Below are positions 1-64,000 of a stretch of 64,000 nucleotides of DNA, piece by piece; within the stretch, counting starts at the first letter, position 1; each line of letters opens with the position of its first letter. The stretch is taken from positions 744,001-808,000 of the forward strand of contig NZ_JAAQQR010000001.1 of the NCBI RefSeq assembly GCF_011742555.1, in the 5' to 3' direction. Below the pieces are notes generated by a model. The model was not told where the DNA came from and did no database searches. It saw nothing but the letters and a program-made list of their open reading frames with translations. This DNA is from Luteibacter jiangsuensis (GTDB taxonomy: Bacteria; Pseudomonadota; Gammaproteobacteria; Xanthomonadales; Rhodanobacteraceae). Position numbers and translations under genes: made by a program.

Positions 1-1116
1 CATGCCGAAGGTCTGCGTGCCGACGTTCTGGCTGAGACGAAGCGCGCCGAAGCTGCGGCCTGCGTCGCCCTTTTCCTGCGCAGTGAGGATGCCGTAATTG
101 GTGGAGCCCAGGCTGCCGTTGACCTTCACCGCGGCCGAGATGTCGGCAGCACCATGGCCATCGTCCGAGGCACCGCCCACGCGCCGCGTGTAGACCAGCT
201 GCGAGTAATCGTCGAGCAGGCTGAAATCGAAGATGCCCTGGTTTTCCGTGAAGAAGGGGCGCTTGTCGGTGAAGAAGGTTTCCTCGGGCGAGAAGTTCAC
301 CACGAGGTCGTCGCTTTCCACCTGGCCGAAGTCGGGATTGATGGTGGCCGTAAGCTGCGTCTGGCCATTCGGTTTCCAGAGAATGTCGGCGCCCTGCTCG
401 AACGTCGTGCCACCGTGCGCCCGGTCCACCTTGCCCACCACGTAAGGTGTCACCGCGAACAGCGACTGCGAATACGCGGGCATCCGCACGCGCTGGAAGC
501 CCGAAAGGAAACGCCCCTGGTCGAACGTGATCGTTGGCCACCCCATGCGTTCGCCGGTACTGCCGATCACACGGTCGATGTAGAGACCGATGGTTCGCTC
601 CCCGCCCTTCGCCTTGTGCATGGGCGCGATGTACCAGGGGATGAGCACTTCCACGGAATAACCGTCGGCGTCCTGGCTGACCGCATGATCCCAGCGACCG
701 TCCCAGTCGTAGCTGAAGTCGGATTCGTTGGTGATCACCTCGTCGGCGATGCCACCTTGCGACTTCACCTCGAAGTCGTAGCCCACGCGTCCGTCACCGT
801 TGAAATCCACCATGACATTGATGCGATCGACCAGGGCATTCTCGTCACGCCGTGTCTGCTGGCGCGAGCGAACCACTTCGCCATCGGGTTGCGTCGCCCG
901 GATCGCCACCGCAAGGCCCTTGGGTGTGGAGAGGATCCAGGCTTCCGTCGGCTGGCTGCCGGGTTTGCCCGTGAACGGCTGCGTCTGGCGAAAGTCGACG
1001 ATGTGTTTCGCGCCAGCCCATTCCGCGGGATCGATGTGCCCGTCGATCTTCACCTCCGCGAACGCGGGAGCGGCGGCGAGGCCCAGCAGCAAAGCGAGGG
1101 TGAGACGAGCGAGCAT
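1..1116 (-). CDS. DUF5916-type outer-membrane protein with carbohydrate-binding-like N-terminus (partial, C-terminus cut off)
   Basis: The reading frame is open from an ATG at 1116 to the left edge, giving 372 residues without a stop. It begins with a signal peptide (MLARLTLALLLGL...AAPAFA, cleavage after about residue 20). Residues 22-200 look like the family 9 carbohydrate-binding fold seen at the start of DUF5916 proteins (VKIDGHIDPAEW, then IDRINVMVDFNGDGR). Residues 215-372 carry phrases typical of DUF5916, such as INPDFGQVESDD and FFTENQGIFDF, which lead into a predicted outer-membrane beta-barrel that would lie outside this window. The function of the family is not established; members are secreted or outer-membrane proteins often near peptidases or TonB systems. 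No strong ribosome binding site is visible, so the start rests on the signal peptide. Confidence 0.8.
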   Translation of the reverse strand, partial: MLARLTLALLLGLAAAPAFAEVKIDGHIDPAEWAGAKHIVDFRQTQPFTGKPGSQPTEAWILSTPKGLAVAIRATQPDGEVVRSRQQTRRDENALVDRINVMVDFNGDGRVGYDFEVKSQGGIADEVITNESDFSYDWDGRWDHAVSQDADGYSVEVLIPWYIAPMHKAKGGERTIGLYIDRVIGSTGERMGWPTITFDQGRFLSGFQRVRMPAYSQSLFAVTPYVVGKVDRAHGGTTFEQGADILWKPNGQTQLTATINPDFGQVESDDLVVNFSPEETFFTDKRPFFTENQGIFDFSLLDDYSQLVYTRRVGGASDDGHGAADISAAVKVNGSLGSTNYGILTAQEKGDAGRSFGALRLSQNVGTQTFGM

Positions 1117-1196
1117 GAACGATCCAAAGCGTGAGAACTTACGCAAAGGATGCCCGCGAAACCGGAAAGGTTTGCCATGACCGTTGGCCCATGCGC

Positions 1197-2084
1197 TCAA
1201 CCCACCTCCCTGATCAACTCCACCAAGGCGCGGAGTGGCGCGGGCACGTGCCGCCGTCCCGGGTAGTAGAGGCAGAGGCGGTCGAACGGCGGGGTCCAGT
1301 CCTCGAGCACGCGTTCGAGGCGGCCTGCCGCCAGGGCCTCGGTGGCCTGGAATTCGGCAACGTAGGCAAGCCCGAGTCCGGCCAGTGCCGCTTCCAGCAT
1401 CAGGCGCGGCTCGTCCAGGGTGAGCGTGCCGCCCGTTTCCACCGCCAGCGTTTCACCGCGCCGTTCGAACTCCCAGCGATAGATGTGGCCGGCCGACATG
1501 CGTGCGCGTACGCACACGTGGTGCATGAGGTCCGCCGGCGTGCGTGGCCGGCCATGCCGCGCGAAGTAGTCGGGCGTCCCCACCACGGCGAAGCGGATCG
1601 GCGGCCCGAACGGCACCGCCACCATGTCGCCCGGCACCGTATCGGCGGTGCGAATGCCAGCGTCGAAACCCTCCCGCACGATGTCGATGAGGCGGTCGTC
1701 GGTCACCAGATCCAGATGCACATCCGGATACTTCCGCAGGAATGGGACAAGGTAGGGCCACATGGCCAGGTGCGCCGCGCCGGCCGAGGCATTGATGCGC
1801 AACGCCCCGGAGGGCGTTCCTGCTTCTTCGCTCGCCCGTTCCAGCGCACCCTGGATATCGGCCACGGCGGGCGCCACCTCGCCGACGAACCGCTCACCGG
1901 CTGCCGTGAGCCGGACACTGCGCGTGGTGCGATGAAAGAGCCGCGTGCCGATGCGGGCCTCCAGGGCGGCCACGGCCTGGCTGAGCGCCGACGTGGACAT
2001 CTCCAGGGACGCCGCGGCAGCCCGGAAGCTGCCCAGCCGCGCCACGGCAAGAACCGCTTCGAGTTCGGTGAGACCGGATCGCAT
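1197..2084 (-). CDS. LysR-family transcriptional regulator
   Basis: A 295-residue protein with the LysR layout: an N-terminal winged helix-turn-helix at about residues 5-62 (ELEAVLAVARLGSFRAAA, then ALSQAVAALEARIG and LFHRTTRSVRLT), and a substrate-binding effector domain from about residue 90 (GALRINASAGAAHLAMWPYL). Length is normal for the family. It is transcribed divergently from the aldehyde dehydrogenase at 2195, with 110 bases between them, the usual arrangement for a LysR protein that controls its divergent neighbour. A GGAGCGG ribosome binding site precedes the ATG. The effector molecule cannot be read from sequence; control of the aldehyde dehydrogenase is inference from position. 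Confidence 0.9.
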   Translation of the reverse strand: MRSGLTELEAVLAVARLGSFRAAAASLEMSTSALSQAVAALEARIGTRLFHRTTRSVRLTAAGERFVGEVAPAVADIQGALERASEEAGTPSGALRINASAGAAHLAMWPYLVPFLRKYPDVHLDLVTDDRLIDIVREGFDAGIRTADTVPGDMVAVPFGPPIRFAVVGTPDYFARHGRPRTPADLMHHVCVRARMSAGHIYRWEFERRGETLAVETGGTLTLDEPRLMLEAALAGLGLAYVAEFQATEALAAGRLERVLEDWTPPFDRLCLYYPGRRHVPAPLRALVELIREVG

Positions 2085-2194
2085 TATCCGCTCCAGCTTA
2101 ATGGGTTATTCCGATTTGTCCTTCTTATCAGATCAATGACCCGCCCGCATCCTGGAGAGCACCCGCGCCCTGGCGCGCTCATCTAGGACAGGTC

Positions 2195-3613
2195 ATGCAC
2201 ACCATCGAGCACATCTACATCGACGGCGCCTTCGTCGCGCCGCACGGCACCGAGCGCTTCGAGCTGTTCAATCCGGCCACCGAGGCAGTCATCGGCACGG
2301 TACGACTGGCCGACGCCGACGACGCGCGCCGCGCCATCGCTGCGGCGAAGCGCGCCTTCGAGACCTTCAGGACCGCGGGCGTGGAGGAGCGGATCGCCCT
2401 GCTCCAGCGCATGCACGACGCGGTGCTCGCGCGAGAGGACGACCTTTTCGCCGCCATCCGCGAGGAATACGGCGCACCCGTGTCCCGGGGGCGCTGGATG
2501 GCCCGGCACGCGTCCAGCGTGTTCGCCGATGCCATCGAGACACTGCGCACGTTCGAGTTCGAACGGCGCATGGGCACTGCCACGGTCGTCATGCAGCCGG
2601 CGGGGGTCGCGGGCCTCATCACGCCATGGAACAGCAACGCGGGCTTCATCTGCGGCAAGCTTGCAACGGCCATCGCCGCCGGCTGCACCGCTGTGATCAA
2701 GCCCAGCGAGATGAGCGCGTTGCAGACGAAGATCGTGACCGAAGCGCTGCACGAGGCGGGCGCCCCCGCGGGTGTGTTCAACATCGTGACCGGACGCGGC
2801 GACGTGGTGGGCGCGGAAATGGTGGCGAGCCCCGACATCGCGAAGATCTCGTTCACGGGCTCCACGGCGGTCGGCAAGGGCATCCTGCGCGACGGCGCGG
2901 CCACCCTGAAGCGTGTGACGCTGGAACTGGGCGGCAAGTCGCCGAGCGTGATCCTCGACGACGCGGATTTCGAGAAGGTCGTCCCGCTGGTGATCGGCGC
3001 AGGGTTCATGAACAGCGGCCAGGCATGCATCGCCGGCACACGCATCCTCGTACCGCGCTCGCGGCTCGCGGAGTTCGAGGCCCTGGCGGCGTCGGCGGTC
3101 GAAGCCGTCGTCGCCGGCGATCCGGCGGACAGCGCCACCGAGATCGGCCCCATGGTGAGCGCGAAGCAGTGGCAGCGCGTGCAGGGCTACATCCGCAAGG
3201 GCATCGAGGAAGGTGCCCGCCTGCTCGCCGGTGGCGAAGGGCGCCCGGCCGGGCACACGCGTGGCTGGCTGGTGCGCCCGACGCTGTTCACCGACGTGCG
3301 CAACGACATGACGATTGCCCGCGAAGAGATCTTCGGTCCGGTCCTCTCGGTGATCGCCTACGACGACGAAGAGGAAGCGATCGCCATCGCGAACGACACG
3401 AGCTACGGCTTGCAGGCCTATGTGTTCTCGGGCGATCTCGAACGCGCCCGGCGTGTGGCCACCCGCATCGACGCCGGCCGCGTGCTGATCAACACGCTGG
3501 CACACGAACCCAAGGCGCCCTTCGGCGGATTCAAGCAGTCCGGCATCGGGCGCGAATACGGCCAGTTCGGACTGGAAGCATACCTCGAGCCGAAGGCATA
3601 CCTCGGCCTGTGA
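2195..3613 (+). CDS. NAD(P)-dependent aldehyde dehydrogenase family protein
   Basis: A 472-residue aldehyde dehydrogenase that oxidises an aldehyde to the carboxylic acid with NAD(P)+. The cofactor-binding and catalytic landmarks are present: the PWN motif (GLITPWNSNAG), KPSEMSALQ, FTGSTAVGKGI, the general base glutamate in LELGGKSPS and the nucleophilic cysteine in NSGQACIAGTRI. The C-terminal PFGGFKQSGIGREYG motif completes the fold. The natural substrate is not evident; the closest general class is the broad-specificity enzymes of the aldehyde/betaine/vanillin group. It lies divergently from a LysR regulator that probably controls it. The ATG is preceded by AGGACAGG. Confidence 0.92.
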   Translation: MHTIEHIYIDGAFVAPHGTERFELFNPATEAVIGTVRLADADDARRAIAAAKRAFETFRTAGVEERIALLQRMHDAVLAREDDLFAAIREEYGAPVSRGRWMARHASSVFADAIETLRTFEFERRMGTATVVMQPAGVAGLITPWNSNAGFICGKLATAIAAGCTAVIKPSEMSALQTKIVTEALHEAGAPAGVFNIVTGRGDVVGAEMVASPDIAKISFTGSTAVGKGILRDGAATLKRVTLELGGKSPSVILDDADFEKVVPLVIGAGFMNSGQACIAGTRILVPRSRLAEFEALAASAVEAVVAGDPADSATEIGPMVSAKQWQRVQGYIRKGIEEGARLLAGGEGRPAGHTRGWLVRPTLFTDVRNDMTIAREEIFGPVLSVIAYDDEEEAIAIANDTSYGLQAYVFSGDLERARRVATRIDAGRVLINTLAHEPKAPFGGFKQSGIGREYGQFGLEAYLEPKAYLGL

Positions 3614-3714
3614 GGCCGACGAGGCGCGTCGCGCAAGCCCGACCATTGCGCGGCGCGCCCCACCAACGGCCGCCTGTCTGCTAACGTCTGCAGGCCAATC
3701 TCCCGGGGGATCCC

Positions 3715-4614
3715 ATGCTCGCACGCACCTGTCTCGCGCTCGCTCTCGCCATCGCCCTGCCCGCCATGGCGGATGACGCGAAGAAGACGCCCACGCCGAA
3801 GGAACTGCTCGCCAAGTCCGCCCCCGCCGAGTGGCGCACGCCCGATCCACAGAACCTGGTGTACATGGACCTGCCGCAGGGTCGGGTGATCATCGAGCTG
3901 GCGCAGGACTGGTCGCCGCTGCACGCCGCGAACATCCGCACGATGATCCGCGAACACTATTTCGACGGCACGCAGATCATCCGCGTGCAGGACAACTTCG
4001 TCACCCAATGGGGCGATCCGGACGGCGACGACAAGAAGAAGGCCAAGAGCCTGGGCACCGCGAAGGAAACCCTCGCGCCCGAATTCACGCGCAAGGGCGG
4101 CAGCTATCCCTTCACCAGGCTGCCCGACGGCGACGTCTACGCGCCGGAAGTCGGATTTTCCGATGGGTTCCCGGTGGCGCGCGACGGCAAGGGCGAGGCC
4201 TGGATCACGCACTGCTACGGCACCGTGGGCGTTGCGCGCGATACCGGCGCGGAAACCGGCAACGGCAGCTCGCTCTACGCCATCATCGGCCAGGCACCGC
4301 GCAACCTGGACCGCAACCTCGCGGTGGCCGGCAAGGTCATCAAGGGCATGGAGATCCTCTCGGCCTATCCGCGCGGCGGCGAACCGATGGGCTTCTACGA
4401 CAAGCCCGAGCAACGCGTGACCATCAAGAGCGTTCGCCTCGCGGCAGACGTGCCCGAGGCCGAACGCACGCCGATCCAGGTGCTGCGCACGGACAGCAAG
4501 ACCTTCGCCGCGGTGATCGAAGCCAAGCGCAACCGCCGCGACGACTTCTACACCCGCCCCGCGGGGAAGATCGACCTGTGCAACATCAGCGTGCCGGTGC
4601 GCGATCCAAGGTAG
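3715..4614 (+). CDS. Exported peptidyl-prolyl cis-trans isomerase, cyclophilin type
   Basis: A 299-residue protein with a signal peptide (MLARTCLALALAIALPAMA, cleavage before DD) and a cyclophilin-like domain from about residue 45 (VYMDLPQGRVIIELAQDWSP, then HYFDGTQIIRVQDNFVTQWGDPDG). It would catalyse proline isomerisation during protein folding in the periplasm. The middle holds a long insertion before the usual GSSLYAIIGQAPRNLDRN and VAGKVIKGMEIL segments, so it is larger than the minimal cyclophilin. The start is supported by GGGGGA eight bases upstream. Its TAG stop codon is formed by the first three bases of the palindromic repeat that follows, so the last residues (RDPR) run straight into the repeat. 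Confidence 0.9.
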   Translation: MLARTCLALALAIALPAMADDAKKTPTPKELLAKSAPAEWRTPDPQNLVYMDLPQGRVIIELAQDWSPLHAANIRTMIREHYFDGTQIIRVQDNFVTQWGDPDGDDKKKAKSLGTAKETLAPEFTRKGGSYPFTRLPDGDVYAPEVGFSDGFPVARDGKGEAWITHCYGTVGVARDTGAETGNGSSLYAIIGQAPRNLDRNLAVAGKVIKGMEILSAYPRGGEPMGFYDKPEQRVTIKSVRLAADVPEAERTPIQVLRTDSKTFAAVIEAKRNRRDDFYTRPAGKIDLCNISVPVRDPR

Positions 4615-4714
4615 GAGCGCGCCCTGCGCGCGACATGTTTTGAGGCAGTGCCCGGAGCTGGCGCGCGAGATGGAGGACTGGCGCGAAAAGATGTCGCGCG
4701 CAGGCGCGCTCCTA
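4612..4714. repeat. Palindromic REP-like pair (TAGGAGCGCGCC family), copy 1
   Basis: Two inverted arms of about 23 bases, TAGGAGCGCGCCCTGCGCGC... at 4612 and its complement ending in ...GCGCGCTCCTA at 4714, enclose a 50-base centre. It fills the gap between convergent genes. The TAG at each outer end is the actual stop codon of the flanking gene on that side. A second copy lies at 56517-56621. Such paired palindromes are common in Xanthomonadales genomes and may fold into a cruciform that also terminates transcription from both sides. Confidence 0.85.
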
Positions 4715-5542
4715 CATCTGCGATGCACCCGCAGGCGCATCGGCCAGGATGGCCTCGCGCAGCGCCTTGAGTTTCGCCTTCAACTTCGCCTCGTTCTCGG
4801 GCCCCACGCGAATCATGAACTTCTGGCCCACCGACAGCTGCTCGTAGGTGGGATTGGCATAGACGTAACCTTCCTTGGCCGGAATCAGTTGCAGCGAGCC
4901 CTTCGGTTCGGGCGCGGCAAGCATATGGTCGATCACCTCGATCAGGCGGTCGTTGAAATAGCCGCCGGTGCCGAGATCGCGATAGGCGCTCTGGAACAGC
5001 GGATAATTGCGCTTGTACCAGTCTGCGGCCGCCTTGGGATTCACCCGGTCGGCAACGTACATGTACGTGTCGTAGCGCGTGTAGTTCTTTTTCGCCTCGA
5101 CGAACATGCCGTCGTCCGATTGCACCTGGAAACGCCCCGTGGGCGTGCGCAGCGGCACGATGTTCATGCCGATGGTGTGCTTCGGTAGCGCGTCGATGGT
5201 CGAAACCATCCGCGAGACGATGGCCTGAGGTTTCAGCAGCGACTTGAGCGCGTCGTCGCTCGTGAGCGCGAGCAGCCCGGCGAGCACGGCGTCGTCGCTC
5301 TGGTCCAGCGACGGCAAGGCAGCCGTGGAACCGCTGGCGGGGCCGATGGGATGCTGCGGCAAGGCCGCGTCGTGCACGGTGCCGGCATGCGCCGGCTCGG
5401 ACGAACCCGCGGCGGCAAACGGCGGCGCTTCCGCCTTGTCCCGCGCCATCTTCTCCCGATACACGAAGATGCCGACGACGACGGCAATCGCCACCACCAG
5501 CAAACCCGCAACCCATTTCGAACCCGACGACTGATTGCTCAA
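4712..5542 (-). CDS. DUF3014 domain-containing membrane-anchored protein
   Basis: About 276 residues. An N-terminal membrane segment (WVAGLLVVAIAVVVGIFVY, about residues 10-28) is followed by a low-complexity Ala/Pro linker and a soluble domain of about 200 residues matching DUF3014 (LKSLLKPQAIVSRMVSTID, DRVNPKAAADWYKRNYPLF, RVGPENEAKLKAKLKALR). The function of the family is unknown; the topology suggests a periplasmic domain. I chose the TTG at 5542 because GGGAGCGG lies four bases upstream and it puts the membrane segment near the end; an in-frame TTG at 5566 would add eight residues but has a badly spaced ribosome binding site. The TAG stop belongs to the palindromic repeat it shares with the convergent cyclophilin gene. 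Confidence 0.8.
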   Translation of the reverse strand: MSNQSSGSKWVAGLLVVAIAVVVGIFVYREKMARDKAEAPPFAAAGSSEPAHAGTVHDAALPQHPIGPASGSTAALPSLDQSDDAVLAGLLALTSDDALKSLLKPQAIVSRMVSTIDALPKHTIGMNIVPLRTPTGRFQVQSDDGMFVEAKKNYTRYDTYMYVADRVNPKAAADWYKRNYPLFQSAYRDLGTGGYFNDRLIEVIDHMLAAPEPKGSLQLIPAKEGYVYANPTYEQLSVGQKFMIRVGPENEAKLKAKLKALREAILADAPAGASQM

Positions 5543-5670
5543 TGTACCGCTCCCGCTGAAAACCAAGCCTCCATGGGACTACGGATGAGGGGTTGAGTTC
5601 AAATCGAGTCGTGGGCAATCCATCGAAAACACCGCTCGTCCCGCGAAATCACGCCTGTGAGCGCCTGGGG

Positions 5671-6438
5671 CTACGGGTCGACCGCGAGTTTGCGCACGGC
5701 GTCCGACGGCACCAGACACGTGCGGGGCTTCCTCGACAGGTCGATGTGCAGGACGCCTTCCGGCTTTGGCGCGTGATAATGCACCTCGCCGGCGACGCAA
5801 GGCACCGTCGTCGGTGTCACGCCGAACATGGCGCGCCATAGGCGCAGTGCCATCATGGCGGTGGTCGCGTAGCCGGGGTGCTGACCATCGGCGTGGGTCC
5901 AGGCAAGCTCTGGATGAGTTTGCATCAGTTTCCTGCGCGGTTCGGCGATCTCGACATAGGCCGCGCCGCTGGCGCTCGCGATGGCGCGTTCGCCGAATTC
6001 GAGCGCTTCGTTCGTTTCCCTGCTCGACTGCCACGTACCCAGATAGAACACGCGTGCCCCGGCCGCTCGGGCCATACGCGATGCTTCCCTGGCGGACCGC
6101 ATCGCGGGAAGCGTGGAAAAGCCCTCCTGCCGGCACGCGGCCGGGCAGAAGGCGTCGCCTCCCCGCTCTTGCAGAATCACGTCCGTGTAACCGCCCTCGG
6201 TAAGGGCCTTCGTCACCAGAGGATTGCGCATGGCGTCCGCCAGTGAGGCTCCGGGGCTGGCGATCATGTCGACGTCCATGCGCGTCCCGTCAGGAGCAAG
6301 CGAGGCGAACGCGTTCGGCAGGTCGTTGACGTAGGTGAGGCTGTTGCCGATGAAGAGGACGCGGTGCTCGGGTTCGCTGGCCTGCGCCCCGGCCAATGCA
6401 AACAGAGTGAGGATGGCCACGACGAGGCATCGGCGCAT
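5671..6438 (-). CDS. Exported SGNH-fold hydrolase
   Basis: A 255-residue protein with a signal peptide (MRRCLVVAILTLFALAGAQA). The mature part shows the SGNH hydrolase signature: block I with the catalytic serine in VLFIGNSLTYVNDLP (about residue 33) and block V with the Asp-x-x-His pair in HADGQHPG (about residue 188). It would be a periplasmic or secreted esterase or lipase-like enzyme. Two cysteine pairs in the middle (FCPAAC) may form disulfides. The C-terminal 40 residues (HYHAPKPEGVLHID) are not part of the core fold. The substrate is not evident. Confidence 0.8.
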   Translation of the reverse strand: MRRCLVVAILTLFALAGAQASEPEHRVLFIGNSLTYVNDLPNAFASLAPDGTRMDVDMIASPGASLADAMRNPLVTKALTEGGYTDVILQERGGDAFCPAACRQEGFSTLPAMRSAREASRMARAAGARVFYLGTWQSSRETNEALEFGERAIASASGAAYVEIAEPRRKLMQTHPELAWTHADGQHPGYATTAMMALRLWRAMFGVTPTTVPCVAGEVHYHAPKPEGVLHIDLSRKPRTCLVPSDAVRKLAVDP

Positions 6439-6519
6439 GGAGAGTTCCGGGAAGAAAGGCCACTACCCGGCCTTAGTTTGCATAGGCTACGCTGGAGACG
6501 CGGGGAACTGGGGCGCTGG

Positions 6520-6539
6520 GCCCCTGCTTTCGCAGGGGC
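6520..6539. repeat. GC-rich stem-loop downstream of icmF
   Basis: An eight-base-pair perfect stem (GCCCCTGC / GCAGGGGC) with a four-base loop lies just past the icmF stop codon. It has no T-tract on either strand, so it is not a classical intrinsic terminator. It may be a short dispersed palindrome or may protect the 3' end of the icmF transcript. Only one copy was seen in this window. Confidence 0.5.
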
Positions 6540-6553
6540 GACGGCCTTGGTGG

Positions 6554-9500
6554 TTACATGTTGCGGCGGTATTCCCCGCCCACGTCGTACAGCGCGTGAC
6601 TGATCTGGCCCAGCGAATTGTGCTGCACGGCTTCCATCAGTTCCTCGAACACGTTGCGGCGGTCGCGGGCCGTCTTCTGGAGCTTCTTCAGACTTTCCGG
6701 GGCCAGGCCGTTACGGGCCTTGCCGTAGAGGCGCACGTTGTCGATCTGCTGGCCCTTCTCTTCTTCCGTGGAGCGGATGAGTTCGATCTCGGTGGCGATC
6801 TCGCCACCATGGTCCTTGGGCAGGAAGGTGTTCACGCCGATGAGCGGCAGCGAGCCGTCGTGCTTCTTGTGCTCGTAGTACATCGACTCTTCCTGGATCT
6901 TGCCGCGCTGGTACATCGTGTCCATCGCGCCGAGCACGCCGCCGCGCTCGCTGATCGCCTCGAATTCCTTGTAGACAGCCTCTTCCACGAGGTCGGTGAG
7001 TTCGTCCACCACGAAGCTACCCTGCCACGGGTTCTCGTTAAAGTTGAGGCCAAGCTCGCGATTGATGATGAGCTGGATGGCCACCGCGCGGCGCACGCTT
7101 TCCTCGGTGGGCGTGGTGATCGCCTCGTCGTACGCGTTCGTGTGCAGGCTGTTGCAGTTGTCGAACAGCGCATAGAGCGCCTGCAGCGTGGTGCGGATGT
7201 CGTTGAACTGGATTTCCTGCGCGTGCAGCGAGCGGCCCGACGTCTGGATGTGATATTTCAGCATCTGACTGCGCGCGCTGGCGCCGTAGCGTTCGCGCAT
7301 GGCGCGGGCCCAGATGCGGCGCGCCACGCGGCCGATCACGGTGTATTCGGGATCCATGCCGTTCGAGAAGAAGAACGACAGGTTCGGCGCGAAGTCGTCG
7401 ATCTTCATGCCGCGCGCCAGGTAGTACTCGACGATGGTGAAGCCGTTCGACAGCGTGAAGGCCAGCTGGCTGATCGGGTTCGCCCCGGCTTCGGCGATGT
7501 GGTAGCCGGAGATCGACACGGAATAGAAGTTGCGCACCTTGTGATCGACGAAGTACTGCTGGATGTCGCCCATCATGCGCAGGGCGAATTCCGTGCTGAA
7601 GATGCAGGTGTTCTGCGCCTGGTCTTCCTTCAGGATGTCGGCCTGCACCGTGCCGCGCACGGTGGCCAGGGTATGCGCCTTGATCCGCGCGTAGGTTTCC
7701 GCGTCCACCACTTCCTCGCCGGAAACGCCGAGGAGGCCGAGGCCCAGCCCGTCGTTGCCCTTGGGCAATTCGCCGTTGTACCGCGGACGGTTGCCGTCCG
7801 GGTACAGCTCGGCGATGCGCGCATTGACGCGCTCCCAGCGGGACGCATCCTCGTTGAGGTATTTTTCGACGTTCTGGTCGATGGCCGTGTTCATGAACAT
7901 GGCGAGGATGATCGGCGCCGGCCCGTTGATCGTCATCGACACGGAAGTGGTCGGCGCCGAAAGGTCGAAGCCGGAGTAAAGCTTCTTCATGTCGTCGAGC
8001 GTGGCGATGGACACGCCGGAATTGCCGATCTTGCCGTAGATGTCGGGACGCGGCGCCGGATCTTCGCCGTACAACGTCACCGAGTCGAACGCCGTGGACA
8101 GGCGCGCGGCCCCGCCGCCCAGCGACAGGTAATGGAAACGGCGATTGGTGCGCTCGGGCGTGCCCTCGCCCGCGAACATGCGGGTCGGGTCCTCGCCGGC
8201 GCGGCGATAAGGGAACACGCCGCCGGTGTACGGATAGTGCCCCGGCAGGTTCTCGCGCATGAGGAAGGAAAGCAGGTCGCCCCAGTCCTTCGTTTTCGGC
8301 GGCGACACCTTCGGAATCTTCTGGTGGCTGAGCGATTCGCGGTAGTTCTCCACGCGGATCACCTTGTCGCGAACCTGGTATTCGTTGAACTCGGCGGTGA
8401 CCGATTCGAAGCGGGCCGGCCACTCGCGCAGCAGGTGGATGGCCTCGCTGGACAACTCACGCACCGCTTCGTTGTAGCGCTGGCGCAGCGTGATGAGCGA
8501 GCGGTCGCCATGCACCGTGAGCAGCGCATGGTCGTAGAGATCGAACGCACGCGGCAGCGATTCGTCGCCAATGTCCTTCAGCGATTCGTAGTAATGCTGC
8601 GCCTTGCTGGCCGCCGCGGCCTGCGTCGCGATGGCGGCATTCACGCCGCGCCCCTGCTCGGCGATTTCCGCCAGGTAGCGCACGCGGCTGCCGGGGATGA
8701 GTACCGTGGCGCGAGGCTCGCGCAGGCTGGTATCGACGTCCGGCGTCCACGTGGCCTCGGGGAGCGAGAGCTTTTCGCGCAGCAGGCGGCACAGGTTGTC
8801 GAACATCCAGGTAACACCCGGATCGTTGAACTGGCTGGCGATGGTCGGATACACCGGCACCTTGTCGTCGGCCAGCTGGAAGGCCGCGCGATTGCGCTTC
8901 CACTGCTTGCGCACATCGCGCAGGGCGTCCTCGGCACCGCGCTTATCGAACTTGTTGAGTACCACGAGTTCCGCGAAGTCGAGCATGTCGATCTTCTCGA
9001 GCTGGCTCGCGGCGCCGTACTCGCTGGTCATCACGTAGACGGGGAAGTCGACGAGGTCGACGATTTCCGAATCGCTCTGGCCGATGCCGGCGGTTTCGAC
9101 GATCACCAGGTCGTAGGCCTGGGCCTTGAGGAAATCGATGCAGTCGTGCAACACCACGGACGTGGCGGCGTGCTGCCGGCGTGTCGCCATCGAGCGCATA
9201 TACACACGCGGGCTGCGAAGCGAGTTCATGCGGATGCGATCGCCCAGCAGCGCGCCGCCGCTACGCCGGCGGGTCGGGTCCACCGCAAGCACCGCGATGC
9301 GCATCTGCGGGAACGCGTGCAGGAAACGCAGCAGCAGTTCGTCCACGACGGACGACTTGCCGGCACCGCCGGTGCCGGTGAGGCCGAGCACGGGCGTCTT
9401 GCCGCCGGCCAGCTTCCATGCCTTTCGCAGGCGGGCCAGTTCTTCTTCGCCCAGCCGGTCTTCCTCGATGGCCGAAAGCATGGCGCCGATGGAGATCTCG

Positions 9501-10006
9501 TCGTCCACCGAAGCGGACGGCGGCGCGACTTCCACGCGCTGCTTCGCCGCAGCGCGGGTGCGCGTCATCACGTCCTCGATCATCTCGACGAGGCCGAGCT
9601 TCATGCCGTCGTTGGGATGGTAGATGCGCTCCACGCCATAGGCCTGGAGTTCCTTGATCTCCTCCGGCGTGATGGTGCCGCCGCCACCGCCGAAGACGCG
9701 CACATGGCCTGCCCCGCGCTCGCGCAGCATGTCCACCATGTACTTGAAATATTCCACGTGGCCGCCCTGGTACGACGACAGCGCAATGGCGTCCGCGTCT
9801 TCCTGCAGCGCCGCGCGCACCACGTCTTCCACCGAGCGGTTGTGGCCCAGGTGGATCACCTCGGCCCCCTGGCTCTGGATGATCCGGCGCATGATGTTGA
9901 TGGCCGCGTCGTGGCCGTCGAAGAGGCTCGCCGCCGTCACGAAGCGCAGCGGCGTGGCTTCCGCGTCCGTGTTGCTGGCGGGAATGTGCTTGGGCTGCGA
10001 GCTCAT
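6554..10006 (-). CDS. icmF: Fused isobutyryl-CoA mutase/G-protein chaperone IcmF
   Basis: A 1150-residue protein that rearranges isobutyryl-CoA and butyryl-CoA (and related acyl-CoAs) using adenosylcobalamin, with its own GTPase chaperone built in. Order: a B12-binding domain at about 20-150 with the Asp-x-His motif in [16 protein letters not shown]; a MeaB-like GTPase at about 205-410 with the P-loop [12 protein letters not shown] and the [10 protein letters not shown] specificity motif; then the mutase substrate-binding TIM barrel from about 520 ([44 protein letters not shown]). Length and order match the IcmF family. The start at 10006 gives the MSSQPK N-terminus; the frame is open further upstream but that part runs into a dispersed repeat and is not conserved protein. 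Confidence 0.95.
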
Positions 10007-10099
10007 GGAAACTCCGGACGATCGACGACAGTGGGGAGCCGTGAATTCTACTGCGGCGTGCGTAGCGGTCCTTGCTGCGCTGCAGCGTATAAGCGCACC

Positions 10100-10180
10100 T
10101 GTGGGAGCCGGCTTTGCCGGCGATCCCGCGGCAGCGGGCACTCTCGCGAGCACCCATCGCCGCTGAAGCGGCTCCCACAC
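10100..10180. repeat. Composite palindromic repeat (GTGGGAGCCG family), copy 1
   Basis: Two inverted arms (GTGGGAGCCGGCTTTGCCGG at 10101 and the complement of GTGGGAGCCGCTTCAGCGGC ending near 10179) flank a 30-base centre. A partial third arm (GCTCCCACAC) lies at about 10240. It occupies the 302-base gap between icmF and the alpha/beta hydrolase gene, where I see no gene. The whole element recurs inverted at 62309-62393 with most of its centre conserved, so arms and centre move as one unit, like a bacterial interspersed mosaic element. A single arm sits at 25740. Confidence 0.8.
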
Positions 10181-10308
10181 AAAGCTCATGCCCGTGGGAA
10201 AACTTCTGTGCTTGGGGAGGGCTTCTGACAAAGACAGTTGCTCCCACACGAAGCAGGCATCCAATCCTTAGAGCACCCCCGAAGGCGCCCATGCAGGGCA
10301 CGCCCGCC

Positions 10309-11178
10309 TCATGTGGAAGAGAGGAACTCCAGCGCCGCCTTTCGCACCGCCTGATCGTCCACGACGGCGCGGTGACCAAGACCTTCCGTTTCCATAAGCC
10401 TCGCGCCGGGCCAGAGCTTCATGTACATCGCAGCCTCTTCGAAAGGTACCTCGGGATCGTCGCGATCGTGTACCACCAGCACCGGCTGGGTGCGCTTCGG
10501 AGCATGCCGGGCGATATGCAGGTCGTCGATGAGCACACCGGTGCGCTCGGCCAGCACGTCGTGCAGTTTCGGTCGCAAACGCTCGGCCAGCCTCACGAAA
10601 CGCGCAAAGCGCCTCGTCGCCCCCTGCACGTCCGCCGCCGCGGCAATCAGCACCACGCGCTTCGTGGTCCAGCCGTCTTCGAGCGCCAGCGCCACCGCCG
10701 CACCGCCCAGCGAATGCGCCACCACGCCTTCGGGATCGCCGTAATGCCGGGCCACCGCCGCGACCGTGCTCGCGAAATCCGGCAGTGTGCACAGCGTGCC
10801 ACCGCTCCGGCCGTGCCCCGGCTGGTCGAAGGCCACCGCCGCCCAGCCGTTCGCAAGAACCTGCGGCACCCAGCTTTCCCAGCGCAAGCCCATGCTCGAC
10901 CAGCCGTGCACGAACAGGATGTATGGCTGAGTGGCGGGGTCGCCCCAGACGTAGGTGGCGATGGCGCGGCCGCCCATGTCGAGCGGCTCCTCCCCGGCCG
11001 ACGTGGAGGCGGCGGCATGCGCCGCACGCTCCCGGCTGCTGGGCAAAGGCGTCTGGAACACACGGGCGGCATGCGCCACCGTGGGTCCTGGCGCCAGGTG
11101 GCTGCCAAGGCGGTAGGCGATGCGGATGCCGAGGAGAGTTGCGATGGTGCGGACGCCGAAGCGGCGGGGCGGTTTCAT
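10309..11178 (-). CDS. Alpha/beta hydrolase
   Basis: A protein of about 289 residues with the alpha/beta hydrolase fold. The oxyanion region is YILFVHGWSSMG, the nucleophile elbow is VAHSLGGAA (serine, with Ala in place of the usual first Gly), the acid is in VVHDRDDPEVPF and the histidine is in EGLGHRAVVDD. The N-terminus has a short hydrophobic stretch (VRTIATLLGIRIAYRL) that could be a signal anchor. The substrate is unknown. The start is uncertain: ATG 11178 is used, but in-frame ATG 11196 and TTG 11214 are possible, and none has a clear ribosome binding site. It is divergent from the gene at 11282. Confidence 0.82.
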   Translation of the reverse strand: MKPPRRFGVRTIATLLGIRIAYRLGSHLAPGPTVAHAARVFQTPLPSSRERAAHAAASTSAGEEPLDMGGRAIATYVWGDPATQPYILFVHGWSSMGLRWESWVPQVLANGWAAVAFDQPGHGRSGGTLCTLPDFASTVAAVARHYGDPEGVVAHSLGGAAVALALEDGWTTKRVVLIAAAADVQGATRRFARFVRLAERLRPKLHDVLAERTGVLIDDLHIARHAPKRTQPVLVVHDRDDPEVPFEEAAMYMKLWPGARLMETEGLGHRAVVDDQAVRKAALEFLSST

Positions 11179-11281
11179 TCGCGAAGCTGAACGCATGCGG
11201 CCGGAGGTCGTCAACCCGCTCGCCGGAACCCGCGTTCTGACGCACGAATCCGCACCCGCGCGGAGTCCGAAGGAGACAGCT

Positions 11282-11620
11282 ATGAGCCTGACCCGTACCC
11301 TCGCCGCCGTGGCCGCCCTGGGCCTGGCCGCCGGCGCCGCGAGCTATACCCCGCCCGCCGCAGCGCGGGAATACGTCTCTGTCACCGTGGGCACCCGCCC
11401 GCCGCCGCCGCGCTTCGAGCGCGTGCCGCCGCCGCGCGTCGGCTACGTCTGGGCGCCGGGCTACTGGAACTGGGCCGGCGGCCGCTACGTCTGGGTGGGC
11501 GGCCACTGGTATGCCTCGCGTCCGGGCTATGTGTACCGCGCCCCGGTGTGGCGTCCGTACGGCCGCGGCTGGCGCTTCGAGCGGGAGGTCTGGTACCGCG
11601 ATCCGCACTGGCACCGGTAG
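11282..11620 (+). CDS. Exported WXXGXW/YXWGXW repeat protein
   Basis: A small protein of 112 residues with a signal peptide (MSLTRTLAAVAALGLAAGAAS) and a mature part rich in Trp, Tyr, Arg and Pro. It carries the repeating pattern GYVWAPGYWNWAGGRYVWVGGHW, then VYRAPVWRPYGRGWRFER, typical of the YXWGXW-repeat family of exported proteins. The role of the family is not established; members are envelope-associated. A clear AAGGAGA ribosome binding site precedes the ATG. The gene stands alone, divergent from the alpha/beta hydrolase. Confidence 0.8.
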   Translation: MSLTRTLAAVAALGLAAGAASYTPPAAAREYVSVTVGTRPPPPRFERVPPPRVGYVWAPGYWNWAGGRYVWVGGHWYASRPGYVYRAPVWRPYGRGWRFEREVWYRDPHWHR

Positions 11621-11626
11621 CCTTCT

Positions 11627-11657
11627 GTTGCGGCGCACCTACACAGGGGGCCGCAAC
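11627..11657 (+). other. Stem-loop after the YXWGXW-repeat gene
   Basis: An eight-base-pair perfect stem (GTTGCGGC / GCCGCAAC) with a 15-base loop, just downstream of the stop codon at 11620. It is followed by GGTTTAAAC rather than a T-tract. It may be a weak terminator or part of the leader ahead of leucine dehydrogenase. Confidence 0.4.
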
Positions 11658-11685
11658 GGTTTAAACTAGGCAGCTGACAAGACAT

Positions 11686-11720
11686 ATCGCCCCCGCCTCC
11701 CAGGTTGGGGCGATTTTTTT
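11686..11720 (+). terminator. Rho-independent terminator or attenuator ahead of leucine dehydrogenase
   Basis: A perfect eight-base-pair stem (ATCGCCCC / GGGGCGAT) is followed by seven T residues. It lies 65 bases past the upstream gene and 90 bases before the leucine dehydrogenase start. If it only ends the upstream transcript, the promoter of leucine dehydrogenase must lie within the 89 bases that follow; otherwise it could act as an attenuator in that gene's leader. Confidence 0.7.
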
Positions 11721-11809
11721 GGACGGTCACATTCCACCGGTGGTCCCCACCGCCGGTATCCACCTGAAGGGCGGCCTGGGGGCCGCTTGTAACTGGAGTA
11801 ACGCGTTCG

Positions 11810-12913
11810 ATGATTTTCGAAACCATCGCCAACACGGGCCACGAAGAAGTCGTCTTCTGCCATAACAAGGACGCGGGCCTGAAGGCCATCATCGCGATCC
11901 ACAACACCGTGCTTGGCCCGTCGCTGGGCGGCCTGCGCATGTGGCCCTACAAGAGCGAGCAGGACGCCGTGAACGACGTGCTGCGCCTGTCGCGCGGCAT
12001 GACCTACAAGAACGCGGTGGCCGGCCTGAACCTGGGTGGCGGCAAGGCCGTGATCATCGGCGATCCCTCCAAGGACAAGTCGGAAGCCCTGTTCCGCGCC
12101 TTCGGCCGCTTCGTGAACTCGCTCAACGGCCGCTACATCACGGCCGAAGACGTGGGCATCGACGTCAACGACATGGAATACGTGTTCCGTGAAACCGAAT
12201 ACGTCACCGGCGTGCACCAGGTGCACGGCGGGTCGGGCGATCCCTCCCCGTTCACCGCGTTCGGTACGTTGCAGGGCCTGATGGCCGCGCTGCAGCACAA
12301 GCACGGCAACGAGGACGTGGGCAAGTACAGCTATGCCGTGCAGGGCTGCGGGCACGTGGGCAGCGAATTCATCAAGCTGCTGCGCGAACAGGGCGCCAAG
12401 GTGTTCGTCACGGACATCAACAAGGACGCCGTGCAGCGCTGTGTCGACGAACTGGGCTGCGAAGCCGTGGGCCTGGACGAGATCTACGACGTCGACGCCG
12501 ACGTGTACAGCCCGTGCGCCCTCGGCGGCACGGTCAACGAGCAGACGATCGACCGCATCAAGGCGAAGATCATCTGCGGCGCGGCCAACAACCAGCTGGC
12601 CACCGACGCCATCGGCGACGAACTGGCACGCCGCGGCGTGCTCTACGCGCCGGATTACGCCGTGAACGCCGGCGGCGTCATGAACGTGTCGCTGGAAATC
12701 GACGGCTACAACCGCGAGCGCGCGATGCGCATGATGCGCACGATCTACTACAACGTCGGCCGCATCTTCGAGATCTCGGCGCGCGACAACATCCCGACCT
12801 ACAAGGCCGCGGACCGCATGGCCGAAGAGCGCATCAGCGCCATCGGCAAGATCCGCCTGCCGCACATGGGCAACGGCGCACCGCGCTTCCAGGGCCGCAT
12901 GCGCGGTCAGTAA
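11810..12913 (+). CDS. Leucine dehydrogenase (Glu/Leu/Phe/Val dehydrogenase family)
   Basis: A 367-residue enzyme that oxidatively deaminates leucine and other branched-chain amino acids to 2-oxo acids with NAD+, the first step of their breakdown. The N-terminal catalytic domain has GPSLGGLRMWPY and the active-site lysine region GMTYKNAVAGLNLGGGKAVI; the tetra-Gly turn is typical. The Rossmann domain begins near residue 170 with the coenzyme-binding VQGCGHVGSEFI, followed by FVTDINKDAV. Downstream CGAANNQLA and DYAVNAGGVMNV are also family hallmarks. Length fits leucine dehydrogenase. It belongs with the isovaleryl-CoA dehydrogenase and methylcrotonyl-CoA carboxylase genes elsewhere in the window. 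TGGAG lies 10 bases before the ATG. Confidence 0.93.
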   Translation: MIFETIANTGHEEVVFCHNKDAGLKAIIAIHNTVLGPSLGGLRMWPYKSEQDAVNDVLRLSRGMTYKNAVAGLNLGGGKAVIIGDPSKDKSEALFRAFGRFVNSLNGRYITAEDVGIDVNDMEYVFRETEYVTGVHQVHGGSGDPSPFTAFGTLQGLMAALQHKHGNEDVGKYSYAVQGCGHVGSEFIKLLREQGAKVFVTDINKDAVQRCVDELGCEAVGLDEIYDVDADVYSPCALGGTVNEQTIDRIKAKIICGAANNQLATDAIGDELARRGVLYAPDYAVNAGGVMNVSLEIDGYNRERAMRMMRTIYYNVGRIFEISARDNIPTYKAADRMAEERISAIGKIRLPHMGNGAPRFQGRMRGQ

Positions 12914-12936
12914 GCGCGTCAAGCAAGTGCAAGTCG

Positions 12937-12964
12937 AAAGCCGCCGGGCAACCGGCGGCTTTTT
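12937..12964 (+). terminator. Rho-independent terminator of the leucine dehydrogenase gene
   Basis: A ten-base-pair GC-rich stem (AAGCCGCCGG / CCGGCGGCTT) with a four-base loop and a short T run, 24 bases past the stop codon. On the other strand the same hairpin would follow the small gene at 12977-13105, so it may serve both convergent genes. Confidence 0.85.
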
Positions 12965-12976
12965 CGTTTCTTGCGT

Positions 12977-13105
12977 TCAACGAGCAGCCACCATCGCGGG
13001 TGTGGCGATGGTCGCCGCCGTGGTCACCATCGCTCCGAACGTCAGCACGCAGGTCAGCACGGCGACAACGAAGAAGGTCTTCAGCATGGCGGTTTCATAT
13101 TTCAT
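12977..13105 (-). CDS. Small hydrophobic protein, 42 residues, unknown function
   Basis: An ORF of 42 codons read leftwards: it begins MKYETAMLKTFFVVAVL and continues through a hydrophobic stretch (residues 9-27) to end in PAMVAAR. The ATG is preceded by an excellent GAGGAGAGCC ribosome binding site, the main evidence that it is real. It would be a single-pass membrane or exported peptide. It converges on leucine dehydrogenase and shares its terminator hairpin. I do not recognise a family. An overlapping frame on the plus strand has no ribosome binding site and is discounted. Confidence 0.55.
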   Translation of the reverse strand: MKYETAMLKTFFVVAVLTCVLTFGAMVTTAATIATPAMVAAR

Positions 13106-13550
13106 GGTGGCTCTCCTCGAACGATGATGGGAAGGGTCTCGAGAGGTATGTGGCAAGAGCCGTGCCAGATGCCATACATGCCTCGAGAGCGCGCTGTGGC
13201 GCCGTTTTCGAGGAAGCCGCTCGCTACCGCGAACCTGTCCGCGGACGCCGTCACCGCATCGACCGGACAGTGTCCGGCCCGCCGGACCGGTCCTCGATGC
13301 GCCCGCCGCCCTGCCCCTGCGATGGCCGACGACCCATTGTTCTCAATCGCGATCTGCTACAATTTCGGCACCCGGGGAATCTTGTAAGGCTTTGCCTACA
13401 CGATGCTTTTGGGCCAGGGGATGCCGTCCGAGGGGGCGGCGACAACCAGAGCATTCCGATCACTTTCGTCGCCTCGGTGGTGGCGCGTGCTGCCATTGTC
13501 CTTCGGGAGGTGGCCACGCCCGTCCGGGGATGAATTGGACTTACCGAGCT
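13106..13550. other. Intergenic region ahead of the aryl polyene operon
   Basis: About 445 bases between the small minus-strand gene and the first pigment gene. No convincing gene was found on either strand; the frames open here lack ribosome binding sites and any recognisable protein pattern. It contains a plausible promoter at 13337-13363 and probably a long leader for the operon. Confidence 0.5.
13337..13363 (+). promoter_or_regulatory. Possible sigma-70 promoter of the aryl polyene operon
   Basis: A -35-like TTGTTC at 13337 and a good -10 TACAAT at 13358, with a 15-base spacer (16 if the -35 is read one base earlier). The site lies in a locally AT-rich patch about 190 bases before the first ACP gene. 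It is the best promoter match in this gap, but the spacing is short, so the call is tentative. Confidence 0.4.
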
Positions 13551-13820
13551 ATGAGCGCGATCCCAGCCGAAACCTTTACCTCCGACGACGTTCTCGCTCG
13601 CTTGCGGTCCGTCCTCCATGAAACCTTCGAGATCGATCCCGCGAAGGTCACGCCGGAAGCCAACCTCTTCACCGACCTGGAACTGGACAGCATCGACGCG
13701 ATCGATCTCGCCATCCAGGTGCAGGACATGACCGGCACCCGGATCAAGCCTGAAGACTTCAAGAGCGTGCGTACGGTCGGCGACGTGGTCGCCACCGTGC
13801 AGACACTGCTCACCCGCTGA
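13551..13820 (+). CDS. Acyl carrier protein of the aryl polyene cluster
   Basis: An 89-residue acyl carrier protein. The phosphopantetheine attachment serine is in DLELDSIDAIDLAIQ (about residue 47), with the usual four-helix length before and after it. It would carry the growing polyene chain between the ketosynthases, reductase and dehydratases encoded downstream. It is the first gene of a run of 13 closely packed genes. The ATG at 13551 is used because it gives a normal ACP length; an in-frame ATG at 13530 would add seven residues. Two ACPs in one operon (the other at 18581) is usual for aryl polyene clusters. Confidence 0.88.
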   Translation: MSAIPAETFTSDDVLARLRSVLHETFEIDPAKVTPEANLFTDLELDSIDAIDLAIQVQDMTGTRIKPEDFKSVRTVGDVVATVQTLLTR

Positions 13821-13828
13821 GCGAGCCG

Positions 13829-14617
13829 ATGGCGGGCAGGCCGGAGCCGCGCGACGCGGCGGGATCGTTCGCGCCCTGCGCGGTCATACCCGTGTACAAC
13901 CACGGCCGCACCGTCGGCGCCACGGCGAACGCACTCGCCGGTTACGGCCTGCCGGTGTTCCTCGTGGACGACGGCTCGAACGCCGAAACCCGCGAAGCAC
14001 TCGACCGCCTGGTAGCCGGACGCGACGACCTGCGCCTGATCCGCCTTCCAGCCAACGGCGGCAAGGGCAAGGCGCTCACCGCCGGTTTTCTCGCGGCGCA
14101 TGCCGCCGGTTACAGCCACGTGCTGCAGATCGACGCGGATGGACAGCACGACACGCAAGACGTGCCCCGCTTCCTCGAAGCGAGCCGGGCGGCGCCCGAG
14201 GCCATGGTCTGCGGCCGCCCGGTGTACGACGACTCCGTGCCGCGTGCGCGACTCTATGGGCGGTACCTCACCCACGCCTTCGTGTGGCTGGAAACCCTGT
14301 CCTTCGACATCGACGACTCGATGTGCGGTTACCGGCTCTACCCGCTGGAAGAAACCCGGGCGGAGATCGCACGCAAGCCCCTGCCCTCGCGCATGGATTT
14401 CGATACGGAGATTGCGGTGCGGCTCTACTGGCGCGGCGTGCCGGTGCGCAACCTGCCCACGCGCGTCATCTATCCGGAAGACGGTCTTTCGCACTTCCGC
14501 ATGTGGCGGGACAACCTGCGCATCACCGCCATGCATACGCGGCTCGTGCTCGGCATGTTGCCGCGCATACCACGCCTTATCCTTCGCAAGTTCGCGCGGC
14601 AGGAAGCACACGCATGA
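13829..14617 (+). CDS. Family 2 glycosyltransferase of the aryl polyene cluster
   Basis: A 262-residue GT-A fold glycosyltransferase. It has AVIPVYNHGRTVG at the N-terminus, the nucleotide-binding VDDGSN, the metal-binding DADGQHD (about residues 107-113) and a C-terminal MDFDTEIAVRLYWRG segment similar to polyprenyl-phosphate glycosyltransferases. No long membrane segments are visible. In aryl polyene and xanthomonadin clusters a GT2 protein is thought to help attach the polyene to its membrane lipid or sugar anchor; that role is inference from the cluster. It starts eight bases after the ACP. Confidence 0.88.
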   Translation: MAGRPEPRDAAGSFAPCAVIPVYNHGRTVGATANALAGYGLPVFLVDDGSNAETREALDRLVAGRDDLRLIRLPANGGKGKALTAGFLAAHAAGYSHVLQIDADGQHDTQDVPRFLEASRAAPEAMVCGRPVYDDSVPRARLYGRYLTHAFVWLETLSFDIDDSMCGYRLYPLEETRAEIARKPLPSRMDFDTEIAVRLYWRGVPVRNLPTRVIYPEDGLSHFRMWRDNLRITAMHTRLVLGMLPRIPRLILRKFARQEAHA

Positions 14618-14648
14618 TCATCCAACTCGTCCCACGGGAGTACGCCGC

Positions 14649-15875
14649 ATGAAGCGCGTCGTCGTCACCGGCATCGGCGGCATCACGCCGCTCGGCCACG
14701 ACTGGGCCACCATCGAGGCGCGGTTGCGCCGCTTCCGCAACGCCGTGCGCCGCATGGGCGAATGGGATTATTTCGACAAGCTCAACGGGCGTTTGGGCGC
14801 GCCGGTGGACGACTTCCTCCTGCCGCTGCACTGGTCGCGCAAGCATGTGCGCTCCATGGGCCGCGTGGCCCAGCTGGCCGTCGCGGCCAGCGAACGCGCC
14901 CTGGCGGATGCCGGCCTGCTCGGCGACGAGCGCATCGCTGACGGCCGCATGGGTGTGGCGTACGGTTCGTCGGGCGGCAGCATCGAGCCGGCGCGCACCG
15001 TCGGCCACATGCTCGAAACCGGATCGATGCAGGGCGTGACCGCCACCAGTTACATCCAGATGATGGCACACACCACGGCGGTGAACGTGGGCGTGTTCTT
15101 CGGCCTGAAGGGCCGCGTGATCACCACGTCCAGCGCATGCACGTCGGGTAGCCAGGCCATCGGTTACGGCTACGAGGCGATCCAGCAGGGCAAGCAGGCG
15201 CTGATGCTGTGCGGGGGCGCGGAGGAACTTTCCGGGCCGGGCGCAGCGGTATTCGACACGCTGTTCGCCACCAGCACCCGCAACGACACCCCGCAGCTCA
15301 CGCCGCGTCCCTTCGACGCGGGCCGCGACGGCCTCGTCGTCGGCGAGGGTGCCACCACGTTGATCCTCGAGGAATACGAACACGCCTTGGCGCGCGGCGC
15401 GCGCATCTACGCCGAGATCGTCGGCTTCGGCACCAACTCGGATGGCGCGCACATCACGCAGCCCACGCGCGAAACCATGGCCGCGGCGATGCGCATGGCA
15501 CTCGCCGACGCGAGCCTTCCGCCCGACGCCATCGGTTACGTGAGCGCGCACGGCACCGCCACCGATCGCGGCGACGTGGCGGAAAGCCATGCCACCGCGG
15601 ACGTGCTCGGCACTCAAACGCCCATCAGCTCGATGAAGAGCTACGTGGGTCATACGCTGGGTGCCTGCGGCGCGCTCGAAGCGTGGTGGGCCATCGAGAT
15701 GATGCGCGGCGGCTGGTTCGCGCCCACGATCAATCTCGAGACGCCCGATCCGGAATGCGCGCCGCTGGATTACCTCGCGGGCGAAGGACGCGAGATTCGC
15801 ACCGACTACGTGATGAACAACAACTTCGCGTTCGGGGGCATCAACACGTCGCTGATTTTCAAGGCGCACCGCTGA
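14649..15875 (+). CDS. Beta-ketoacyl-ACP synthase (ApeR-like ketosynthase 1)
   Basis: A 408-residue FabF-type condensing enzyme that extends the ACP-bound chain. The full Cys-His-His triad is present: SSACTSGSQA (about residue 167), SAHGTATDRGD and SYVGHTLGACGA, with the partner lysine in SSMKSYV. The terminal NNNFAFGGINTSL motif is normal. It resembles the aryl polyene ketosynthase ApeR more than housekeeping FabF, judged by length and cluster context. GGGAG lies nine bases before the ATG at 14649; the frame is open upstream but overlaps the glycosyltransferase. Its stop overlaps the next start in a TGATG arrangement, implying coupled translation. Confidence 0.92.
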   Translation: MKRVVVTGIGGITPLGHDWATIEARLRRFRNAVRRMGEWDYFDKLNGRLGAPVDDFLLPLHWSRKHVRSMGRVAQLAVAASERALADAGLLGDERIADGRMGVAYGSSGGSIEPARTVGHMLETGSMQGVTATSYIQMMAHTTAVNVGVFFGLKGRVITTSSACTSGSQAIGYGYEAIQQGKQALMLCGGAEELSGPGAAVFDTLFATSTRNDTPQLTPRPFDAGRDGLVVGEGATTLILEEYEHALARGARIYAEIVGFGTNSDGAHITQPTRETMAAAMRMALADASLPPDAIGYVSAHGTATDRGDVAESHATADVLGTQTPISSMKSYVGHTLGACGALEAWWAIEMMRGGWFAPTINLETPDPECAPLDYLAGEGREIRTDYVMNNNFAFGGINTSLIFKAHR

Positions 15876-17101
15876 TGCGGCGTGTGGTCGTCACCGGCAT
15901 GGGCGCGGTGTCCTGCCTGGGCGCGGGACGAAAGGCTCTGTTCGATGGCCTGCGCGCCGGCCGTGCAGGGTTCCGCGCCATGGCCGACTTCGCCGCGCTG
16001 GGCATGCGTTGCCAGGTGGCGGCCCCAGCCGATACCTCGGGCCTCGAACCACCGCCACGCAAGCTGCGTCGTTACCTGCCGCAGGCCGCGGAATTCGCGT
16101 GGCATGCCACCACGGAAGCACTGGCGGAAGCCGGACTGGATGCGGACCGCGTGCGCGAGCGCGACGTCGGCATCGTGATGGGCGGTGCCGCGGCGCTCAG
16201 CGAATACGAAGCCGGCCTGGACGTTTTCCACGCCAAGGGCATTTCGCGTCTCTCGCCGTTCATCGTGCCGCGCAGCATGGGTAGCGCCGTATCGGCCACG
16301 CTCACGCACGCGCTCGGATTCGGCGGGCGTGGCTTCACGGTGGGGTCCGCCTGCACCAGCGCCACGCATGCCATCGGACAGGCCATGGAGCTGATCCAGC
16401 TCGGACGACAGGAAGTCGTGGTGTGCGGCGGCGCGGAGGAACTGCACGACAAGGCGGCCATGTGTTTCGACGTGATGAACGCGCTTTCGACCGCGAGCGT
16501 CGTCGGTACACGCGTCTCCACGCCTTATGCGGCCGATCGCGACGGCATCCTCCTTGGCGGCGGTGCCGGCGTGCTGGTTCTCGAATCGCTGGAGCACGCA
16601 CGGGCACGCGGCGCGACCATCCTCGCGGAAATCGCGGGATACGGTGCGGCTTCCGATCCCGACGGCATGATCGGTCCCGCCGCCGACGGCATGGCCGAAG
16701 CCATGCACCAGGCGATCGACCTGGCCGGCGTCATGCCGGACTACGTGAACACGCACGCCTGCGCCACCGTGGCGGGCGATCTCGCCGAATGGGACGCGCT
16801 GCGGCGTGTCTTCGGCGACCGCGGTGTCGATGTGCCGCCCATGTCGTCCATCAAGGGGCTCATCGGGCACGCGCCCGCAGCCGCCGGGGCGCTGGACGCC
16901 ATCGCCTCGATCGCCATGATGGCGGAAGGCGTGCTGCTCGGGGGCGCGACGCCGGCCGTGCGCGATCCCGCGTTCGCCGACGCACCCCTCGTCGAGGGCG
17001 AACTCGCCCTGCGGATCGACGCCGTCTTGTCGAACAACTTCGGCTTCGGCGGAAGCTGCGCCGCACTGCTGATCCGGCGCCACGACGAGGCATCGGCATG
17101 A
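15875..17101 (+). CDS. Beta-ketoacyl-ACP synthase with altered second-histidine motif (ketosynthase 2)
   Basis: A 408-residue condensing enzyme, adjacent to and probably paralogous with ketosynthase 1. The nucleophile is in GSACTSATHAIG and the second His in SSIKGLIGHAPAAAGAL. The first-His motif reads NTHACATVAGD, where most family members have N-x-HGT-x-T: the His is kept but Gly and Thr are replaced by Ala and Cys. It may therefore have unusual chain specificity or reduced activity. Three ketosynthases plus a chain-length factor is more than a minimal aryl polyene system needs. It overlaps both neighbours by one to four bases (TGATG and ATGA). Confidence 0.9.
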   Translation: MRRVVVTGMGAVSCLGAGRKALFDGLRAGRAGFRAMADFAALGMRCQVAAPADTSGLEPPPRKLRRYLPQAAEFAWHATTEALAEAGLDADRVRERDVGIVMGGAAALSEYEAGLDVFHAKGISRLSPFIVPRSMGSAVSATLTHALGFGGRGFTVGSACTSATHAIGQAMELIQLGRQEVVVCGGAEELHDKAAMCFDVMNALSTASVVGTRVSTPYAADRDGILLGGGAGVLVLESLEHARARGATILAEIAGYGAASDPDGMIGPAADGMAEAMHQAIDLAGVMPDYVNTHACATVAGDLAEWDALRRVFGDRGVDVPPMSSIKGLIGHAPAAAGALDAIASIAMMAEGVLLGGATPAVRDPAFADAPLVEGELALRIDAVLSNNFGFGGSCAALLIRRHDEASA

Positions 17102-17823
17102 TGGAATTCGTCGTCGACGCCTGGCGCGCATGGGCCCCGGGCATGGAAGACGAGACGGCATGGGCGACCTGGTGCGCCGCGCCGCATGCCATCGTCGACA
17201 ACGGCGAGCAACCCGCCTGCGAATTCGTGCCGCCGATGCAGCGCCGCCGTCTGAGCCGGTTGGCGCGCATCGTCATGCATGCGGCATGGCCGCTGTGCGG
17301 CGACGACGAACAACTTCCCTTCGTGTTCGCCTCGCGCCACGGCGAGACCACACGCACGTTCGCCATGCTCGACGAGATCGGCCGGAACGCGCCGCTCTCC
17401 CCCACCCAGTTCGGCCTGTCCGTGCACAACGCTATTGCAGGGCAGTGGTCCATTCTGCGTGGGCAGCGCGGGGAATCGGTGGCGATCGCCGGCGAAGCGG
17501 ACACCTTCGAGCATGCCATCGTCGAGGCCGCCGCGCTGCTGGGCGACGGCCTGCCCGCGGCGATCGTCGTCATCGCGGAGGAACGTCCGGCTCCGGCCTA
17601 CGACGGCCACATCGACGACATACCCTTCTCCTATGCGCTGGCATTGCGGCTTTCCGTCGCGGGAAGCGGACCACGCTGGCGCCTCTCGCTCGCGGCAAAC
17701 GACGGTGCCGCGCCGGTGGCGGGCGTGCCGCACGCCTTGCGCTTCGTTCGCGCCCTGCACGACGGCGCGCCGCTGGATCACCCGTGGAAGACACGACGAT
17801 GGCACTGGCAGCCGAGCGCATGA
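17098..17823 (+). CDS. Beta-ketoacyl synthase chain length factor (ApeC-like)
   Basis: A 241-residue protein resembling the half-length ketosynthase-like chain length factors of aryl polyene clusters. It contains the hallmark FASRHGETTRT and LSPTQFGLSVHNAIAGQWSI segments, which align with the N-terminal half of ketosynthases but lack the catalytic Cys. In characterised aryl polyene systems such a factor pairs with a ketosynthase and sets polyene length; which of the three ketosynthases here is its partner cannot be told. The ATG overlaps the previous stop (ATGA); the next codon is also ATG. Confidence 0.85.
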   Translation: MMEFVVDAWRAWAPGMEDETAWATWCAAPHAIVDNGEQPACEFVPPMQRRRLSRLARIVMHAAWPLCGDDEQLPFVFASRHGETTRTFAMLDEIGRNAPLSPTQFGLSVHNAIAGQWSILRGQRGESVAIAGEADTFEHAIVEAAALLGDGLPAAIVVIAEERPAPAYDGHIDDIPFSYALALRLSVAGSGPRWRLSLAANDGAAPVAGVPHALRFVRALHDGAPLDHPWKTRRWHWQPSA

Positions 17824-18584
17824 CCCGCCGCGACGCCTGGGCATGGCGCTTCGTCTGCACCGCGCTCAGCTTCGCGTTGTTCGGCATCGGCGGCGTGCTG
17901 TTGCGCGTGCTGATCCTGCCCGTGGTCCTGCACCTGCCCGGCCCCGCTGCCGTGCGCCGCCGGCGCGCGCGCCGCACCGTCGGCCGCGCCTTCTGGCTGC
18001 ATTCGCAGTTCATGTATCGCACCGGTGTGCTCGACTACCGCTTCGAAGGGTTGGAGCGGCTGGGCCGCCCCGGCCAGATGATCGTCGCCAACCATCCGTC
18101 GCTCATCGACGTGGTGTTCCTCATCGGACACGTTCCCGACGCGAACTGCATCGTCAAGCACAGCCTCTGGAAGAATCCGTGCATGCGCGGTCCGGTACGT
18201 GTCGCCCAATACATCAGCAACGACGGCAGCGCGGAGATGCTGGAACGTGCCGCCGACGTATTGCGGGAGGGCCAGACGCTGATCGTCTTCCCCGAGGGTA
18301 CCCGCACCACGCCGGGCAAGCCGCCGGCCTTCCACCGCGGCGCGGCCGCCATCGCGGTGCGCGGTGCGCACACCATCACGCCCGTGTTCATCACCGTCCG
18401 CCCCACCACGCTCACCAAGGCGGAGCCGTGGTACCGCATTCCGTATCGGCGCGTGCAGATGGAACTGCGGGTGGGCGAGGACATCGCCGTGGCCGACTTC
18501 AGCGAAGGGGTGCCCGCGCCGATAGCCTCTCGCCGCATCAACGAACATCTGCACGCTCTTTACGCCAGGGAACTCATGGCATGA
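17820..18584 (+). CDS. Lysophospholipid acyltransferase, PlsC type, of the aryl polyene cluster
   Basis: A 254-residue glycerol-3-phosphate-type acyltransferase. A membrane segment near residues 10-35 (FALFGIGGVLLRVLILPVVL) precedes the catalytic NHPSLID motif (His and Asp four residues apart) and the FPEGTRTTPGKP motif that binds the acceptor phosphate. It would acylate a lipid intermediate, probably the polyene's membrane anchor; the precise acceptor is inference. ATG 17820 overlaps the previous stop as elsewhere in this operon. An in-frame ATG at 17799 has a better GGAAGA ribosome binding site and would add seven residues, so either may be used. Confidence 0.88.
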   Translation: MTRRDAWAWRFVCTALSFALFGIGGVLLRVLILPVVLHLPGPAAVRRRRARRTVGRAFWLHSQFMYRTGVLDYRFEGLERLGRPGQMIVANHPSLIDVVFLIGHVPDANCIVKHSLWKNPCMRGPVRVAQYISNDGSAEMLERAADVLREGQTLIVFPEGTRTTPGKPPAFHRGAAAIAVRGAHTITPVFITVRPTTLTKAEPWYRIPYRRVQMELRVGEDIAVADFSEGVPAPIASRRINEHLHALYARELMA

Positions 18585-18844
18585 CCGACCTCGAACGCGA
18601 CATTGCCCGGCTGATCATCGACACGCTGGCGCTCGAGCACCTGACGGTGGACGACATCGCCGCCGACCAGCCGCTGTTCGGCCAGGGGCTGGGGCTGGAT
18701 TCGGTGGACGCGCTGGAACTCGCTCTCGCGTTGCAGAATCGCTACGGCCTGCGCATCGCGTCCGACTCGCGCGAAGCACGGCGGCACTTCGAGACCGTGC
18801 GCAGCCTCGCCCTGTACGTGGAGAGTTCGTCGTGCGCCGGCTGA
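18581..18844 (+). CDS. Second acyl carrier protein of the aryl polyene cluster
   Basis: An 87-residue ACP with the phosphopantetheine serine in GLGLDSVDALELALAL (about residue 39). The N-terminal helix (ERDIARLIIDTLALEH) is typical. It probably works with a separate ketosynthase pair from the first ACP, as the two ACPs of aryl polyene clusters are distinct in sequence. It overlaps the acyltransferase stop by four bases and the next gene by 13 bases. Confidence 0.88.
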   Translation: MTDLERDIARLIIDTLALEHLTVDDIAADQPLFGQGLGLDSVDALELALALQNRYGLRIASDSREARRHFETVRSLALYVESSSCAG

Positions 18845-20004
18845 GCGACCTGATCCTGGTCGTCGTGGGGGTGCTCTACCCCTTCATCGTGTATTTCGGC
18901 ACCGACCATGTATCCACTCCCGTCTTCGGACTGATCCTCGGCGCCCTGTGGCTCGTGCGCGCCCCGGCCCTGCTGCGCCAGCCGGGCGGCCGCTGGATGC
19001 TCGCCATCACCCTCGTCTACTGCATCGTGCTCGCGTTCGGTGGCGAGGAGCACCTGCTGCGCTGGTATCCCAGCCTGATCTGCGGCCTGCTGCTGGCCGC
19101 GTTCGGACTCAGCCTCAAGTTCGGTCCGCCGATCATCGAGCGCATCGCGCGCGTGAGCGAACCCGACCTGCCACCGGTCGCCGTGCGATACACGCGTCGC
19201 GTCACCTGGGTGTGGGTGGCCTTCTTCGCGTTGAATGGCACCGTGTCGTGCCTGCTGGCCGAATGGGGGCCGCTGTCGTGGTGGACCTTCTACAACGGCA
19301 TCCTCGCTTATTCCGTCATGGGTGCCCTGTTCGTGGGCGAATGGATCCTGCGCCAGCGACTGCGCCGAAGGATCAACAAGGCCCCGATGGACGCCGCGGC
19401 CGCGCGACTCGCTTCGCACCCCTGGGTCGCCGGCGCGGCAGGCGGCTACGCGGGGAAGCTCGGCCCAGGCATGGTCGTGGCGCTGTCGCCCGTCGGCCGT
19501 ACCGCATTGCTGCGGCACGGCCGCGCCGGGCTGGTGAACGAGCTGGGCCAGCACGCCGCCGGCGACGACGCCCTCTCCACGCCGCTGGTGTGGCGATTCG
19601 TCCACACGCTGCCGGAGCCTACGGATGTCGATGCGCTCTTGCGCGGCCCTCTTCCCGCCACCGCCACGGTGCTCGACGAACGGCGCGACGGTGACACGCA
19701 CGTCGTCGAGCTGGAACTGCCACTCGATCTGGCCTGCTTCGCCGAGCATTTCCCCGACGCCCCCGTGCTTCCCGGGGTGGTGCAGGTGGCCTGGGCGGTG
19801 GATTTCGCCGCGTCGCGCCTGGGAACGCGGAGAACCTGCCGGGCCATCGACGGCATGAAGTTCCAACGTCTTCTGCGCCCCGGCGATCGCGTGCGGCTCA
19901 CGCTGCGTCACGACATCGAACGCGGGCGAGTGCACTTCACCTATCAGTCGGGCGATGCTCCCGTGTCCTCGGCGCACCTGCGGCTGGAGAGCCACCATGG
20001 CTGA
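18832..20004 (+). CDS. COG4648-like membrane protein fused to an acyl-CoA synthetase remnant and an ApeI-like dehydratase
   Basis: A 390-residue protein starting at a GTG that overlaps the ACP gene. Residues 1-185 are a polytopic membrane domain like COG4648 of aryl polyene clusters (LILVVVGVLYPFIVYFG, FGLSLKFGPPIIERIARV, WWTFYNGILAYSVMGA). Residues about 197-265 (HPWVAGAAGGYAGKLGP, VVALSPVGRTALLRHGR, STPLVWRFVHTLPE) resemble the small C-terminal subdomain of AMP-dependent acyl-CoA ligases. Residues about 275-390 are a hot-dog dehydratase (FAEHFPDAPVLPGVVQVAWAV). The large adenylation domain with its nucleotide-binding motifs is absent. In related clusters these are separate genes in this order, so this looks like an in-frame deletion fusion. 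The reading is mine from pattern, not from a database search. Confidence 0.75.
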   Translation: MRRLSDLILVVVGVLYPFIVYFGTDHVSTPVFGLILGALWLVRAPALLRQPGGRWMLAITLVYCIVLAFGGEEHLLRWYPSLICGLLLAAFGLSLKFGPPIIERIARVSEPDLPPVAVRYTRRVTWVWVAFFALNGTVSCLLAEWGPLSWWTFYNGILAYSVMGALFVGEWILRQRLRRRINKAPMDAAAARLASHPWVAGAAGGYAGKLGPGMVVALSPVGRTALLRHGRAGLVNELGQHAAGDDALSTPLVWRFVHTLPEPTDVDALLRGPLPATATVLDERRDGDTHVVELELPLDLACFAEHFPDAPVLPGVVQVAWAVDFAASRLGTRRTCRAIDGMKFQRLLRPGDRVRLTLRHDIERGRVHFTYQSGDAPVSSAHLRLESHHG

Positions 20005-20950
20005 TTCCGCCACGGCCGCGCACTGGGCGGAACAGAAGGAACGCGGCAGCTTCCTGGGGATCAAACTCACGGCCATCGCCGTACGGGTGCTGGGACGGCG
20101 TGCGGTCACGCCCGTGATCTGGCTCGTCGTGCTGTATTTCTTCGTCACCGGGCGCGCCGCGCGCCGCAACGTGGCGGAGTACCAGGCACGGCTTGCCGCA
20201 TGGAGCGGGCGCGGCAACCTCTTCCCCCGTTCGCGCGCCGTGTTCGCGCAGTACCGCGCCTTCGGCGAATGCATGCTCGACCGTTTCGATGTCTGGCGCG
20301 GCAAGTTGCGCCTGTCGTCGGTGGACATGGACGACCCGGACGGCGTACGCGACGCGCTGCTCGCCGGCGGCCGCGGCCAGATCCTCGTCTGCACGCACCT
20401 GGGCAATCTCGACGTCTGCCGCGCCATGGCGGAAGTGGGCGAAGGCGTGGCGCTCAACGTGCTCATGCATCTTCCGAACGCGGCGCACTTCAACCGGCTG
20501 CTCGGCGAATCGGGCGACAAGCGCCTGCGCCTGATGCACGTGGGGGACCTCGACACGGCCGCCATGCTGGAACTGTCGCAACGACTCGAGCGCGGCGAGT
20601 GGATCGCCATCGCCGGCGACCGCGTGCCCATGCACGGCGGCCGCGCGATCGACACCGATTTCCTGGGCGCCCCTGCGCCCTTCCCCCAGGGACCCTGGCT
20701 GATGGCGGCGATGCTGCGCTGTCCGGTGAACCTGGTGTGCTGCCTGAAGCACGGTGGCCGCTACCGCATCCATCTGCGCCGGTTCGACGATGCCGCAGGC
20801 TGGGAGCGCACACGGCGCGAGGCCGTCATCCGCTCGGCCGTGGCACGATATGCGGCGTGGCTGGCGGAACACTGCCTCGTGGCTCCGCTGCAATGGTTCA
20901 ACTTCCATCCCTATTGGCACGACACGAAGGATGCCTCCCATGCGCGCTAA
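19997..20950 (+). CDS. LpxL/HtrB-like acyltransferase of the aryl polyene cluster
   Basis: A 317-residue member of the lipid A lauroyl/myristoyl acyltransferase superfamily. The catalytic His and Asp four residues apart are in CTHLGNLDVCRA, and IAGDRVPMHGGRAIDTDFLG matches the second conserved block of this group. One membrane segment near residues 32-50 (VTPVIWLVVLYFFVTG) anchors it to the inner membrane. In aryl polyene clusters such proteins are thought to add an acyl chain to the lipid that carries the pigment; whether it instead modifies lipid A cannot be excluded. It overlaps the preceding gene by eight bases. Confidence 0.88.
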   Translation: MADSATAAHWAEQKERGSFLGIKLTAIAVRVLGRRAVTPVIWLVVLYFFVTGRAARRNVAEYQARLAAWSGRGNLFPRSRAVFAQYRAFGECMLDRFDVWRGKLRLSSVDMDDPDGVRDALLAGGRGQILVCTHLGNLDVCRAMAEVGEGVALNVLMHLPNAAHFNRLLGESGDKRLRLMHVGDLDTAAMLELSQRLERGEWIAIAGDRVPMHGGRAIDTDFLGAPAPFPQGPWLMAAMLRCPVNLVCCLKHGGRYRIHLRRFDDAAGWERTRREAVIRSAVARYAAWLAEHCLVAPLQWFNFHPYWHDTKDASHAR

Positions 20951-21398
20951 GGGTGTGTACGCCACGGAAATCGACGTCACCGTGCCGTTCTTCGATGTGG
21001 ACTCCATGGAGGTCGTCTGGCACGGCCATTACGTGAAGTACCTCGAAGTGGCGCGCTGCGCCCTGCTCGACGAGCTCGGGCACAACTATGTGCGGATGAA
21101 GGAAACCGGTTATGCATGGCCGATCATCGACCTGCAGCTGCGCTATGCGCGCCCCGCCCGATTCGGCCAGACGCTGGTGGTGCGCGCCGAGCTCGTCGAA
21201 TGGCGAAACCGCCTGAAGATCCACTACACCCTGAGCGATGCCGCCACCGGCGAGCGCCTCACCCGCGCCAGCACCATCCAGGTGGCCGTGCGGCTTGCAG
21301 ACGGCGAGATGCTGCTGGTCTCGCCCGCCGTTTTCGTCGACGACGTGGAGCGCCATCTCGCGTCGTCGTTTCCCCGTTCCACCGGACCCACGCCATGA
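20940..21398 (+). CDS. 4-hydroxybenzoyl-CoA-type thioesterase (ApeK-like)
   Basis: A 152-residue hot-dog thioesterase. The catalytic region FFDVDSMEVVWHGHYVKYLE, with its Asp and His, is typical of the 4-hydroxybenzoyl-CoA thioesterase family, and RYARPARFGQTLVVRAEL is the conserved second half. It could release aryl polyene acids or correct stalled ACP intermediates. It overlaps the upstream acyltransferase by 11 bases and the downstream methyltransferase by four. Confidence 0.9.
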   Translation: MRAKGVYATEIDVTVPFFDVDSMEVVWHGHYVKYLEVARCALLDELGHNYVRMKETGYAWPIIDLQLRYARPARFGQTLVVRAELVEWRNRLKIHYTLSDAATGERLTRASTIQVAVRLADGEMLLVSPAVFVDDVERHLASSFPRSTGPTP

Positions 21399-22117
21399 AG
21401 TACGCCAGCGCCACCTATGTCGAGGAAACCCGCATCGGTTTCGTGTTCCTGCGCACCCACACGTGGCAACACCATGTCTTGCGCGTGGCCATCAACGACC
21501 TGAAGCGTCTCGTGGGCGAACCGCTGCCACAGGGCGGCACCCTCCTCGACGTGGGCTGTGGCCAGGGCCGTTCCTTCCGCCTGCTGCGCGACGCCTTCGC
21601 GCCGCAGAAGCTGGTGGGACTGGATGCGGACCCGCACAGCGTGGCGCTCTCGCGCCAGGAAGCCGAACGGGAAGGCATCGACGCCACGGTGCTGCTCGCC
21701 GACTGTGCCCGCATCGATCTGCCGGACGCGAGCGTGGATATCCTGTTCTGCCACCAGACCTTCCACCACCTGGTGGAACAGGAGCGCGCGCTCGACGAAT
21801 TCTGGCGTGTGCTGAAGCCGGGCGGGCTCCTGCTCTTCGCCGAGTCGACGAAGGCCTATATCGACACCTGGGTGATCCGCTGGTTCTTCCGCCATCCCAT
21901 GCACGTGCAGAAGAGCGCGGACGAATACCTGGCGATGCTGCGCGGACGCGGGTTCGCATTCGAACAAGCCAATGTGTCGCTGCCCTACCTTTGGTGGAGC
22001 CGCGCCAGGGACTTCGGCCTGCTGGAACGCTGGGGCATCAAGGCCCCGCCGCCGCCCGGCAAGCGCGAAGAGACGCTCGTCAACGTCGCGGCGCGCAAGC
22101 CCCTCGCGCACGCATGA
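21395..22117 (+). CDS. SAM-dependent methyltransferase of the aryl polyene cluster
   Basis: A 240-residue class I methyltransferase with the SAM-binding motif LLDVGCGQGRSF (about residues 48-59), the acidic GLDADPHSV after strand two, and LPDASVDILFCHQTFHHL and LKPGGLLLFAE further on. Aryl polyene clusters usually hold one methyltransferase that methylates the aryl head group or its hydroxyl; that target is inference. ATGA overlaps join it to both neighbours. Confidence 0.88.
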   Translation: MKYASATYVEETRIGFVFLRTHTWQHHVLRVAINDLKRLVGEPLPQGGTLLDVGCGQGRSFRLLRDAFAPQKLVGLDADPHSVALSRQEAEREGIDATVLLADCARIDLPDASVDILFCHQTFHHLVEQERALDEFWRVLKPGGLLLFAESTKAYIDTWVIRWFFRHPMHVQKSADEYLAMLRGRGFAFEQANVSLPYLWWSRARDFGLLERWGIKAPPPPGKREETLVNVAARKPLAHA

Positions 22118-23292
22118 GAACGTACCTCAACGCGCTGGGCGTCACGTGTTCGCTCGGCGTGGGCAAAGAGGCCGTGGCGGATGCCCTCTTCGCCGCCGAT
22201 GCGCACGGCCTGCCGTCGCTAGCCGGCTGGGTGCCGGACCGGTTGTCGCCCCTCGGCGCCGTGCAGGCACCGCTGCCGGCGATGCCACCCGGGCTCGCGC
22301 ATCGCGACACGCGAAACAACCGCCTTCTGCTGCTCGCCGCGCAGGAGATCGAAACCGATATCCGCGCCGCCATCGCGCGCTTCGGCGCGGCGAGGATCGG
22401 CGTGGTCATCGGCACCAGCACCACCGGCATCGAAGAGGCGACAGGGAACATCGCGGCGCTTGCAACGACGGGCCGGTGGCCGGAAGGGTACCGCTATGCG
22501 GACCAGGAACTCGGCGCGCCGGCCGCGTTCCTCGCGGAATGGCTCGATATCGCCGGCCCTTGCTATGGCATTTCCACCGCGTGCACCTCGGGTGCCCGCG
22601 CCTTGCTGAGTGCGCGCCGGCTGCTTCGGCTAGGCCTGTGCGACGCAGTGCTCTGCGGCGGCGCCGATACGCTGTGCCGTCTTGCGACGCACGGTTTCCA
22701 TGCGCTGGAGGCCACCTCGTCGGAACGCTGCCTGCCCTTCTCCGGTTCGCGCCGGGGCATCAACATCGGCGAAGCCGCCGCGCTCTTCCTCATGACCCGC
22801 GACGAGGCGCCGGTGGCGTTCCTGGGCGGCGGTGCCAGTTCCGATGCCTACCATATGTCGTCGCCCGAGCCCGAGGGTCGCGGTGCGGTCGAAGCGATGC
22901 ACCGCGCGCTCGCCGCTGCGGGCATTGGCGCGGAGGCCATCGATTACGTGAACCTGCACGGCACCGCCACCGAACACAACGACGCGATGGAAAGCCGCGC
23001 GGTGGCGGACATGTTCGCGCGTCCGGTGCCCTGCTCGTCCACGAAGGGTCTTACCGGGCACACGCTCGGCGCCGCCGGCGCACTGGAAGCCGCCTTCTGC
23101 TGGCTTGCCCTGACGGACAGCCGCCGCCGGCTGCCGCCGCACGCCTGGGACGGGGTGCCCGATGCGGCCCTGCCGTCCCTGGCCTTCACCCGGACGGGCG
23201 ACACGTTGCCTGAGGGACGGCGGCACCTCATGAGCAATTCCTTCGCCTTCGGCGGCAACAATGCCAGCCTCGTCTTCGCCGGGGGCACCTGA
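22114..23292 (+). CDS. Beta-ketoacyl-ACP synthase (ApeO-like ketosynthase 3)
   Basis: A 392-residue condensing enzyme with an intact triad: STACTSGARA (about residue 155), VNLHGTATEHND and TKGLTGHTLGAAGA. The N-terminus (YLNALGVTCSLGVGKEAV) and the short C-terminal MSNSFAFGGNNASLV resemble ApeO ketosynthases. ApeO is the partner of the chain length factor in characterised systems, so this is a candidate partner for the product of 17098-17823. It follows the methyltransferase with an ATGA overlap and precedes the dehydratase and reductase, an order also seen in other aryl polyene clusters. Confidence 0.92.
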   Translation: MRTYLNALGVTCSLGVGKEAVADALFAADAHGLPSLAGWVPDRLSPLGAVQAPLPAMPPGLAHRDTRNNRLLLLAAQEIETDIRAAIARFGAARIGVVIGTSTTGIEEATGNIAALATTGRWPEGYRYADQELGAPAAFLAEWLDIAGPCYGISTACTSGARALLSARRLLRLGLCDAVLCGGADTLCRLATHGFHALEATSSERCLPFSGSRRGINIGEAAALFLMTRDEAPVAFLGGGASSDAYHMSSPEPEGRGAVEAMHRALAAAGIGAEAIDYVNLHGTATEHNDAMESRAVADMFARPVPCSSTKGLTGHTLGAAGALEAAFCWLALTDSRRRLPPHAWDGVPDAALPSLAFTRTGDTLPEGRRHLMSNSFAFGGNNASLVFAGGT

Positions 23293-23294
23293 GC

Positions 23295-23762
23295 ATGTGG
23301 CCGATCGAAAAACTCCTGCCGCATGCGGGGCGCATGATCCTGCTCGACCGTGTCGTGTCGTGGGAACCGGAGCGCATCATCTGCGAGCGCACGGTGCGGC
23401 GCGGCGACGCCTTCGTCGAGGCCGGCGGGCTGCCTGCCTGGGCCGGCGTGGAACTGATGGCGCAGGCCATCGCCGCCTGGAACGGCTGGCAGGTGCTTGC
23501 CGCCGGCGGGAACGTGCGCCCGGGGTTCCTGCTCGGCACACGCGCCTACCTCGCCGACGCCGACCTGTTCCCCATCGGCGCGAAACTCGTGGTCGAAGCG
23601 GTGCGTCGTTTCCACGACGAGGACGGCATGGGTGCCTTCGCGTGCCGCATCGACGCGCCGGGCATGCACGCCGAAGCTCGCCTTACCGTTTTCAGCCCGC
23701 CGGATCCCGGGCCGTACCTCGATCCGCGCAACAGCCTCGATCCCAAGGGAACCGCCACATGA
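23295..23762 (+). CDS. 3-hydroxyacyl-ACP dehydratase (ApeP-like)
   Basis: A 155-residue hot-dog dehydratase. LLPHAGRMILLDRV at the N-terminus and WAGVELMAQAIAAWNGW in the central helix match the ApeP dehydratases, which remove water from the 3-hydroxyacyl-ACP to give the conjugated double bond. It sits directly between ketosynthase 3 (two-base gap) and the ketoreductase (four-base overlap), forming a complete elongation set. Confidence 0.9.
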   Translation: MWPIEKLLPHAGRMILLDRVVSWEPERIICERTVRRGDAFVEAGGLPAWAGVELMAQAIAAWNGWQVLAAGGNVRPGFLLGTRAYLADADLFPIGAKLVVEAVRRFHDEDGMGAFACRIDAPGMHAEARLTVFSPPDPGPYLDPRNSLDPKGTAT

Positions 23763-24487
23763 CCGACACCGTCCTCGTCACCGGCTCCAGCCGCGGCATC
23801 GGCCGCGCCATCGCGCTCGAACTCTGCGACGCCGGCTACGACATCGTGCTGCATTGCCGCTCGCGCCGCGACGAAGCCGAAGCCGTGCAGGCCGACATCG
23901 CCGCCCGGGGCCGGAACGCGCGCATCGTCCAGTTCGACATCTCCGACCGCGCCGCTTCCGCGGCGGCACTGGAAGCCGACATCGTGGCCCATGGCGCCTA
24001 CTACGGCGTGGTCTGCAATGCCGGCCTCACTCGCGACGGCGCGTTTCCCGGCCTGACCGCGGACGACTGGGACCAGGTGCTGCGCACCAACCTCGACGGC
24101 TTCTACAACGTGCTGCATCCGCTGGTGATGCCGATGATCCGCCGCCGCGCCGCAGGCCGCATCGTCTGCATCACCTCGGTGTCCGGCCTCGTGGGCAATC
24201 GGGGTCAGGTGAACTACAGCGCCTCGAAGGCGGGCGTGATCGGTGCCTCGAAGGCGCTCGCCGTGGAACTGGCCAAGCGCAAGATCACCGTGAACTGCGT
24301 CGCGCCCGGCCTCATCGACACCGACATGCTGGAACCGGAGGTTCCGGTGGAGCAGATCCTCAAAGCCATCCCGATGGAACGCACCGGCACGCCGGAAGAA
24401 GTCGCGGCAGCGGTACGCTTCCTGATGAGCCCACAGGCGGGCTACATCACCCGGCAGGTGCTGGCCGTCAACGGCGGGCTCTGCTGA
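23759..24487 (+). CDS. 3-ketoacyl-ACP reductase (ApeQ-like, FabG family)
   Basis: A 242-residue short-chain dehydrogenase/reductase that reduces the 3-keto group of the growing polyene. It has the cofactor motif VTGSSRGIGRAI, CNAGLTRDGAF, the catalytic serine in ITSVSGL and the YSASK Tyr-Lys pair (NYSASKAG), and APGLIDTDM near the C-terminus. It is the last gene of the operon; no MMPL exporter, LolA-like carrier or outer-membrane lipoprotein gene follows as in larger clusters. Confidence 0.93.
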   Translation: MTDTVLVTGSSRGIGRAIALELCDAGYDIVLHCRSRRDEAEAVQADIAARGRNARIVQFDISDRAASAAALEADIVAHGAYYGVVCNAGLTRDGAFPGLTADDWDQVLRTNLDGFYNVLHPLVMPMIRRRAAGRIVCITSVSGLVGNRGQVNYSASKAGVIGASKALAVELAKRKITVNCVAPGLIDTDMLEPEVPVEQILKAIPMERTGTPEEVAAAVRFLMSPQAGYITRQVLAVNGGLC

Positions 24488-24580
24488 CGCCCCCAGGCCC
24501 GATGCTGCGACGCGCCGTGGCTTGGCCCGCCCGGCACGCTACGATGGGCCGATTTTCCCGCCTTTCCGGAGCTTTGCAGC

Positions 24581-25738
24581 ATGCGCCCCTTTTCCCTCGG
24601 TGAAGACCTCGACCTCCTGCGCGAAAGCGTCCACGCTTTCGCGGAAAAGGAGATCGCGCCGCGGGCCGACCGCATCGACCGCGAGAACGTGTTCCCGGAA
24701 GACCTTTGGCGCAAGTTCGGCGACATGGGGCTGCTCGGCGTCACCATTCCGGAGGAGTACGGCGGCTCCGGCCTCGGCTTCCTCGCGCACATGATCGCCA
24801 TGGAGGAAATCTCCCGCGCGTCGGCATCCGTGGGGCTGTCCTACGGCGCGCACTCGAACCTGTGCGTGCAGAACATCTACCACAACGGCAACGACGCCCA
24901 GCGCCGCAAATACCTTCCCAAGCTCGCCAGCGGCGAATGGGTGGGCGCGCTCGCCATGAGCGAACCCGGCGCCGGCTCGGACGTGGTGGGCTCGATGAGC
25001 TGCCACGCCGAACTGGTCGGCGACACCTGGGTGGCCAACGGCTCGAAGATGTGGATCACCAACGGCCCCGACGCCGACGTGCTGCTGGTTTACATGCGCA
25101 CTGCGCCCCGCCCCGCGGGCAGCCGGTGCATGACCGCCTTCATCGTCGAGAAGGGCATGAAGGGCTTCACCACCGCACAGAAGCTGGACAAGCTGGGCAT
25201 GCGCGGTTCCAACACCTGCGAACTGGTGTTCGACAACTGCGAGATCCCCGCCGAGAACGTGGTGGGCGAGGTGAACGAAGGCGTGCGCGTGCTCATGGGC
25301 GGCCTGGACACCGAGCGCCTGGTGCTGTCCGGCGGCCCCATCGGCATCATGCAGGCGGCGGTGGACCTCGTGTTGCCGTACGTGCGGGAGCGCAAGCAGT
25401 TCAACGCGCCCATCGGCACCTTCGGCATGATGCAGGCGAAGGTCGCCGACATGTACACGGCACTGCAATCGTCGCGTGGCTTTGCGTACATGGTGGCGCA
25501 GCAGTTCGACAACGGTGTGAAGTCGCGCATCGACCCGGCAGCCTGCCTGCTCAACGCCTCCACCAACGCGGTGAAGGTGGCGCTCGAAGCCATCCAGGCC
25601 CTCGGCGGCAACGGCTACATCAACGAATTCCCCGCCGGCCGCCTGCTGCGCGACGCCAAGCTCTACGAGATCGGCGCCGGCACCAACGAAATCCGCCGCA
25701 TGCTGATCGGCCGCGAACTCTTCCACGGCAAGTCCTGA
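24581..25738 (+). CDS. ivd: Isovaleryl-CoA dehydrogenase
   Basis: A 385-residue acyl-CoA dehydrogenase that converts isovaleryl-CoA to 3-methylcrotonyl-CoA with FAD in leucine breakdown. Features include [31 protein letters not shown], the flavin-contacting RKQFNAPIG, and the C-terminal [20 protein letters not shown] and [11 protein letters not shown]. The glutamate in [11 protein letters not shown] occupies the position of the catalytic base specific to isovaleryl-CoA dehydrogenase, which separates it from short- and medium-chain enzymes that use a C-terminal Glu. The partner carboxylase subunit is at 30757, so the usual liu-type operon is split here. Confidence 0.92.
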
Positions 25739-25739
25739 T

Positions 25740-25762
25740 TGTGGGAGCCGCTTCAGCGGCGA
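25740..25762. repeat. Single arm of the GTGGGAGCCG repeat family
   Basis: The 21-base palindromic arm GTGGGAGCCGCTTCAGCGGC begins two bases after the isovaleryl-CoA dehydrogenase stop codon. It matches arms at 10154-10179, 62309 and 62409. It lies between convergent genes and could fold into a small hairpin. The other half of the paired element is missing here. Confidence 0.7.
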
Positions 25763-25835
25763 AAAGCCGACGAAGCGATGAAGCGGCGAGAGGAAGCCCC
25801 CTCGCCGCCATCACGGTTCCTGCTAAGCCGAGGCC

Positions 25836-28646
25836 TTACCAGTTCATCCGGAACGACGCCCGCGCCGAGCGCGAGTGATCGCGATCCGCGAAGCGCTGAT
25901 CCACGTCGAAACCGAGCTGGGTGTGCTGACTCATGTCGAGCGACAGGTTCAGCCCGGCGGTGCCTGCGCGACGGGAAAGGCCGATGCCCTCGACGGGAGC
26001 CCACTGCGCAAACCCGGTGTACCGGGCGGCGAACACTTCGCCCTTCGTCGCGAACGCGTTCTGCCAGCCCAGCTTGGCGTTGAGCTGAAGCTTGCCCACT
26101 GACGTCAACCAGGACCCGCCGGCGCGCAGGCCGAAACCCGCCTGCCAGCGTGAGGTGGTGTGTCCGTCGGCCGCGAGGCCGAAGCCGTCGCCGCCGTATT
26201 CCTGGAAGCCATCGCGGCGGATGCTCGCGTATTGCACGTTCGCGAACGGCGTGAGGGTGAACGCACCCGCGTTCGTGCGGAAACCCACCTCGCCGTAGGC
26301 CGAGTTATAGGTACCGTTGAGGTCGGTGCCCGCGAACGTCGCCTGGTCGCCGAAGCGCAGCATCCGCTGCATGTCGCCGCGGAAGCTGCCGTAGCCCACC
26401 TGCCCCACGCCGTACCATTTTTCACCGCGCGATCCGGCATAGAACATGCCCTGGGTGGCGTGGCTGCGCTGGCGGTCGAAGTTGCCGTTGAGCTGGCCGT
26501 TGCTGCTCATCTGTGCCACGGCGACACCGGCAAAGCCGTTGTTGCCCAGGCGGATGTCGTGGCCTACGAGACCGCCGCCCAGGTTGAATCCGACGTTGCC
26601 GAACCCTGCGCGGCTGAGCCCGCCCTGGTAACCGAGCGACTGCGACCACGAACCCGAACCGTTCTGGTCGAGATGCGTCATCAGCGCGTCGTTGCCGGCG
26701 TCGATACCGGCGAGGGTCACCGCGGTGCCGGCGGCATAGAGCTGGCCCGACAACGACTCGAGCGACGCCTGCGCCGTCTGCGTGTCGCGCGACTGCTGGA
26801 TGCCGCCAGCGGCAAGCAGCGTGCCTTGCGCGACGCCCGCCGCGGAAACCGGCGAGGACAGGGCCTGGTCGAGTTGCCCGAAGGCACCATCCAGACGCGC
26901 GGCCGAGGACACCGCGGCCGCCGACCGCGACATCGTCGCCGAGGCCACCTTGACCACGGTGATGGTCGTCGTGTCGATCCAGACGTCCGTCGGCGTGTAC
27001 TGCAGCGACGTGGAAAGGAACACGCTCGGATCGGTGGAGAGCGAAGCGAACGTACCTGTGACGGTCGCGGCCTGCAGGACCTCCTGGCGGGAGGTCTTCA
27101 CATAGCCGTCGGTCACGCCGGAAACGTGGAAGTCGCCGTCGAGCGTCGCATCGCCGTCGACGATCAGCGGCGCGCCCAGCACCTGACGAAGCTGCCCGGT
27201 GGGCCCTTGCACGAAGTCGCCGCCGATACGCGTGCCCGCGGCCGTCGTCTGCAGCATGCCCGCATTGGTCACCGTTCCGCCGATGTTGCCCCTGGCGAGC
27301 AGCATGCCGCTGGACAGGATGGTCGCGTTGCCAGGGAAGAAACCGGTCGAGTCGAGCGTCGCGCCGTTTCCGATCGTGCTGTTGCCGGTGAAGGTGTTGG
27401 CGCTGCTCGAAAGCACGAGCGTTCCCGCCCCCTGCACGCTGAAGCCACCGGCGCCAGCCACGGGGTTCGAAAAGGTGACCACGTTCTGGTCGAGGTCGAC
27501 GGGCAGTTCGCCCCAATCCACCCGGCCCGGACCGAGAATCGCCTTGCCGAGGTTCAGGCGGCCATAACCGAACACGGAGTCGGGACCGGGCGCGCCGAGG
27601 TCGTCCGCGGTGCCCAGGATGATCTGGCGCACGGCATCCATGGAAAGCGTCGGGAAGACCCCCTTCACCACCGCCGCGGCACCCGACACCTGCGGGGCCG
27701 CGAACGACGTGCCGCTTCCCTCCACGTAGCTCAGGTTCGTGTCGGTCGCGGTGGGGGCAAGCGCCACGATGCTTCCCGGGGCGGCCAGGCAGTACGTGAT
27801 GGCGACGCCGCAGCGGTTCGAATACGAGGCGATGGTATCGAGGTGGTTGCTGTCCAACGCGACGACGGCGAGCCAGCCTGGCTCGAGGCTGGCATCGCGG
27901 GCAGGCAAGGCTGCGATGTCGGAAGGATTGGCCCTTCCATCATTGCCCGCGGCGAATACATAGAGGGTGCCGGTTCGGGCCGAGGCATACGCCGCGGAAA
28001 AGCTGGCCGTCGTCGGGGCATCCGTCGCGTCCCAGTACAGCCCACCCCACGAGTTGTTGACGATCGAGGCACCGGCGGCGATGACATCCCTGTTGATGGT
28101 GCCGAGCGGATCGGCACTGGTCACCTTGTTGCCCTGGCCCGAGCCGTCGTCGGCCGGCGCCTTGTCGGCGATGATGCGTGCCGATACCAGGCTGGCGGAC
28201 GGCGCCACGCCGCCCGCGAAGTAACCCGTGGCGGTTCCCGCGGCGAGTTCCGCCACGACCGTGCCATGCCCCACCACGTCGTCGACGGCGACGTTGTTCA
28301 CCGCCGGATCGACATAGACGAGGCTCTTCGTCACCTTGCCCGCCAGTGCGGGGTTGGTGGTCGTGACACCGGAATCGACGATGGCGATGGTGACGCCGCC
28401 ACCCTTCGCACCGGCATCGTGCGCGGGCTGCGTGTTCGTGCCGGAAATCTGCACGTCGGCCGGCACACTGAAGGTCGGCGGTGCGGGTGGTGTGGGCGGC
28501 GGAGGCGGCGGGGGTGGCGTCACGATGGCCGGCACGTTGTAGCTCGGCCGGCTACCACCGCCTCCACCTCCGCAAGCGGTCAGCGTCACACCCACAGCAA
28601 CAGCCAGCGCGAGTTCGCGCCGACGCGGCATCCTGATCGTATTCAC
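25836..28646 (-). CDS. Lipidated subtilisin-like (S8) autotransporter serine protease
   Basis: About 936 residues. A lipoprotein signal ends in VTLTACGGGGGG, followed by a Gly then Pro-rich linker. The passenger is a subtilase with Asp in IAIVDSGVT (about residue 95), His in VVGHGTVVAEL and Ser in GSGTSFAAPQVSG. An autotransporter-associated repeat with a beta-helical look (TLVLSSSANTFTGNSTIGNG) links to a C-terminal beta-barrel of about 270 residues ending in FRMNW, whose terminal Trp is typical of outer-membrane barrels. The lipobox plus S8 passenger recalls NalP. The start used is GTG 28646, which has GGGGGA upstream; an upstream in-frame extension lacks sense as a signal peptide. Confidence 0.9.
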   Translation of the reverse strand: MNTIRMPRRRELALAVAVGVTLTACGGGGGGSRPSYNVPAIVTPPPPPPPPTPPAPPTFSVPADVQISGTNTQPAHDAGAKGGGVTIAIVDSGVTTTNPALAGKVTKSLVYVDPAVNNVAVDDVVGHGTVVAELAAGTATGYFAGGVAPSASLVSARIIADKAPADDGSGQGNKVTSADPLGTINRDVIAAGASIVNNSWGGLYWDATDAPTTASFSAAYASARTGTLYVFAAGNDGRANPSDIAALPARDASLEPGWLAVVALDSNHLDTIASYSNRCGVAITYCLAAPGSIVALAPTATDTNLSYVEGSGTSFAAPQVSGAAAVVKGVFPTLSMDAVRQIILGTADDLGAPGPDSVFGYGRLNLGKAILGPGRVDWGELPVDLDQNVVTFSNPVAGAGGFSVQGAGTLVLSSSANTFTGNSTIGNGATLDSTGFFPGNATILSSGMLLARGNIGGTVTNAGMLQTTAAGTRIGGDFVQGPTGQLRQVLGAPLIVDGDATLDGDFHVSGVTDGYVKTSRQEVLQAATVTGTFASLSTDPSVFLSTSLQYTPTDVWIDTTTITVVKVASATMSRSAAAVSSAARLDGAFGQLDQALSSPVSAAGVAQGTLLAAGGIQQSRDTQTAQASLESLSGQLYAAGTAVTLAGIDAGNDALMTHLDQNGSGSWSQSLGYQGGLSRAGFGNVGFNLGGGLVGHDIRLGNNGFAGVAVAQMSSNGQLNGNFDRQRSHATQGMFYAGSRGEKWYGVGQVGYGSFRGDMQRMLRFGDQATFAGTDLNGTYNSAYGEVGFRTNAGAFTLTPFANVQYASIRRDGFQEYGGDGFGLAADGHTTSRWQAGFGLRAGGSWLTSVGKLQLNAKLGWQNAFATKGEVFAARYTGFAQWAPVEGIGLSRRAGTAGLNLSLDMSQHTQLGFDVDQRFADRDHSRSARASFRMNW

Positions 28647-28894
28647 ATTGTCCCCCGGTTCGACATCATGTCTGCGCCCAGCCTGCCGGGCGCCCCTGCG
28701 CGGATATTGCCACACCTGATTGCGAAAAAACTCAAGGCCTGAAGTGGCGTCGGCGATCCCCTGCCGAAACCTCCCGCAACCCATGCCCTCGGACCTTTGC
28801 GGCGCCGCAGATTGCCCCTCCCCGGCCCCCGCTGCGATACTCGACGGGTTTTCCGCCCCGAAAGGGCGGCCATCCGAGTCTTACGGAGTACCCC

Positions 28895-30070
28895 ATGTCC
28901 GACATCGTCATCGCGGGTGCCAAGCGCACCGCCATCGGTTCCTTCCTCGGTCAGTTCACCGGCGTTCCGACACCGAAGCTGGGCTCCATCGCCATCAAGG
29001 CCGCGCTCGACCAGGCGGGCATCGCACCGGCGGACGTGAGCGAAGTCATCATGGGCTGCGTGCTGCCGGCCAATCTCGGGCAGGCGCCGGCGCGGCAGGC
29101 CTCGCTCGAAGCGGGCCTGCCGACTTCCACCGGCTGCACCACCATCAACAAGGTGTGCGGTTCCGGCATGAAGGCCATGATGCTCGCGCACGACCTGATC
29201 AAGGCCGGCTCGGCCGGCATCGTGGTGGCAGGCGGCATGGAATCCATGACCAACGCGCCGCACATGGTCAATGCGCGTACCGGCATTCGCTACGGCGACG
29301 GACAGCTCGTCGACCACATGGCGTGGGACGGCCTCACCAATCCGTACGACGGAAAGGCGATGGGCGTTTTCGGCGAGCAGTGCGCCGACAAGTACCATTT
29401 CTCGCGCGAGGAACAGGACGCCTATGCCATCGCTTCGGTGGAGCGCGCGAAGGCCGCCCAGAAGAACGGCGCCTTCGCGGGCGAAATCGTTCCCGTGACG
29501 GTGCAGGGCCGGAAGGGGCCGCAGGAGTTCGTCGAGGACGAACAGCCGGGCCGCTCCGACACGGCCAAGATCCCGACCCTCCGGGCGGCCTTCCGCAAGG
29601 AAAATGGCACGATCACGGCGGCCAGCTCGTCCAGTATCTCCGACGGCGCCGCGGCCCTCGTGCTGCTTTCGGCCGACGACGCCAAGGCCCGCGGGGTGAA
29701 GCCGCTGGCCCGCGTCGTGGCCCATGCCACCCACTCGCAGGAGCCGGAATGGTTCACCACCGCCCCCGTGGGCGCCATTTCCAAGGTCCTGGAGAAGGCC
29801 GGCTGGAGTGCGGACGAAGTCGATCTTTACGAGGTCAACGAGGCTTTCGCGGTGGTCCCGATGGCCGTGATGCGGGAGCTGGGCGTGCCGCACGACAAGC
29901 TCAACGTCCATGGCGGTGCCTGTGCCCTGGGCCACCCGATCGGCGCCAGCGGTGCCCGTATCGTCGTGACTCTTCTCAATGCCTTGACGGCCCGTGGGGC
30001 AAAAAAGGGCGTCGCCGCGCTCTGTATCGGTGGCGGCGAGGCAACGGCTGTCGCCATCGAACTGGTGTGA
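28895..30070 (+). CDS. Acetyl-CoA C-acetyltransferase (thiolase)
   Basis: A 391-residue thiolase that condenses or cleaves acetoacetyl-CoA and related 3-ketoacyl-CoAs. The nucleophilic cysteine is in INKVCGSGMKAMM (about residue 88), the His in NVHGGACALGHPIGASGA and the second cysteine in AALCIGGGEATA. NEAFAVVPMAVM is the conserved substrate segment. The usual G-N-x-S-x-x-SDGAA block reads AASSSSISDGAAA. It could finish leucine or fatty acid breakdown; no neighbour fixes its pathway. It is divergent from the autotransporter. Confidence 0.92.
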   Translation: MSDIVIAGAKRTAIGSFLGQFTGVPTPKLGSIAIKAALDQAGIAPADVSEVIMGCVLPANLGQAPARQASLEAGLPTSTGCTTINKVCGSGMKAMMLAHDLIKAGSAGIVVAGGMESMTNAPHMVNARTGIRYGDGQLVDHMAWDGLTNPYDGKAMGVFGEQCADKYHFSREEQDAYAIASVERAKAAQKNGAFAGEIVPVTVQGRKGPQEFVEDEQPGRSDTAKIPTLRAAFRKENGTITAASSSSISDGAAALVLLSADDAKARGVKPLARVVAHATHSQEPEWFTTAPVGAISKVLEKAGWSADEVDLYEVNEAFAVVPMAVMRELGVPHDKLNVHGGACALGHPIGASGARIVVTLLNALTARGAKKGVAALCIGGGEATAVAIELV

Positions 30071-30226
30071 AGCCGCCGTCGAAAGGCGCTCATACCGGAA
30101 CGATCACGCGACATACATGGGTTTTAATGCGCCCTGAAGCGAAATGGCTCTATGTGTAGCTAAGTGAATACAACTGAGCTATTAATACGCCCGCCTAACG
30201 GCATTCCACGGCTAAGGAGAAACATA

Positions 30227-30610
30227 ATGAATTTGACGCGTACCCTTCTCGCCTCTGCGCTCGTCGCGCTTCTGGCAGCTTGCAGCAACGGCGCGCAGGA
30301 TTCCGCGCAAGACGCCCAGAAGTCGGCTGCCGATGCTCAGCAGCAGGCTGACAAGGCCCAGCAGGCCGCCGACCAGTCGCAGAACGCCGCGACCTCGCAG
30401 GCCGCCGACCAGGCTCAGCAGTCCGCTGACCAGGCCAAGGACGCTGCTTCGCAGGCTCAGGCTGCCGCTTCGGCTTCCACGGCCGGTGGCTCTTCCGACA
30501 TGGCCAAGGACGCTGCTTCCAACGCCGCCGATCAGGCCGACAAGTCGGCTGACCAGGCAAAGGACGCTGCCGACAACGCCAAGAGCGCTGCGGACGACAG
30601 CAAGAAGTAA
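30227..30610 (+). CDS. Ala/Gln/Asp-rich lipoprotein with 11-residue-like repeats
   Basis: A 127-residue protein with a lipoprotein signal ([15 protein letters not shown], cysteine at about 20). The rest is almost entirely Ala, Asp, Gln, Lys and Ser in short repeats ([38 protein letters not shown]), predicted to form an amphipathic helix or coiled coil like LEA-type or Lpp-like proteins. It would be anchored to a membrane in the periplasm; the function is unknown. AAGGAGA six bases before the ATG is a strong ribosome binding site, and the gene has its own terminator, so it is an independent unit that is probably highly expressed. Confidence 0.78.
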
Positions 30611-30640
30611 GCCTTTCCAGGTTTATCTTCGATGCAAAGG

Positions 30641-30670
30641 GCGGCCACCTTCGGGTGGCCGCTTTTTTTT
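30641..30670 (+). terminator. Rho-independent terminator of the Ala-rich lipoprotein gene
   Basis: A nine-base-pair stem (GCGGCCACC / GGTGGCCGC) with a TTCG tetraloop is followed by eight T residues. It lies 30 bases past the stop codon and is among the strongest terminators in the window. Confidence 0.92.
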
Positions 30671-30756
30671 TGCCGCTGCCGCTCCTACCGCAACGCAGCG
30701 TTTGCCTGGGGGGCCGCGCCGTTATCATGTCGGTTTGGCCCGCCCGTGAATCACTC

Positions 30757-32364
30757 ATGCCCATCCTCACGTCGCAGCTCGATACCCGCTCCGCCGAATT
30801 CCAGGCCTCCAGTCTGCGCCTGCGCACATTGACGGAGGACCTGCGCGAGACATTGAGGCGCACCGCCGAAGGTGGCGGGGCGAAGGCCCGCGAGAAACAT
30901 GTGGCGCGTGGCAAGCTGCTTCCGCGCGAGCGCATCCGCGCGCTCCTCGACCCGGGTTCGCCGTTCCTTGAAATCGCCCCGCTTGCCGCGCATGGCATGT
31001 ATGACGACGCGGCACCCGCGGCGGGTGTCATCGCCGGTATCGGGCGGGTGATGGGCCAGGAAGTGGTGGTGCTCGCGAACGACGCCACCGTCAAGGGCGG
31101 CACGTATTTCCCCATGACGGTGAAGAAGCACCTGCGCGCGCAGGAGGTGGCGATGGAGAACAGGCTGCCCTGCGTATACCTCGTCGATTCCGGCGGCGCC
31201 TTCCTCCCCTTGCAGGACGAGGTGTTCCCAGACCGCGAGCACTTCGGCCGCATCTTCTACAACCAGGCGCGGATGAGCGCGCAGGGCATCCCGCAGATCG
31301 CCGTGGTGATGGGGTCCTGCACCGCCGGCGGTGCCTATGTGCCGGCGATGAGCGACGAAACCATCATCGTTCGCGAGCAGGGAACGATCTTCCTCGGCGG
31401 CCCCCCGCTGGTGAAGGCGGCCACGGGCGAGGTCGTTGACGCCGAAGCGCTCGGCGGTGCGGACGTGCATACGTCGGTGTCCGGCGTGGCCGACCACTTC
31501 GCGGAGAACGACGCCCACGCGCTGGCGATCGCGCGCGACATCGTGGGTTCGCTCAACCGGGTGAAGAAGCAGCCGCTTGCCGTGCGCCCGCCGCTGGAAC
31601 CGCGTTTCGCGGCCGAGGAACTCTATGGGGTGATTCCGGAGGACACCCGCCGCCCGTTCGACATCCGCGAGGTGATCGCGCGGCTGGTGGACGACTCCGA
31701 ATTCCATGAATTCAAGGCACGCTACGGCAAGACGCTGGTTACCGGGTTCGCGCACATCCATGGCTACCCGGTGGGCATCGTGGCGAACAACGGCATCCTG
31801 TTCGGCGAGTCGGCGCAGAAGGGCGCGCATTTCATCGAACTGTGCAACCAGCGGAACGTGCCGCTGGTATTCCTCCAGAACATCACGGGCTTCATGGTCG
31901 GCCGCAAGTACGAGAACGGCGGCATCGCGAAAGATGGGGCGAAGATGGTCACCGCGGTCGCATGCTCGCACGTGCCCAAGTTCACCGTGGTGATCGGCGG
32001 CAGTTTCGGCGCCGGCAACTACGCCATGTGCGGCCGCGCATACGGCGCCCGTTTCCTCTGGATGTGGCCGAACGCACGCATCAGCGTCATGGGCGGCGAA
32101 CAGGCTGCGTCGGTGCTCGCCACGGTGCGGCGCGACGGTATCGAGGCCGGTGGCGGGGCATGGAGCACGGAGGACGAGGAAGCGTTCAAGGCGCCTATCC
32201 GCGATCAATACGAGCGCCAGGGGCATCCCTACTACGCCAGCGCACGTCTCTGGGACGACGGAATCATCGACCCAGCCGATACGCGGCGCGTCCTGGGTCT
32301 CGCCATCTCCGCGTCGCTCAATGCACCCATCGAACAGGGCCGCTTCGGCGTTTTCCGGATGTGA
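30757..32364 (+). CDS. Methylcrotonyl-CoA carboxylase beta subunit (carboxyltransferase)
   Basis: A 535-residue biotin-dependent carboxyltransferase, exactly the usual size of the methylcrotonyl-CoA carboxylase beta subunit. It transfers CO2 from carboxybiotin to 3-methylcrotonyl-CoA in leucine breakdown. Landmarks are [12 protein letters not shown]-like spacing at residues 45-60, [54 protein letters not shown] and [17 protein letters not shown]. The start at 30757 (MPILTSQLD) gives this length; the frame is open slightly upstream. The biotin-carrying alpha subunit is not in this window. Geranyl-CoA or another acyl-CoA is a less likely substrate. Confidence 0.9.
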
Positions 32365-32438
32365 TGTTTTTATAAAGAGTGCGCGGTAAGTCCCTGCCCC
32401 ATCGACATTCGCCGCCGCCGTGCTAACCTCGGCGGTCC

Positions 32439-33785
32439 ATGTCAGCCCACAACGAGCACGCGCCTCCGGAGATCCTGACACCCACCGGCCTCAACCGGCT
32501 GGTGCGCGACCTGCTGGAAGACGCCCTGCCCATGGGCGTGTGGATCGAAGGCGAATTGTCGAACGTGGCGCGGCCTTCCTCGGGGCATGTCTACTTCACG
32601 CTGAAAGACGCCAACGCGCAGGTCCGCTGCGCCATGTTCCGCATGGCCGCATCGCGCCTGCGCTTCCGTCCGGTGGACGGCATGCATGTGCTCATGCGTG
32701 CCAAGGTAGGGCTTTATGAAGCGCGCGGCGAGTTCCAGCTGGTCGCCGACCACATGGAACCTGCCGGCGAAGGCGCCTTGCAGCGGGAATTCGAGCAACT
32801 CAAGGCGCGCCTCGGGGCGGAGGGGCTTTTTGCGCCCGAGCGCAAGCGCGCGCTACCGCCCTTCCCCGGCCGTATCGGTGTGATCACCTCGCCCACGGGC
32901 GCCGCGATACGCGATGTCTTGAGCGTGCTCGGCCGACGCTTCGGCCTAGCCGAGGTGGATGTGCTTCCGGTGCCGGTGCAGGGGCGCGAAGCGCCCGCCG
33001 CCATCGCATCGATGCTTCGCCGGGCCTCGTCGAGCGGCCTCTACGACGTGTTGCTGGTGACGCGCGGCGGCGGCTCGCTCGAAGACCTCTGGGCCTTCAA
33101 CGACGAACAGGTGGCGCGCGCCATTCATGCGAGCGCCGTACCCGTGGTGTCGGCGGTCGGTCACGAGGTGGATTTCACCATCGCCGATTTCGTGGCGGAC
33201 CTCCGTGCGCCCACGCCATCGGCCGCGGCGGAACTGCTTGTGCCGGAATCGGGCGACATCGCGCGGCAGCTGGCGCGGTTGCGCCAGCGCATGGCGACCC
33301 TGATGGCGCGCCGTCTCCAGGCAGCGGCGCAGCGTGCCGACCAATGGCAGGCGCGTCTCAACGCGCAGCGGCCGCAAGCCCGCCTTGCGCGCGATGCACA
33401 GCGTCTGGAAGCGTTACGGCGCCGCCTCTACGTCACCGTGGGGCAGACGAACAACCTGCGCCACGCAAGGCTGGAGCGCCTGCATGCCCGCCTGGCCGCC
33501 CAGCATCCCCGCCTGCGGCTCACGCCTTCCCGCGTACGCATTGCCGACCTGCGCCAGCGCCTGTCGGTGGCCATCGCGCGGCGCATCGAGCGCGACCGCC
33601 TGCGCCTCGCGGAACAGGGACGCACGCTGCACGCGGTCAGCCCGCTGGCGACGCTCGAGCGCGGCTATGCCATCGTCTTCGACCAGCACGAAGCCGTCGT
33701 GCGCCGCGCGTCCGACGTGTCGCCGGGCGACCTCCTGCGCGTGATGCTCGGCAACGGCGAGATCAAGGTACGCAGCGAAAGCTAG
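32439..33785 (+). CDS. xseA: Exodeoxyribonuclease VII large subunit
   Basis: A 448-residue large subunit of exonuclease VII, which degrades single-stranded DNA from both ends in repair. The N-terminal OB fold (GVWIEGELSNVARPSSGHVYFTLKD-like segment, residues 30-95) is followed by the catalytic domain with VITSPTGAAIRDVL, TRGGGSLEDLWAFND and SAVGHEVDFTIADFVADLRAPTPSAAAE. A coiled-coil Arg/Gln-rich region spans about residues 270-390. Length is normal. The small subunit gene xseB is not adjacent. Confidence 0.95.
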   Translation: MSAHNEHAPPEILTPTGLNRLVRDLLEDALPMGVWIEGELSNVARPSSGHVYFTLKDANAQVRCAMFRMAASRLRFRPVDGMHVLMRAKVGLYEARGEFQLVADHMEPAGEGALQREFEQLKARLGAEGLFAPERKRALPPFPGRIGVITSPTGAAIRDVLSVLGRRFGLAEVDVLPVPVQGREAPAAIASMLRRASSSGLYDVLLVTRGGGSLEDLWAFNDEQVARAIHASAVPVVSAVGHEVDFTIADFVADLRAPTPSAAAELLVPESGDIARQLARLRQRMATLMARRLQAAAQRADQWQARLNAQRPQARLARDAQRLEALRRRLYVTVGQTNNLRHARLERLHARLAAQHPRLRLTPSRVRIADLRQRLSVAIARRIERDRLRLAEQGRTLHAVSPLATLERGYAIVFDQHEAVVRRASDVSPGDLLRVMLGNGEIKVRSES

Positions 33786-33786
33786 G

Positions 33787-33804
33787 CTGCCCGTATACGG
33801 GCAG
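33787..33804. repeat. 18-base perfect palindrome after xseA
   Basis: CTGCCCG and its complement CGGGCAG flank TATA, giving an 18-base perfect palindrome two bases past the xseA stop codon. There is no T-tract. It could be an operator for the aldehyde dehydrogenase that follows, or an mRNA 3' hairpin. Confidence 0.45.
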
Positions 33805-33858
33805 TGAACGCGGCGGGCGTCATCCTGTTTCCATCGATCGGCGCAACGGAGTTCCCCC

Positions 33859-35292
33859 ATGCTCGCCAAGAGCTACCCCTACTACGTGGCGAACAAGCCG
33901 GTGAAGCCCGGCAAGAAGAAGCTCGACGTGCTGGACAAATACACCGGCAAAGTGGCGACGCGAGTGGCCCTGCCGGACGCGGCCGCGCTGGAACGAGCCA
34001 TCGCTTCGGCAGCGGCGGCGGCGCCCGCCATGAAGCACTTCCGTCCCTATGAACGGCAGGCCGTGCTCGAACATTGCGTGCGCCGCTTCCAGGAGCGACG
34101 CGACGAGCTGGCCTATGCGCTGTGTGTCGAGGCCGGCAAGCCTATCAACGATGCACTGGGCGAAGTCATCCGCCTCATCGATACATTCAAGATCGCGGCG
34201 GAGGAGTCCGTGCGCATCGACGGCGAGACCCTCAACCTCGAGATCTCGCCACGCACCGCCGGCTACCACGGCTACACGAGGCGGGTGCCATCAGGGCCGG
34301 TGGCGTTCATCACGCCGTTCAACTTTCCGCTGAACCTCGTCGCGCACAAGGTCGCGCCCGCCATCGCCGCCGGTTGTCCGTTCGTGCTGAAACCGTCGGA
34401 GAAAACGCCCCTCGGAGCGTTGATCATCGGCGAGATCCTTGCCGAGACCGACCTGCCGAAAGGCGCGTTCTCCATCCTTCCGCTGGATGGCAGGCATGCC
34501 GAACCGCTCGTGACCGACCCGCGCCTCAAGCTGCTTTCGTTCACCGGCGGGCTTGTCGGCTGGGACCTCAAGGCGCGCGCAGGCCACAAGAAGGTAACGC
34601 TCGAACTGGGTGGCAACGCTGCCTGCATCGTGGACGGCGACCAGGCCGATCGGCTCGACGCCGTGGTCGACCGGCTCGTGTTCGGCGCCTTCTATCAGTC
34701 GGGGCAGAGTTGCATCAGCGTGCAGCGGATCCTTGTCCACGACGACGTGTACGAGGCACTGCGCCGCAAGCTCGTGGCGAAGGTGAAAGCACTGAAAGCC
34801 GGCGATCCGAAGAAGAAGTCCACCTTCCTGGGGCCCATGATCGACACGGCGACGGCGGAACGGCTCGAGGGCTGGATCGCCGAAGCGAAGAAGGCCGGCG
34901 GCCGCATCCTCTGCGGCGGCGGCAGGAAAGGCGCGATGCTCGAGGCCACGTTGCTGGAAAACGTGCCGCGCGATGCGAAGCTGCAGCGGATGGAAGCCTT
35001 CGGGCCGGTGGCGCTCCTGCAACGCTTCATGACCTTCGACGAGGCGCTGGCCTTTGCCAACGACTCCGACTTCGGCTTGCAGGCTGGCGTATTCACCAAC
35101 GACCTGCGCCATGCCATGCGTGCCTGGGACGAACTCGAGCAGGGCGGCGTGATCGTCAACGATGTGCCGAGCTTCCGCGTGGACAACATGCCGTACGGCG
35201 GCGTGAAGTCATCGGGAATCGGGCGGGAAGGTGTGCGCTATGCGATCGAGGACATGACCGAAACGCGGTTGATGGTGATTCGGGACGTCTGA
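33859..35292 (+). CDS. NAD(P)-dependent aldehyde dehydrogenase
   Basis: A 477-residue aldehyde dehydrogenase. The general base is in LELGGNAACIVD and the nucleophile in QSGQSCISVQRILV; FITPFNFPLNLVAHKV and KPSEKTPLGA form the cofactor site. The N-terminus (YPYYVANKPVKPGKKK) is Lys-rich and unlike the enzyme at 2195. The C-terminal NDVPSFRVDNMPYGGVKSSG is typical of lactaldehyde/succinate-semialdehyde-like members with broad substrates. FTGGLVGWDLKARAG lacks the Ser-Thr of the common FTGST motif. The substrate is not evident. It is separated from xseA by a palindrome and converges on the reductase gene. Confidence 0.9.
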   Translation: MLAKSYPYYVANKPVKPGKKKLDVLDKYTGKVATRVALPDAAALERAIASAAAAAPAMKHFRPYERQAVLEHCVRRFQERRDELAYALCVEAGKPINDALGEVIRLIDTFKIAAEESVRIDGETLNLEISPRTAGYHGYTRRVPSGPVAFITPFNFPLNLVAHKVAPAIAAGCPFVLKPSEKTPLGALIIGEILAETDLPKGAFSILPLDGRHAEPLVTDPRLKLLSFTGGLVGWDLKARAGHKKVTLELGGNAACIVDGDQADRLDAVVDRLVFGAFYQSGQSCISVQRILVHDDVYEALRRKLVAKVKALKAGDPKKKSTFLGPMIDTATAERLEGWIAEAKKAGGRILCGGGRKGAMLEATLLENVPRDAKLQRMEAFGPVALLQRFMTFDEALAFANDSDFGLQAGVFTNDLRHAMRAWDELEQGGVIVNDVPSFRVDNMPYGGVKSSGIGREGVRYAIEDMTETRLMVIRDV

Positions 35293-35317
35293 CGGGCGAT
35301 GGTTCGCGCAGGGACGA

Positions 35318-36703
35318 TCAGCGGTTCGTTTCAACCGGTTGCAGATCGCCGATCAGCGTGGGGATCAACTCGGACACCGTTGGATGGATCGGTACGGCCC
35401 ATTGCAAGGTGCCGATGGATGCCTTCGCGTTCATCATGTCGAGAATCCCGTGGATGGCTTCGTCACCGCCGGTGCCGAGAATCGCGGCACCGAGGATCTG
35501 TTTCGTTTCCGCATCCGCAACGACCTTCATGAAGCCATGCGTCTCGGCTTTTTCCACGGCGCGCCCCACGCGCGTCATCGGGCGTTTCGACACCAGCAGC
35601 GGCCTGCCGCTGGCGCGCGCCTGGGTTTCCGTCATGCCCACCCGCCCCAGCGGCGGATCGACGTAGAGCGCATAACCCAGGATGCGGTCGCTGACCCTTC
35701 GGTCGCCACCATCGAGGAGGTTGGCGGCCACGATCTCGTAGTCGTTCCACGCCGTGTGCGTGAAGGCACCCTTGCCATTGCAGTCGCCCATGGCCCAGAC
35801 ACCTTCGGCACTCGTGGCAAGGCGGTCGTCCACCTTGATGTACCCGCGCTCGTCGACGGCGATGCCGGCCTTGTCCAGACCCAGATCGTCGGTGTTGGGG
35901 CGGCGGCCGACGGCCAGCAGCACGTGCGTGCCGACCACTTCCGGAGAGCCGTCCGTGCAATCCACGCCCACGCTCACACCGTTGGAGTGCCTTGCCAGGC
36001 GAATACAGCATGCGTCGGTGCGTACTTCGATGCCCTCGCCTTCCAGGAAGGCGCGAATCTCGGCGGAAACGTCTTCATCTTCGCGCTGCACCAGACGGGG
36101 CCCCTGCTCCACCACCGTCACCCTCGCGCCGAAGCGACGGTACATCTGTGCGAACTCCAGTCCTATGTAGCTGCCACCGACGACGACCAGATGTTCGGGC
36201 ACCGACTCCAAGGGGATGATGGTGCTGTTGGTCAGGTAGTCCACCTCGTCGACGCCCGGGAAATCCGGCACGTTGGCGCGGCCCCCGACGTTGAGGAAAA
36301 CCTGGGGCGCCTCGATCGTTTCGCCATTCACCTCGAGTCGGCGCGGCGCGACAAAGCGTGCGTGTCCGCGGATGAGCGTGAGCCCCGGCATGCCTGCCAG
36401 CCAGTCTTCGTTGCCTTTGCGCGAATCGAGGATCACCTTGCGTGCACGCGCCGCCACCGTCGGCATGTCGATCGACACCGCTCCCACGCCCACCCCGTAT
36501 TCGGCGCCACGCCGGGCGAGGTGCGCCGCGTAGGCGCTGGCGACGAGGGTCTTGGTGGGCTTGCACCCGGTGTTGACGCAGGTGCCGCCGACGAGATGTC
36601 GCTCGACGATGGCGACGGTCTTCCCGGCGCCGGTAAGGCGGTTCGCCAGCGCAGGTCCCGCCTGCCCGGCACCGACGATGATGGCGTCGAACGAACGGGG
36701 CAT
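35318..36703 (-). CDS. Flavin-dependent disulfide oxidoreductase, mercuric reductase-like without HMA domain
   Basis: A 461-residue class I pyridine nucleotide-disulfide oxidoreductase. The FAD motif IIVGAGQAGPALA, the redox-active pair in GGTCVNTGCKPTKT, the NAD(P)-binding VVVGGSYIGLEFAQ, the second FAD motif VWAMGDCNGKGAFTHTA and the C-terminal HPTVSEL histidine are all present. It resembles MerA-like reductases and dihydrolipoamide dehydrogenase, but it lacks the N-terminal heavy-metal domain and the C-terminal cysteine pair needed for mercury. It probably reduces some other disulfide or acts in redox balance. It lies next to a tRNA gene. Confidence 0.88.
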   Translation of the reverse strand: MPRSFDAIIVGAGQAGPALANRLTGAGKTVAIVERHLVGGTCVNTGCKPTKTLVASAYAAHLARRGAEYGVGVGAVSIDMPTVAARARKVILDSRKGNEDWLAGMPGLTLIRGHARFVAPRRLEVNGETIEAPQVFLNVGGRANVPDFPGVDEVDYLTNSTIIPLESVPEHLVVVGGSYIGLEFAQMYRRFGARVTVVEQGPRLVQREDEDVSAEIRAFLEGEGIEVRTDACCIRLARHSNGVSVGVDCTDGSPEVVGTHVLLAVGRRPNTDDLGLDKAGIAVDERGYIKVDDRLATSAEGVWAMGDCNGKGAFTHTAWNDYEIVAANLLDGGDRRVSDRILGYALYVDPPLGRVGMTETQARASGRPLLVSKRPMTRVGRAVEKAETHGFMKVVADAETKQILGAAILGTGGDEAIHGILDMMNAKASIGTLQWAVPIHPTVSELIPTLIGDLQPVETNR

Positions 36704-36759
36704 GGCGGCTCTCCAATGGGGGCGGTCACCGCGAGCCCAGCCGGGCCGCGGCTCGAAGC

Positions 36760-36836
36760 TGGTGACCCCGGCCCGATTCGAACGGGCGACCTTCCCCTTA
36801 GGAGGGGGACGCTCTATCCAGCTGAGCTACGGGGCC
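36760..36836 (-). tRNA. tRNA-Arg (CCU anticodon)
   Basis: A 77-base tRNA gene read leftwards, including an encoded CCA. The acceptor stem pairs GGCCCCG with CGGGGTC, the D arm contains AGCTGGATA, the anticodon stem TCCCC/GGGGA encloses loop CTCCTAA with anticodon CCT, and the T arm is GCCCG-TTCGAAT-CGGGC. The anticodon reads AGG, a rare Arg codon in GC-rich genomes. The Rhs locus begins just beyond its 5' end. Confidence 0.97.
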
Positions 36837-37047
36837 AGAAGTGGCTCTACACCAGGGCTGCATTTTGCCACCCTCGCGATCCCGCTCATAGTACATGAAC
36901 ACGCCTTGGGGCCGCCCGTTACCTCTGCAGGCTCCGAATCGACATACCGAATCATTTGGACTTGCCGTGCAAAGGAGAACATCCTCAGCACACGGCCAAG
37001 GCGTCAAGGACGAGCCGGGCGACGTGCACTCAGACAAGGACAGTCCA

Positions 37048-38226
37048 ATGAAAAACTCCTCAACAACGGCCACCTGGGCACAGGTCCTGTTCTTCAGGGT
37101 CTTCAAGGATTTCGCGCAGGAACAGCAGCCTGCGCGCGTCAAGGTCTTCAACAACGGACGACAGCAGTGCCAGGTCAAGGTATCCATCGTGGTCCAGGAC
37201 GCGGCCGGCAATCCCGTCGACCTGCCCGAAGCCGATTTCCAGAAGCTCGAACTGATCGATTACGGCACCGGCCAGCCTCTCCCTGCAGGGTGGCAAGTCT
37301 CGCGGACGCCGGGCGAATACACGTGGGATGAAACGATCATTCCAGACACCGCCGAAGCCGCCTCGCCCGCAGCCCCGTCCAGGCAGACAGAGGACGACGC
37401 GGCTGGCCGGCTCCTCACCACGCGGGAGCAGAGGCAGTTACGCCAGGCGATTTTCTATGTCGCCACGAACTCGACAAGCCGCACGCAGATCGCGGCTCGC
37501 ATCCCGCTTCCCGGCGGCGGCGCATATGCAACGACCAACACGGTGTGGATATCCGACCCCGACGGCCTGGGCGACAAGAACGGAAATTTCAACTCTTCGG
37601 TTCTTGTCACGCCTGCCGCCTTCCCATCACTTCCCATCACCAGCTACGGCGAGTTCGATACCAACGGAAATCTCATGGCGCACCGCGTTGGGAACACTTC
37701 CAACTTCTTCCTCGCGGAAGAGCACTACGTGTTCGTCAACCTCAACGGGCGCGAGCTCGCCTTGAAGTCGGTGAGCGCGAGTAAAACAGCACCGACCGGA
37801 TTTGCCGTGTACACGCATGGCGATGACTTCGACACGTTCAAGTGGGGCATCAGCTACTACGGCCAGCCCAACGCCTCGGCTCCGGAACACCTGCCACTTC
37901 CCCCACTCAGATGGTTCCAGCTGACGGTCGCGAGCGAAGATCGGCCCGCGGAGGCCAAGGAATCCCGCCAGTCGAACTACGACCCGCTGACCATGTTCCG
38001 CAATTCCGCAGGGTCGATCGTGGGCCGTTCCACCACGCGCGTGGTCATCGGCTTGATCCTCGGCATCCTCCAGGGCCGTTTCCTCGATAGTAGCAACGGC
38101 TCGGTTCCCGATAAGAATGCGACGACGCTGCATATCCTGGACGCCTACGGCAACTATCACAGCCTGAATCTCACGTTCGGCGCCAAGGCCAATCAACTGA
38201 AGATATCCAAGGCGGCGAAAGACTAG
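37048..38226 (+). CDS. Rhs-locus protein A, unknown family (paralogue of the gene at 38855)
   Basis: A 392-residue protein with no signal peptide and no family I recognise. The N-terminal half has a beta-sandwich look: ARVKVFNNGRQQCQVKVSIV, then VDLPEADFQKLELIDY and LPAGWQVSRTPGEYTWDE. The C-terminus ends TLHILDAYGNYHSLNLTF...ANQLKIS. Both ends have counterparts in the gene at 38855 (VRVYHNGLQQARIRLRV; TDEYGTTQNRQIVF...DELKIV), so the two are paralogues with differing middles. A Gly/Ile-rich helix near residue 335 (RVVIGLILGILQG) may contact membrane. AAGGA lies seven bases before ATG 37048. Its position upstream of an Rhs shell suggests a structural or chaperone role, which is inference. Confidence 0.7.
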   Translation: MKNSSTTATWAQVLFFRVFKDFAQEQQPARVKVFNNGRQQCQVKVSIVVQDAAGNPVDLPEADFQKLELIDYGTGQPLPAGWQVSRTPGEYTWDETIIPDTAEAASPAAPSRQTEDDAAGRLLTTREQRQLRQAIFYVATNSTSRTQIAARIPLPGGGAYATTNTVWISDPDGLGDKNGNFNSSVLVTPAAFPSLPITSYGEFDTNGNLMAHRVGNTSNFFLAEEHYVFVNLNGRELALKSVSASKTAPTGFAVYTHGDDFDTFKWGISYYGQPNASAPEHLPLPPLRWFQLTVASEDRPAEAKESRQSNYDPLTMFRNSAGSIVGRSTTRVVIGLILGILQGRFLDSSNGSVPDKNATTLHILDAYGNYHSLNLTFGAKANQLKISKAAKD

Positions 38227-38301
38227 CGCGAACGCGGCATAAGGACACGTGGCCGGGGCGTAACCAAGAGAGCGGGCCACCCAGCGAAGGAAATATCCGC
38301 C

Positions 38302-38820
38302 ATGAAAAAATTCATGACCATTGCGTGCGTACTATTGATAATGGCCGGCACGGCGGCGTGTGGCATGACCCACCCTGCCGAACGACACGAGGCCGGACAC
38401 GTCGCACAGACAACGGGCGCTGAGCCGAAACAGGGCTACTACGGCACCATACGATTCTACGAGGGCTACAACGGTAGCCAAGACACGTTCTGCCCTGAAA
38501 CCATCACCCAGCGCCCCTTTTTCAAACAGAAGAAGATGGGGGATTGCGGGAAGAACGACGAAGCAAAATCAATGAAATTCGAGGGCACTCCCGCGGGGGT
38601 TGTCGTCAAGGTGTACGACAACCCCAATTGCGACACCGGCGACGACTATGCCGTTATCACCACACTGAGGAGCGCGGTGAATAATCCCATCACCGTATGG
38701 AACTTCGAGGACAACGACTCGGACGATCCGAACGGTTACCAGATCAGGTATTACTATCAAGATGGCAACCTGGACGGTAAGGTGTCCTGCGTGCAGTTCA
38801 TTGTGCCTGAGGCACCCTAA
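38302..38820 (+). CDS. Rhs-locus lipoprotein, possibly beta/gamma-crystallin-like
   Basis: A 172-residue protein with a lipoprotein signal (CVLLIMAGTAACGM, cysteine at about 20). The mature part has four further cysteines (FCPET, GDCGKN, PNCDTG, VSCVQF), probably two disulfides. GTIRFYEGYNG, AKSMKFEGTPAGVVVKVYDNP and DDYAVITTL recall the strand pattern of beta/gamma-crystallin or I36 inhibitor folds; this is a weak pattern match. Base composition is visibly lower in GC than the surroundings, hinting at transfer. It lies between the two paralogous Rhs-locus proteins on the same strand. Confidence 0.65.
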   Translation: MKKFMTIACVLLIMAGTAACGMTHPAERHEAGHVAQTTGAEPKQGYYGTIRFYEGYNGSQDTFCPETITQRPFFKQKKMGDCGKNDEAKSMKFEGTPAGVVVKVYDNPNCDTGDDYAVITTLRSAVNNPITVWNFEDNDSDDPNGYQIRYYYQDGNLDGKVSCVQFIVPEAP

Positions 38821-38854
38821 GCCACCTTCGAATTCGGGATGCTCGGAGAAAGCC

Positions 38855-39856
38855 ATGGAAAAGGCGTCAGGTCGACAGAGTGATACCTGGGCGATTAATG
38901 GCGTGGAAATCGTCCTTACCCAGGTGCGCGTTTACCACAATGGTCTTCAGCAGGCGCGTATCCGACTTCGCGTGCAGCCCACTCTGAATGGACAGACAGT
39001 GAAGTTGTCCGACACGGAGCGACAGAACATCGCATTGTTCGACTACGATGCCAATGATCAACGCATACCGTTCAGCGACGACGGATCCTCGAACTACAGG
39101 GGATGGTCGGCACAGCGCACCGATCGCGGATACACCTACCACCCAGGTGTCCGGCACAACGGCGTCACGCCAGCGCAAGGGCCGGGCGAGTGGCTCGATT
39201 TCTACGTGTCGGCCGACCCGAGCGCGGGCAACCGGTCCATCCGCCTGTCGTTCACCATTTACGGCGACAACGGTTCAACCTGGAGCACCACCGGATACAT
39301 GACGCCACCGGGCAGCGAAACGCCGGAATATTATGCCTACCTGGACTTGCGCGAGAACATCGAGGTGACGGCCGATCCGCCGGTCCTCTATTCCGCGGAC
39401 AATTTCCAACTCGATCGGCGAAGCATCATAGGTGTCCGAAACGACGAGGCGGCGCCGCTGTTCAACGACATCGTGGCCGTATCGATCGTCGCGGCAGGCG
39501 GCAGGCACGTGGGCATCCGGGACATGCGCTGCACACCGGCCGGCATGATCCATTGGATCAACAACCTGCCGGACACGTCCAACCCATGCTTTACCGGCTA
39601 TGCGCGCCCAGGCGAAACCACCATCTACTGGAACCCCGACGTGCCGGTGGGCAGTCAGCCTTTGCCGACCCTTTCCTCCCCTGAAACGTCACGCGGTGTC
39701 TTCGTACTGTGTGGGCGGATCGATATTCGCCGGGGCAATTACATCAATCCACCGCAGGGCCCGCTTGCCGTGATCATGACGGACGAATACGGCACGACCC
39801 AGAACCGCCAGATTGTCTTCGTTGCCGGACAGCGGGACGAGTTGAAAATCGTGTAA
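38855..39856 (+). CDS. Rhs-locus protein B, unknown family (paralogue of the gene at 37048)
   Basis: A 333-residue protein of unknown family, no signal peptide. Like protein A it starts with a beta-rich domain (LTQVRVYHNGLQQARIRLRV, then RQNIALFDYD and GWSAQRTDRGYTYHPG) and ends with ...VIMTDEYGTTQNRQIVF...DELKIV. The middle differs (DIVAVSIVAAGGRHVGIRDMRC). GGAGAA lies just before ATG 38855. It ends 26 bases before the Rhs shell gene, so the two are probably translated from one mRNA. A role in folding, coating or delivering the Rhs protein is inference from position only. Confidence 0.7.
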   Translation: MEKASGRQSDTWAINGVEIVLTQVRVYHNGLQQARIRLRVQPTLNGQTVKLSDTERQNIALFDYDANDQRIPFSDDGSSNYRGWSAQRTDRGYTYHPGVRHNGVTPAQGPGEWLDFYVSADPSAGNRSIRLSFTIYGDNGSTWSTTGYMTPPGSETPEYYAYLDLRENIEVTADPPVLYSADNFQLDRRSIIGVRNDEAAPLFNDIVAVSIVAAGGRHVGIRDMRCTPAGMIHWINNLPDTSNPCFTGYARPGETTIYWNPDVPVGSQPLPTLSSPETSRGVFVLCGRIDIRRGNYINPPQGPLAVIMTDEYGTTQNRQIVFVAGQRDELKIV

Positions 39857-39882
39857 GGCGAACTACCAGGGAAGAACAAGCC

Positions 39883-42800
39883 ATGACAGACACGGATGTC
39901 GGATCGCCACTCGAAAGCGGAGACATGTATTCCACCGCGTTCCAGTTCTACAGCCATATCAGTGCCCGTGTCGATCCGCGAACCGGTACGTACGGAGCAA
40001 GCGTGGATCTGTCGTCGGGCGAGGGCAATCATCTTCGCGGGCCGAACCTGCCGTTCAGGCTCTCCTATAGCGCGCTGGGTGCCGGTCACAACGAAGGATT
40101 TGGCGACGGCTGGCGTCTCGCCCTGACGGAAGTCGATCTCACGACGCGCATCGTGACCCTCTCCAGCGGGGACAGTCATCGCTATGAAGGCCTGTTTCCC
40201 GAATCGTCGGCGACGTTTCCGGACCGGAAGATCGACAGCTTTTCGCTGGTAAGGCCCGGGCCCGCGAACGACGCCGTGGTGGAACATATCACGGGTGTGA
40301 TCGAGCATCTGGGCATGCTCCCGGGATCGACCCGTTATCTTCGGCCGGTTCGCGTCGTCAATCCGAGCGGGGATTCGATGCACCTGCATTGGGGCTTCGC
40401 AGCAGGGCGGTCCGTCCTGCTCAGGGTGTCCGACGACGAGGGGGAAACACTGCTGAGCCTCGACTACACGCTGACGAGTGTCGTCTTGACCCTGCATCTC
40501 GGCCATGCTGACATGGCCATGCACTTTACCCTTACTGGGTCGGAGCTGCGTCGCATCACCGTTCCGCTGATCAACCAGCTCAACGCCAGGTCGACGAACC
40601 TGCAGGACGAGGCGGTGTGGCAGTTCGACTACCATCCGCTCGCGAACGGCATGAGGCTGCTGGCCGCTGTCGTATCTCCCGACGGCATTCGCGAAGAAGC
40701 GCTCTACGATGCTTCGGCATTACGCCTTCCCGCAGGCGCCCCGATGACTTCGATGCCCGCTGTGTCGACGCATACCCGAAGGCGGGCGTCCGACCTGACG
40801 GTAATCCAGAAGATCGAATACTCCTACGACAAGTACAACCTCAATAATTTCTACGGATACCCGGTGGTGCGCAGCTGGGAGAACCGCAACGACCAATTGC
40901 TGCACCTGATCGGCCAGGACGCCTTTCGCTACGGATCGACGGAAACCCAGTACGACGGTCCGGATGTGGTGACCACCGTCGAAAGGGACTACAACCAATT
41001 TCACCTGATCGTTCGCGAAAAGACCACCCGCGGCAGCGTTGTCCAGGACGTCGTGACCGACTACGGGCAGATACCCGGCGAACCGTTCGAACGTCAGCCA
41101 AAGGCCTTCCAGCTGCCGAGAAGGATAACGACGACGACCTATCACGTGGCGTCGCCGCAGATACAGCAGGTCACCTACGTCGAGACCGAATATGACTCCC
41201 ACGGCAACATCGAGCGGCGTTACGACGGTGCCACGGACACGACAGAAATCTCCAGTTATTACCCCCCGGAAGGAGAGGTGGATGGGGATGTGGAACTCTG
41301 CCCGCCCGATCCGATCGGTCTGGTACGCCGGCTGAAAAGCCGAAAAGTGGAGCCGGGTACGCGGGGAGGTCCGGTCCGCGAAACGCGTTACCGCTATACC
41401 CGCGTTCCGGTCCGCCAGACCGCCCTGGCCTGGACGCGCAATCGCACCTATTACGTCCAGGCGAGCGAAGAGACCTCCTTCTCGGTGGAAGACGGCACCG
41501 CGCGGGAGCTCGAGCACAACGTCCAGTACTTCATCGATGACCAGGGCCCCCAGCACGGCAGTCTTCGCGGCGAGACACACGAACAGGACGGACTGGTAGA
41601 AATCCGAGATTTCACCTACGACATCGACGATGACGGGAAGACCATCACGAAACACACGAGGGAACGCACGCACGACGGGATCGAAACCCACACCAGCGAA
41701 ACGCTGTATCAACTGAGCGGACTGGTGCGTGCCGTGGAGGACGCGCACGGCAACACAACCCAGTATGAATACGACGGCATGAGCCGTCGCACGACTGAAG
41801 TCGTCGCTCCGGACGACGAGGCGTACAGAGCCGAGACCCGCTGGATCTATCAATTGTCCATGGCCGAACGCTGGGTGGAGCGCATCGGCATCACCGGCCT
41901 TCCCCACCGGGTGTGGATGGACGAGCAAGGACGCGTCATCCGTCGCGAGGAACCCCTTGAGGATGGCTCATTGTTCGTGGTCGACGAACTGGAACACGAC
42001 ATCTTTGGTCAGCTCGTTCGCGAAGTGGAAACCGACCGGCTGCGCGACCGCCTTCTTCGGCGGGAGTCGACGTTCCAATACGACGACTGGGGCCAGCGCA
42101 AGCTCGAGACGGCGCCGGACGGCAGCCAAACGGTCAGCCAGACGAGCCTGGTGGTCGACCCGGGGGATGGGAGGGTATTGACGCAAACCGTGCAATGGCA
42201 GGTCGACGGGACGGGGAAACGTACGGGCTGGCGTGCCAGCTATACCGACGCCGCGGGTCAGCAGGTCCGTACCCAGAACGGCCTGTGGTCAGGCGACGAG
42301 CGTCTGGTGCAGATGACGACGGCGTGGGAGTACGACGGCTTGGGGCGTTGCGTGACGATGACGGAAGCCTTCGAAACCACCGATCGGGTGAACGGCGACA
42401 CGCGGGCTGTCGAGAAAGAGACGCGGCAGACCTGGGACGCCTACGATCGGCTGGCGACCAGCACCTTGCCCGATGGCACGATCGTGAAGCGGACCTATGC
42501 ACCGGGCCACGACAGCGAGCTCCTGGCCAGCCTCGCCGTCGTTCCACCGGACGACGTGACGGAAATGCAACTTGGCACCCGAACCTGGGACGGACTCGAA
42601 CGGCTGTCGAGCGAACAGGCGGGCAGTCTTGTCTCGCGTCACGAGTACATGCCGGGACAGATGAGCCCCGTCCGGAAAACGATGCCCGACGGCAGTGTGG
42701 TGAGCATGAACTACGATCGCCGGCTGCGCGAGGTATTGCTGGACTCCACGCTCACGGATGCGCGCTCACATACGCAGACGGTGGTCACCGAGGCCGCTTA

Positions 42801-43905
42801 CCACAAGCGTGTCGGGCTTCCATCGCTAATTACCACGCCGAATGGGAGCATGGACGTCACGCTGGACTACCTCGGCCGCATGACCCACCAGACGATCGCC
42901 TTGCAGGGCACCGACCCGCGTCAATGCGACGTCATCGTGTCGCCAGGCGGCGTGGTGCTGGAGAGGACCGGCACAGACGGTGTCACCCGAAGCTTCGAGT
43001 ATGACGATATCGGGCGCACAACCAGCGTGACGGACCGGGACGTGACGGTCGAGCTTGACTACGACGCGTTTTCCCGCCTGGAACGGCTGAGCACGACGTC
43101 AGCCGAAGGCGGTTCGGTAACGCAGACTTTCGGGTACGACGCGCAGGGCCGTATCAGCACTCAGACCTGGGACCATGTCGACGAGACGAACACCCTGTCG
43201 CGCAGGCTCGTGTTGACCTGGCGCCCTGACGACAAGCTGTCGGGCAGACGCTGGTACGACAGCACCGACCGGCTGCTGCGCGACGAAGCCATGGATTACG
43301 ACGCACGCGGACGCCTGATCGATCACCGCATACAGGCGGACGCCGGCGAACACCCACAGGACGAGATGCTGCAACCTTATGTGCGGCAGCAGTTCGAACA
43401 CGATGCCATCGACAACCTGCGAAAGGTAACGACCACGCGCCTCGACGGACAGGTCAACGTCACCGACTATGGTTACGACACGACCGATGTCGACCGCCTG
43501 GTAAGCGTCCGGAACACCCTGCCCGGATATCCGGGCCATGACACACCTCTGGCGCTGTCCTACGACGCCAACGGCAACCTTACCGACGACGGACGAGGCC
43601 ACGCGCTTGAATGGGATGGCATGGGCCGCCTGGCGTCGGTCACCCTGCCGGACAACCGGACGATCCGTTATCTGCACGGGCCGGATTCGCGGGTGTGCCA
43701 GGTCGTGACACCGGAACGATCGACTTATCGGTACCGGGAGGACGGCGCGATTGCCTTCGAGATCGACCAGATCGAAGGGCGCCGATACATCCGGGCCGAA
43801 GGCTCCATCGTCGCGGAGACCCGCATCGCCGCCTCGGTTCGGGAGGTCCTCTTGCTTGGCACCGACCCGCAAGGCTCGGTGGTGACGGAATCCGGCGCAG
43901 GCTGA
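39883..43905 (+). CDS. Rhs/YD-repeat shell protein lacking the terminal RHS core and effector
   Basis: A 1340-residue protein made of YD repeats, for example QYEYDGMSRRTTEV, WEYDGLGRCVTM, FEYDDIGRTTSVTD, LDYDAFSRLERL, FGYDAQGRISTQ, MDYDARGRLIDH and LSYDANGNLTDDGRG. Such repeats wind into a hollow cocoon that holds a toxic C-terminus in Rhs and Tc toxins. The N-terminus (VDPRTGTYGASVDLSSG) is soluble; I see no PAAR domain, signal peptide or SpvB domain. The chain ends at LLLGTDPQGSVVTESGAG, just where a normal Rhs protein would go on to YD-x-YG and the RHS-associated core. That core begins 12 bases later in the same frame as a separate gene. Confidence 0.88.
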   Translation: MTDTDVGSPLESGDMYSTAFQFYSHISARVDPRTGTYGASVDLSSGEGNHLRGPNLPFRLSYSALGAGHNEGFGDGWRLALTEVDLTTRIVTLSSGDSHRYEGLFPESSATFPDRKIDSFSLVRPGPANDAVVEHITGVIEHLGMLPGSTRYLRPVRVVNPSGDSMHLHWGFAAGRSVLLRVSDDEGETLLSLDYTLTSVVLTLHLGHADMAMHFTLTGSELRRITVPLINQLNARSTNLQDEAVWQFDYHPLANGMRLLAAVVSPDGIREEALYDASALRLPAGAPMTSMPAVSTHTRRRASDLTVIQKIEYSYDKYNLNNFYGYPVVRSWENRNDQLLHLIGQDAFRYGSTETQYDGPDVVTTVERDYNQFHLIVREKTTRGSVVQDVVTDYGQIPGEPFERQPKAFQLPRRITTTTYHVASPQIQQVTYVETEYDSHGNIERRYDGATDTTEISSYYPPEGEVDGDVELCPPDPIGLVRRLKSRKVEPGTRGGPVRETRYRYTRVPVRQTALAWTRNRTYYVQASEETSFSVEDGTARELEHNVQYFIDDQGPQHGSLRGETHEQDGLVEIRDFTYDIDDDGKTITKHTRERTHDGIETHTSETLYQLSGLVRAVEDAHGNTTQYEYDGMSRRTTEVVAPDDEAYRAETRWIYQLSMAERWVERIGITGLPHRVWMDEQGRVIRREEPLEDGSLFVVDELEHDIFGQLVREVETDRLRDRLLRRESTFQYDDWGQRKLETAPDGSQTVSQTSLVVDPGDGRVLTQTVQWQVDGTGKRTGWRASYTDAAGQQVRTQNGLWSGDERLVQMTTAWEYDGLGRCVTMTEAFETTDRVNGDTRAVEKETRQTWDAYDRLATSTLPDGTIVKRTYAPGHDSELLASLAVVPPDDVTEMQLGTRTWDGLERLSSEQAGSLVSRHEYMPGQMSPVRKTMPDGSVVSMNYDRRLREVLLDSTLTDARSHTQTVVTEAAYHKRVGLPSLITTPNGSMDVTLDYLGRMTHQTIALQGTDPRQCDVIVSPGGVVLERTGTDGVTRSFEYDDIGRTTSVTDRDVTVELDYDAFSRLERLSTTSAEGGSVTQTFGYDAQGRISTQTWDHVDETNTLSRRLVLTWRPDDKLSGRRWYDSTDRLLRDEAMDYDARGRLIDHRIQADAGEHPQDEMLQPYVRQQFEHDAIDNLRKVTTTRLDGQVNVTDYGYDTTDVDRLVSVRNTLPGYPGHDTPLALSYDANGNLTDDGRGHALEWDGMGRLASVTLPDNRTIRYLHGPDSRVCQVVTPERSTYRYREDGAIAFEIDQIEGRRYIRAEGSIVAETRIAASVREVLLLGTDPQGSVVTESGAG

Positions 43906-43917
43906 GGGGACGCCATC

Positions 43918-45051
43918 ATGCTGTCTCGCGTTTACGATGCTTACGGGCAAAGCAGCGCGCCCGCCCGTGCCCGCACCTCCTACACCGGGGAACTCGCGGA
44001 GTCCGGCAGCGGGTGGTACCTGCTGGGTACGCGCCCCTACAACCCCACGCTGCGCCGCTTCCTCGCACCGGATGCGGCAAGCCCTTTCGGCGAAGGTGGC
44101 ATCAATCGTTATGCCTATTGCGGCGGCGACCCCGTCACCCGCATCGATCCTGACGGTGACTCGTGGATGGATTGGGCCCTTACCGCCATAACGATTGGCG
44201 CCTCGGCGGTGACCACCGTCATCACTGCCGGTGCGGCGGCGGCGACGCTCATGCCCGCGGCCATGGCTGCCACCACAGCGCTCAGTGCGGGATCGGGGGC
44301 CGCCGCCGCCGCGTCGTCCTCACTCGCCGTCGCCCTTGCGACCCCTGGCATCGCCGTTGCGACGTCGGTCGCCTCCGCCAATGCTGTCAGCCTGGTAAGC
44401 CAGGTGGGTTCGGTCGCCGCGAGTGCAGCGGGCAACCGTGCGGCCACCGAAGTTCTGGGCATGCTCGACTTTGCCGTCAGCCTGGGCATGAGCGTCGCCG
44501 TGGCAGGCATGTCCTTGAAGCCAATGCCAAGAGTTGCCGGGGTATCCGCCCCGCGGCGGGCGTCTGCCGCCACGCCGACCGAATCCTTCAGGACGAGCTC
44601 TCGCCCGGCCGGAAACAACGCGATCGCGGCTGACGGAAGCCGCCTCTCCACGGGACATACCGAGGTGGTCATGAATTCCGCGAACCTCAGCCAGGCGGAC
44701 CTTGGGGGATTGGCGGGCGACGCAAGACAAGACGGAGCCGCAGCGTTGGCTGTTTACGTCGGAAGCCCGGTTCCCCGATCAGGCCCCCGGACATTGCGGG
44801 CAGACGACAGGACCCGCCGTGCACCACGCACGTACAGGGCAGCCGAAGCCGCTCGACTGGGACAGTCCGCAGGGCTGGACGTGACGGTGAACGATGCGAC
44901 CCAAACCTCTTCGGACAAGCTAAGGCGGGAACTCTCGTGGAAAGACGCTTACGTCGTCCCACTCGTGAGCACGCTGGATGCCTCTACCGTCACCGGTCTC
45001 GGCATCGAAGTGACCTCTTCACGGCACGTGTCCGTCAGGGCGGGCATTTGA
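43918..45051 (+). CDS. Stand-alone Rhs core plus effector, tip 1
   Basis: A 377-residue protein. Residues 1-80 are the RHS repeat-associated core: VYDAYGQ, SGWYLLGTRPYNPTLRRFL, GGINRYAYCGGDP and the IDPDG cleavage-type motif. After this, residues 85-210 are Ala/Val/Gly-rich and hydrophobic (VTTVITAGAAAATLMPAAMA, SLAVALATPGIAVATSVASA), then comes a polar C-terminal domain of about 150 residues (TEVVMNSANLSQADLGG, SWKDAYVVPLVSTLD) that I do not recognise. It starts 12 bases past the shell gene, in frame with it, at an ATG with GAGGGGA upstream. The effector end differs from those at 50035 and 51145. Confidence 0.8.
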   Translation: MLSRVYDAYGQSSAPARARTSYTGELAESGSGWYLLGTRPYNPTLRRFLAPDAASPFGEGGINRYAYCGGDPVTRIDPDGDSWMDWALTAITIGASAVTTVITAGAAAATLMPAAMAATTALSAGSGAAAAASSSLAVALATPGIAVATSVASANAVSLVSQVGSVAASAAGNRAATEVLGMLDFAVSLGMSVAVAGMSLKPMPRVAGVSAPRRASAATPTESFRTSSRPAGNNAIAADGSRLSTGHTEVVMNSANLSQADLGGLAGDARQDGAAALAVYVGSPVPRSGPRTLRADDRTRRAPRTYRAAEAARLGQSAGLDVTVNDATQTSSDKLRRELSWKDAYVVPLVSTLDASTVTGLGIEVTSSRHVSVRAGI

Positions 45052-45073
45052 AACGGATGATCCGCCAGGCCTG

Positions 45074-45334
45074 TCAGCGCACCGCGGAAAGCCTCCGCAT
45101 CGGCACGGCCTGGACGGACACCGGCCGTTTGGCATCACTGCCGAACGGCCGCCATATGCCGTCGGCTCCTTCCACCCCGATGGTGGCCCCTGCCCCGTCG
45201 GCCGCGGCCAGATTGACCGCGGCGCGCAAAGCCTCGAAGCGGGAGGGGAAGCGCCCCACGGGCACGCCGGCCAGGCGAACCGTCCAGGACGAGCCGTCAT
45301 CGGGCTGGTAGGGAATCTCATAGACGCGCGTCAT
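45074..45334 (-). CDS. Small conserved-looking protein, unknown function
   Basis: An 86-residue protein: MTRVYEIPYQPDDGSSW, then RFPSRFEALRAAVNLAAAD, DGIWRPFGSDAKRP. The pattern of a short strand, a helix with EALRAA and a final strand resembles DUF2188-type small proteins, a weak match. The ATG has GGAGCG upstream. It converges on the Rhs tip 1 gene and stops 23 bases away. An immunity role is possible only by position; its opposite orientation argues against it. Confidence 0.6.
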   Translation of the reverse strand: MTRVYEIPYQPDDGSSWTVRLAGVPVGRFPSRFEALRAAVNLAAADGAGATIGVEGADGIWRPFGSDAKRPVSVQAVPMRRLSAVR

Positions 45335-45541
45335 GAATGGCGCTCCGCTCAGCTCAACAAGTTCAACTGAAGCATGGACTTGCTGGCGTCATTACAAGGT
45401 GCTCGCAACGCGCTCCGACGACGACACCGCCGCGACATCCGTCCCGCAGCGCACAACGGGCCGTGAAGGCGGTGTTTGCTAGAATTGGCGCTTTATCCGC
45501 GCCGGCCGACATCCCGCCGGCCTGTCGTCCAAGGAGCTTCC

Positions 45542-47077
45542 ATGTCCGCCAAGATCCTCGCCGCACTCGGTCTCACCAGCAACGAGTCGGGTACCTACCT
45601 CGGCGGTGGCCAGTGGGCCGCCACCAGCGACGCAGGCAGCCTCAAGCCCGTCAACCCGGCCACCGGCGAGGTGATCGCGACGGTGCAGGCGTCCAGCCCG
45701 GCAGACTATGAAACGATCGTTCAGCGTGCGCAGGAAGCGTTCGCGGTCTGGCGCACCGTGCCGGCTCCGCGCCGCGGCGAGGCCGTTCGCCTTTGCGGCG
45801 AGGCCCTGCGCAAGCACAAGGATGCCCTCGGTTCGCTGGTCGCCCTGGAAATGGGCAAGATCAAGCCCGAAGGGGATGGCGAAGTGCAGGAGATGATCGA
45901 CATCGCCGACTTCGCTGTGGGCCAGAGCCGCATGCTCTACGGCAACACCATGCACTCCGAGCGCCCGGGCCACCGCATGTACGAGCAGTGGCACCCGGTC
46001 GGTCTCGTGGGCATCGTCAGCGCCTTCAACTTCCCCGTGGCGGTGTGGGCCTGGAATGCGTTCCTGGCCGCCATCTGCGGTGACATCTGCATCTGGAAGC
46101 CGTCGCCGAAGACGCCGCTCTCCGCCATCGCCACGATGAAGATCTGCAACGAGGCCCTGAAGGAAGGCGGCTTCCCGGACATCTTCTTCCTGTTCAACGA
46201 TGCCGGCAGCGATCTCGCGCAGGCATTCGTCGACGACAAGCGCGTTCCGCTCATCAGCTTCACCGGCTCGACGAAGGTCGGCCGCATGGTCGGCGAGCGC
46301 GTGGCGAAGCGCATGGGCCGCAGCCTGCTCGAACTGGGCGGCAACAACGCCATCATTCTCGATAAGTCGGCCGACCTGAAGCTCGCCATTCCCGCGATCG
46401 TGTTCGGCGCCGTCGGCACCGCCGGCCAGCGTTGCACCACCACGCGCCGCCTGTTCGTGCATTCGTCCATCCACGACACCGTGGTGGATACGCTGGTGAA
46501 GGCCTACGGTCAGGTGGAACAGAAGATCGGCGACCCTACCCTGCCGACCACGCTCATGGGCCCTCTGAACAGCCCCGAGGGCGTGCAGGCATTCCTCGCG
46601 GCCGTCGAGAAAGCCAAGGCGGCGGGCGGTACGGTGCGTACCGGCGGCAAGGCGCTCACCGACCGCAAGGGCAATTTCGTGCTTCCCACGATCGTCACGG
46701 GCCTCGATAACGCAGACGAGGTGGTGCAGACGGAAACCTTCGCGCCGATCCTCTACGTGATGCCGTTCGACACCCTCGACGAGGCCATCGCACAGCAGAA
46801 CGCCGTGCCGCAGGGCCTTTCCTCGGCCATCTTCACGCAGGACCTGAAGGCCGCCGAGCAGTACCTGTCGGCGGCGGGTTCCGATTGCGGCATCGCCAAC
46901 GTGAACATCGGCACGTCCGGCGCCGAGATCGGCGGCGCGTTCGGCGGCGAGAAGGAAACCGGCGGCGGTCGCGAGTCCGGCTCCGACGCGTGGAAGGTCT
47001 ACATGCGCCGCCAGACCAACACCATCAACTACTCCGACGCGCTGCCGCTGGCCCAGGGCATCAAGTTCGAGTTCTGA
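45542..47077 (+). CDS. Aldehyde dehydrogenase family 7 (alpha-aminoadipic semialdehyde dehydrogenase-like)
   Basis: A 511-residue enzyme of the ALDH7/AmaB type, which oxidises alpha-aminoadipic semialdehyde (in equilibrium with piperideine-6-carboxylate) to alpha-aminoadipate in lysine breakdown. [33 protein letters not shown] (general base) and [14 protein letters not shown] (nucleophile) are characteristic, as is [32 protein letters not shown] at the end, which is shown here only to about 20 residues at a time: [15 protein letters not shown], then [22 protein letters not shown] ribosome binding site precedes the ATG. Glutaryl-CoA dehydrogenase at 60118 would act later in the same pathway. 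Confidence 0.9.
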
Positions 47078-47090
47078 CAAAGGCCGCACC

Positions 47091-47858
47091 ATGAACGACC
47101 TGCGCTCCACGGAACGTTTCTCCGATCGCGTCGAGGACTATGTCCGCTACCGCCCGGATTACCCGCGAGCGCTGGTCGACTGGCTGCACGGACTCGGCGT
47201 AAGGCCCGACTGGCTCGTCGCCGATATCGGGGCGGGTACCGGCATCTCCAGCAAGCTGTTCCTTGATGCCGGCCACCGGGTCACCGCTGTCGAGCCCAAT
47301 GCGGCGATGCGCGCGGCGGCAGAGCGCTGGCTGGCGGACGAGCATCGCTTCAGCGCAAAGGAAGGCAGCGCCGAGGCCACCGGCCTTCCTGGCCAGGCAG
47401 TCGATCTCGTCGTGGTGGCGCAGGCCTTTCACTGGTTCGACAAAGACAAGGTGCGTGCGGAATTCGCGCGCATCCTGTCGGCGCGTGGGCTCGTCACCGT
47501 GTTCTGGAACTCGCGCCGGCTGACCGGCACGCCGTTCCTCGAAGGCTACGAACGCCTTTTGCTCGAATACGGCCTCGATTACCGCGGCGTGGCCGAGCGT
47601 TATATCGATGACGCGTCCATGGCCCGATGGTTCGGCCAGGGCTACCGCGGCATGGCCAGCTTCCCGCACGGCCAGAAACTCGACTACGAAAGTCTGCTCG
47701 GGCGCCTGATGTCCTCGTCGTATGCACCCAAGCAGGGACACGCCAACCACGAACCGATGCTCCATGCCCTGCGTGCGCTCTTCGACGACACGCAAGAAGG
47801 GGGCATGGTCTCTTTCGACTACGACACCCGTGTGTTCGCGGGTCGTCCGGACGCCTGA
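47091..47858 (+). CDS. Class I SAM-dependent methyltransferase
   Basis: A 255-residue methyltransferase with motif [17 protein letters not shown] (about residues 43-58), the acidic [10 protein letters not shown], and motif region [20 protein letters not shown]. The AFHWFD and FWNSRR segments are typical of the Methyltransf_11/25 enzymes of unknown substrate. It is 13 bases after the dehydrogenase and overlaps pyrD by one base, so the three are probably cotranscribed. Confidence 0.85.
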
Positions 47859-48886
47859 TGTACGACCTGATCCGCCCCCTGCTCTTCGTACTCGACCCCG
47901 AGACCGCGCACGGGCTCACCCTCTATGCGTCCGACGTGGCGCAGCGCAGTGGCCTGTCTCACCTGATCGCGAAGCCGCCGGCGGACTTGCCGACGACTGT
48001 CTTCGGTATCGAATTCCCCAACCCCGTCGGCCTTGCGGCAGGCCTCGACAAGAATGGCGAACACCTTGACGGCCTCGCCGCCCTCGGATTCGGCTTCGTG
48101 GAGATCGGCACCGTCACGCCGCGCCCCCAGGCGGGCAATGAAAAACCGCGCATGTTCCGCCTGCCCGCGCATGAGGCGGTGATCAACCGCCTCGGCTTCA
48201 ACAACGGCGGCATCGACGCGCTGGTGCGCAACGTGGAGAAAGCGACATTCCGCGGCGTGCTGGGCATCAACATCGGCAAAAACAAGGACACGCCGAACGA
48301 GCGTGCCATCGACGATTATCTGCTGTGCCTCGAGCGCGCCTATCCGCTCGCCAGCTACATCACGGTGAACATCTCTTCGCCCAACACGCAAGGCCTGCGC
48401 GATTTGCAGGAAGAGGAAACGCTACGGCGCTTCATCGGCGAATTGCGCGAGGCGCAGGAGCGCCACGCGGGCAGGCATGGCAAGCGCAAGCCGATGCTGC
48501 TGAAGATCGCTCCCGACCTTACGGACGCCGAATTGGACGCCATCGCGGAAGTGCTGCTCGCTTCCGGCATCGACGGTGTCATCTGCACGAACACCACCAT
48601 CGATCGCACGGCCGTCGCGGGAGACCCGAATGCTCACCAGGCCGGCGGGCTCTCCGGCCGGCCGCTCTTCGCGAAGTCCACCGCGGTGCTGCGCGGTATG
48701 CGCGCGCGCCTTGCCGGCAGGCTGCCGATCATTGGGGTGGGCGGCATCCTCGACGGCGATTCGGCGGCCGAAAAGATGGAAGCCGGCGCCGCGCTGGTGC
48801 AGGTCTATTCGGGCCTCATATACCGCGGCCCGAAGCTTATCGCCGAGGCGGTCGCTGAAATCCGGCGGCGCGGAATCCTGGCATGA
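47858..48886 (+). CDS. pyrD: Dihydroorotate dehydrogenase (quinone), class 2
   Basis: A 342-residue membrane-associated enzyme that oxidises dihydroorotate to orotate with quinone in pyrimidine synthesis. The N-terminal helices ([19 protein letters not shown]) that make the quinone tunnel mark it as class 2. FMN and catalytic motifs include [22 protein letters not shown], the catalytic serine in [14 protein letters not shown] and [20 protein letters not shown]. It starts within the preceding stop (TGATG) and overlaps murB by four bases. Confidence 0.96.
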
Positions 48887-49923
48887 ACAATACCCCTGTG
48901 GACATGGGCGGGTTTACGCTCGCCAGCGACGCCCCGCTCGGCGCCCGGAACACGTTGCGCGTGGACGCGCGCGCGAAGCTGCTCGCCGAGGTGCGCGACC
49001 CCACGAAGATCCCCGAACTGCTGGCCTATCCAGCCGTAAAGGCCGGCAAGGTGCTGGTGCTCGGCGAAGGCAGCAACATGCTCATCAAGGGCGACTTCGA
49101 CGGCACGGTGCTCGCCATGGCAACGCGCGGCGTCGAAACCTTCCAACGCGACGATCGCGTGCTGATCCGCGTGGCCGCGGGTGAACGCTGGGACGACTTC
49201 GTGCGCTGGTCGCTGGGCCAGGGTTTCGCCGGCCTCGAAAACCTCATCCTCATTCCCGGCACCGTCGGCGCCTCTCCCATTCAGAACATCGGCGCGTACG
49301 GCGTCGAGGTAGCGGAGTTCATCGACACGGTCGAAGCCTGGGACACCCACAAGGGCGAATTCGTCGTGCTTGACAAGGCTGAGTGCGCGTTCTCCTACCG
49401 AGACTCCACGTTCAAGCAGCAGGCTGGCCGCTGGATCGTGGTGGCCGTCACCTTCGCCCTCCCCCGTGAGCGGCCGCTGTCGCTGGACTACGCGGGCATC
49501 CGGGAGGAAGTGGAAAAAATGGGCGTAGCCCGGGCTACGCCCTATCACGTGGCGGAAGCCGTGGTGCGCCTGCGCTCTCGTAAGCTTCCCGATCCGGCCG
49601 TCATCGGCAACGCGGGCAGCTTCTTCAAGAACCCCATCGTGCCGGCCGCGCAGGCCGACGCGCTCGCTCTCGCCCACCCCGGTCTTCCCGTGTGGGCCCA
49701 CGCGGGAGGCACGGCGAAGATCTCCGCCGGTTGGCTTATCGAGGCGGCCGGGTTCAAGGGCGAGCGCGACGGCGATGCCGGCATGTCGAACCGCCATGCC
49801 CTCGTGCTGGTGAATCACGGCAAGGCCACGGGTCCGCAACTCTGGGCCTTCGCGCAGAGGGTGATCGCGGGGGTGCAGGCGAAGTTTGGCGTGGCGCTCG
49901 AGCCGGAGCCGCTGATCGTCTGA
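48883..49923 (+). CDS. murB: UDP-N-acetylenolpyruvoylglucosamine reductase
   Basis: A 346-residue FAD enzyme that makes UDP-MurNAc for peptidoglycan. The FAD-binding [36 protein letters not shown], the [10 protein letters not shown] segment and the catalytic serine in [13 protein letters not shown] identify a type I enzyme. A 22-base perfect palindrome (49521-49542) lies inside the coding region, encoding MGVARATPY in frame; it resembles dispersed GTAGCCCGGGCTAC repeats of this group of bacteria. The start overlaps the pyrD stop (ATGA). Confidence 0.95.
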
Positions 49924-50034
49924 ACGTAGCAGGCAAAAGAACCTGGATCCGCCCCGTCCGAATTCGCGTCGTTTTCGCGATGGACCGCCACCGAGTTGAA
50001 TACTAGGCTCCGGGTGAACCCAGGGAGGGGCGCC

Positions 50035-51117
50035 ATGGTGGTCGACGAACAGGTTTACAGTGCCTATGGGGATCGAGCCAAGGGAACGGTGGGGGCTCGC
50101 AGCGCCTATGCGGGGCAGATACTCGAAGAAGGCGCGTATGGCTACATGCTGGGCGAGCGTCCCTACGCTCCGACGCTGCGCCGTTTCCTCAAGCCCGATG
50201 CTCTCAGCCCGTTCGCGTCCGGAGGCATCAACCGATATGCCTACTGCAAGGGCGATCCGACAAACCACATCGACCCCTCGGGAACGATCCGGCGGCGCTG
50301 GTCGCCTGTCGGCAAGGCGCCCTACCCTGTCGGCATGAGCACGCGGCGCGGTGCCGGCGACACGCCGGGCTTGTCCCTTACCCCTGGCATGAGCATGGCG
50401 GCCGCAGCGGCCGCTGTGGACGTGGCGACGATATCGGCCGGCATTCCTCAAGGGTCGCTGGCCGCCGCCCGGCCTCCAGGCAACATGGTCCAGGGACAAC
50501 TGGCAGCCCAGGCGACCGTCGCGCCGATCGCCCCCGGAAGACCGGCATCCGGAACACGAACGAAACGCGGCGCCGGACGCACTGTGACGGTCCTGCACGA
50601 GGAAGATTTTCCCCAGGACAGGCAGACGCTCGATCGATTGGGCAGGTCGGCACTCAAGCCGAAGTGGTTCGAACACTTGCACCTCTTCAACGAAGAAAGC
50701 ACGATCTGGGCAGCCGACACCGTCATCTCCGCAGACCATTTCCCTCCCTTGTTCCAGACGCTTCAAGCGCGGGGAATCACCCATCTATCGCTCTATTCAG
50801 GCGCTCATGGGAACGCCACCGGAAAGAACTGGGCCAGCGATTCCGCATTCAAGACAGATCTACTTCAATTCGACTTCTTATCCGCCGATCTGTTCGATAC
50901 GACGTCTCAGGCTCGTGCAGCCGGCATCGATGTGTACGTAGCGGACATGAAAAACCTGAGCAGGCAAGCCATGCAGGAAATGTTGGCGGAAGACGGCGTA
51001 CACGTGATCGGTTACTGCTTCGGCATAGCGGACAGGGAAGTCATGAGGGCCATCGGTCTCACGAACGTCACCGTGTTCGAGCCCTGGATAGCGGAACCCA
51101 GGCAACCGTTACCGTGA
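50035..51117 (+). CDS. Orphan Rhs core plus effector, tip 2 (clan CD-like His/Cys effector)
   Basis: A 360-residue protein built like tip 1. Residues 1-83 are the RHS core (VYSAYGD, YGYMLGERPYAPTLRRFL, GGINRYAYCKGDP, IDPSG) starting just before the V-Y-x-A-Y-G motif. A Pro/Ala-rich linker runs to about residue 185. The effector domain (WFEHLHLFNEESTIWAAD, THLSLYSGAHGN, IDVYVADMKN, VHVIGYCFGIADREVM) shares its order of motifs with tip 3. His258 and Cys328, each after a hydrophobic strand, fit the pattern of clan CD cysteine peptidases. GGGAGGGG precedes ATG 50035. No shell gene is adjacent; murB lies upstream. Confidence 0.78.
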   Translation: MVVDEQVYSAYGDRAKGTVGARSAYAGQILEEGAYGYMLGERPYAPTLRRFLKPDALSPFASGGINRYAYCKGDPTNHIDPSGTIRRRWSPVGKAPYPVGMSTRRGAGDTPGLSLTPGMSMAAAAAAVDVATISAGIPQGSLAAARPPGNMVQGQLAAQATVAPIAPGRPASGTRTKRGAGRTVTVLHEEDFPQDRQTLDRLGRSALKPKWFEHLHLFNEESTIWAADTVISADHFPPLFQTLQARGITHLSLYSGAHGNATGKNWASDSAFKTDLLQFDFLSADLFDTTSQARAAGIDVYVADMKNLSRQAMQEMLAEDGVHVIGYCFGIADREVMRAIGLTNVTVFEPWIAEPRQPLP

Positions 51118-51144
51118 CCTCGACCGGCAAGGGAGCTCAAAGTC

Positions 51145-52251
51145 ATGGAGCAGACCGTTTATGGTGCCTACGGGCGTAACGTCCCGAAAGACATCGACAA
51201 GCGCACGGCTTTCGCGGGAGAAGTGCGGGAAGCCGGCACTGGCTGGTACATGCTGGGTCGGCGCATCTACGACCCGGCAATGCGTCGTTTCCTGAATCCT
51301 GACGAGGCCGCTCCGTTCGATGCCGGCGGCATCAATCGCTATGCCTATTGCAGCGGCGATCCGATCGGCCGGACCGATCCCGGCGGCAACATATCGTTTC
51401 CCTGGCTCGTCTCGATGCTGGACAGGATCGACCTTCCCATCACTACGGCGCGCAACCGTTCCGGCGACCATAGCGTCTTCGTTACACCGACACTGCGGGC
51501 AACGGCCGTGTCCCGACCTGAATCCGCTGGCCTGCGGAGCGCCATAAAACGAAAGGCTCCGAACGATGAACTCATGGGGGAGCTTCGGGCGTACGCCAAC
51601 GCAAGGGTGCCGGTCAGCGGACCGGGCAGTCAGCAGACCGTTCTTTTTACGCTCACGCCAACGACACCGGCCATCCAATGGCCGCGGATAGGCGACACCG
51701 CCTCAGGCACCGTGATCACATCAGACCGGCGAACGATCCAGGTTATTTCCGGGCCACTTGCATTCAGCGATGACCCAAAGCGGGCAAGGCACGCCGCGAG
51801 GGGTGTGACCTATCCTCACTGGATGGAACGAACCAACGTCAGCGGAGGCATCCATTTCGCGGCGACCACGTCCGTCAATATGAGCTACATGCACTCGTTG
51901 AAGAACTATATCGACGCCGTGTATCCCGGCCGCCCAGTCACCCTGTTTGCCGGCGCTCACGGGGCCCAGGCCGGGCCCTTCTGGGACGACGAGGGGAACC
52001 GCATGCACCTGGAACAGAAATTCTTCGATGCGGTGGAAAAGAAGGTGAGGAAGCTTCAATGGCCGGTGACGCTGGTGAATTACGCCGACGTCAATTCCCA
52101 TCACGTCCGCAATCGCATGGAGTACGGCAAAGGAGTCGATATTCAGTTTACGTGCTTCGGCGCCACGGATTCGATGTTCATGCAAACCTTCAATATCTAC
52201 GACATCACTTCGCGTGCTCTGAATCCGGTCCCCAGGGATCCCGCCCATTGA
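51145..52251 (+). CDS. Orphan Rhs core plus effector, tip 3 (clan CD-like His/Cys effector)
   Basis: A 368-residue protein. Residues 1-81 are the RHS core (VYGAYGRN, GWYMLGRRIYDPAMRRFL, GGINRYAYCSGDP, TDPGG). A variable linker follows to about residue 215. The C-terminal domain (YPHWMERTNVSGGIHFAA, PVTLFAGAHGAQAGPFW, VTLVNYADVNSHHV, VDIQFTCFGATDSMFM) aligns in order with that of tip 2, with His272 and Cys337 as the likely dyad. It starts 27 bases after tip 2 with AGGGAGC upstream, so the two are probably one transcript. No gene that could be an immunity protein separates it from ppk1. Confidence 0.78.
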   Translation: MEQTVYGAYGRNVPKDIDKRTAFAGEVREAGTGWYMLGRRIYDPAMRRFLNPDEAAPFDAGGINRYAYCSGDPIGRTDPGGNISFPWLVSMLDRIDLPITTARNRSGDHSVFVTPTLRATAVSRPESAGLRSAIKRKAPNDELMGELRAYANARVPVSGPGSQQTVLFTLTPTTPAIQWPRIGDTASGTVITSDRRTIQVISGPLAFSDDPKRARHAARGVTYPHWMERTNVSGGIHFAATTSVNMSYMHSLKNYIDAVYPGRPVTLFAGAHGAQAGPFWDDEGNRMHLEQKFFDAVEKKVRKLQWPVTLVNYADVNSHHVRNRMEYGKGVDIQFTCFGATDSMFMQTFNIYDITSRALNPVPRDPAH

Positions 52252-52356
52252 TGGCCTTGGGGGCCTGGACTGGCTCCCGTCCACGAACTCCGTCACGAGT
52301 CGTCATGGCCTTGCATGAATGTGAGGCCAGGGAGGCTGCGACGCGGTCTCGAGCGA

Positions 52357-52409
52357 CCGTCACGCGGCTGTAAGACGTCCGTCATACGCTGCGCCAGGCG
52401 GCGTATTAT
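52357..52409 (+). promoter_or_regulatory. Probable Pho box and promoter of ppk1
   Basis: Three direct half-sites at exactly 11-base spacing: CCGTCAC (52357), CTGTAAG (52368) and CCGTCAT (52379), close to the PhoB consensus CTGTCAT. The last overlaps where a -35 would sit, and a -10 TATTAT is at 52404-52409, 43 bases before the ppk1 start. This is the architecture of a PhoB-activated promoter that lacks a good -35. Phosphate control of ppk1 is therefore likely; it is inferred from the pattern only. Confidence 0.6.
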
Positions 52410-52451
52410 CAAGGCGTCGCCATACGCGACGAGGATGCCGTTCTGGACACG

Positions 52452-54602
52452 ATGAGCCCACCGACCGAAACCACCAGCCCGGCCGCAAAGGCTGCCGTAC
52501 GGCCCGCCGCGCAAGTGGATGCCCCCGATATCGACCTCGGCGACTCTTCGCTTTATGTCCATCGCGAGCTCTCGCAGCTACAGTTCAACATCCGCGTGCT
52601 CGACCAGGCGCTGGACGAATCGAAACCACTGATCGAACGCCTGAAGTTCCTCCTGATCTTCTCGTCCAACATGGACGAGTTCTTCGAGATCCGGGTAGCG
52701 GGGCTGAAGCAGCAGATCGCCTTCGACCACGAGATGATCGGCGCCGACGGCATCCCGCCCCGCCGCGCGCTCGCCGAGATTTCCGAGGTGGCGCACCGCC
52801 AGATCGAGCGGCAGTACGCCATCCTCAACGAGAAGATCCTTCCCGCCCTGGCGGACGAAGGCATCCGCATCGTCCGACGCAACCAGTGGACGCACAAGCA
52901 GAAGCTGTGGGTAAGGCGCTATTTCCGGCATGAGGTGGCCCCGCTGGTCACGCCCATCGGGCTCGACCCCACGCACCCCTTCCCGCGGCTGGTGAACAAG
53001 AGCCTCAACTTCATCGTGCAACTCGAGGGCACCGACGCCTTCGGCCGCGATTCGGGCCTGGCGATCGTGCCGGCGCCGCGCATCCTTCCCCGACTCATCC
53101 GCCTGCCGGAAGATGTCTGCGAAGGCGGCGACAACTACGTACTGCTCTCGTCCATCATCCATGCGCACGCGGACGACCTCTTCCCCGGCATGCGCGTGCT
53201 GGGTTCCTATCAGTTCCGCCTTACCCGCAACGCCGACCTCACGATCGATCCGGAAGACGTGGAAGACCTCGCACGCACACTGCGCGGCGAGCTGTTCTCG
53301 CGGCGCTATGGCGACGCGGTGCGCCTGGAGGTGGCCGACAACTGTCCCAAGCCGCTGGTCGATTACCTGCTGAAACAGTACTCGCTGGACGCCGACGCCC
53401 TGTACGAGGTGAACGGCCCGGTGAACCTGGCCCGCCTGTTCGAGATGACCCTGCAACCGACGTACGCACGGCTGCAGTTTCCGGCGTTCGTGCCGGCGCT
53501 GCCCAAGGCGATGGCGGACGCCGACGACATGTTTACCGTCGTCGGCAAGCAGGACATCCTGCTCTACCACCCGTTCGAATCGTTCACGCCCGTCGTGGAT
53601 TTCCTGCGCGAGGCCGCCAAGGACCCGCAGGTACTCACGATCAAGCAGACGCTGTACCGCAGCGGCGCCAATTCCGAGATCGTGGACGCTCTGGTGGACG
53701 CGGCGCGCGCGGGCAAGGAAGTGACGGCCGTGGTGGAATTGCGTGCGCGCTTCGACGAGGAGTCCAACCTCAGCCTCGCGTCGCGCCTGCAACAGGCGGG
53801 TGCCGTGGTGACCTACGGCGTGGTCGGCGTGAAGACGCATGCCAAGCTGATGCTGATCCAGCGCCGTGAGAACGGCAAGCTCGTCAGCTACGCACACCTG
53901 GGCACCGGCAACTACCATTCGGGCAACGCACGCCTGTACACCGATTACAGCCTGCTGACATCGGACGAGGCGCTTTGCGACGACGTGCATCGGCTGTTCC
54001 GTCTCCTTACCGGCATGGGCAAGGCGCTGAAAATGAAGCGCATGCTCTATGCCCCCTTCACGCTGAAGAAGGGCCTGCTCGACCTCATTGCCCGCGAGGC
54101 AGCGCACGCCGCGGCCGGAAAGAAGGCGGAGATCGTCTGCAAGATCAACGCGATCACCGATCCCAAGGTCATTCGTGCGCTCTACCGGGCGAGCCAGGCC
54201 GGCGTGAAGATCGACCTGATCGTGCGCGGCATGTGCTGCCTGCGGGCCGGCGTACCCGGTGTGTCGCAGAACATCCGGGTGCGTTCCGTGGTGGGCCGGT
54301 TCCTGGAGCACAGTCGCGTGTACTGGTTCCTCAACGACGGGGAGCCGGACGTCTATCTCGCCAGCGCCGACCTCATGGAGCGCAATCTGGAACGCCGGGT
54401 GGAAACCTGTTTCCCCGTGGAGGGCAAGAAGCTGCGCCAGCGCATCCGGCGCGAGCTCGACCTCTACCTTACGGACAACCATTCGGCGTGGGTCCAGCAG
54501 CCGGACGGCGCCTACACCCTGCTCCAGCCTCTTTCCGGGCAGCCGGTGAGGGACGTGCAGACCCAGCTCCTGGAGCGGTTCGGCGGCCTCGCGGCGCCCT
54601 GA
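52452..54602 (+). CDS. ppk1: Polyphosphate kinase 1
   Basis: A 716-residue enzyme that makes polyphosphate from ATP through a phosphohistidine. The N-terminal domain (SLYVHRELSQLQFNIRVLD, FSSNMDEFFEIRVAGLKQQ) and head domain are followed by the two phospholipase D-like C-terminal domains. The phosphorylated His is in SYAHLGTGNYHSGNARLYTD (about residue 480) and the second His in the conserved KIDLIVRGMCCLR/VGRFLEHSRVYWF region. Length is normal. The N-terminus has about 25 extra Thr/Pro/Ala-rich residues. A probable Pho box lies upstream. The partner ppx is not in the window. Confidence 0.95.
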   Translation: MSPPTETTSPAAKAAVRPAAQVDAPDIDLGDSSLYVHRELSQLQFNIRVLDQALDESKPLIERLKFLLIFSSNMDEFFEIRVAGLKQQIAFDHEMIGADGIPPRRALAEISEVAHRQIERQYAILNEKILPALADEGIRIVRRNQWTHKQKLWVRRYFRHEVAPLVTPIGLDPTHPFPRLVNKSLNFIVQLEGTDAFGRDSGLAIVPAPRILPRLIRLPEDVCEGGDNYVLLSSIIHAHADDLFPGMRVLGSYQFRLTRNADLTIDPEDVEDLARTLRGELFSRRYGDAVRLEVADNCPKPLVDYLLKQYSLDADALYEVNGPVNLARLFEMTLQPTYARLQFPAFVPALPKAMADADDMFTVVGKQDILLYHPFESFTPVVDFLREAAKDPQVLTIKQTLYRSGANSEIVDALVDAARAGKEVTAVVELRARFDEESNLSLASRLQQAGAVVTYGVVGVKTHAKLMLIQRRENGKLVSYAHLGTGNYHSGNARLYTDYSLLTSDEALCDDVHRLFRLLTGMGKALKMKRMLYAPFTLKKGLLDLIAREAAHAAAGKKAEIVCKINAITDPKVIRALYRASQAGVKIDLIVRGMCCLRAGVPGVSQNIRVRSVVGRFLEHSRVYWFLNDGEPDVYLASADLMERNLERRVETCFPVEGKKLRQRIRRELDLYLTDNHSAWVQQPDGAYTLLQPLSGQPVRDVQTQLLERFGGLAAP

Positions 54603-54776
54603 CCGGACCGCCGGCCGCAAGACCTTCACCTAGCCCGAACGGCCAAGGCGACATCCTGCTGGCGGCAAGGCACAATCGCCTTGCAGTCGAAGGGGGAGAC
54701 GGGCTTTCGATCGAACGCTTCCGGATCCACGCCGTGCGCCGTACAGGCGCGCCTTGAGCTTTGCGCGGGGTTCGGA

Positions 54777-56489
54777 ATGCGTTTCGGCAACCGGCGATAC
54801 GGATGGGCGATCCGTCTCCTGCAGGCGGCGATCCTCTGCGGCTTGCTCTTCGCGGGTGCCGCGGGCGCCACGGCCCTCCTCGCCAATGCGCGGGAAGTGC
54901 GGCCGGGCGAGCAGCCCATCGACGTCCTCGCGGAAGCGGCACAGCGCCCGTTCCCGTCTTTCGACCCCACCTTGCTCCAGGTCCTTCCCAACTCGCCCAA
55001 CGGGACCTGGGTAGTGGTGCGCACGCCGCCTCCCTGGACGAGTGGGGAGCGCGTGCTGAGCGTCCGCCACCCGGGGTTGGGCACGATCTCGTTGTATGAC
55101 GGAAACACGCTCGTCGCCAGCACGTCCCTGCAGGACTTCGGAACGGCGCTGCACGGGCACGGGCGGGTGATCTTCAGCGTGCCCGAGTCCATCCCGGCCT
55201 CGCGCCCGCTCCTGCTCAAGTTTCACGGCAGCGCGTCTCCCGCCGGGGCGGTGACTCTCTCCCTGGATTCCTGGCCCGACTACCTGCGCGACGACGGCGC
55301 CTGGATGGTGTTTGCCACGGGCTCCTTCGCGGTCATGCTGACCATGGCCCTGATGGCATTGTGTTTCGCCCTCATCCTGCGCGACATGACCTTCGGCTGG
55401 TACGCCGCTTATCTCCTCTGCTACGCCCTGATCCAGGGGTTGCGATCGGGCTTCGTGTTCCATCCGCTGGAGCTGCAATCGCTCGCCGGCGCCGCCAGCG
55501 TGCTCGGCGACGCGGCCACCGCGCTTTCCGTGTCGTTCGCCGCGCTGTTCATGCTGCGCTTCGCCCGCGTCGACGAATACGTGCCCCTGCTGCGCACGCC
55601 GGTCCTCTCGTTCGCGGTGGTGATGCCCCTGCTCGTCATCCTGCGCGCCACCGGCGTCGGCGTTCTGGTCAACATGGCGCAACTGCTGCTGCAGCCGCTC
55701 GTCCTCCTGGGAGCCCTCTTGCTGCTGATGGCGGGTGCCTTCGCCGCGGCGCGGGGTTCCCGGCACGCCTGGTTCTTCCTCGTGGGCTGGACGCCGCTCC
55801 TGATCCTCACCGCGTTGTGCGGCGCGCAGTTGCAGGGGATGCTCGCGGCGGCACCGTGGTTGCCCGACGCGGCGATCGGCATGGGTGCCTTCGAGGCCAT
55901 CGTGCTTTCCATCGGCCTCTCCGACCGCGCCCTCACGATCCGGCACGACCGCGACCGGGCACGCCAGCTGGCCGACAGCGATCCGCTCACCGGCCTGCTC
56001 AATCGACGGGCGTGGACCGAAGCGGCACTGGACGTGCTCGAGCAGGGGCTGGCCCGGCCGGTTGCCGTTCTGTTTTTCGACCTCGACCACTTCAAGGCCC
56101 TAAACGACCGCCACGGCCATGCGGCGGGAGACAAGGCACTGGTCGCAGTGGCCGCCGCGCTGCGCCAGGAGCTGCGACCGTCCGACCTGCTCGGCCGCTA
56201 TGGCGGCGAGGAATTCGTTGCCCTGCTGCAGGGCGTGGACAAGGAAAACGCGATGCAGATCGCCACGCGGCTATGCCGCCGCGTACATCGCCTGGATGTA
56301 CATGTGAGCACGTCCGACATGCTCACCGTGTCGATCGGCATTGCCATGCGCACACCGGCGGACAATGTGCAGTCGCTGGTGGAACGCGCGGACGCGGCGA
56401 TGTATTCGGCGAAGCTTTCGGGGCGCAACCGGGCCGTTTGCGCAGGACACATCGGCCCCGTGCTCGTCCGCCGCTCTGAAGCCCGGTAA
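54777..56489 (+). CDS. Membrane diguanylate cyclase with 7TMR-DISM sensor
   Basis: A 570-residue protein that should make cyclic di-GMP. After a signal peptide, a periplasmic 7TMR-DISM extracellular-like domain (residues 40-180, GTWVVVRTPPPW, GTISLYDGN) precedes seven hydrophobic helices (about 185-390). The GGDEF domain (about 415-550) has SDPLTGLLNRRAW, the metal-binding FFDLDHFKALND, the signature RYGGEEF and an RPSD inhibitory site five residues before it, so product inhibition is likely. The ATG at 54777 was chosen because it begins the signal peptide; the frame is open further upstream. Confidence 0.9.
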   Translation: MRFGNRRYGWAIRLLQAAILCGLLFAGAAGATALLANAREVRPGEQPIDVLAEAAQRPFPSFDPTLLQVLPNSPNGTWVVVRTPPPWTSGERVLSVRHPGLGTISLYDGNTLVASTSLQDFGTALHGHGRVIFSVPESIPASRPLLLKFHGSASPAGAVTLSLDSWPDYLRDDGAWMVFATGSFAVMLTMALMALCFALILRDMTFGWYAAYLLCYALIQGLRSGFVFHPLELQSLAGAASVLGDAATALSVSFAALFMLRFARVDEYVPLLRTPVLSFAVVMPLLVILRATGVGVLVNMAQLLLQPLVLLGALLLLMAGAFAAARGSRHAWFFLVGWTPLLILTALCGAQLQGMLAAAPWLPDAAIGMGAFEAIVLSIGLSDRALTIRHDRDRARQLADSDPLTGLLNRRAWTEAALDVLEQGLARPVAVLFFDLDHFKALNDRHGHAAGDKALVAVAAALRQELRPSDLLGRYGGEEFVALLQGVDKENAMQIATRLCRRVHRLDVHVSTSDMLTVSIGIAMRTPADNVQSLVERADAAMYSAKLSGRNRAVCAGHIGPVLVRRSEAR

Positions 56490-56516
56490 CGGTTCGCCAG
56501 CTGACGAGCCCCCCGG

Positions 56517-56618
56517 TAGGAGCGCGCCCTGCGCGCGACAGCTTTTCACCTCAGACCCGGAACTGGCGCGCCAGCTCCCGGGCTCGGCCTCAAAACATGT
56601 CGCGCGCAGGGCGCGCTC

Positions 56619-56621
<3 letters not shown>
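56517..56621. repeat. Palindromic REP-like pair (TAGGAGCGCGCC family), copy 2
   Basis: Inverted arms at 56517 (TAGGAGCGCGCCCTGCGCGC...) and ending at 56621 (...GGGCGCGCTCCTA), with a 55-base centre that itself holds short GGAACTGGCGCGCCAGCTCC symmetry. It lies between convergent genes. The outer TAG on the right arm, read on the minus strand, is the stop codon of the E1 gene; on the left the cyclase ends 28 bases earlier with its own TAA. The other copy is at 4612-4714. Confidence 0.85.
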
Positions 56622-58898
<2,277 letters not shown>

Positions 58899-58923
58899 GG
58901 GGAGCTCGGTGGGAAAGAGGGAA

Positions 58924-59547
58924 TCAGGCGACCATCGGGGTGAAGCCCGGCCGGGCGCGGACACGGTCCAGCCACGCGCCGACGCGCGGCCAGCGGTCGA
59001 GGTCGAAACCGGCTTCGGAGGCGCAGTGGGTGTAGGCGAACAGGGCGATGTCGGCGATGCCGAACACGCCGCCGCTGAACCAGGGTTCCTCGGCAAGATG
59101 GCGCTCCATCACGTCCAGTGCCGTACCGCCCCGCTCGCGAAGCCGCGGCAACTCCGCCCGCCGCTCATGGTCCGCGGGCAGCCACCGACAGATGAAGCGC
59201 GCCACCGCGATATAGGGTTCGTGGCTGTACTGTTCGAAGAACAACCATTGCAGCGTACGCGCCCGCTCCCACGCGTCGTCCGGCAGGTACGCCGTGCCTT
59301 CCGCGAGGTAGCAGAGAATCGCGTTGGACTCGGCGAGGCGGCGCCCGTCTTCCAGCACGAGTAACGGCACCTTACCGTTCGGATTCAGCGCAAGGAATTC
59401 CGGCGTGCGCGTGGCGCCCTCGGTGGTGATCGTCTCGATCCACCGGTAAGGGCGGCCGAGCATGTCCAGGAGAAGCTGCAATTTGTAGCAGTTGCCGGAG
59501 GCGCGCCAGCCGTAGATGGTGGGCCCGGTGGATGTGTTGGCGTTCAA
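58924..59547 (-). CDS. Glutathione S-transferase family protein
   Basis: A protein of about 207 residues. The thioredoxin-like N-terminal domain (YGWRASGNCYKLQLLLDML, NPNGKVPLLVLEDGRRLAESNAI) binds glutathione; the ES pair is the usual glutathione contact. The helical C-terminal domain ends with FGIADIALFAYTH and WPRVGAWLDRV. The start is probably the TTG at 59547, 23 bases after the GNAT stop; the longer open frame would overlap the GNAT gene. The substrate is unknown. It sits in a probable operon with glutaryl-CoA dehydrogenase and the E1 gene. Confidence 0.85.
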   Translation of the reverse strand: MNANTSTGPTIYGWRASGNCYKLQLLLDMLGRPYRWIETITTEGATRTPEFLALNPNGKVPLLVLEDGRRLAESNAILCYLAEGTAYLPDDAWERARTLQWLFFEQYSHEPYIAVARFICRWLPADHERRAELPRLRERGGTALDVMERHLAEEPWFSGGVFGIADIALFAYTHCASEAGFDLDRWPRVGAWLDRVRARPGFTPMVA

Positions 59548-59570
59548 GGCGGTCGCTCGGGTGGAAGGAT

Positions 59571-60110
59571 TCAGCGGCGACGGCGGGCGAACCACTGCTC
59601 GCGCGTCTGCCCCCATAGGTCGACCACGTCGTCTTCGAAGGGCGCCGGCAGCTTGCCCGGCCCCAGCAGGGTCGAGCCGAGCTTTCTGGCGACGCCGATC
59701 GACGCATGGTTTTCAGGATTGATGGAGTGGATCACCTGCGTCCAGCCGAGCGTATCGAAAGCCCAGTCCATGGTCGCTGCGGCGCCCTCGCTGGCATAGC
59801 CCTTGCCCCAGGTGTCGCGCATCAGGCCCCAGCCGATCTCGTCCCCCGGCCATCCCTCCGGATGCCACGGGCCGAGACGGCCCACCCAGCGGCCGGTGGA
59901 GCGCTCGATCACGGAGAACATGCCGAAGCCCTGGAGACTCCAGCAACCCGCCATCGTCATGAAATTGCGCCATGCGACTGCGCGGGGCTGCGGGCCGCCG
60001 AGGAAGCGGTTCACTTCGGGGTCGGCCATGCATTCGGCCCAGGCGTCGAAATCGTCCGCCGCCGTGGGCCGCAGGATCAGGCGATCCGTCTCGATGCGCA
60101 CGCCGTGCAT
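59571..60110 (-). CDS. GNAT-family N-acetyltransferase (RimJ/RimL type)
   Basis: A 179-residue acetyltransferase resembling the RimJ/RimL subgroup: IETDRLILRPTAADD at the N-terminus, GRLGPWHPEGWPGDEIGWGL, the acetyl-CoA-binding DTWGKGYASEGAAATMDW and VIHSINPENHASIGVARKLG. The target, a protein N-terminus or small molecule, is not evident. It starts seven bases after the glutaryl-CoA dehydrogenase stop. Confidence 0.88.
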   Translation of the reverse strand: MHGVRIETDRLILRPTAADDFDAWAECMADPEVNRFLGGPQPRAVAWRNFMTMAGCWSLQGFGMFSVIERSTGRWVGRLGPWHPEGWPGDEIGWGLMRDTWGKGYASEGAAATMDWAFDTLGWTQVIHSINPENHASIGVARKLGSTLLGPGKLPAPFEDDVVDLWGQTREQWFARRRR

Positions 60111-60117
60111 GCAGGCC

Positions 60118-61287
60118 TCAGAACGCGTTGATGCCGGTGAGTTCGCGGCCGACCACCAGCTGGTGCACGGTCTCGGTGCCCTCGTAGGTGATGACCGATT
60201 CCAGGTTCAGCGCATGGCGGATCGCCGAATGTTCCGTAGTGATGCCCGCGCCACCGAGAATGTCGCGGCACTCGCGGGCGATGTCCAGCGCCATGCGCAC
60301 GTTGTTCCACTTGGCGAGCGACACCTGGGTGGGCTGCAGACGGCCGGCGTCCTTCAGCCTGCCGAGCTGCAGCGAAAGCAGCTGGGCCGTGGTGATGCGC
60401 CGGGCCATGTCGGCCATCTTCAACTGCACGGCCTGGTTGGCCGCGAGCGGACGGCCGAAGAGCACGCGCTGGGCGGTGTAGTCGAGCACTTCCTTCAGGC
60501 AGGCCTGGGCGGCGCCGATGGGGCCCCAGGTGATGCCGTAGCGTGCCTGATTGAGGCAGCCGAGCGGCCCCTTCAGGCCCTTCACATTCGGCAGCCGGGC
60601 GCTGTCGGGTACACGCACGTCGTCGAAGAACAACGCGGAGGTGACCGACGCGCGCAGGCTCATCTTCTTGTGCACTTCCTGGGCCGCGAACCCCTTCGTG
60701 GAAGTGGGGACGATGAAACCCTGGATGCCGTCGTCGGTCTGCGCCCAGACGATGGCGATGTGGGCGAGGTTGCCGTTGGTGATCCACATCTTGGCGCCGT
60801 TGATCACCCAGTCGCCGCCGTCCTTGCGGGCGACGGTCTTCATGTTCGCCGGATCGGAACCGCCGTGCGGCTCGGTGAGGCCGAAGCAACCGATGACCTC
60901 GCCCGCCGCCATGCGAGGCAGGTATTCCCGCTTCTGCTCTTCCGAGCCGTAGGCGAAGATCGGATACATGCACAGCGAACTCTGCACGGAGGCGAAACTG
61001 CGCAGACCGGAATCGCCGCGCTCCAGTTCCTGGCAGATGAGACCGTAGCTCACGCCGTTCATGCCCGCGCAACCGTATTCCTCGGGCAGCGTGGCGCCGA
61101 GCAGACCGAGGCCGGCGATCTCGGGCACCAGTTCGGCGGGGAACCGGCCCTGGTCGAAGGCATCGCCGATGATCGGCAAGACCTTTTCGTCGACGAAGCG
61201 GCCGACGGCGTCCTGTACGGCGCGCTCCTCGTCGGTGAGAAGCGAGCGGACGTCGTAGAGATCGAGCGGGTCGAGACGGTGGGCCAT
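60118..61287 (-). CDS. gcdH: Glutaryl-CoA dehydrogenase-like acyl-CoA dehydrogenase
   Basis: A 389-residue acyl-CoA dehydrogenase. Glutaryl-CoA dehydrogenases are recognised by a substrate-binding Arg-Ser pair, here LRSFASVQSSLCMYPI, and by the catalytic glutamate in VITYEGTETVHQLVVG; both are present. Other family parts are FGLTEPHGGSDPANM, INGAKMWITNGNLAHI and ILGGAGITTEHSAIRH. It converts glutaryl-CoA to crotonyl-CoA with loss of CO2 in lysine and tryptophan breakdown. The start at 61287 (MAHRLDPLD) gives the normal length. Confidence 0.9.
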   Translation of the reverse strand: MAHRLDPLDLYDVRSLLTDEERAVQDAVGRFVDEKVLPIIGDAFDQGRFPAELVPEIAGLGLLGATLPEEYGCAGMNGVSYGLICQELERGDSGLRSFASVQSSLCMYPIFAYGSEEQKREYLPRMAAGEVIGCFGLTEPHGGSDPANMKTVARKDGGDWVINGAKMWITNGNLAHIAIVWAQTDDGIQGFIVPTSTKGFAAQEVHKKMSLRASVTSALFFDDVRVPDSARLPNVKGLKGPLGCLNQARYGITWGPIGAAQACLKEVLDYTAQRVLFGRPLAANQAVQLKMADMARRITTAQLLSLQLGRLKDAGRLQPTQVSLAKWNNVRMALDIARECRDILGGAGITTEHSAIRHALNLESVITYEGTETVHQLVVGRELTGINAF

Positions 61288-61423
61288 GCGGGGACTCGTG
61301 GATTGGGCAGCCGGAAACGTCCGATTGTAGCCACGGGTCCGGCCGCGGTCATGGCGGTGCGCAACAATCTGGCCCCGCCATGGCGCCATAATGGGCCTGC
61401 CCCCGCCGCCGGTTACCTGCCCC

Positions 61424-62299
61424 ATGTTCAGAGGCGTAGTTTTGGGCTTCGCATGCTACGCGGCCTATGCGTGGAGCGATGCCTTCGTCAAATCGCTGGA
61501 AGGCACGCTGCCCGCCTACGAGGCAGTGTTCTTCGGGGCCATCCTCGCCATGGCCGCCCTGCCGTTCCTGAAGAAGCCCGGCGACCGCTGGAGCGAGGTG
61601 GTGGTGTCGCGCATGCCGGGCCTCTGGCTGCTGCGCGCGCTGGCCGGCGCCATCGGCAATGTGACCGCGGTGATGGCCTTCACCGCCCTTCCGATGGCGG
61701 AGGCCTTCTCGCTGATCTTCCTGCTGCCGATCTTCGTCACCATCCTTTCCGTGGTTTTTCTGCGCGAACACGTGGGGTGGCGGCGCTGGTCGGCCGTGAT
61801 CGTGGGCTTCCTCGGGGTGCTGGTGGTGCTGCGGCCGGGTTTCCGGCACCTGGGCACGGGGCACGTCGCGGCCATCGTCTGCGGCCTGGCTGGCGCGCTG
61901 TCCATCGTGGCGCTGCGCATGGCCGGCGCTACAGAGAAACGCATCACCCTCTACGGTGCGGGCGTCGTCGGCCCGATGGTCGCGGGCTTCATCATGATGC
62001 TGCCGCACTTCGTGTGGCCCGACGGGCACCAGTGGTTTCTCCTGCTGGGTTACGGGCTGTTCGCCGCGGCCGGCGCGGTGCTGCTGATGCTTGCCACCCA
62101 GCACGCCCCGGCGAACCGCGTGGCGCCCACCCAGTACAGCCAGATGCTATGGGCGATCCTGTTCGGCTACCTGCTGTTCCACGACCACCTCGACTGGCCG
62201 ATGTTCATCGGCATCGCGATGATCCTCGGCGCGGGCCTGTTCACCTTCGTGCGCGAGGAAAAGAAAACGCAGTGGTGGCGCTGGACGAATATTGTTTGA
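61424..62299 (+). CDS. EamA/DMT-family membrane transporter
   Basis: A 291-residue integral membrane protein with about ten hydrophobic helices in two related halves (first from GVVLGFACYAAYAWSDAFVK, second from VAAIVCGLAGALSIVALRM). VTAVMAFTALPMAEAFSLIF is typical of the EamA half-repeat. Members move metabolites or amino acids out of or into the cell; the substrate cannot be read. ATG 61424 begins the first helix directly; the frame is open for 11 more codons. Confidence 0.88.
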   Translation: MFRGVVLGFACYAAYAWSDAFVKSLEGTLPAYEAVFFGAILAMAALPFLKKPGDRWSEVVVSRMPGLWLLRALAGAIGNVTAVMAFTALPMAEAFSLIFLLPIFVTILSVVFLREHVGWRRWSAVIVGFLGVLVVLRPGFRHLGTGHVAAIVCGLAGALSIVALRMAGATEKRITLYGAGVVGPMVAGFIMMLPHFVWPDGHQWFLLLGYGLFAAAGAVLLMLATQHAPANRVAPTQYSQMLWAILFGYLLFHDHLDWPMFIGIAMILGAGLFTFVREEKKTQWWRWTNIV

Positions 62300-62308
62300 G
62301 CACCTGAC

Positions 62309-62436
62309 TGTGGGAGCCGCTTCAGCGGCGATGGGGGCTTGCCGCGAGCTTGCCCGCTGCCGCGGGATCGCCGGCACAGCCGGCTCCCACACAAGGCAGC
62401 TCGCTTCATGTGGGAGCCGCTTCAGCGGCGATGGGG
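62309..62436. repeat. Composite palindromic repeat (GTGGGAGCCG family), copy 2 with an extra arm
   Basis: A pair of inverted arms at 62309-62336 and 62370-62393 with a centre (GCTTGCCGCGAGCTTGCCCG-like) that matches, in reverse complement, the copy at 10100-10180. An extra direct copy of the left arm follows at 62409-62436 and agrees with the first over at least 28 bases. It separates the EamA transporter from the convergent 5'-nucleotidase gene. Confidence 0.8.
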
Positions 62437-62449
62437 GCTCGGCGGGTTC

Positions 62450-63466
62450 CTACAGGTTCGACACGCCGTGGGGCACGTGCCCGGTGGCCACGTGTCGCCG
62501 CGCCGATTCCACGTTGGCCGGCGAATCGTCGAAGAAGATGTCGGCACCGAACGCGTCCAGGAACGGCCCCTTGTCGCGGCCGCCGAGGAACAGCGCCTCG
62601 TCGATGCGCACACCCCAGCGACGAAGCGTGAGGATCACCCGCTTGTGTGCCGGCGCGGAACGGGCAGTGACCAGCGCCGTGCGGATCGGCGAGGTCTCGG
62701 CCGGGAACGCGGCCTGCAGACGATGCAGGGCGGCCAGGAAGCCCCGGAAAGGACCACCGGAAAGCGGCTCGGCCCAGCGCTCGGTTTCGTTGCGATGGAA
62801 GGCGTCCAGCCCCTGCTCCTTCGACACCCGCTCGCCCTCGTCGCCGAAGATGACGGCATCGCCGTCGAAGGCGATGCGCAACTGCTCGCTGGACCGCTGG
62901 GGCGCCGTGGACGGCAGGATCGTCGCCGCCGCGACGCCCGCCCGCAGCGCGCGGCCCACATCTTCCGCGTTGGCCGACAGGAAAAGATCGGCGCGGAACG
63001 GGGCGATGTAATCCGACGTGGGCGCGCCGCTGGTGAACGCGGCGCGGGAAATGCCCAGCTTGTAATGCTGAATGGCGTTGAAGATGCGCAGGCCGGTGTC
63101 GCCGGAATTGCGCGACAGGAGGATCACTTCCACCGCGGGCACGTCGCCCGAGAGCGCATTCAGGCCCAGCAGTTTCTGCACCAGCGGAAAGGCCACGCCG
63201 GGTTTCAGCAGATCGTCCTCGTGTTCGATCTGGTAAGCCCGGTAGGCATCCAGGCCTTCACGCTCGAACAGATCGTGGCTGTCGCCCATGTCGAAGAGGG
63301 CGCGCGATGAGATGGCCACCACGAGGCGGTTGTCGCTTACCGACGATTCGGCATGGGCCGTGGGCTGGGCGCTGGCCAGGCCTGGAGAGCCCTGCTCGGT
63401 CTGTTCGCGCGCAAGCGCGCTTCCCGAATCGTCGTGCGTTCCCTGGATGTCGTCGTGACCGTTCAT
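62450..63466 (-). CDS. 5'-nucleotidase (cytosolic 5'-nucleotidase I-like)
   Basis: A 338-residue protein of the PF06189 family, related to vertebrate cytosolic 5'-nucleotidase I, which removes the 5'-phosphate from nucleotides such as AMP. The first 40 residues are polar and disordered. The conserved core starts with [37 protein letters not shown] is the phosphate-binding DxD-like motif and [16 protein letters not shown] the acidic C-terminal motif. A TAG stop is at 62450. It overlaps nadK by four bases (ATGA), suggesting joint translation. Confidence 0.88.
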
Positions 63467-64000
63467 GGGGCGAACTGTTCGTCGAGGATGCGTTGCTGGA
63501 GATTGTGCTCGGGATCGAACAGGAGGCGTACCGCGTTACGACGGGACTGCCTCACCTCGACCGAACGCACGTCGCGCACTTCGTGGAAGTCGGCCGTGGC
63601 GCTGATCGGGCGCTTGTTCGGATCCTTTGTGTCGAAACCCACCCGGGTGGCATGCGGGAGGATGGCGCCGCGCCAGCGACGAGGCCGGAACGGACTGATG
63701 GGCGTGAGCGCCAGCACGTTCGCGTCCAGCGGCAGGATGGGGCCATGCGCCGAGAGGTTGTAGGCCGTGGAGCCGGCGGGCGTGCAGACGAGGATGCCGT
63801 CGCAGACCAGTTCGTCGAGTTTTACCTCGCCGTTCAGGCTCACTTTCAGGTGGGCCGCCTGGTTCGTCTGCCGCAACAGCGCCACCTCGTTGAATGCCAG
63901 CGCGCGGTGTTCGACGCCGTCGCAACAGATGCTGTGCATTTCCAGCGGGTGCAGCACTGCCGGATGTGCCTTCTCGATGCGGTCGGGAAGGTGGTCGACA
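63463..64000 (-). CDS. nadK: NAD kinase (partial, N-terminus beyond the window)
   Basis: The C-terminal 178 residues of an NAD kinase, which phosphorylates NAD to NADP; the frame is open to the right edge. [23 protein letters not shown] is the conserved NAD-binding block, shown here as two parts, [13 protein letters not shown] and [21 protein letters not shown] holds the conserved Asn-Glu pair. [18 protein letters not shown] matches the oligomerisation strand. Upstream GGDGT catalytic motif must lie outside the window. Confidence 0.9.

What the first reader, a model, noticed from the sequence alone, without database searches (positions are those of the whole stretch)
43918..52251. Three stand-alone Rhs 'tip' genes: interchangeable core-plus-effector cassettes
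The genes at 43918, 50035 and 51145 each begin one to six residues before V-Y-x-A-Y-G, contain the full RHS-associated core (RRFL, GGINRYAYC, DPxG) in the first 80-83 residues, and then diverge. Each has its own ribosome binding site. Only the first is next to a shell. Two lie 5 kb away, behind murB. This looks like one shell serving several separately encoded effectors, unlike the usual displaced 3' fragments, which lack start signals. The GGINRYAYC coding patch (44098, 50224, 51328) is conserved in DNA and could support recombination.
Basis: partly seen in the sequence, partly recalled or inferred. Interest (0 to 1): 0.85.

Follow-up and report, generated by a model that had tools for sequence, protein, structure and literature searches.

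The report
Toxin cartridges sharing one protein shell
A Luteibacter bacterium appears to make one large hollow protein shell and, from separate genes, several small plugs that each close the shell and carry their own probable toxin, so one capsule may serve several payloads.

Summary
Three genes (43918, 50035, 51145) each begin at the first position of the RHS-associated core (TIGR03696 model 1-75), have their own start and ribosome-binding site, and continue into an effector region. A fourth lies elsewhere in the same genome, which is Luteibacter. They do not look like displaced 3' fragments: no shell-like sequence precedes them, 14 of 17 tip starts in four genomes carry a Shine-Dalgarno match against 49 of 233 control ATGs, and tip 3 has a counterpart at the same murB-ppk site in another species. 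The strongest evidence is complementarity: in eight Luteibacter genomes the shell breaks at one of three places, and the detached units measured start where their own genome's shell stops, remote murB-ppk units included. I conclude that one shell is completed in trans by several separately encoded plug-protease-effector cartridges. This works like Tc toxin TcB with several TcCs, with the cut moved to the plug. Binding, expression and delivery are not shown. The GGINRYAYC recombination claim is not supported.

The parts
39883..43905 (+). Shell gene: 1340 aa, RHS/YD repeats, no core domain; ends ..GTDPQGSVVTESGAG and stop
   Evidence: PF05593 E 1.6e-18, YD_repeat; conserved end in 4 species
43918..45051 (+). 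Tip 1: core, Ala-rich hydrophobic stretch, degenerate effector (lacks the Tox-HDC His and Cys)
   Evidence: TIGR03696 residues 6-80; alignment A3
43933..44157 (+). RHS-associated core of tip 1
   Evidence: TIGR03696 match residues 6-80
43904..43907 (+). Shine-Dalgarno match GAGG of tip 1, overlapping the shell stop
50035..51117 (+). Tip 2: core plus Tox-HDC effector
   Evidence: TIGR03696 residues 8-83; PF15656 E 3.5e-12
50056..50283 (+). RHS-associated core of tip 2
   Evidence: TIGR03696 match residues 8-83
50024..50028 (+). Shine-Dalgarno match GGAGG of tip 2
50701..51075 (+). Tox-HDC domain of tip 2
   Evidence: PF15656 residues 223-347
51145..52251 (+). Tip 3: core plus Tox-HDC-like effector; counterpart at the same site in genome G008
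   Evidence: TIGR03696 residues 6-81; PF15656 E 0.0025, below cut-off; dN 0.26, dS 1.49 against L070:5308-6414
51160..51387 (+). RHS-associated core of tip 3
   Evidence: TIGR03696 match residues 6-81
51129..51132 (+). Shine-Dalgarno match AAGG of tip 3
37048..38226 (+). Companion gene upA (start is my choice, ATG seen; ORF listed from 36895), recurs upstream of the shell in relatives
   Evidence: BLAST matches in L069, L071, L072, L073, L075, L079, L081, L082, L083; no Pfam family
38302..38820 (+). Companion gene upB, 172 aa, lipoprotein-like leader by eye; also found beside tips at the murB-ppk site of G008
   Evidence: (L070)
38855..39856 (+). Companion gene upC directly before the shell, predicted all-beta with weak Ig-like matches (start is my choice; ORF listed from 38762)
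   Evidence: AlphaFold pLDDT 80.6; weak matches

Best explanation
A split Rhs toxin in which one large protein forms an Rhs shell that is open at its C-terminal end, and several small proteins made from their own genes each supply the missing end. Each tip would add the last strand(s) and the RHS-associated core, which in known Rhs proteins spirals into the shell, seals it and cuts the cargo free as an aspartyl protease, followed by its own effector. After a tip docks, the effector would lie inside the shell, be cut off near the DPxG site and be released in a target cell. Shells in one cell would then be loaded with a mixture of effectors. Shown by sequence: gene structure, complementary ends of shell and tips, conservation of both catalytic aspartates in all 17 aligned tips, recurrence in related species. 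Inferred: binding in trans, encapsulation, self-cleavage, toxicity. Unknown: how the complex leaves the cell. A eukaryotic target is more likely than a bacterial one (inference from Tox-HDC and the lack of an evident immunity gene per tip).
For: (1) Complementary ends on a profile of five naturally fused Luteibacter shells (1411 positions): window shell ends 1329, its four tips start 1331-1334; G008 1328 and 1327-1334 (7 tips); G021 1327 and 1330-1334 (5); G006 1328 and 1331 (1 of at least 4 measured); G001 1344 and 1342-1349 (3); G013 1345 and 1351-1352 (3); G011 950 and 946-953 (3 behind the shell plus the murB-ppk unit at 951); G012 947 and 948-954, murB-ppk unit at 952. (2) One shell with tip arrays: G008 7 tips at two sites, G021 5 tips. 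(3) SD matches of 4 nt or more at 14 of 17 tip starts against 49 of 233 ATGs inside tips, Fisher p 4.5e-7. (4) No shell-like sequence before the tip cores, whereas fused genes there read mostly ..DPQGS.. or a close variant. (5) Tips with a complete core and no shell-like sequence before it occur in 4 of 4 Luteibacter genomes with the late-split shell and in 0 of the other 19 examined. (6) The aspartates that align with RhsA D1324 and D1346 are invariant in 17 of 17 tips (residue numbers from PMC8765631 passages). (7) Tip 3 against its G008 counterpart: dN 0.26, dS 1.49.
Against: No binding, expression or cleavage data. dS is near saturation, so dN/dS is rough. First-slot tips lack the Tox-HDC His and Cys in 4 of 4 genomes and so does the fourth tip of this genome: not every tip is an obvious active enzyme. 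No delivery module found: no PAAR or Tc domain in the shell, no TcA in the genome; a T6SS gene exists about 720 kb from the shell. The lone core of tip 2 is predicted with pLDDT about 31-43, which fits a need for the shell but is equally what a shallow alignment gives. 3 of 17 tip starts have only a 3-nt SD match, tip 4 of this genome among them. Orphan-type fragments that begin inside the core and also lack shell-like sequence in frame occur in other Luteibacter genomes (L216, L248, L252-L254, L257, L259, L266), so for the later-split genomes G001 and G013, whose tips begin at core positions 9-18, the case rests on their place behind the shell. Small ORFs under 80 aa were not examined for immunity genes; upB was not tested as one.
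Confidence: 0.77

Rival explanations
1. Tips 2 and 3 are silent spare cassettes (orphan rhs C-termini) that matter only when recombination brings them behind a shell; only tip 1 works with the shell.
For: Stand-alone or orphan cassettes are a usual feature of polymorphic toxins (PMC3482391 and PMC11067744, passages read). Fragments with upstream homology exist in other Luteibacter genomes (L199, L200, L214, L232), as do fragments that begin inside the core.
Against: Complete core, no shell-like sequence upstream, own SD and start. Tip 3 looks conserved as a protein. The same remote site holds units with a matching break point in genomes split elsewhere (G011, G012). Tip 1 is itself separate and lacks the Tox-HDC His and Cys, so under this reading the shell would carry no intact Tox-HDC enzyme.
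Confidence: 0.13
2. The tips are effectors that act or are exported without this shell, for example through the T6SS of this genome, the core being a vestige.
For: A T6SS gene is present. A second tip class in the genus has its own signal-peptide-like leader.
Against: Complete-core bare tips were found only in genomes with the matching core-less shell (4 of 4 against 0 of 19). The core is the best conserved part (mean identity 0.56 against 0.27 for effectors over 136 pairs) and keeps both catalytic aspartates.
Confidence: 0.06
3. A recent nonsense change in this strain cut a normal full-length Rhs gene into shell and tip 1.
For: Shell and tip 1 share a frame with only four codons between stop and start.
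Against: The shell stops at the same place in G006, G008 and G021 at 49-61% identity. In G008 and G021 the first tip is in another frame, and in G021 its ATG overlaps the shell stop (coordinates).
Confidence: 0.02
4. The tips are intracellular toxin-antitoxin modules, as proposed for Salmonella rhs genes.
For: Salmonella main and orphan rhs C-termini are expressed and act with immunity genes as TA pairs (PMC7043789, passages).
Against: No gene fits between tip 2 and tip 3 (27 nt), and two pairs of G008 tips overlap by 4 nt, so there is no obvious antitoxin gene per tip. Companion upB was not tested as one.
Confidence: 0.02

Closest known systems
Tc (ABC) toxin TcB/TcC, with several TcCs for one TcB (Yersinia entomophaga YenB with YenC1-3, PMC11067744)
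   Same: One shell partner can be combined with several separately encoded partners, each bringing RHS core, self-cleavage and a different cargo, one of them from a distant locus (title, abstract and passages read).
   Different: The three TcCs share about 680 N-terminal residues before the toxin, and 97.2% of TcCs are 851-1050 aa (PMC7861908 passages). Here the detached part is only the core of about 80 residues plus effector, 345-391 aa in the 17 late-split tips measured. The shell has no Tc domains and the genome no TcA. G011 and G012, whose cassettes bring about 375 shell residues, lie in between.
T6SS Rhs effectors such as Pseudomonas protegens RhsA (7q97, PMC8765631)
   Same: Rhs shell closed at the C-terminal end by a conserved aspartyl-protease region; the catalytic Asp pair is conserved in the tips.
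   Different: RhsA is one polypeptide with an N-terminal PAAR and plug; here shell and plug-cargo are separate genes and no PAAR was found.
Orphan rhs C-terminal cassettes
   Same: Core end plus toxin without a shell gene in front, several per genome.
   Different: The orphans seen here keep shell sequence before the core or begin inside it. The window tips have a complete core that starts at the break, and in the split-shell genomes no shell of this family at E 1e-20 carries a fused effector in its own frame (G006 is an incomplete draft).
Tox-HDC effectors (PF15656; Zhang et al. 2012, PMC3482391)
   Same: Tip 2 is a member over cut-off; 11 of 17 tips match at E 0.01. The paper notes the usual lack of immunity genes and a probable eukaryotic target (passages).
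   Different: Here arrayed as several paralogous cargoes of one shell. The paper says that neighbouring stand-alone cassettes are rare among effectors that lack immunity genes (passage).

Membership tests
Rhs polymorphic toxins | RHS/YD-repeat shell | tested here: met
   PF05593 and TIGR01643 in the shell
Rhs polymorphic toxins | RHS-associated core with the catalytic aspartate pair and DPxG | tested here: met
   TIGR03696 in all three tips; both Asp invariant in 17 tips, aligned to 7q97
Rhs polymorphic toxins | Shell, core and toxin in one polypeptide | tested here: not met
   Separate ORFs; conserved in relatives
Rhs polymorphic toxins | Adjacent immunity gene per toxin | tested here: inconclusive
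   27 nt between tips 2 and 3; small ORFs and companion upB not excluded
T6SS Rhs effectors | N-terminal PAAR domain | tested here: not met
   Only RHS_repeat found in the shell at E 0.1 or better
Tc toxins (TcB/TcC) | Two polypeptides together form the closed shell | tested here: inconclusive
   Complementary ends; binding not testable here
Tc toxins (TcB/TcC) | TcB-type domains (SpvB, TcdB_toxin_mid) | tested here: not met
   No such Pfam match in the shell
Tc toxins (TcB/TcC) | TcA translocator in the genome | tested here: not met
   PF18276: no match in the own genome
Orphan rhs-CT cassettes | Shell sequence before the core, or a core cut short at its start | tested here: not met
   Complete core; homology begins at profile 1331-1334 in the four tips of this genome; read
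Tox-HDC (PF15656) | Profile match over the curated cut-off | tested here: met
   Tip 2: 47.1 bits against 21. Not met by tip 3 (18.5 bits) and tip 1 (no match)
Tox-HDC (PF15656) | Conserved H, D/N, C | tested here: met
   Present in tips 2 and 3; His and Cys absent in tip 1

The most novel reading that the evidence does not exclude
Luteibacter has evolved a cartridge-loaded Rhs toxin: a shell that never carries its own cargo and a set of self-contained plug-protease-effector genes that load it in trans. The family has been cut at three different places (about profile 950, 1328 and 1345), which suggests that separating shell from cargo is repeatedly favoured because it turns one capsule into a mixed-payload weapon without DNA rearrangement.
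Probability: 0.6. Interest if true: 0.78.

Novelty: new variant of a known kind. Interest (0 to 1): 0.68.

Why it matters
Rhs toxins are thought to vary their cargo by recombination behind a shell. If tips load in trans, a cell can field several effectors at once from one capsule. It would also raise a testable structural question: how a nearly finished Rhs shell accepts a plug and an unfolded cargo during or after its own synthesis. The tips are small, well bounded and numerous (7 in one genome), which makes shell-cargo specificity and self-cleavage directly testable. Seven paper searches brought up no paper that, from the listed titles and abstract starts and from the passages read in six papers, describes stand-alone core-plus-effector tips; subscription journals and preprints were not covered.

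Tried and rejected
GGINRYAYC as a DNA-level recombination patch: rejected, no clear excess of synonymous conservation.

Tc membership: no TcA in the genome, no Tc domains in the shell. Solved-structure search with the shell alone: no match at E 0.01.

Companion upC: model pLDDT 80.6; weak Ig-like or adhesin-like matches only. No function assigned. PMC13018210 (teneurin-like toxins; passages) was looked at and not used.

Outside the genus: of 20 regions around core hits from other genera and families, the scan showed secreted-type tips or fragments with upstream homology and no tip of the window type. One region (L293) gave no row because its frame is long, and L280 and L282:568 show short remnants with little sequence before the core.

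Shell tree: the four late-split shells are not shown to be one clade. Three group at 99/98; G006 and the four fused shells of G004 and G018 join them at 96/98. The number of split or fusion events is therefore uncertain beyond three break points.

The census (4 of 4 against 0 of 19) rests on my reading of rows printed, checked by eye against the hit lists. One over-cut-off partial hit (G018:C1:2013405, 33 model positions) lay in a fetched region but was dropped by my filter of 40 positions. Frames that begin inside the core, or show shell sequence only in a neighbouring frame (L188, L250, L252:4717, L258), were read and counted as fragments; that is a judgement. Relatedness of the genomes is not corrected for.
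Full report
What is there. The window belongs to a Luteibacter genome (4.33 Mb, 20 contigs). The gene order is upA, upB, upC, shell, tip 1, a small reverse ORF, aldehyde dehydrogenase, methyltransferase, pyrD, murB, tip 2, tip 3, ppk (the names of the metabolic genes are my reading of the sequences). The shell has RHS repeats but no core. Each tip begins at the core: TIGR03696 matches model positions 1-75 from residue 6, 8 and 6. Tip 2 carries Tox-HDC (E 3.5e-12), tip 3 a sub-threshold match (E 0.0025), tip 1 none. The own genome has six core matches over cut-off: the three tips, a fourth tip on contig 15, and two other Rhs genes with open frames of 1520 and 925 aa; a seventh match is below cut-off.

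Real genes or fragments. In 17 tips from four genomes (G000 4, G008 7, G021 5, G006 1), 14 starts have a Shine-Dalgarno match of 4 nt or more at a proper distance, against 49 of 233 ATGs inside the tips (p 4.5e-7). The fourth tip of this genome and two G021 tips have only 3 nt. The sequence before the tip cores is not shell-like, while fused genes read mostly ..DPQGS.. or a close variant before Y-x-A-Y-G. In G008 and G021 the first tip is in a different frame from the shell, and in G021 its ATG overlaps the shell stop, so the arrangement is not a recent nonsense change. The shells of four species end 8-11 residues after an invariant DPQGS motif, at 49-61% identity to the window. Tip 3 has a counterpart at the murB-ppk site of G008, 64% identical, dN 0.26 and dS 1.49; for the effector part 0.26 and 1.77. 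dS is near saturation, so only the direction, purifying selection, is safe.

The decisive comparison. A search with the shell in 101 genomes found it at E 1e-20 in 11, all in this genus. Reading these loci showed three states: fused shell-core-effector (G004, G005, G018); shell followed by tips (G000, G006, G008, G021, and with a slightly later cut G001 and G013); and shell cut near residue 960 followed by larger cassettes that each bring the last 375 or so shell residues, core and effector (G011, G012). I placed shells and detached units on one profile made from five naturally fused proteins. Window: shell end 1329, tips at 1331, 1333, 1333 and 1334. G008: 1328, seven tips at 1327-1334. G021: 1327, five at 1330-1334. 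G006: 1328, one measured at 1331. G001: 1344, three at 1342-1349. G013: 1345, three at 1351-1352. G011: 950, three cassettes at 946-953 and the remote one at 951. G012: 947, units at 948-954, among them one gene in two pieces (952-1201 and 1214-1411) and one remnant, and the remote unit at 952. One further G011 cassette was cut by a locus edge; by BLAST it begins at shell residue 966. In G008, G011 and G012 remote units lie between murB and ppk, the place of tips 2 and 3. A remote gene has no evident reason to begin where the shell of its own genome ends unless the two products fit together. This is my main argument for assembly in trans.

Co-occurrence. The core hits over cut-off with an open frame up to 600 aa in the 22 same-genus relatives were fetched and read, one partial hit excepted. 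Tips with a complete core and no shell-like sequence before it occur in the 4 genomes with the late-split shell and in none of the other 19. The later-split genomes G001 and G013 have tips that begin at core positions 9-18. Fragments that begin inside the core also occur in genomes without this shell (for example L216, L248, L252, L266), so there the place behind the shell is what speaks for them. Genomes are related, so I give no probability. The draft genome G006 (80% complete) has at least four tips, of which one was placed on the profile.

What the tips carry. Cores are 56% identical on average, effectors 27%, over 136 pairs. Eleven of 17 tips match Tox-HDC at E 0.01. By the alignment, 12 of 13 tips outside the first slot keep the His and Cys; the exception is the fourth tip of this genome. 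All four first-slot tips lack them and have hydrophobic stretches, so that slot may have another role. Zhang et al. 2012 predicted Tox-HDC to be a caspase-like thiol peptidase or a transglutaminase, typically without immunity genes and aimed at distant targets such as eukaryotes (PMC3482391, passages). My structural search did not add to this.

Mechanism. In RhsA the C-terminal conserved region spirals into the shell, seals it and cleaves the cargo with Asp1324 and Asp1346; cleavage is needed for killing (PMC8765631, passages). The aspartates that align with these are invariant in all 17 tips. The tip is therefore plug plus protease plus cargo. I infer that tips load an open shell, each giving a particle with its own effector. 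Delivery is open: no PAAR, no TcA, and a T6SS gene about 720 kb away.

Against known systems. YenB of Yersinia entomophaga packages three TcCs from distinct loci (PMC11067744, title, abstract and passages). That is the closest precedent for the principle. The differences are where the cut lies (only the plug is detached), the absence of Tc domains and TcA, and up to seven cartridges for one shell. Hence a new variant of a known kind. Seven paper searches brought up no description of it.

What remains open. Binding, expression and activity; the role of the degenerate first-slot tips; the role of upA, upB and upC; and the number of times the shell was split or re-fused (one search leaves this unresolved).

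Noticed in passing
L088, L177, L178, L180, L182-L184, L191, L192, L194, L196, L202, L204, L205, L212, L213, L215, L220, L223, L229-L231: A second, different split Rhs class in the genus: a 900-1900 aa RHS-repeat frame, in many cases ending ..RACNxxGCS.., followed by a core-plus-effector frame of 307-467 aa with a hydrophobic, signal-peptide-like leader; 22 pairs, tip leader hydrophobic in 22 of 22, shell N-terminus in 12 of 22 by a simple hydropathy threshold on open frames. Similar tips occur in other genera. One effector is Tox-REase-7. Both partners may be exported before assembly.
   Followed up: partly
window 43918-45051; L069:12788-13963; L071:10879-12054; L083:296-1435: The tip directly behind the shell lacks the Tox-HDC His and Cys in 4 of 4 genomes and has hydrophobic stretches.
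   Followed up: partly
window 38302-38820; L070:6477-8398: Companion upB has a lipoprotein-like leader, and two relatives of it sit between tips at the murB-ppk site of G008; it could be an accessory or an immunity protein.
   Followed up: no
window 38855-39856; L094:6788-9851; L091:4078-6650: upA/upC-like proteins with a D-x-Y-G motif near the C-terminus seem to recur upstream of related shells in Pseudomonas and a cyanobacterium (by eye); in G008, G001 and G013 upA and upC matches lie in one ORF.
   Followed up: partly
L075:9477-17917, L076:6286-8730, L077:8868-15616, L078:1856-4177: In G011 and G012 the same shell family is cut near residue 960 and followed by several cassettes, in G012 one of them in two pieces and one a remnant.
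   Followed up: yes
window 45074-45334: A small reverse-strand ORF before the aldehyde dehydrogenase gene is conserved in G008, G011, G012 and G021 (59-73% identical), so it belongs to the neighbourhood rather than to tip 1.
   Followed up: partly
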